This document shows, in pieces, positions 1-20,847 of a stretch of DNA of 20,847 nucleotides. Position 1 is the stretch's first letter; each line of letters opens with the position of its first letter. The stretch comes from a virus. A model generated the notes under the pieces. It was not told the origin of the DNA, made no database searches, and saw only the letters and a list, made by a program, of their open reading frames with translations. Made by a program: the position numbers and the translations under genes. The stretch spans positions 1 to 20,847 of the IMG/VR virus record IMGVR_UViG_3300030098_003012; one strand, written 5' to 3'.

Positions 1-1350
1 TTTTAAAAAATTTTCAAAGTCTCGTAATCTAAAATACGTTAATTGATCATCTTCGCTCGTCCACGGACGGCGTAGTAGTATCTCTTCTTTGGCCTGAGCC
101 TGTTGTAAATGTCTACAGAACTCCTCAAGATAGTCATAGAACTGTCCTGATGTGCTGGCATCTTCAGCTACCTCTATGATAGCCGCTTCATTCTCTTTCA
201 TTTCATTTAACAAATGACTAATTCTAGCTTCCCAGATTGGTTTGCCTACTGTGCGAGGCATAAAGTTAAGCTGTTCCATACATGCCTTTTGAAACGTGGG
301 CTGTGATAGTAGAGCGTCTGTGTCTAGCTCCAAGGGCTCTGAGTTTACATCCATAAACCACACGGGTGGTGTAGAGTTGTATTTTCTAAGGTTTGCTATG
401 GTAGCACCTTGCACGGCTGAACCAACACCATGCTGTCTAGTTCTACATAAATCTTTGTTACAGTGTGCATTAATTGGTGCATCGCTACACTTGTAAGCAT
501 AATCTTTGCGTTTGGCCTGTGATGCTACAATGTTGACCTCAGATAAAGGCAAAGGTGGTTCAAAATACAACATATTATATGTTAGTATTTCTGTTTCCCA
601 GCTATCAGGATATGCTTTGCGTAAATATACTGCTATGTTAAACAGACCGTTATTGCGCCCACCCTCAGATATTTTACTTGCGCACAGGGTTTGCAGACAG
701 GGTGGACCATCTTTTATTGGTGTATCTTTTACATCTTCTATTTGTAGAGCTAATACTTGCTCCACAGTCTGCTTGTGAGCTTCGTACAGCTCTATAAACT
801 CTTCTAAGGTCGCAGAGGTGCCATCGTCCTTAATACCGTACCGTAGGCCGCCTTCAGCGTCATAATAAGGTAGGTTTAAAAAATTACCTACATCGCCACG
901 TTCTAGTTGTAATTTAATTTGTTTTGGAAATATTTCGCTTTGTCCGTATCCAAGGGCGGCAGAGATATGCTGCAAGGTTTGCTGCATATCTTTAGCTTCT
1001 ACCCAGTCAGTTGTGAATAGAAAGCAATGAGCTCCACCACTCTTGGACCGACAAACCACAAGGGGCAACTTCATGCGCCTAATCTTTTCTACCAAAGACT
1101 TGTGATCAAGCGGATATTGGTCAATGTCTATGCATCCCCATTTGCATTTATTATCTGCATTAATGGGTATGATACCTAGAGAATCACCTTTTCCGCTTAG
1201 ATGACCTAGCCAATGATCTTTTGTCCGTGGTTCGCGAACTAAGGCAGCCCTACCAGACATTTTACCATTGGCTTGTGTCTTGTCTATTCGATACGTTCCA
1301 AAGGCTTCTTCTAGGCCATCAAAGATAGCACTAAAAGATTGCCATGCCAT
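1..1350 (-). CDS. AEP-type DNA primase, 3' part cut by the window edge
   Basis: Reading leftward from ATG at 1350 there are 450 codons without a stop to the window edge, so the C-terminus is missing. The protein looks like an archaeo-eukaryotic primase (AEP superfamily), which makes primers at phage origins. Visible motifs are the metal-binding pair D75-x-D77 in CIDID, the SGGAH block (S104 to H108) that fits the family's s-x-H motif, and GYGQSEIFPKQ (134 to 144) with GNFLNLPYY (155 to 163). A GRNNGLFNIAVYLRK segment (231 to 245) resembles the PriCT-like linker of phage primases. A Cys/His cluster follows (C288, C297, C302, H307). The end (about 423 to 450) has the look of a small winged-helix tail. 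The start shares one base with the stop of the 272-aa gene (TAATG), which supports this ATG. No helicase domain is seen, and the helicase may be a separate gene. The class is sure from the motifs. The exact subfamily (TOTE-like or other) is not. Confidence 0.82.
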   Translation of the reverse strand, partial: MAWQSFSAIFDGLEEAFGTYRIDKTQANGKMSGRAALVREPRTKDHWLGHLSGKGDSLGIIPINADNKCKWGCIDIDQYPLDHKSLVEKIRRMKLPLVVCRSKSGGAHCFLFTTDWVEAKDMQQTLQHISAALGYGQSEIFPKQIKLQLERGDVGNFLNLPYYDAEGGLRYGIKDDGTSATLEEFIELYEAHKQTVEQVLALQIEDVKDTPIKDGPPCLQTLCASKISEGGRNNGLFNIAVYLRKAYPDSWETEILTYNMLYFEPPLPLSEVNIVASQAKRKDYAYKCSDAPINAHCNKDLCRTRQHGVGSAVQGATIANLRKYNSTPPVWFMDVNSEPLELDTDALLSQPTFQKACMEQLNFMPRTVGKPIWEARISHLLNEMKENEAAIIEVAEDASTSGQFYDYLEEFCRHLQQAQAKEEILLRRPWTSEDDQLTYFRLRDFENFLK

Positions 1351-2168
1351 TAAAACGGTATCTTATCGTCAGAAACATCATCGTCAACAGGATCAGACGA
1401 AGTCCCACCTTCCTGTTCATGTTTAACGTCAACATCGCCTCTTTCGACAGATAAGGCAAACATCTTGGCTTCATCGTAATAAGCCTTGTTGGTTACCTGA
1501 CCTTCTAACTTCATTTCCCAATTATACCAAGCATATTGCTCACCTTCTTCTAAGAAAGTCCAAAGGTGGTAGACATGAGAACATCTTGGTGGGTTGAAAG
1601 GTTGACCATCTTGGCCAATAAATTTTCTTCCCATTATAATTGAGTTCCACTTCTTACTCTTCTTTAAAGAAGTAGATTTCATTGCTATCATACCTAAATC
1701 AGTTGTTCCGTCTTTATTAATGACAAGAACATAATGCTGATGAGTGTCCTCAATATAATGACCAGAGCCATCAGTAAGGTAATCTTTTTGATCACCTTTC
1801 TTTTTGCTACGCTCAGTAGGTGGACAATCTTCTCTTCTAGAGTATATAGCAATTGGAGCAGGGTTATCATCTCCTGGAGGTGACCAATGAATAAAACGTC
1901 TTTGGTATGCGCAAGGTATAACCCTTATGCCCTCTTCGCCATTATAAATTTGGCTTGTTACCGTATTTATAATGTCACCCTCACTAGAGCCTTTAAATTG
2001 AGCTCTAACTGATTTACTCAAGTTAGTTTTTAAAAAAGGTATACTTAAACTTTCTTGATTAATTTCTTTATTACCCATGCCAGCGTCAGCTGCAAACATA
2101 GACATATCAACGACATTATCTTTTGCAACAACGTCTGATTGATTTTTTTGAACTGGTGTATTAGCCAT
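1350..2168 (-). CDS. probable single-stranded DNA-binding protein with SSB-like acidic tail
   Basis: A 272-aa soluble protein. The N-terminal 40 residues are polar. A mixed alpha/beta core (about 45 to 235) is rich in aromatic and basic residues, for example AYQRRFIHWSPP and YHLWTFLEEGEQYAWYNWEMK, which would suit binding of single-stranded DNA. The last 25 residues are acidic and end in DDDVSDDKIPF. This matches the tip of bacterial SSB proteins (D-D-x-I-P-F), which docks replication and repair enzymes. The core does not obviously look like a standard OB-fold SSB, so the function rests on the tail and on the position between a primase and another replication-module gene. AGGGG at 2176 to 2180 lies 7 bases before the ATG, inside the last codons of the upstream gene, and fixes the start. 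Its stop overlaps the primase start. Confidence 0.66.
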   Translation of the reverse strand: MANTPVQKNQSDVVAKDNVVDMSMFAADAGMGNKEINQESLSIPFLKTNLSKSVRAQFKGSSEGDIINTVTSQIYNGEEGIRVIPCAYQRRFIHWSPPGDDNPAPIAIYSRREDCPPTERSKKKGDQKDYLTDGSGHYIEDTHQHYVLVINKDGTTDLGMIAMKSTSLKKSKKWNSIIMGRKFIGQDGQPFNPPRCSHVYHLWTFLEEGEQYAWYNWEMKLEGQVTNKAYYDEAKMFALSVERGDVDVKHEQEGGTSSDPVDDDVSDDKIPF

Positions 2169-2169
2169 A

Positions 2170-2748
2170 TTATTTCCCCTTTACTATTTTAGCTCTTTTA
2201 CCGATAAATGCGCCAAACAAATCACTTGGAAACTCACTTCCGTTTTCTGTCATTTCTTTGACCCACGACTTTAATGTTGCTGGATGCACTGATTCTTTTT
2301 TATCTACGCTAAAACCTTTTTCTAATGCAGATTGATAAAAATCAGTTGCTAAATTATCCTCACCTTTGCCAAAGACAGCTGATATAGTATTCTTAACTAG
2401 ATCACCATATCCATTCTCTCTTAACCATGTGTGAGCTTGTGGCCTATCACTAATCTTAATTGTGCCACCGTATGTTGGTGTGATCTTTACTTCAGATCCG
2501 TCACTTAAAGTAAAACTTTCCATATTAATCTCTTCCATAGCTGCTGGAAGATCTTGATCAGTCAGTTCTAGAAGCTGCTTTTTAGTTTCTTTAAGCTCTT
2601 CTTCTAAGAATTTTACTTTATTTTCTGTTTGAATAATTTTACTTGCAAGCGCAGACACATCCGATAATCGTCCTGTATCTGTGCTTTCTACAGCAGATTG
2701 CCTATCCATAGCATCCTGTTGCATCTGTTGAAACAAATCGTTTTCCAT
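2170..2748 (-). CDS. coiled-coil protein of unknown function, first gene of the replication trio
   Basis: A 192-aa acidic protein. Residues 1 to 27 are Gln/Asp/Met-rich. Residues 28 to 65 form a heptad-like charged helix (KIIQTENKVKFLEEELKETK), a likely coiled coil. A short beta region follows (about 76 to 100, SFTLSDGSEVKITPTYGGTI), then a helical C-terminal part with HPATLKSWVKEM (155 to 166) and a basic end (GKRAKIVKGK). I have the impression of having seen this C-terminal pattern in other phage proteins, but I cannot name a family or function. AGGAG at 2753 to 2757 precedes the ATG by 4 bases. The gene is first in the leftward unit that continues into the SSB-like protein and the primase, with a single base between its stop codon and the next start. 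It may assist replication or recombination (inference from context). Confidence 0.7.
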   Translation of the reverse strand: MENDLFQQMQQDAMDRQSAVESTDTGRLSDVSALASKIIQTENKVKFLEEELKETKKQLLELTDQDLPAAMEEINMESFTLSDGSEVKITPTYGGTIKISDRPQAHTWLRENGYGDLVKNTISAVFGKGEDNLATDFYQSALEKGFSVDKKESVHPATLKSWVKEMTENGSEFPSDLFGAFIGKRAKIVKGK

Positions 2749-2774
2749 GTTTCTCCTTTTCTGTTTCGTGGTTA

Positions 2775-2793
2775 AAGACTTTTTTATAGTCTT
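2775..2793. repeat. short inverted repeat in the divergent region
   Basis: AAGACT (2775 to 2780) and AGTCTT (2788 to 2793) are inverted copies around a 7-base AT spacer. The repeat overlaps the TATAAA of the leftward strand and touches the -35-like hexamer of the rightward promoter. It could be an operator for a dimeric regulator that acts on both transcripts, or a small 5' leader hairpin. At six base pairs it may also be chance. Confidence 0.3.
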
Positions 2794-2820
2794 GCATTAA
2801 TATAATAAATCGCATACAAT
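2792..2820 (+). promoter_or_regulatory. candidate sigma70-type promoter for the SNF2 helicase gene
   Basis: TTGCAT (2792 to 2797) and TACAAT (2815 to 2820) are separated by 17 bases. The -10 matches the consensus in five of six positions and the -35 in three of six. Transcription would start near 2827, about 23 bases before the helicase ATG. A perfect TATAAT at 2801 to 2806 is an alternative -10, but no -35 stands in front of it. This is read from sequence only; AT-rich DNA gives such matches by chance. Confidence 0.38.
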
Positions 2821-2838
2821 TACATACATGTCAAGCAC

Positions 2839-2842
2839 GGAG
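2839..2842 (+). promoter_or_regulatory. ribosome-binding site of the helicase gene
   Basis: GGAG stands 7 bases before ATG at 2850, a standard Shine-Dalgarno spacing. It supports this start, which also places the SNF2 Q-motif-like FKHQEEVL at residues 9 to 16. Confidence 0.6.
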
Positions 2843-2849
2843 ATAATAA

Positions 2850-4295
2850 ATGTATATTTTTAAGACAAAACCTTTCAAACATCAGGAAGAGGTGTTGGAA
2901 AACAGCTGGAAAAGACCATACTATGGTTTGTTTATGGAAATGGGTTTAGGCAAATCAAAAGTAATAATAGATACCATAGGTAAATTAAAATTAGATGGTG
3001 AGATAGATGCTGTAATGATTGTGGCACCTAAAGGTGTGTATGATAACTGGGTTAAACAAGAGATACCGAATCACTTGCCAGATGAGTTTGATAGGTTCGT
3101 GGTCCGTTGGCAGCCCAGCAGTAGCAAAGCTTTTCAGGAAGATATGCAAAGACTTGTGTTTGAAACGATGACTGGCATAAAGTTCTTTGTTATTAATGTT
3201 GAGGCATTTAGCACAGACAGGGGCAAGAAGGCCGCATATTATTTTTTGAAAAAAAATCCTGATAACATGATGGTTATAGATGAAAGCACTACAATTAAAA
3301 ACCGTAAGGCTTCTAGGACCAAGAACCTTTTGCAGCTATCTAAGCACGCTAAGTATAAAAGAATATTGACAGGATCACCTGTAACAAAAAGTCCTATGGA
3401 TCTGTATTCTCAATGTACCTTCTTGCATTGTGCATCGTTAGACCAGCCGAGTTATTTTACATTTCAAAATAGATATGCCGTGGTGCAGAAGAGATACATG
3501 GGATCGCGCAGTTTTAACGAGATCACTGGTTATAGGAGATTGGACGAGTTGAATGAAAAATTAAATAAATTTAGTATTAGGGTATTAAAAGAAGATTGTC
3601 TGGATTTACCTGAGAAAATATACATAAAGAGAAACGTACCACTAACAACTGAACAAGCTAAACTATATGCACAAATGAAAAAGTACGCCTTAGCACAGCT
3701 AGATCAGGGTCAGCTGGCTACAACCTCTAGTGTGCTTACACAGATTATGAGACTGCAACAGATATGCTGTGGATATCTTATGAGCGATGAGGGCCAAATG
3801 AAAGTGCTAGACAATAACAGACTGAATGAGCTGCTGGCCGCGATTGAAGAATGTTCAGGCAAAATCATAATATGGTGTAACTATACACATGATATAAAAG
3901 AGATAGAAAAAGCTCTGTCTTCTAAGTACGGTCGCGATTCGGTGGCAACATACTATGGTGAAACTAAACAGGAAGATCGTCAGGCAACTGTGGATAAGTT
4001 CCAAGATATCCACAGCCCTCTTCGATTTTTTGTAGGGCAACCTAAGACAGGAGGTTATGGCATAACACTGACAGCCGCTAACACGATGATATATTACAGT
4101 AACAGTTATGACCTTGAAATTAGATTACAGTCTGAAGATCGTGCGCATAGAATAGGACAGAAGAAAGCTGTAACATACATAGATCTAATTGTAGAGGATA
4201 CTATAGATGAAAAGATTGTTAAATCTTTGCGTGAGAAGATAAATCTAGCTGGGCAAGTCTTGGGCGAAGAACAGAAAAGGTGGTTACTTGATTAA
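2850..4295 (+). CDS. SNF2-family DNA helicase/translocase
   Basis: A 481-aa superfamily 2 ATPase of SNF2 type, complete and close to the minimal two-RecA-domain length. Motifs in order: Q-like FKHQEEVL (9 to 16), motif I MEMGLGKS (29 to 36) for nucleotide binding, motif Ia MIVAPKGVYDNW (56 to 67), motif II DEST (144 to 147, a DExx box), motif III LTGSP (173 to 177), motif IV IIIWCNY (339 to 345), motif V from GQPKTGGYGITLT (396 to 408), and motif VI QSEDRAHRIGQ (427 to 437) with the arginine finger. Nothing is fused at either end. Such phage proteins translocate on double-stranded DNA and are thought to help replication, recombination or removal of bound proteins; the exact role here is unknown. 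It is the only rightward gene, has its own promoter region, and its last 12 bases overlap the end of the leftward M15 peptidase gene. Confidence 0.95.
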   Translation: MYIFKTKPFKHQEEVLENSWKRPYYGLFMEMGLGKSKVIIDTIGKLKLDGEIDAVMIVAPKGVYDNWVKQEIPNHLPDEFDRFVVRWQPSSSKAFQEDMQRLVFETMTGIKFFVINVEAFSTDRGKKAAYYFLKKNPDNMMVIDESTTIKNRKASRTKNLLQLSKHAKYKRILTGSPVTKSPMDLYSQCTFLHCASLDQPSYFTFQNRYAVVQKRYMGSRSFNEITGYRRLDELNEKLNKFSIRVLKEDCLDLPEKIYIKRNVPLTTEQAKLYAQMKKYALAQLDQGQLATTSSVLTQIMRLQQICCGYLMSDEGQMKVLDNNRLNELLAAIEECSGKIIIWCNYTHDIKEIEKALSSKYGRDSVATYYGETKQEDRQATVDKFQDIHSPLRFFVGQPKTGGYGITLTAANTMIYYSNSYDLEIRLQSEDRAHRIGQKKAVTYIDLIVEDTIDEKIVKSLREKINLAGQVLGEEQKRWLLD

Positions 4296-4727
4296 GCCTT
4301 GTCTGTATTTGTTTACTCTATCATATGTAAGCAGCTCCTTACGAGCACGCTGTGCATATGAACAATGTATCCAGCCTGTGTTGCCGCCTGTGTAGCACTC
4401 CAAGATGAGTTGATCAAAGACTAGGTTGTCTCTAATCCATTGTGCCAACAGATAGTTATCTACGTTAGCCACTTCAAAATCTGCCGCCTGACCCTTGCAA
4501 TGTTGTGAGTTCTTAGAGCTGCCGATGGCTATTGAAAGCTCTGGACAGCGGTACCCACTTGATACAATAAAGCTACCAAACTCATCACGAACTGGTTGCA
4601 ATATATTGTCTGCAAGCATTTTTAAATTTTCTATAGCTTCAGAGTTTGGTGTATTGTTAATACCTTTGCGCTCTGCTGTCTGGCTTTTTGTTAACTCTGC
4701 CAGAGTAAAGTTTTTACTTAACTGCAT
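4284..4727 (-). CDS. M15-type peptidoglycan peptidase (endolysin or virion-associated hydrolase)
   Basis: A 147-aa single-domain enzyme of the zinc peptidase M15 fold (D-Ala-D-Ala carboxypeptidase/L-Ala-D-Glu endopeptidase-like), expected to cut peptide bonds in cell-wall peptidoglycan. The signature S-x-H-x-x-G-x-A-x-D is seen as SQHCKGQAAD (74 to 83), giving zinc ligands H76 and D83. The third ligand is H121 in WIH (119 to 121). E110 in the LILECY stretch is a plausible catalytic acid. The N-terminal FTLAELTKSQTA (7 to 18) and VSSGYRCPELS (55 to 65) are typical of this family. There is no signal peptide or binding domain. The gene starts 4 bases after the stop of the 1517-aa protein, so it is probably translated with the internal virion genes. 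No holin is next to it. Its end overlaps the convergent helicase gene. Confidence 0.9.
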   Translation of the reverse strand: MQLSKNFTLAELTKSQTAERKGINNTPNSEAIENLKMLADNILQPVRDEFGSFIVSSGYRCPELSIAIGSSKNSQHCKGQAADFEVANVDNYLLAQWIRDNLVFDQLILECYTGGNTGWIHCSYAQRARKELLTYDRVNKYRQGLIK

Positions 4728-4730
4728 GTT

Positions 4731-4743
4731 ATTATCCGAATAA
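4731..4743 (-). repeat. 13-base repeat, copy 1 (LFG-stop with the next start close behind)
   Basis: ATTATCCGAATAA on the plus strand is identical to 12710 to 12722. On the coding strand it encodes the C-terminal Leu-Phe-Gly and the stop codon. The GGAT inside it lies just before the start of the next gene, the M15 peptidase. Confidence 0.5.
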
Positions 4744-7700
4744 TTTATATCTGTTAGGGTTCATATTATACAGATCTATGGCTCGTTTGTATTGAGCGCT
4801 TGGACTATTGCTTAAAGTAGCTATACCAGTTTGAGGTATGCCTTCTGAACCACCGTTTAAATTTAAGTTCATATTATATCCTGTAGTTGTTGTGCCACCT
4901 AAAGCCCTTGTAAGTGCGCTTGTCATCATAGAAGCTGGAGTGGGAAGTCCTCCCTGTGCTCCAGGACTGGTGACAGAGGTGATATTACCTTTTGAGTCAT
5001 AAGTGTAAGAGGGTTGAACACCTTGTTTTAAAGACTCAAGGGCTTGTTTGTTCATTTTATCCCTTAAATTAAAAACATCAAAAGGAATTTCACCTACTAA
5101 ATTACCGCCAGTGGCTTTTCCAATTTGTGTTGCTACAGTCATATCATCTTGATTGTTACCAGAATCTTCATAATTAGTATATCCGTAGTCAACATCGGTA
5201 TAATCTAAATCATCATCTTGACCATATTCATCAACAGCTCCACCTTCTCTCATAGGCTTAATCATTCCTGAAATAATATCATTAGGAAACAAAGATGCAT
5301 ATTGAGCTCTATTTATATTCGCGGGGGCGGCGGAGGAGATGCCACCACCCGCGGGAGCGGTGTTCAATCCGCTCAAAAATGGTTGACTTGAGGCTACTTG
5401 GGTGGTGGGAATACCCTCTTGTATACTCGGCTCAACCGAACTCATATCTCGTCTTTCTAAAAATTCAATTGTTTCATCTGTAGGTATACTATCTTCTTCA
5501 CCAGCTTCTCTTATAACACTAGGTGCGATCTTTACAGACTTATCAATGCCTAAGGTATTAGCGCCTTTAATTAATATGTTTGCAATATTATTTTGAATTT
5601 GAATTTTTTCTTTTTCACTTTTTGGCTTCTTAATAAAGTTTAAAAACAATTGCTTGTTAGTAAATAACTCTGTAACCAAGTTTAATTTTTCACTGGCAGG
5701 CATGTTAATTAAAAGGCTTCGTAAAAAGTTTGCACCTTTACTAGCCATCATAATAGATCCAGGGCCAGGCTGTCCGCCAGTCAAAGCTGAACCAGCTCTT
5801 GTACCGATTGCAGAACCACTTATGGCTACAAAGAAATCAAACAAAGGACCGACTTCTTCTAACAGCTGCTCATTTATCACACCGTTCTTCATTAAGTTAC
5901 CAGCGTTTTCTGCAATCTCTAATTTAATTAATTGTTTTGTAATGTAATCAATTTGTCTTACCTGATCAGGTTTAAATATTCCTTGTGATCTTAACAAGCT
6001 CATCATAGTTACAGACGGATTGTCAGACATAGGCTCATAAAAAGATCTATACAAAGCTTTGGCGTTGATGATACCACCTGTTCCACCAGCATTTATAAAA
6101 GCTCTATTAATTATAGCCTCACCCATAGCTTGTTTTGCTTGATCTTCAAAGGTGCTTCCTTTTAAAGATCTAAAAAGTTTCAACATACCTCTGGTTGGTT
6201 GATCACCTTTAAGAGCTGCTTCAATAGCTGTAATAGGATGCTGACCATTTATCATCTTAGATAAATATTCTGTATTCTTTATACTTTTCTTAACAGCGGC
6301 ATTTCTAACATCCCACATGGAGAACAGTCTTTGTGCATTAGAAACTGTTGATAGATCTTTATCTAAATTAGGAAATAAACGTAAGAGCTCTTTGTTTTTT
6401 TCTCTCCAAGAATCTAATTTTTTTTGATCTATTTGTGGTACAGTTGTATCTTTAAACTCGCCTATGACAGGTACTTTGGTATCAGATATAAGTTCTTTGC
6501 GGACAGTTCTTAGGTAAGCATCCATGTTTTGACGAATAGACAGGCCATTCTTTTCAGCTCCTTTGAAGCCCTTATCCACAGCAAAGTCTGACAAGTTTAA
6601 TATTTGTGTTGCTCTCTGCTCTATAACAGAAGGCTTACCTGTCATTACTTCACCTAAAAGATATTCAGGATTTATGTATTTTTGTCCAGTTGGTTTTTTT
6701 AATTTAGTTTTACCAACAATAGTTCTTGTTATGGCATTGTTAGAAGCTACAGAAAAATCTAAGGCCGCCCTGTATTTTGCGCCAGAGTTTGGTGCAAAGT
6801 CTTCTAATTCTTGTAGAATGGCTTCAGAAAACTCTCCTGCAATCCTAGCATAATCTTTATTTGGGTTTGGCCCTGAGCTATATTCTCTAGCTAATTGATT
6901 AGCTGCTCGTCTTATATCAACAAGCTGTGCAACAGTTATAGGCTTAAACGGATCTGGTTCTTTGCCTGTAACACCTCTATCTCTTAAAAATTTTATACTA
7001 GTAGGAGCAAACCTTAATTCAGGATCATCGTTAAAAAAACCAGCTCCACCCGCTTCTTCTCTTTTAAGATTTCTTAAAATTTGAGAGTCAGTGTACAACA
7101 TATAATCATTTATTTGAGTTCTTTGTTTTTGAGTTAATTTAACCCTTGGATCATCTAGAGCTGCTTGTAAAATTCTATTTTGTGTAATCAAAGTAAGGCT
7201 GTCTGTAGGTATTCTTTGTGTCTGATTATCAGGCATCAAGGTTCCATTAAACATTTGATAATAGTCCACTTGACCAGCTTCCATTTTTCCATCCATAAGC
7301 GTACCTGTTGCTTTAGAACGAGCATTATCATAGAGAGGATTTCCAGGATTAAAATCACTATTAGGCATTGCATCAATACGGCTATTAGCATAACCATCTG
7401 CACTTAGTATTTTTTCTATATCTCTAGTAAAAGGAACATTCTTGCCTTTTAATTCTTTTTCTGTTTTCTCTATTAAACTATCTACGGTAGGATCAGCTTC
7501 TTTTGATTTATATAAATTAAAAAATCTAGACAAAGGACGTAATGCAATGTCTTTTTCAATATCTGTAGAAGGATTAGGTTTTTTATTAGACATCCAACTT
7601 TGCATAAAATAAGGGGGATCTTCTGGATCTATTTCAGTAATCACCTCTTTATTATCAATTTTAGACCAAAGTTTTCTTTCTTCATTTCTAATTTTATTTA

Positions 7701-9285
7701 TTTGTGAATTTAATAAATCAGATATTTTTTTATTTATTAATTTTAATTTTGCAGGATCAGACATGCCTCTCTTGCCTACATTTAATAATTCTAATCCTGC
7801 ACCGAGTCTATTCATAGCGCTTTTTACTCTAGTGCCTACAGCAAACTCTATAGCAGATCGTCTGAACTTTGCAGCCTCACTCAAAACACCAAAGGCTTTT
7901 TTGGGCTCATCATCTATTCTACCCAACAACTTCAAGTAATTCGTAAGACCTGTTCTCATTTTGGTAGAACTATTTCGTGCATAAACATCTAAATCTGTAT
8001 TTGTTTTTCTTAACGATGCTTCAATTATGCTTAACAATATTTCATCAGATTCTTGGCCCACGGTCGGAGAGAAGTTAGCTTCAGGAAAAATTTCATTAAA
8101 TGTTTTTATATTATTTGGATCAGACAAAGCTTCAAAAACAGCCACAGGATCTCTCTCATATCTTTGTAAAATACTAACAATATTGTTTACTTGATTTTCT
8201 TGAGCTCTGTTTTTCAAACCTTCAAGTCCGCTAGCTTTGACAGCGCTAAATTTATCTGCAATGAAATTAGCCATAGATGTAGATGCTTTTGTAGCTAAAA
8301 CAGGTAGACTACTGCCACCAGCTATTTCAAATAATAATCGTGTGCCTGTAGCTCCTGGATCTACTTTCTCTGCAGCAAAAGCTCCTATAGAGGCCCCACC
8401 TATAGCTGCAACATCTCCTGTTGCAGTCAAAGCACCAAACCTTATGTTCTCTCCTTTGGTTCTAAAAGGACTACCTCTATATGCTGTTGAATAATTTTTA
8501 AAAAAGTTTTCTACGCCAGCAGATAATCTAACGCCAGCTGGCACAGTAACATCATCTGCCAAGTTATCTATGATGGCTTTTGTGCCCCAATCTAAATTTC
8601 TAGGTATCATAAAAGGAAAAATAAGGCCTGTGCTACCACCTACACCTGTTCTTATCATCTCTTTTATTGCTTTTTGTTGTCCTGGAGTAGTTACAGATTC
8701 AGCTCCTAAAACATATTCATCTAACTGATCTGCTATTGAATATGTCATTGTGCTTGTTGTTAGACCAAAAAATATAGGCGGTAAAAATTTAGCTGCGGCT
8801 TCTGGTATGCTTTTAGGTGGGCCACCCTTTAACATTAATTTACCAGCCCTTTTGACAGTTTCACCAAAAACATATGCGGATGGTAAAGCTCTGAAGAGCT
8901 CTCTCATAATAGTATCTTCAATATCAACGTCATTCAGTGTCGTAAAAAACTTTAATATTTCACTGTCAGTCATTTTTCTTTGAGCATCAGGTCTTTGAGA
9001 GAAGTTACCTGATATTTCTCCTGACTGCATTTTAGGGTCGTTAATAAAATTTAAAATGGTAGCTGTTCCATCTTTCAAACCCTTATAGGTTAAAAAGTTT
9101 GGGTCTTTTTTCATTTGTTCTTTGTAATCTGTGGTGGCGTAAGACATGACAGCGTCCTGTGCCAAGAGAGATGGAGCTTCTTTACCAAACTGTAGAATAA
9201 ATTGATCTACATCCTCTTTACTATACTTGATACGGTTGCCACTTAAATCAATAGGAGACATGGTATTTGTGGTTTGATTTTCCAT
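4732..9285 (-). CDS. giant internal virion/DNA-ejection-type protein
   Basis: A 1517-aa protein and the largest gene here. I recognise no enzyme motif, and no lytic transglycosylase signature is apparent. The N-terminal third is helical with several hydrophobic, glycine-rich stretches that could meet a membrane: FLPPIFFGLTTSTM (167 to 180), GVGGSTGLIFPFMIP (214 to 228) and about 284 to 345. The middle (about 350 to 1140) is charged and helical, Lys/Glu/Asn-rich. A second hydrophobic Gly-rich stretch lies near 1145 to 1190. A Pro/Gly/Ala linker coded by a GC-rich island (near 1311 to 1322) leads to MREGGAV (1345 to 1351), an acidic Tyr/Asp-rich segment, and a low-complexity C-terminus ending KLFG. 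Size and place, last of four large proteins before a wall hydrolase, recall T7 gp16. AAGGGAG 6 bases upstream fixes the start. The assignment to the ejection apparatus is inference. Confidence 0.6.
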   Translation of the reverse strand: MENQTTNTMSPIDLSGNRIKYSKEDVDQFILQFGKEAPSLLAQDAVMSYATTDYKEQMKKDPNFLTYKGLKDGTATILNFINDPKMQSGEISGNFSQRPDAQRKMTDSEILKFFTTLNDVDIEDTIMRELFRALPSAYVFGETVKRAGKLMLKGGPPKSIPEAAAKFLPPIFFGLTTSTMTYSIADQLDEYVLGAESVTTPGQQKAIKEMIRTGVGGSTGLIFPFMIPRNLDWGTKAIIDNLADDVTVPAGVRLSAGVENFFKNYSTAYRGSPFRTKGENIRFGALTATGDVAAIGGASIGAFAAEKVDPGATGTRLLFEIAGGSSLPVLATKASTSMANFIADKFSAVKASGLEGLKNRAQENQVNNIVSILQRYERDPVAVFEALSDPNNIKTFNEIFPEANFSPTVGQESDEILLSIIEASLRKTNTDLDVYARNSSTKMRTGLTNYLKLLGRIDDEPKKAFGVLSEAAKFRRSAIEFAVGTRVKSAMNRLGAGLELLNVGKRGMSDPAKLKLINKKISDLLNSQINKIRNEERKLWSKIDNKEVITEIDPEDPPYFMQSWMSNKKPNPSTDIEKDIALRPLSRFFNLYKSKEADPTVDSLIEKTEKELKGKNVPFTRDIEKILSADGYANSRIDAMPNSDFNPGNPLYDNARSKATGTLMDGKMEAGQVDYYQMFNGTLMPDNQTQRIPTDSLTLITQNRILQAALDDPRVKLTQKQRTQINDYMLYTDSQILRNLKREEAGGAGFFNDDPELRFAPTSIKFLRDRGVTGKEPDPFKPITVAQLVDIRRAANQLAREYSSGPNPNKDYARIAGEFSEAILQELEDFAPNSGAKYRAALDFSVASNNAITRTIVGKTKLKKPTGQKYINPEYLLGEVMTGKPSVIEQRATQILNLSDFAVDKGFKGAEKNGLSIRQNMDAYLRTVRKELISDTKVPVIGEFKDTTVPQIDQKKLDSWREKNKELLRLFPNLDKDLSTVSNAQRLFSMWDVRNAAVKKSIKNTEYLSKMINGQHPITAIEAALKGDQPTRGMLKLFRSLKGSTFEDQAKQAMGEAIINRAFINAGGTGGIINAKALYRSFYEPMSDNPSVTMMSLLRSQGIFKPDQVRQIDYITKQLIKLEIAENAGNLMKNGVINEQLLEEVGPLFDFFVAISGSAIGTRAGSALTGGQPGPGSIMMASKGANFLRSLLINMPASEKLNLVTELFTNKQLFLNFIKKPKSEKEKIQIQNNIANILIKGANTLGIDKSVKIAPSVIREAGEEDSIPTDETIEFLERRDMSSVEPSIQEGIPTTQVASSQPFLSGLNTAPAGGGISSAAPANINRAQYASLFPNDIISGMIKPMREGGAVDEYGQDDDLDYTDVDYGYTNYEDSGNNQDDMTVATQIGKATGGNLVGEIPFDVFNLRDKMNKQALESLKQGVQPSYTYDSKGNITSVTSPGAQGGLPTPASMMTSALTRALGGTTTTGYNMNLNLNGGSEGIPQTGIATLSNSPSAQYKRAIDLYNMNPNRYKLFG
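5320..5353 (-). other. GC-rich hairpin inside the 1517-aa gene
   Basis: CGCGGG (5320 to 5325) pairs with CCCGCG (5348 to 5353). Inside it, GGCGGC can pair on with GCCACC after a one-base bulge and one mismatch, leaving a loop of about 9 bases. The stretch is almost free of A/T on one arm in an AT-rich gene and codes for the Ala/Gly linker at about residues 1311 to 1322. It is not followed by a U-run, so it is not a normal terminator. Confidence 0.5.
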
Positions 9286-9288
9286 ATA

Positions 9289-12200
9289 TTACTCCCTTGT
9301 TTTACCTATACCAATTAATTCACCAGAACCAAACTTATTTTGAGCATCACTTGCTTGTGTAGTACCAAACTCAGGATTTAATCCTGGCATTCTCTTCTCA
9401 AACAATAATATACCTGTTTGTAATTCAGAAATAACTTGTAATATTTCTTTAGATTCTTTTCGTGCCTCTTCAATTTGTTTTTGGCTAAAATCTGTAGGAT
9501 TGTTCATAATACCCACAGCTAATTTATATTTAGATGCAACAAAATCTCTGAGGCCTACCATGCCATCGTACAAGGTAACATCATTTTGAAAAATGCCACC
9601 CTCTAATACTTTAGTAAAGTTTCTTAAATTTTTAGCATCTTCTTTAAATAATCTACCTGTTACCGTTTCTCTTGCCAAAGAATTAACTTGTACGTTCAAG
9701 GCTTGAAATGCTTTTTGAGCTTTTTTAACTTCAGCTTGATCTTGTGTGAAAAATCCTGTGTCTTTGAAACCTGCAGACTGCAGTGCTCCTGCAAGCGGTA
9801 AAAATAATTTAGACACGGCTATGTCTATACCACCTGCTGCGTCAGGATTTATATTCTCTTTCATCAAACTAGTTGTTACTTCATTACTTATTTTGTCAAA
9901 ATCTACTTTACCATCAGGAAGTATATAACTGTCTTTTATAGCATTTGTTTCTACTTTTATAGGTAGACTTACGTCTGTAAAGCCATTCTCTATTCTCTTT
10001 TCAATGGCAGATACAACGGCTGGACTTAATGATTGTGGTGGTCTTGTAACATATCTACCAGCTTGTTGATTAAAAGTAGTCTTTGACTGGTTGAAATAAG
10101 ATATGGCATTGGCCATCATCAAAGAGGTATTCTCATCTAAAGTACCGTCTGCAAATTTTCTCAAGTTTGAAGCATTGTTAAGTACTCTGGTGTACACACC
10201 ATCTATATTTTTACCAAACTCTGAGTTAGTCAAAGCTAATTTTTCTAAAGCTATCTTCTTATTTTTATATGATATATCAAGTAAATTAAAAGCTTTATCA
10301 TTATCTATTTTTTCTTTGTCTAGTCGTGTCATCTCACTTCTATAAAAAGTCAAATCTGATTGTACTTGCTTTCTAAACATCAAGTCTTGTTGTTTAAAAG
10401 CGTTCTCTAACAATTGTTTTTCTTTTTGTAATTCAATTTTTGCAGCACCCTGAGCGTTTTCTATTGCACGCTGTGCTTCGTCAAGTTCTTGCTGTCTTTC
10501 TTTTAATAAAGTTTCTCTTTCTTTAAAGGCGTTTATTATAGCATTTTGTGCCTTAGCTTCCTCAAACTTGTTTTCTTTTAAAAGTTGTTCTCTAGCAAAT
10601 TCTGCTTTTTTTCTAGCCTCTGTTGTTCTATTTAAATCAAGTTGACCTGCATTTATTTGTATTTGAGCCTTCTTAATATTGTTACTTACTTCTCTAAACT
10701 GAACTAAATTAGCTTCTCTTTTCTTATCAAAGTCTAATCGTTCTCTCTTGAACACTAAGTTGTTATCGTTAATAGCTATTTTTGTAGAATTATTTTGATT
10801 TGCTATGAACTCAGATGATTTGATTTGTGTATCAAGCTGTGACTTATCAAAAGTTTGTTTATCTTTTTGTAATACCAAAGCGTTAGCGTGTTTAGTCGCT
10901 ATGTTAGCTACTTCAAAACCTTGTTTTAATTCTAACTTATCAATATCAAAGCCTTGAGCTATACCCATTTCTATTTTTTTGTTTTTGAAATTTATGTTAA
11001 TCTTTTCTATTTCTTTTTCGTGGGCCGCGTCCTGAGAGGCAGCTGCTATTTCTGCTTCAACGTCTTTTAATAATAACGTAAATTCATTTGCTTTTTTTAC
11101 TTTGTTGGCATCGTTACTGGCTAAGATAGCATCTCTTTCCTTTACTAAGTTAGCTTTAAACTGCTCTAAATTTAATTTAGCTATATTACTATTTACTTGA
11201 CGAGTATCTTTTTTTGCCTCTACAAATTGAGTTTTTGCTAAATCTATGCCTCCTGCAAGCATAGTTTTTCTTTCACCTATTGTTGCGTCAACCTTTTTAG
11301 CGGCTAACTGTCCAGCCAAACTTAAAGCAGCTGTCTTTGGGGCTTGTTCTTCAGCGGCTTTTTCTTTTATAGCTTGAGCAGATCTAGCGGCAATAGTTGG
11401 AAATAATTTAGTTCTTTCTGCAGCCATAGCTAATCGTTGGGCAGGGCTTAACCCAGCTTTCTCACCTTCCATAGGACTGGCAAAAGCAAGAGCTGTGTTA
11501 GCTATGTCAAACAAAATTTGAGACTGTAGCTGTTTTTTTCTAGTATCAGGATCTGTAAATTGCATGTTCTTTTGAAACAAAGGCAAAAGTTTTTGATAGT
11601 CAGTCTGTATACCAGTAGTAATATCATCAAAGCTAGTTAAAGGTGTGATGCTTCCAACCTTTACAGGCCCGCCTTCTTCAAAAACAGGAACTGGATCTTC
11701 ATCACCTCGGCGGCGAACTTCGCCGCCTAACTTAAAATTTACGGGTGGCTCGTTACCAACCCCCATATTTCCGCTAGCCGCCATTGACATAATGCCTCTG
11801 CCCATATCGCCTTCTATGGGAGTATTCATCTGTTCTTGAGCCATTGGTCCTATGCCCTGATCAACTAAAGCTAATTCAACAACTGGCGTGACCAAAGTTA
11901 AAACACTCTCTGGCGTTTGATTTGCATCTTCTTGCCCAACTATTGTTGCCAAATCACCTCTTCTTTCTTCTGTACTTTTTTCATCTCCAGTAACGCTATC
12001 CATCATGGCTTCAAAGTTAGGTGCCATTTCTGGGTCACTAAAACCTGCCTGACTAGCTTGACCTACCATGTTTCCAACTATATTTGCATCCATAGCAGGA
12101 GAAGAGTTCATAATCCCGCCCGCAGGTACGCTGCCTCCCTCTTGCATGGCAACAATGGGTAAAGGACCTCTTTCTCTAACCTCCATTGCTTCATCTAGAT

Positions 12201-12711
12201 CACGAAGATCTCGTTGATCTGCTCTTTCTGTTGGAAAAGTAGGTGGTCCGAAAGGGCTATATTGAAAAGTTGCCCCTGAGTCTGCTCCAACCATTTGATC
12301 ACCTAACCTTAAAGCACCCATAGTTCCGACCTGCTCTTCAAAATTAGAGGGTGGTGGTGTACGAAGAAAAGTGCCACTAGGGTCGAATTTTTCAAATATT
12401 CCAAACTCTCGTGGATCTAAATTTGTACCAAAAAATTTATTATAATCTTCTACTGTAGTGCCAGGATTATCCCTGAAAAAACGTACTATATTATAAATAT
12501 TATTAGGATCAAACCCTACTGTTGCTATATCTTCTTCTGTTTGTGGGCTCTGTCTTTTTACTACTCTACCACCCTCTTGATATTTTTTAGCTAATTCTGG
12601 GTTCATCTTCATTTGCACTTCTTCAGGCAATTTAGAAAAACCCTTAAATTCATTAGGCACGGCTGCTCCACCTTCTCGGAACATTTGCCGTTGCATTACG
12701 CTTCTATTCAT
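9289..12711 (-). CDS. large coiled-coil internal virion protein
   Basis: A 1140-aa protein of three visible parts. Residues 1 to 360 are low in order and carry repeated short Gly-Gly motifs: REGG (12 to 15), QEGG (45 to 48), QEGG (190 to 193), LGGEV (328 to 332) and EEGG (345 to 348). They also carry Met/Pro/Gln-rich stretches such as VDQGIGPMAQEQM (283 to 295). Residues 380 to 480 are Ala-rich helix. Residues about 500 to 830 are Lys/Glu/Gln/Asn-rich, almost free of Pro and Gly, and very likely form a long coiled coil. The C-terminal 300 residues look globular and helical. No enzyme motif is visible. I remember similar N-terminal motifs in uncultured marine phage proteins of unknown function. 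Position between the 302-aa and 1517-aa genes suggests the role of T7 gp15 (ejection tunnel), as inference. The start overlaps the upstream stop (TAATG). It is not a classical tape measure by any sign I can see. Confidence 0.6.
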   Translation of the reverse strand: MNRSVMQRQMFREGGAAVPNEFKGFSKLPEEVQMKMNPELAKKYQEGGRVVKRQSPQTEEDIATVGFDPNNIYNIVRFFRDNPGTTVEDYNKFFGTNLDPREFGIFEKFDPSGTFLRTPPPSNFEEQVGTMGALRLGDQMVGADSGATFQYSPFGPPTFPTERADQRDLRDLDEAMEVRERGPLPIVAMQEGGSVPAGGIMNSSPAMDANIVGNMVGQASQAGFSDPEMAPNFEAMMDSVTGDEKSTEERRGDLATIVGQEDANQTPESVLTLVTPVVELALVDQGIGPMAQEQMNTPIEGDMGRGIMSMAASGNMGVGNEPPVNFKLGGEVRRRGDEDPVPVFEEGGPVKVGSITPLTSFDDITTGIQTDYQKLLPLFQKNMQFTDPDTRKKQLQSQILFDIANTALAFASPMEGEKAGLSPAQRLAMAAERTKLFPTIAARSAQAIKEKAAEEQAPKTAALSLAGQLAAKKVDATIGERKTMLAGGIDLAKTQFVEAKKDTRQVNSNIAKLNLEQFKANLVKERDAILASNDANKVKKANEFTLLLKDVEAEIAAASQDAAHEKEIEKININFKNKKIEMGIAQGFDIDKLELKQGFEVANIATKHANALVLQKDKQTFDKSQLDTQIKSSEFIANQNNSTKIAINDNNLVFKRERLDFDKKREANLVQFREVSNNIKKAQIQINAGQLDLNRTTEARKKAEFAREQLLKENKFEEAKAQNAIINAFKERETLLKERQQELDEAQRAIENAQGAAKIELQKEKQLLENAFKQQDLMFRKQVQSDLTFYRSEMTRLDKEKIDNDKAFNLLDISYKNKKIALEKLALTNSEFGKNIDGVYTRVLNNASNLRKFADGTLDENTSLMMANAISYFNQSKTTFNQQAGRYVTRPPQSLSPAVVSAIEKRIENGFTDVSLPIKVETNAIKDSYILPDGKVDFDKISNEVTTSLMKENINPDAAGGIDIAVSKLFLPLAGALQSAGFKDTGFFTQDQAEVKKAQKAFQALNVQVNSLARETVTGRLFKEDAKNLRNFTKVLEGGIFQNDVTLYDGMVGLRDFVASKYKLAVGIMNNPTDFSQKQIEEARKESKEILQVISELQTGILLFEKRMPGLNPEFGTTQASDAQNKFGSGELIGIGKTRE
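9292..9298 (-). promoter_or_regulatory. ribosome-binding site of the 1517-aa gene embedded in the end of the 1140-aa gene
   Basis: On the coding strand AAGGGAG forms the last codons (Arg-Glu) of the upstream gene. It is followed by its TAA and then, 6 bases after the motif, by ATG at 9285. This favours that ATG over the in-frame Met at residue 9 and indicates coupled translation. Confidence 0.65.
11709..11727 (-). other. perfect GC-rich palindrome inside the 1140-aa gene
   Basis: GGCGGCGAA (11709 to 11717) and TTCGCCGCC (11719 to 11727) are exact inverted copies around a single C. In RNA this would give an 8-pair stem with a 3-base loop, unusually stable for this AT-rich region. It codes for GGEVRRR at residues 329 to 335. 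No U-run follows on either strand. Confidence 0.65.
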
Positions 12712-12722
12712 TATCCGAATAA
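12710..12722 (-). repeat. 13-base repeat, copy 2 (LFG-stop with overlapping next start)
   Basis: Identical to the copy at 4731 to 4743. On the coding strand it encodes the C-terminal Leu-Phe-Gly and TAA of the 302-aa protein. The TAA shares its last base with the ATG of the 1140-aa gene. Confidence 0.5.
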
Positions 12723-13619
12723 CCCCGCTTGTCTTGCTCCAGCACCTGCCGCTAAACCAGCAATACCTAGTCCTAGATACTGTTGAAACGGTGACACATT
12801 AGGTGATGTGGATTGTGTTATAGTTTGTTGTGTCGTAGGCGTTTTACTATATATGTCAGATAAAAATCCTAGTCTTTGGTACGGCTCGTATATTTGTGCT
12901 AAATTACTTTGTCTTTCCGCTTCTAGTTCTGCCTGATCCTGAGCTTGTAGTAACTGACCTATCTTAAAAGCTCCTTCAACATCTCTTTGTCCTAGACCTT
13001 GCATAGTCTCTCCAAGAGCCGCTTGTCTCAAACCAAGTTGACTTTGTTGCCCTGCAAGTCCAGCTATGCCTTGTCCGAGCTGTGTTTGTCTTGCTAACTC
13101 TCTTTCAGCAGCACCTTGAGCCTGTAAAAAGTTTTGAGCTTGCGCTTGAGCTAAAGCAGCCGCTCTGTTTCTGTCTATTTCAGATTGTGCTATTTGACCT
13201 CTTGAACCACCAAAAGCTCCTGATCCAACAGCACCAGCTCTGGCCTGATTTAACTGCATATCAAAAGATCTATTGATCTCATCTGCCACAGCCTGTTGAA
13301 ATGGGTTCATGTTTCTAGTAATCATTTCTTGTGTAACAGGACCAGCACCAGCTCTTAAAGCAGCTTCAACACCACCTAATGTTTGTCCAGCACCACCAAC
13401 CGTTTGTCCTGCCTGTTCAAGAAAAGGCATAAAAGATCCAAGACCTGCTTGAGCTTGTTTTCTAGCAGCTTCCTGAAGACCCGTGAGCCCTGCAACCTGT
13501 TGCGTTGGTAAAGTTATACCTTGATCGGCAAGTTCTTTAGCAGACTCAAGTAGTCCAATACGATACGCTTCTATTTCAGGGGTTTCACCAACCTGTTGTA
13601 TAATGGTTTCTGTTGCCAT
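12711..13619 (-). CDS. Ala/Gln-rich virion protein, probable DNA-ejection component
   Basis: A 302-aa protein, strongly helical, rich in Ala, Gln and Gly. The block NPFQQAVADEINRSFD (105 to 120), followed by QARAGAVGSGAFGGSR (125 to 140) and SEIDRNRAAALAQAQAQ (146 to 162), is a pattern I know from phage proteins annotated as DNA transfer or injection proteins. After it come Gln-rich heptads with LGQG/LGLR repeats (181 to 230). The C-terminus has a hydrophobic glycine-rich helix, YLGLGIAGLAAGAGARQAG (281 to 299), and ends LFG. It could insert into a membrane or form a ring in the tail. Its start overlaps the stop of the 544-aa gene and its stop overlaps the start of the 1140-aa gene, both as TAATG. 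By size and order it would match T7 gp14 (inference). No catalytic motif is present. Confidence 0.6.
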   Translation of the reverse strand: MATETIIQQVGETPEIEAYRIGLLESAKELADQGITLPTQQVAGLTGLQEAARKQAQAGLGSFMPFLEQAGQTVGGAGQTLGGVEAALRAGAGPVTQEMITRNMNPFQQAVADEINRSFDMQLNQARAGAVGSGAFGGSRGQIAQSEIDRNRAAALAQAQAQNFLQAQGAAERELARQTQLGQGIAGLAGQQSQLGLRQAALGETMQGLGQRDVEGAFKIGQLLQAQDQAELEAERQSNLAQIYEPYQRLGFLSDIYSKTPTTQQTITQSTSPNVSPFQQYLGLGIAGLAAGAGARQAGLFG

Positions 13620-15253
13620 TATGCCATCGCCCTTCCGCGTTGCTCTAAGTTTCTCATAACACTATACATGTTATTTATACCTTTGTTAAGGTTTCCATTT
13701 CCTAAACCTTTAACAGCGTCTGTAGTCATCACAAACTCTCCAGGCATTAGCATAGCTCTTACACTATCTTCGTTAGGTATACCCTCATCAGGCATTATGC
13801 CGCCTGTTCTTCTAGGAAATATCTCTCCACCTTCAGCTACATTCTGTGTAAAGACAGGCGGATTAAAAACATATGGATTATATTGAAAACCAAAAGAAGT
13901 ATCTCTTGTAAAGGGACCTTGAGCTTGATTGACGGTTGTATCTCCTACTTTAAATCTATCAGGATCTTCTTGATAAACATCTAATCCTGTTCTTGATGGC
14001 TCTAATTCTTCTTGTTCAGGAGCATCAAAAAATCCTGTAGATGCTCCCACCGTACCCGCTAGCGCTAGACTAGGTCCGTAAGTTCCCATGAATCCAGGGC
14101 TCAACTCAGCTGCTTTCTTAACAGCTTCTTTGTATATAGCGTCATTTGCACTAATTTTTGTTATATCTATGTTATTTGCCTTTAAAACATCTGCGGCTGT
14201 TACGTTTCGCCCGCCTGTAAAGGCATCAAAATAATTACCTTCTTTTAAACTTTCTATGGCTCCTACTCTATCAACGCTTGCGCCAAGACTTGAATCTATA
14301 CCTTTTGTAGGATCAAGAGCTATATTAGATCTAGTTTTCGGAGCAAGAAGAAGGTCTGATTCTTTTTTTGCTGCGGCTTGTATAAGGCCGTCATCAGGTC
14401 TGCCTAAATCAACAACTCTTCCATCTGCATTAACTTGATATAATCTACCATCTTCTCCAAGACTAGGCTTGTTTAATATAGAGTCAGATACTTTATCAAT
14501 GCTTCCAGATGATGTTGATGCTAAATTTGTGGTAGGTGCTTGATAAGTTCCAAAAAAGTTACCTTGACCTATTCCAGCGGCAGTTTGTCCGAACCTGCCT
14601 GCGGGATCTGCAAAAGCTTGGCTAATACCTGCAGTGCCCCCAGTAATACCAGAATACACAGCACCACTAGCACCAGCTAAAACAGCGTTTCTAAGTGCGT
14701 CTTCTGGACTACCACCACTTATAAGTGTTCCTATACCAGAACCTAATGCAGCTCCATATATAGGTCCTAATGGTGTGGCCGCTAAAGCAAGAGGTAAGAT
14801 AACAGGCGCAGCTTTCTTCAAAGCCTTACCTACACTTTTGGCAATACTACTTACGCCTCTGCTTACCTTTTTAAATAATTTTTTTAAAAAAAACTCTGGT
14901 AAACCTGTTGTTGGGTTAATACTGTTTTCTTGTGAACCCACTACATATCTCTCAGGGTCCTCTACACCTAGCTCTCTTAAATGTTGAAATATGCTTTCTT
15001 TCAGGGCAGGGCTTCTATCAATCAAGGCCCGTGGGACAATGAGCTCGCCTGTTTCAACGTGAGCCACAGTGTCATCACCGTATCGACCAAAGTTAGCCAT
15101 TTTCTTACCAACGTCAGAAAACTGCGCAATACCGCTTGTGCCATATTGTTCTTTGAGCTCTTCAGCTTCTAAAAGCTCTATCTGCTCATCAGTCATTACA
15201 AAGTCTGCAATACCGCCTGCTGGTATGTCTTCTTTTTTAAGAGCTTGGTCCAT
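13619..15253 (-). CDS. virion protein with cationic amphipathic and glycine-zipper segment
   Basis: A 544-aa protein. The N-terminus (1 to 110) includes GRYGDDTVAHVETGELIVP (56 to 74). A Lys-rich amphipathic helix, FFLKKLFKKVSRGVSSIAK (121 to 139), is followed by a hydrophobic Ala/Gly stretch (about 148 to 206) with small-residue spacing like a membrane-active glycine zipper. The middle is low in recognisable motifs. The C-terminus has AEGGEIFPRRTGGIMPDEG (473 to 491) and RAMLMPGEFVMTTDAV (499 to 514). That arrangement resembles the GG...PGEFV module common near the ends of tape measure and other phage virion proteins. A role in crossing or docking at the cell envelope is inferred. No strong ribosome-binding site precedes the ATG (AGGG at 13 bases; GGA too close), so the exact start is less sure. 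The stop overlaps the next start. Confidence 0.6.
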   Translation of the reverse strand: MDQALKKEDIPAGGIADFVMTDEQIELLEAEELKEQYGTSGIAQFSDVGKKMANFGRYGDDTVAHVETGELIVPRALIDRSPALKESIFQHLRELGVEDPERYVVGSQENSINPTTGLPEFFLKKLFKKVSRGVSSIAKSVGKALKKAAPVILPLALAATPLGPIYGAALGSGIGTLISGGSPEDALRNAVLAGASGAVYSGITGGTAGISQAFADPAGRFGQTAAGIGQGNFFGTYQAPTTNLASTSSGSIDKVSDSILNKPSLGEDGRLYQVNADGRVVDLGRPDDGLIQAAAKKESDLLLAPKTRSNIALDPTKGIDSSLGASVDRVGAIESLKEGNYFDAFTGGRNVTAADVLKANNIDITKISANDAIYKEAVKKAAELSPGFMGTYGPSLALAGTVGASTGFFDAPEQEELEPSRTGLDVYQEDPDRFKVGDTTVNQAQGPFTRDTSFGFQYNPYVFNPPVFTQNVAEGGEIFPRRTGGIMPDEGIPNEDSVRAMLMPGEFVMTTDAVKGLGNGNLNKGINNMYSVMRNLEQRGRAMA

Positions 15254-15291
15254 GTTCCAAAGTTTACCCTATTTTAAAAGTTTGTACAATA
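15254..15291. other. 38-base gap between the 129-aa and 544-aa genes
   Basis: AT-rich and without a convincing promoter, hairpin or U-run. A TTTTAAAA palindrome is the only structure and is unremarkable. It is the one place in the structural block where neighbouring genes are not touching or within a few bases of each other. Confidence 0.5.
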
Positions 15292-15681
15292 CTATATCCT
15301 TGATATCGCACTTGTTGTAACTCTTGTCTTTGATAATTCTTGTATACTGGCTACAACATGCAATCTATTAGCTGTCGCTGCTTGTACTTTTAATATTTCT
15401 CCACTTTGCAATATTAAATCTTTTGTAAGTAATTCTATGGTTGTATTCGCTCCTACAGTTTTGACTTTGAATAAACTAAATGTATCACTACCACTTACAA
15501 GTTGAACTGTTATTGTATCTGCATTACCACTGTCTTCAGATACTAAGATAGAGTTAACAACAGCAGCATTGAAATCGGCATCACTAGGAACTGTAAACAA
15601 AGTTGTAAGATCCGTTGTGGTTAAATCTACCTTTGCGTTTGTTACACCTTGAATATATTGAGGAATACTAGTTATAAGCAT
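15292..15681 (-). CDS. small beta-rich virion protein of unknown function
   Basis: A 129-aa protein with regular alternation of hydrophobic and Thr/Ser/Asp residues, for example KVDLTTTDLTTLFTVP (17 to 32), TITVQLVSGSDTFSLFKVKT (56 to 75) and TTIELLTKDLILQSGEILKVQA (79 to 100). This suggests a beta-sandwich fold. Cys, Trp and catalytic signatures are absent. The start codon lies in a TGATG overlap with the end of the 716-aa gene, so the two are coupled. It may be a minor tail or head-tail component. I do not recognise the family. Confidence 0.6.
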   Translation of the reverse strand: MLITSIPQYIQGVTNAKVDLTTTDLTTLFTVPSDADFNAAVVNSILVSEDSGNADTITVQLVSGSDTFSLFKVKTVGANTTIELLTKDLILQSGEILKVQAATANRLHVVASIQELSKTRVTTSAISRI

Positions 15682-17831
15682 CAGCGTCTACCGTCCGTTC
15701 TTATATCCACTCTAGGTGTACCTAATTTATATTTTGTCCCCAGTGATGTAGAATCAATTCTTAATGCAAAAGATCTACCTCGTAAACGATAATTTAATTT
15801 TTCTGTAAACTGCTCTACAGGACTAGTAGCTGACCTTTGGGCCGTGGCCTGTGTAGTCTCATTAAAATTTGCCCCAGGATTATTTCTAGATTTCATAGTA
15901 AAAGACACATCTGGATTAACACTTGTCGATCCAGTAAATGTGATATCTGGTATAACTTGTTTTATAAACAAGAACTTATCGCCATCTCCTATATCAATAG
16001 CTGAAGATTCTATGAAGGATGTCATGGCAGATCCATCATCATCAAACCCAACCTCATGATTATAAAGCAACGAACTACCAGTAGCTTGCGGAAGATTTCT
16101 TATACCTCTGTCAAGCCATGCGTCTCTTGCTAATGTTCCGTAATACCAAACTTTTTCTAAATAATTATACGCAACGTATTTATCTATTTGTGTACCAGCA
16201 GATGATGGATAAAACCACAATATTTCACTAAACTCTGAATTAAGTCCTACATGTACTTTATCACGCTCTGCAAAATTAAAATCTAAAAATACTTTATCTT
16301 TTACTGTGCATGGTAATTGTATTGTTTGACCCCCAGAATAAACATAGAACGTATCTACACCCATCCAAAACACGGCATCCTCAACAGCTATTGCAGAAAA
16401 TGGACTCATTATAGTTATATTCTTTGATAATTCTTGCAAACCAAACGTAAATGGTGGACCTATGAACTTCATGGCGTGTAGTGTTTTGTTAGTAAAGACT
16501 AATATCTGTTGTTTTGTTTCAACAGCTTGTACAAAGGTAGATCCACCACCTAACCTCAAATCACCTGCTGTATTAGTAGCAGTTGGAAAAAAGTCCACTG
16601 GATTTTCTTGTGAGGAGAAACGTATTAACAATGGATCTTGTATGCCGTTTCCTTGTGTAGCAGACGAGTTTGCACCTAATCCATCACAACCAAAGACAAT
16701 AACATGTCTGTCTTGATCTGATACAAGAACTTGTTTAGCTATTGTTGGCACACTTGTTTCTCCAGAGTATGTACTTGTAGCACTAAGTTCTATAGCTCTG
16801 TTACTTAATCCATTTGTTTTATCCCAGTAAAATATACCACCATCTCTTGGATTTATAATAATATCTTCACCAAAATTATCATGTGACCATAATCTAATCT
16901 GTGCTCCAGGAGTCGTGACACTTGCTGCATTACCCCATCCAACAAAGTCATTGGCAGAATCTGCATTACCAGTTGCTAATCTTACAAGAGTATTATCTGC
17001 ATGTGTGGCTGCATCCGTGCCACTTGCACCTCTGGTTGATGGTCCACCACCAGTTCCCAAAGTATTAGAACTTATTGTACCTACTGTAATAAGTTCTTCA
17101 TCTATTAATATTAAATCACCAGCCGTGATACCTGTTGCACTATCTACATCTATTGCAGTTTCACTTGCATCTAAGGCTTCTGCTAATTGTGTTGCTAAAG
17201 CACCAGATGTTGTACCACTCCATTGACCAGCACCAAATCCAGTTCCACCAACTGTGTTATCCAGTCCTACATTTAATTGATACGCACCCACAACGCTACT
17301 ACCACCATTGCCTGTATCAGATGAGTTAGCTGCCACGCTTGATGTTATCTCGTAAGCATTAGAACTTACTAGTTTTGTTATTTGAAACTCTGCGTTAAGT
17401 ATTGTAGCAGTTATTAATCCACCTAAACTTGATGCACCAGAAAATGTTACGAAATCTTTTTCATTTGCACCATGTGCTGGATCGGTAACAGTTATTGTTG
17501 TTGATCCATTTGTTGCAGAAAAAGTTACATCACCTGCACCTGTGGTGTTTCTAATGGGTGTAATATCGTTAAAAGTCTGACCTTCTTCAATGTAATATTT
17601 AAGATGTGTTCCAATACCTAAAAAATCAGATCCATCTAAAGCTACCCAGTTATGTAGCCGTCTAGCAGATCCCTCATAAGTATTAGATGTAACTCTTTCC
17701 CAACCACCAAATTTTTCTGGAAAACCAAACCTAAATCTTACTTTATCACCATCAATAAAACCACCTTCATTACTATAAGATGTAATATCAGATACAACAC
17801 CAGGTTTAAATTTTAAAGCTGTCATAGGCAT
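15681..17831 (-). CDS. tail nozzle / DNA-stabilisation-like structural protein
   Basis: A 716-aa beta-rich protein with features I know from a widespread marine phage structural family. The N-terminus has FKPGVVSDITSYSNEGGFIDGDKVRFR (first Phe at 8), then FPEKFGGWERV (37 to 47). The centre has IRLWSHDNFGEDIIINPRDGGIFYWD (starting at 312). The later part has ILWFYPSSAG (537 to 546), YVAYNYLEKVWYYG (552 to 565) and a C-terminus ending RVDIRTDGRR. Repeated beta blades suggest a propeller, as in the short-tail nozzle proteins T7 gp12 and P22 gp10. The match to these is by general layout, not by clear sequence identity. Residues 211 to 290 form a distinct Thr/Ala/Asp-rich module. The start shares a base with the stop of the 395-aa gene (TAATG). 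A second Met at residue 3 is possible. Confidence 0.6.
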   Translation of the reverse strand: MPMTALKFKPGVVSDITSYSNEGGFIDGDKVRFRFGFPEKFGGWERVTSNTYEGSARRLHNWVALDGSDFLGIGTHLKYYIEEGQTFNDITPIRNTTGAGDVTFSATNGSTTITVTDPAHGANEKDFVTFSGASSLGGLITATILNAEFQITKLVSSNAYEITSSVAANSSDTGNGGSSVVGAYQLNVGLDNTVGGTGFGAGQWSGTTSGALATQLAEALDASETAIDVDSATGITAGDLILIDEELITVGTISSNTLGTGGGPSTRGASGTDAATHADNTLVRLATGNADSANDFVGWGNAASVTTPGAQIRLWSHDNFGEDIIINPRDGGIFYWDKTNGLSNRAIELSATSTYSGETSVPTIAKQVLVSDQDRHVIVFGCDGLGANSSATQGNGIQDPLLIRFSSQENPVDFFPTATNTAGDLRLGGGSTFVQAVETKQQILVFTNKTLHAMKFIGPPFTFGLQELSKNITIMSPFSAIAVEDAVFWMGVDTFYVYSGGQTIQLPCTVKDKVFLDFNFAERDKVHVGLNSEFSEILWFYPSSAGTQIDKYVAYNYLEKVWYYGTLARDAWLDRGIRNLPQATGSSLLYNHEVGFDDDGSAMTSFIESSAIDIGDGDKFLFIKQVIPDITFTGSTSVNPDVSFTMKSRNNPGANFNETTQATAQRSATSPVEQFTEKLNYRLRGRSFALRIDSTSLGTKYKLGTPRVDIRTDGRR

Positions 17832-19018
17832 TAGAACGCACTCACTGATTTAGTTCCAGTATAAGCAGTTTCATCAATACTGCCACTTCCATCATTAATA
17901 TCTTTTAAAGCAAAAGGTCTACTGCTCCCATCATTACCAGATATAGTTCCAGTTAAACTAAAAGACCCATCTGTTGAATCTCTATTCGCAGTGCTTGTAG
18001 CACCAGCAGAAACTGTTGCACTAAAGGGATCACTACCAGATAAAGTACATGATATTGCTAAATTGTTGGTAAATAAAAATCGTCTACCTGCTGTTGGTCC
18101 TGTAACACTTACGTTTTTAATTTGATTAAAAGCTCCACGACCACCTATAATTGCAACAACTGCTTTACCTGTAGCAGAGTCTATAAATATTTCAATATCA
18201 AAACTACCTGAATTACCATTATTAACACCAACTAAAGCATCATTCCATTTCATAAAACGATATGTGCTACCTGCATGAGAATGAGTTGTATTTGTACTTG
18301 GTCGTTTTGAAGTGCTACCGTCAAATGTGCTTGTGCCTCCTGTTCCACCTGAAGTTGATGGACCAGAGATACGACCACTTATTCGTGTGCCATCTTCCAC
18401 AAAAGCATGAGTAAAAGACATACCAAAATCGGATCTATCTACATTTGTAAGTCCCACACCTCCAAAAGAAGTAGCAGTGCTTGTATTAAAATAAGTTTCA
18501 TTTACAAGCATACCAGTAGCACTACCAGTATTAGGCTTTGTTACTGTTGTATTACCATCTCCAAAAGAAACACCACCACCAGATCCAAAACTTGCTGTTG
18601 AAATAGGTCTAACATCATTAATTAGTAAAGTATCAAAAGTGTGTGTATCAGTCTGTACATTTACTGTAGAATTATCTGCTTCACTTATTGTAGTTGTTCC
18701 AGAGTTACTTGTTGAGCTTTGAGATGATGTAAATGTTTTTAGTGTAGACTGTACATCACCACTACCTTTTAATTCTAATGTTGTACTAGAATTTGTTGTT
18801 AAAGGCGAACCAGATGAATTTGTTATGTTATTACCATTTGTATCAAGTATTATCTTTTTATGTGCAGAATTATTATCTAAACTTAAATTACCACTTATAT
18901 TATCAGACAATCTAAAAAACTGTATTGGAAGTTTAGTTCTATCGCCAGCTTTAGTGTTTAAACTACCACTTGAGTCTACTTCGGTAAATCCTACATTTGA
19001 TATTAATGGTATTGCCAT
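17831..19018 (-). CDS. Ser/Thr/Gly-rich tail fibre-like protein
   Basis: A 395-aa protein with low-complexity beta-rich composition, dominated by Ser, Thr, Asn and Gly and with no Cys apart from one near residue 325. Short strands are separated by turns, for example NSSTTLELKGSGD (76 to 88) and TTTISEADNSTVNVQTDTHTF (starting at 108). A more ordered central block contains SFTHAFVEDGTRISGRISGP (202 to 221), then HSHAGSTYRFMKWNDA. The C-terminus has small beta motifs (SFSLTGTISGNDGSSRPF) and ends SVSAF. This suggests a trimeric fibre or decoration protein that contacts host receptors, by composition and by position next to the 294-aa fibre-like gene. AGGTG lies 5 bases or so before the ATG and overlaps the upstream stop. 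No specific family is recognised. Confidence 0.55.
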   Translation of the reverse strand: MAIPLISNVGFTEVDSSGSLNTKAGDRTKLPIQFFRLSDNISGNLSLDNNSAHKKIILDTNGNNITNSSGSPLTTNSSTTLELKGSGDVQSTLKTFTSSQSSTSNSGTTTISEADNSTVNVQTDTHTFDTLLINDVRPISTASFGSGGGVSFGDGNTTVTKPNTGSATGMLVNETYFNTSTATSFGGVGLTNVDRSDFGMSFTHAFVEDGTRISGRISGPSTSGGTGGTSTFDGSTSKRPSTNTTHSHAGSTYRFMKWNDALVGVNNGNSGSFDIEIFIDSATGKAVVAIIGGRGAFNQIKNVSVTGPTAGRRFLFTNNLAISCTLSGSDPFSATVSAGATSTANRDSTDGSFSLTGTISGNDGSSRPFALKDINDGSGSIDETAYTGTKSVSAF

Positions 19019-19025
19019 GTATCAC

Positions 19026-19910
19026 CTAAAACTTAATTGATTCTACAAAAGTAAATATACTTCCATTTTGATTTATCGCTATTGCAAAAGATACCGAACT
19101 ACCAAGACTGACACCTTGTGAATTAGATGGATAACTCAAAGTTAATGTATTAGATGAACTTGTCTTATCCACAATTATATATTGCCCTATTGCTAAACTA
19201 CCAATCGCCAAAGTTAAAGCTACATTGTTGCTAGATGTATCTACCTTTTGATATATTGATTGTGCAGACGAGGGTGTAAGCGTAGCAGAAGAGGATGTTA
19301 TAGCACTTGGCACTGTTACAAGATTAGCATTAAAGTATGTAGAAAACGTAGCGGCAGTGGTCTGTCTCATTGTACCACCATCGTTAGTTACAATACCATC
19401 CCCATCTGCAACTGCTGTTGTTCCAGCACTTGTTCCACCATCCATAAGATTTAGTTCAGCTGCCGTGGATGTAAGTTTAGTTCCACCAAATGCCAGACTA
19501 TCTAATAAGTCTACAACTGCTGCACCAGATCCTGCACCGTCTGCATATATTAATGCTTTTGCACCAGCAGGTACATTTACATTAGCTCCAGATCCTTGTG
19601 TAAAGGTAGCAGTTTGACTTGTGCTATTATGCACAAAAAACATCTTATCTTGATCGTTAGGTGATATAGTAATTGTGTTTGTACCAGAAGGTGATCCACC
19701 TAATACTAAAACCTTATTACCTCCTTCTGATAACGTACCATCGCTAGTTGTTAAAGTATGACTTGTACCAGATAATGTGATAGCACCCACACCATTTATG
19801 GCTCTGTCTATAATATCTAGGTTGTTGTTTGTAGTATTCCCCCAAGTACCAGCTTGTTCACCAGCACCTATTTTTTCTACTCCTAGATTTGATGTATATG
19901 TACTTGCCAT
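19026..19910 (-). CDS. tail fibre-like protein with TAAELN motif
   Basis: A 294-aa beta-rich protein. The N-terminus TYTSNLGVEKIGAGEQAGTW (4 to 23), then GNTTNNNLDIIDRAING (24 to 40), is the typical start of many phage tail fibre or collar-like proteins and probably anchors to the tail. The segment KLTSTAAELNLMDG (145 to 158) carries the T-A-x-E-L-N-x-x-D-G motif that recurs in phage fibre repeats, here as one copy. The last 100 residues (SSATLTPSSAQSIYQKVDTS onward) form a separate beta domain ending FTFVESIKF. A role in host attachment is likely. GAGG within the last codons of the preceding gene lies about 5 bases before the ATG, which supports this start and coupled translation. Confidence 0.7.
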   Translation of the reverse strand: MASTYTSNLGVEKIGAGEQAGTWGNTTNNNLDIIDRAINGVGAITLSGTSHTLTTSDGTLSEGGNKVLVLGGSPSGTNTITISPNDQDKMFFVHNSTSQTATFTQGSGANVNVPAGAKALIYADGAGSGAAVVDLLDSLAFGGTKLTSTAAELNLMDGGTSAGTTAVADGDGIVTNDGGTMRQTTAATFSTYFNANLVTVPSAITSSSATLTPSSAQSIYQKVDTSSNNVALTLAIGSLAIGQYIIVDKTSSSNTLTLSYPSNSQGVSLGSSVSFAIAINQNGSIFTFVESIKF

Positions 19911-19912
19911 GC

Positions 19913-20398
19913 TTACCTCACTATTTCTGTATATGTCTCTGTGCCACTAGGCGTAATCTCTGTATATGTCTCTGTACCACTTGGAGCTATTTCTGTAAAA
20001 GTTTCTGTTGTAGCATCAGTTACAACATCTACAAACAGTATATCTCCAGATGATGTTTTTGTAAAATTTAAATCTTGAGAAGATATACCTCCAAGTACAG
20101 CGATACCATCTGCTGTCTGTGTAAACGCACTACTCATGGTTACATCAGTAAAGTTTACTACCTTAATGTCTTCTGTGGTTTGTGTAAAACTAGAACTAAC
20201 TTCTGCGTTCACACTACCAGTTATAAATATTCCAGCAGTAGTTTGTGTAAAGTTACCATCTATAGATGAAATACCAACAAGTGTTCCAGATCCTATGCTA
20301 GAGCTTGTAGCAAGAGCGTTCATCTCTGCTGTAGCTACTAATAATACGCCACCTACATCAGCAAGAGCAGTTTCTGCTATGGCAGCGTGACCCAACAT
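19913..20398 (-). CDS. beta-repeat virion protein with 21-residue units
   Basis: A 161-aa protein. An Ala-rich N-terminus (GHAAIAETALADVGGVLLVA, 3 to 22) is followed by imperfect repeats marked by FTQT/FTKT at residues 50, 71, 92 and 112, spaced 21, 21 and 20, and by a related ETFTEI at 132. The C-terminus is a second, tighter tandem array of 11-residue units: ETFTEIAPSGT (132 to 142), ETYTEITPSGT (143 to 153) and ETYTEIVR (154 to 161). The layout suggests a small beta-solenoid or beta-sandwich fibre. It sits upstream of the two fibre-like genes, so an attachment or baseplate role is likely but unproven. The start overlaps the stop of the 62-aa gene (TAATG). No known domain is recognised. Confidence 0.6.
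   Translation of the reverse strand: MLGHAAIAETALADVGGVLLVATAEMNALATSSSIGSGTLVGISSIDGNFTQTTAGIFITGSVNAEVSSSFTQTTEDIKVVNFTDVTMSSAFTQTADGIAVLGGISSQDLNFTKTSSGDILFVDVVTDATTETFTEIAPSGTETYTEITPSGTETYTEIVR
19916..20005 (-). repeat. 33-base tandem repeat coding for 11-residue units
   Basis: Two full units and a partial third code for E-T-[FY]-T-E-I-[AT]-P-S-G-T. The nucleotide copies differ mainly at synonymous positions (for example AGTGGTACA against AGTGGCACA), so the protein repeat seems conserved rather than freshly duplicated. Confidence 0.7.
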
Positions 20399-20586
20399 TA
20401 ATCAGCATCCTCTATCTTGTTGCCTTCAGCTACCCATTCTTGGATTGCTTGGTAGTGTCTGTTAGCAGGGTCTAGTGGTATATGCCATGTTTTACCATCT
20501 ATAACTGCAATAATTGAGGCATTTTCTAAAGGTGCATTTTCGTCAGAACTAAGTCTACCTAAAGCGTATTTAGCAGATGTAATCAT
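20398..20586 (-). CDS. small conserved phage protein of unknown function
   Basis: A 62-aa protein. The second half, KTWHIPLDPANRHYQAIQEW (32 to 51), then VAEGNKIEDAD (52 to 62), follows a pattern I know from many small phage proteins next to tail fibre genes: IDG, P-x-D-x-x-N-R-x-Y, W-x-x-x-G-N-x-I-x-x-A-D. Part of it recalls the short motif in tail fibre assembly proteins. A chaperone-like role in fibre assembly is possible, but no function is shown. GGAG lies about 7 to 8 bases before the ATG, and the previous stop (TAA) abuts the start directly. Its stop overlaps the start of the repeat protein. Small size, good ribosome-binding site and tight packing make it a real gene. Confidence 0.7.
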   Translation of the reverse strand: MITSAKYALGRLSSDENAPLENASIIAVIDGKTWHIPLDPANRHYQAIQEWVAEGNKIEDAD

Positions 20587-20847
20587 TTATAACTCCGCAT
20601 CTATAATAAAAAGATGATCACTAGCACTTACTATTTGAAAATTGTAATCTGCATTACCTGTATCGGTAACACCTGTTACAGAGCCAGTGTACAACAAACC
20701 TAACATATTTCCCATATACACAAGTGTTGGCGTAACTCCTCCACAAGTTAAAGTGTCTGTGGCATTCACATAATCATGAGCTTCAGGATTTAAAAGACGC
20801 ACATCACCAGTTAATGTTACAGAGGGTGTCGTATTTCTCATTGTCAC
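20587..20847 (-). CDS. small beta-rich virion protein, possibly cut at the window edge
   Basis: At least 84 residues, Thr/Gly/Asn-rich and beta-like (TLTGDVRLLNPEAHDYV, then TPTLVYMGNMLGLLYTGSV). The frame is open to the right edge. ATG at 20841 is a likely start (MRNTTPSV), a GTG lies at the very edge, and the gene could extend beyond it. No function recognised. It is upstream of the small conserved gene and the fibre-like genes in the same leftward unit and probably belongs to the structural module. Confidence 0.5.
   Translation of the reverse strand: MTMRNTTPSVTLTGDVRLLNPEAHDYVNATDTLTCGGVTPTLVYMGNMLGLLYTGSVTGVTDTGNADYNFQIVSASDHLFIIDAEL

Follow-up and report, generated by a model that had tools for sequence, protein, structure and literature searches.

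Organization of the Locus

The window that we analyzed, a stretch of 20,847 nucleotides (positions 1 to 20,847 of IMG/VR virus record IMGVR_UViG_3300030098_003012), carries on its minus strand a gene for a 716-aa nozzle (tail hub) protein (15681-17831), followed by a gene for a 129-aa protein (15292-15681) and by four genes encoding proteins of 544 aa (13619-15253), 302 aa (12711-13619), 1140 aa (9289-12711), and 1517 aa (4732-9285). Next on the same strand is the gene for a 147-aa M15 peptidase (4284-4727), and a converging helicase gene on the plus strand (2850-4295) closes the late operon, which defines the boundary of the module. The genes are tightly packed, with spacings of -1, -1, and 3 bases within the row of four and a gap of 4 bases between the 1517-aa gene and the M15 gene. 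The four-protein row after a nozzle-like protein described in the first-pass annotation is thus borne out by open reading frames on the minus strand. Contrary to what had been proposed, protein size does not rise steadily along the row, the 544-aa protein preceding the 302-aa protein, and the M15 gene lies outside the interval 4732-15253 in which it had been included. Nor are the proteins unusually large: the last ejection protein of Escherichia coli phage SU10 (gp24) has 1473 aa, so the sizes here are not exceptional, and the last protein of relatives reaches up to 2803 aa.

The four open reading frames are not chance, since iterative profiles find family members, with their order kept, in 166 (544-aa), 161 (302-aa), 124 (1140-aa), and 77 (1517-aa) of 170 loci, which were chosen by similarity to parts of the module and include near-copies and fragments. 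In dozens of related virus contigs, the genes follow a true nozzle gene in this conserved arrangement. Members of the 129-aa family were found in 63/170 loci, the protein matching phrog_1276 (8e-6), a PHROG without function.

Several named phages share this layout. DSL-LC04 (OR003939) encodes counterparts of all four proteins, identically arranged (759/294/645/1068 aa), after a stabilization (nozzle) protein and followed by a converging helicase; in contrast to the window, its last two proteins are smaller and its M15 and holin genes lie directly upstream of the nozzle gene. In 023Pt_psg01 and the pelagiphages HTVC023P and HTVC027P, we found a nozzle, a 302-type protein, a very large last protein (868-1386 aa), and the converging helicase, but these cassettes hold extra small genes and their last protein has no detectable sequence kinship to the one studied here. 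M15 occupies the same place as in the window in 023Pt_psg01, whereas it is far upstream in HTVC023P.

Relationship to the SU10 Ejection System

The 716-aa protein matches phrog_3287 with an E-value of 2e-59, and the nozzle gp17 of SU10 falls in the same PHROG (8.4e-116). Searched against solved structures, the nozzle family profile retrieves chain 9nwi_Y (1e-32) and the nozzle chains 8zkm/8zkk (1e-15). Although SU10 gp17 is reached weakly by this profile in a direct comparison, the PHROG link is clear; P22 gp10, present as a single target sequence, was not found. Judged by sequence, the 716-aa protein belongs to the SU10 gp17 nozzle family.

The 302-aa protein can likewise be assigned, by similarity, to the family of SU10 gp21 and gp22, both of which leave the SU10 head upon genome release. 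It matches phrog_4287, a "DNA ejection protein" family (2.1e-11), in which gp21 (9.5e-118) and gp22 (3.5e-109) also fall, and its family profile reaches gp21 with 25.4 bits by hmmsearch (hhalign, 62%/59%). A hidden lysozyme in this protein was considered and rejected, the Pfam Phage_lysozyme match (E-value of 0.068, 15.3 bits) being below the cut-off of 22.3 bits, composed of Ala/Gln/Gly-rich helices, and overlapping the PHROG 4287 region. The predicted model of the 302-aa protein has a pLDDT of 66, and no listed row stands out in a fold search.

Homology of the nozzle and the 302-aa protein to parts of a proven system upholds the reading of the row as an ejection-type module. In SU10, the gene order comprises proteins of 260/350/322/551/1473 aa, and the small-to-very-large order after the nozzle is shared with the window. 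Portal and adaptor were assessed in the near-complete relative G001 only, the window ending short of those genes: G001 encodes an SU10_portal (PF23899, 4.5e-14) and an SU10_adaptor (PF24175, 7.4e-27), together with a capsid protein, a GTA_holin_3TM protein (5e-22), and one M15 peptidase. For the long-tail gene set that might have been present elsewhere in the genome, this one relative thus shows a portal and an adaptor of the SU10 type.

The resemblance to gp14, gp15, and gp16 of T7 suggested by the first-pass annotation holds for function but not for sequence, and SU10 is the right comparison. An enlarged internal core of the T7 type would fit the module's place after the nozzle, its combination of small helical and larger proteins, its coiled coil, and its like function. 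However, five family profiles matched nothing among T7 gp14-16 and P22 gp4, gp10, gp26, gp14, gp7, gp20, and gp16, the profile of the 1517-aa protein missing T7 gp16 and P22 gp16/gp20 in particular; the sensitivity of this test is limited because the targets are single sequences. Moreover, T7 gp14 belongs to phrog_805 and P22 gp7 to phrog_598, whereas the 302-aa protein belongs to phrog_4287, and no transglycosylase was found here, while T7 gp16 has an endolysin domain. Ejectosomes with proven kinship diverge strongly as well, as a passage of PMC11440229 describes. We regard descent from a T7-type core as very unlikely.

The 544-, 1140-, and 1517-aa Proteins

The 544-, 1140-, and 1517-aa proteins gave no sequence match to any proven ejection protein compared (T7, P22, and SU10), and their putative function is suggested by position. 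The 544-aa protein, which has a hydrophobic stretch, is syntenic with a 759-aa protein of DSL-LC04 annotated as a "tail tape measure protein." Its most conserved alignment columns form a C-terminal block, GxxxxxDSVxAMLxxGEFVMxxxAV (13622-13846, minus strand), and it is from this block that its matches to tape-measure PHROGs (about 5e-5) arise. Together with the DSL-LC04 annotation, these matches would suit a tape measure in a cassette belonging to a long-tailed phage, but they span only about 55 residues, a nozzle is present, and the near-complete relative G001 has a portal and an adaptor of the SU10 type. Among the matches listed (25 of 40 Pfam families), neither a tail tube nor a tail terminator appears. 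In the same Pfam check of relatives, a tail assembly chaperone family was matched by one member (2.8e-6). A long-tailed phage is hence hardly credible. A match of the 544-aa family to a solved 1699-aa tape measure (4.9e-9) was read as compositional, reflecting a hydrophobic Gly/Ala-rich part; its best-scoring stretch stops before the conserved C-terminal block.

The 1140-aa protein is, by place and alignment, the orthologue of the 645-aa gene product of DSL-LC04. It contains a coiled coil and, on its N-terminal side (11662-12711, minus strand), five [FYM]xxGGx[VAIL] motifs at residues 11, 44, 189, 326, and 344. This short motif recurs within the 1140-aa family.

The 1517-aa protein is related to the "DNA transfer protein" of DSL-LC04 (tblastn, 6e-14). 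Its AlphaFold2 model has an overall pLDDT of 65, the best-predicted part being a compact helical block at residues 949-1169 (5779-6441, minus strand; pLDDT mostly 80-97), and no listed row stands out in the fold search, giving no clear known fold. T7 and P22 core proteins are absent among the fold-search rows of the 302- and 1517-aa proteins, which excludes nothing. Designed helical bundles found with the 1517-aa family in the solved-structure search (1.5e-5) were set aside as compositional. As first noted, no transglycosylase motif is apparent in the biggest protein, none being found by Pfam in it or in the 1140-aa protein, and neither hhalign nor hmmsearch linked these two proteins to SU10 gp23 or gp24.

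Might the 1517-aa protein be no conduit part but a polyvalent effector that is injected along with the DNA and acts on the host? PMC5512222 describes proteins of this kind as predicted to be injected, and in relatives some proteins encoded at this position contain LPD38 (in MinM2, 2803 aa, and in loci L060 and L067) or a ddrB-ParB domain (L086). However, the 1517-aa family matches neither LPD38 nor any other polyvalent domain, its profile misses all four of these proteins, with no kinship to the LPD38 proteins detected, and no enzymatic domain was found in the 1517-aa protein. We thus consider an effector role rather unlikely.

In the 13 loci that carry an HlyC-like acyltransferase, its gene immediately follows that of the last ejection protein (13/13). 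No kinship was detected between this protein and T7 gp13, P22 gp14, CRP-901 gp34, HTVC023P gp80, or a 164-aa protein of MW202675. A GNAT domain is present in CRP-901 gp34 and is weak and below the cut-off in the MW202675 protein.

The M15 Peptidase and Exchange of Wall Enzymes

The M15 peptidase matches Peptidase_M15_3 (3.2e-19, residues 5-122) and the endolysin family phrog_894 (5.6e-44). Like the M15 phage endolysins of these families, it is a single-domain enzyme with HxxxxxxD and WIHC motifs, which we take to be the metal site; it has no hydrophobic segment and is not fused to a virion protein. It differs from them in that its gene directly follows ejection genes and has no holin gene as a neighbor, and, consistent with what was first noticed, no transmembrane protein adjoins it in the window.

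Across 169 loci, a wall enzyme (M15, GH24, or GH108) was found in 58, two kinds never occurring together (0/58). Downstream of the final large protein there are 15 M15, 15 GH24, and 1 GH108, and at most five genes before the nozzle there are 8 M15, 13 GH24, and 1 GH108. Where the place after the module is visible (70 loci), M15 is there in 14 and all three enzymes are absent in 46, which shows that M15 is not a constant partner of the ejection module. On the tree of the 302-aa protein, enzyme class and place switch at least 11 times.

Ten records, the window's among them, give a similar picture. M15 is present in five of the nine related ones (G001, G002, G003, G005, and G009, one each) and a lysozyme above the cut-off in two, never together. 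GTA_holin_3TM is encoded in 5/10 records, including the near relatives G001-G003 but not the window fragment (20.8 kb), and in G006 the lysozyme gene adjoins that of a 3-TM holin. SLT, NLPC_P60, and Amidase_2 domains are absent from all ten records, and the near relatives with M15 have no Phage_lysozyme either. For an ejected transglycosylase like SU10 gp20, the SLT family scored 0/10 (controls positive, 8/14); the genome search for GH108 was uninformative, matching nothing anywhere, controls included. Because the same place is held by M15, GH24, GH108, or none, two places are used, two kinds never co-occur in a locus, and a 3-TM holin is encoded elsewhere in near relatives, the wall enzyme has the character of an exchangeable endolysin. 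M15 is therefore most likely the phage's endolysin, serving to burst the host once infection is complete and not to breach its wall at the outset.

The first-pass annotation had instead suggested that M15 supplies a missing wall-cutting function during entry. M15 packaged with the ejection proteins might open the wall for the DNA, alone or besides a role in lysis, and its gene does stand immediately behind that of the largest ejection protein, in a place long retained in several lineages, including 023Pt_psg01; furthermore, the ten records lack SLT, NLPC_P60, and Amidase_2, whereas SU10 has the ejected transglycosylase gp20. Against this, the place is common to unrelated lysis enzymes, GH24 or GH108 being able to occupy it, and is empty of all three in 46/70 loci that retain the module. 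M15 can also lie before the nozzle by a holin (DSL-LC04) or far upstream (HTVC023P), and it is free of any virion-protein fusion. An entry role of this kind seems quite unlikely to us. In the M15 tree, post-module peptidases form one side and upstream ones are apart (divergent row L166 excepted), and this grouping shows the adjacency of M15 to the module to be old; a functional link could also explain it. Finally, a dual use is still to be weighed because no gp20-like ejected transglycosylase was found: the separate SU10-type enzyme would have been lost and the sole M15 would act at both ends, a few copies accompanying the ejection proteins and loosening the wall at entry, the bulk serving as exit endolysin. 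We give this variant an equally small chance.

Discussion

Our preferred reading, to which we assign a probability of about 0.78, is that the four proteins are SU10-like ejection proteins and M15 a late-operon endolysin working with a 3-TM holin encoded elsewhere. The 544-, 302-, 1140-, and 1517-aa proteins would be packaged in the head of an SU10-like short-tailed phage, exit it after adsorption by way of the 716-aa nozzle, and line or construct a periplasm-crossing conduit for DNA entry. The late operon ends with the M15 gene, whose product would gather in the cytoplasm until the holin, probably encoded elsewhere in the genome of the window's own phage, releases it late, whereupon it may cut the peptide part of the wall, leading to lysis.

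The comparison with gp17 and gp20-24 of SU10 (Kuravirus) extends to the separation of endolysin and holin genes from the ejection genes. The two differ in that M15 ends the module here, that no counterpart of the SU10 transglycosylase gp20 was found in the ten records, that the 544-, 1140-, and 1517-aa proteins have no sequence match to gp23 or gp24, and in genome size (about 58 kb versus 77 kb).

The locus is an ordinary but little-described set of DNA-ejection proteins in a short-tailed marine phage. The HlyC-like acyltransferase of some relatives, if active, would raise the question of whether ejection proteins are lipid-modified for membrane crossing. The pattern of one exchangeable wall enzyme in two favored places offers a simple rule for finding the endolysins of these phages. 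They form an abundant group of aquatic podophages, and their ejection genes, most of which carry the labels "hypothetical," "tape measure," or else "DNA transfer protein," are now placed within the experimentally tested framework of SU10.

Gene Block and Its Relation to SU10

The window record is linear and, at 20,847 bases, is a fragment. Genes for a 716-aa nozzle protein, for proteins of 129, 544, 302, 1140 and 1517 aa, and for an M15 peptidase (4284-4727) follow each other in the direction of transcription on its minus strand, with intergenic spacings of -1 to 4 bases except for 38 bases upstream of the 544-aa gene. A plus-strand helicase gene converges tail to tail on the M15 end of the block, the two genes overlapping by 12 bases (4284-4295). 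When we recomputed ORF coordinates and spacings, the ORFs and distances of the first-pass annotation proved correct. The genes and places of its ejection module of increasing size (4732-15253) stand, but the rising order is not strict, since the 544-aa protein precedes the 302-aa one.

As for the identity of the parts, PHROGs places the nozzle in phrog_3287 (2e-59), the 302-aa protein in phrog_4287 "DNA ejection protein" (2.1e-11), and the peptidase in phrog_894 endolysin (5.6e-44), the last also matching Pfam Peptidase_M15_3 (3.2e-19). The 1140- and 1517-aa proteins have no PHROGs match, that of the 544-aa protein is confined to its last ~55 residues, and none of the four large proteins has a Pfam match above cut-off. 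Compared with solved chains, a nozzle profile of ten members matched 9nwi_Y (1e-32) and the nozzle-named 8zkm and 8zkk (1e-15). The AlphaFold2 model of the 302-aa protein (pLDDT 66) is all helix, with two helices of >50 residues each, while that of residues 130-1319 of the 1517-aa protein (pLDDT 65) has a well-predicted helical part at 949-1169; fold searches with these two models gave no clear known-fold match.

In Escherichia phage SU10, the ejection genes gp20-24 (encoding 260, 350, 322, 551 and 1473 aa) lie downstream of nozzle gp17 and needle gp18, from which a single gene separates them. SU10 gp17 belongs to phrog_3287, like the window nozzle, and both gp21 and gp22 fall, together with the 302-aa protein, in phrog_4287. 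Direct comparison of the 302-aa family gave 25.4 bits with gp21 in hmmsearch, and 62% with gp21 and 59% with gp22 in hhalign. Thus one of the four proteins has proven ejection proteins among its homologues. The 544-, 1140- and 1517-aa families gave no signal against SU10 gp19-24 with either program, and we infer that they are ejection proteins from place, order and co-conservation. A near-complete related genome of 58,648 bases (G001) carries an SU10-family portal (PF23899, 4.5e-14) and adaptor (PF24175, 7.4e-27), together with capsid and large terminase. SU10 is the appropriate yardstick for the module. The first-pass annotation likened the size order to T7 gp14, gp15 and gp16; no kinship to these was found by sequence, nor was any to P22 proteins. 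This does not refute common ancestry because, according to PMC11440229, ejectosome proteins may diverge greatly in sequence and structure despite clear structural homology.

Conservation and Variation of the Cassette

The named relative DSL-LC04 (OR003939) has the same four genes in the same order, downstream of its stabilization protein; all four protein pairs were translated and aligned. The C-terminal block of the 544-aa protein (DSVxAMLxxGEFVMxxxAVxGxGxG; window 13622-13846) is present also in tape-measure PHROGs, and may account for the "tape measure" label given to such proteins, for instance in DSL-LC04. Scanning IMG/VR yielded at least 450 relatives with the 302-aa alignment and at least 196 with the 544-aa alignment, the best 80 of each being kept. 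Iterative profiles from the window's proteins were used to annotate 170 loci, in which the window is counted twice and near-copies and fragments are included. Members of the 544-, 302-, 1140-, 1517-aa and nozzle families were found in 166, 161, 124, 77 and 155 loci, respectively, counts that are inflated because the loci were chosen for their resemblance to the module.

The size of the last large protein differs greatly between relatives; HTVC023P, for example, has one of 868 aa, MinM2 one of 2803 aa. Its place is taken by proteins with polyvalent domains, LPD38 in three and ddrB-ParB in one, in L010 (15886-24297), L060 (12314-17674), L067 (10856-15973) and L086 (12591-19343); the profile of the 1517-aa family does not detect these four proteins. 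The 302-type protein reaches 900-1346 aa in L111, L123, L133, L156 and others, those scanned having no recognised added domain. In MW202675, a 1185-aa protein (L011 9188-12745) joins a 302-type part to Peptidase_S74 and SLT transglycosylase domains, so a wall-cutting domain can be built into an ejection protein in this group. GNAT acetyltransferase genes lie within the cassettes of CRP-901 (L007 23957-24391) and MW202675 (L011 8694-9188; weak match). T7 gp13 and P22 gp14 are likewise small genes preceding ejection genes, though no kinship could be detected.

A motif, [FYM]xxGGx[VAIL], was first noticed in the window and in L001-L005, the remaining proteins serving as a test set. It is repeated in the 1140-aa protein (window 11662-12711, minus strand) and occurs also in the 544- and 1517-aa proteins. 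The counts are descriptive, the motif having been worded after lists that included held-out members and the members being related: 113 seen versus 12.0 in shuffles for the 1140-aa family (44 of 68 proteins), 59 versus 23.0 for the 544-aa, 21 versus 10.5 for the 1517-aa, 5 versus 11.2 for the nozzle, 1 versus 6.7 for the 302-aa and 87 versus 51.4 for unassigned proteins. Concentrated in the N-terminal 40% of the 1140-aa family, the motif could act as a signal for docking or packaging.

The M15 Peptidase and Other Wall Enzymes

The first-pass annotation suggested that M15 might cut the wall during entry and not in lysis alone. In 70 loci the last large protein is visible together with the convergent helicase. 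The interval between the two contains M15 in 14 of them, twice preceded by an HlyC-like gene; 8 loci have a GH24 lysozyme there, 2 a GH108 enzyme, 9 only an HlyC-like gene, and 37 none of these. Pfam matches of 66 members selected from 109 listed genes bear out these kinds. Most of the 70 loci have no M15, GH24 or GH108 at the module end. With the window counted once (169 loci), 58 loci have a wall enzyme and none has two kinds, one GH24 being split across two ORFs (L090). Enzymes are encoded downstream of the last large protein (15 M15, 15 GH24, 1 GH108), within five genes upstream of the nozzle (8 M15, 13 GH24, 1 GH108), far upstream (1 M15, in HTVC023P), or in loci without a visible nozzle (4). 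A tree of 52 proteins of the 302-aa family, with some long branches and uncertain joins, requires 11 changes among the seven class-and-place labels (minimum 6, shuffled mean 29.4); on it, GH24 in L085 groups with M15 at the same place in L055 and L066 (support 100/97).

Across nine related records, M15 exceeds the cut-off in G001, G002, G003, G005 and G009, and lysozyme in G004 and G006, never together; G007 and G008 have neither. SLT, NLPC_P60 and Amidase_2 each matched 0 of 10 records, window included, while positive controls matched. A 3-TM holin is present in G001, G002, G003, G006 and G007, adjoining the lysozyme in G006 and lying near the portal, ~26 kb away from M15, in G001; in DSL-LC04, M15 and an annotated holin are adjacent upstream of the nozzle. 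A functional link between M15 and the module would be consistent with the M15 tree, where after-module M15s lie on one side and upstream M15s apart (divergent L166 excepted), and with the finding of no enzyme like SU10 gp20. The exchange pattern and holin placement argue that the wall enzyme, in the window most probably M15, acts like an exchangeable endolysin. Together with the lack of M15, GH24 and GH108 from the module end in most loci, they speak against a fixed entry role, even if some M15 might be packaged in the virion.

An HlyC-like Neighbour

An HlyC-like protein of 132-170 aa (PF02794, up to 3.4e-15) is encoded in 13 annotated loci (L022, L024, L025, L028, L029, L030, L032, L033, L034, L035, L039, L097 and L099) and not in the window. 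Its gene is directly downstream of the 1517-type gene in all 13, with a 1- or 4-base overlap in nine, and is usually followed by a Gly-rich gene. Two residues are conserved, a His within SxxHRxx(Y/W) or a motif close to it and an Asp that precedes FIA; such a His and Asp are catalytic in HlyC. The putative acyltransferase possibly modifies the last ejection protein. No kinship was detected between the HlyC-like protein and T7 gp13, P22 gp14, CRP-901 gp34, HTVC023P gp80 or the 164-aa protein of MW202675. It had no tblastn match among 50,697 phage records, and our literature search found no publication linking HlyC with a phage ejection protein. PMC7003362 counts hlyC as one of the virulence genes that marine viruses carry.

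In the literature on the group, the main text, as far as available, mentions no M15, endolysin, peptidase or internal virion in PMC9599517, no peptidase, ejection, internal virion or lysozyme in PMC10149686, and no M15, ejection or DNA transfer in PMC10611076. Our verdict is that this is an ordinary though under-annotated ejection cassette, nearest to that of SU10, plus an endolysin. The HlyC-like gene and the repeated motif may merit more attention than the module itself.
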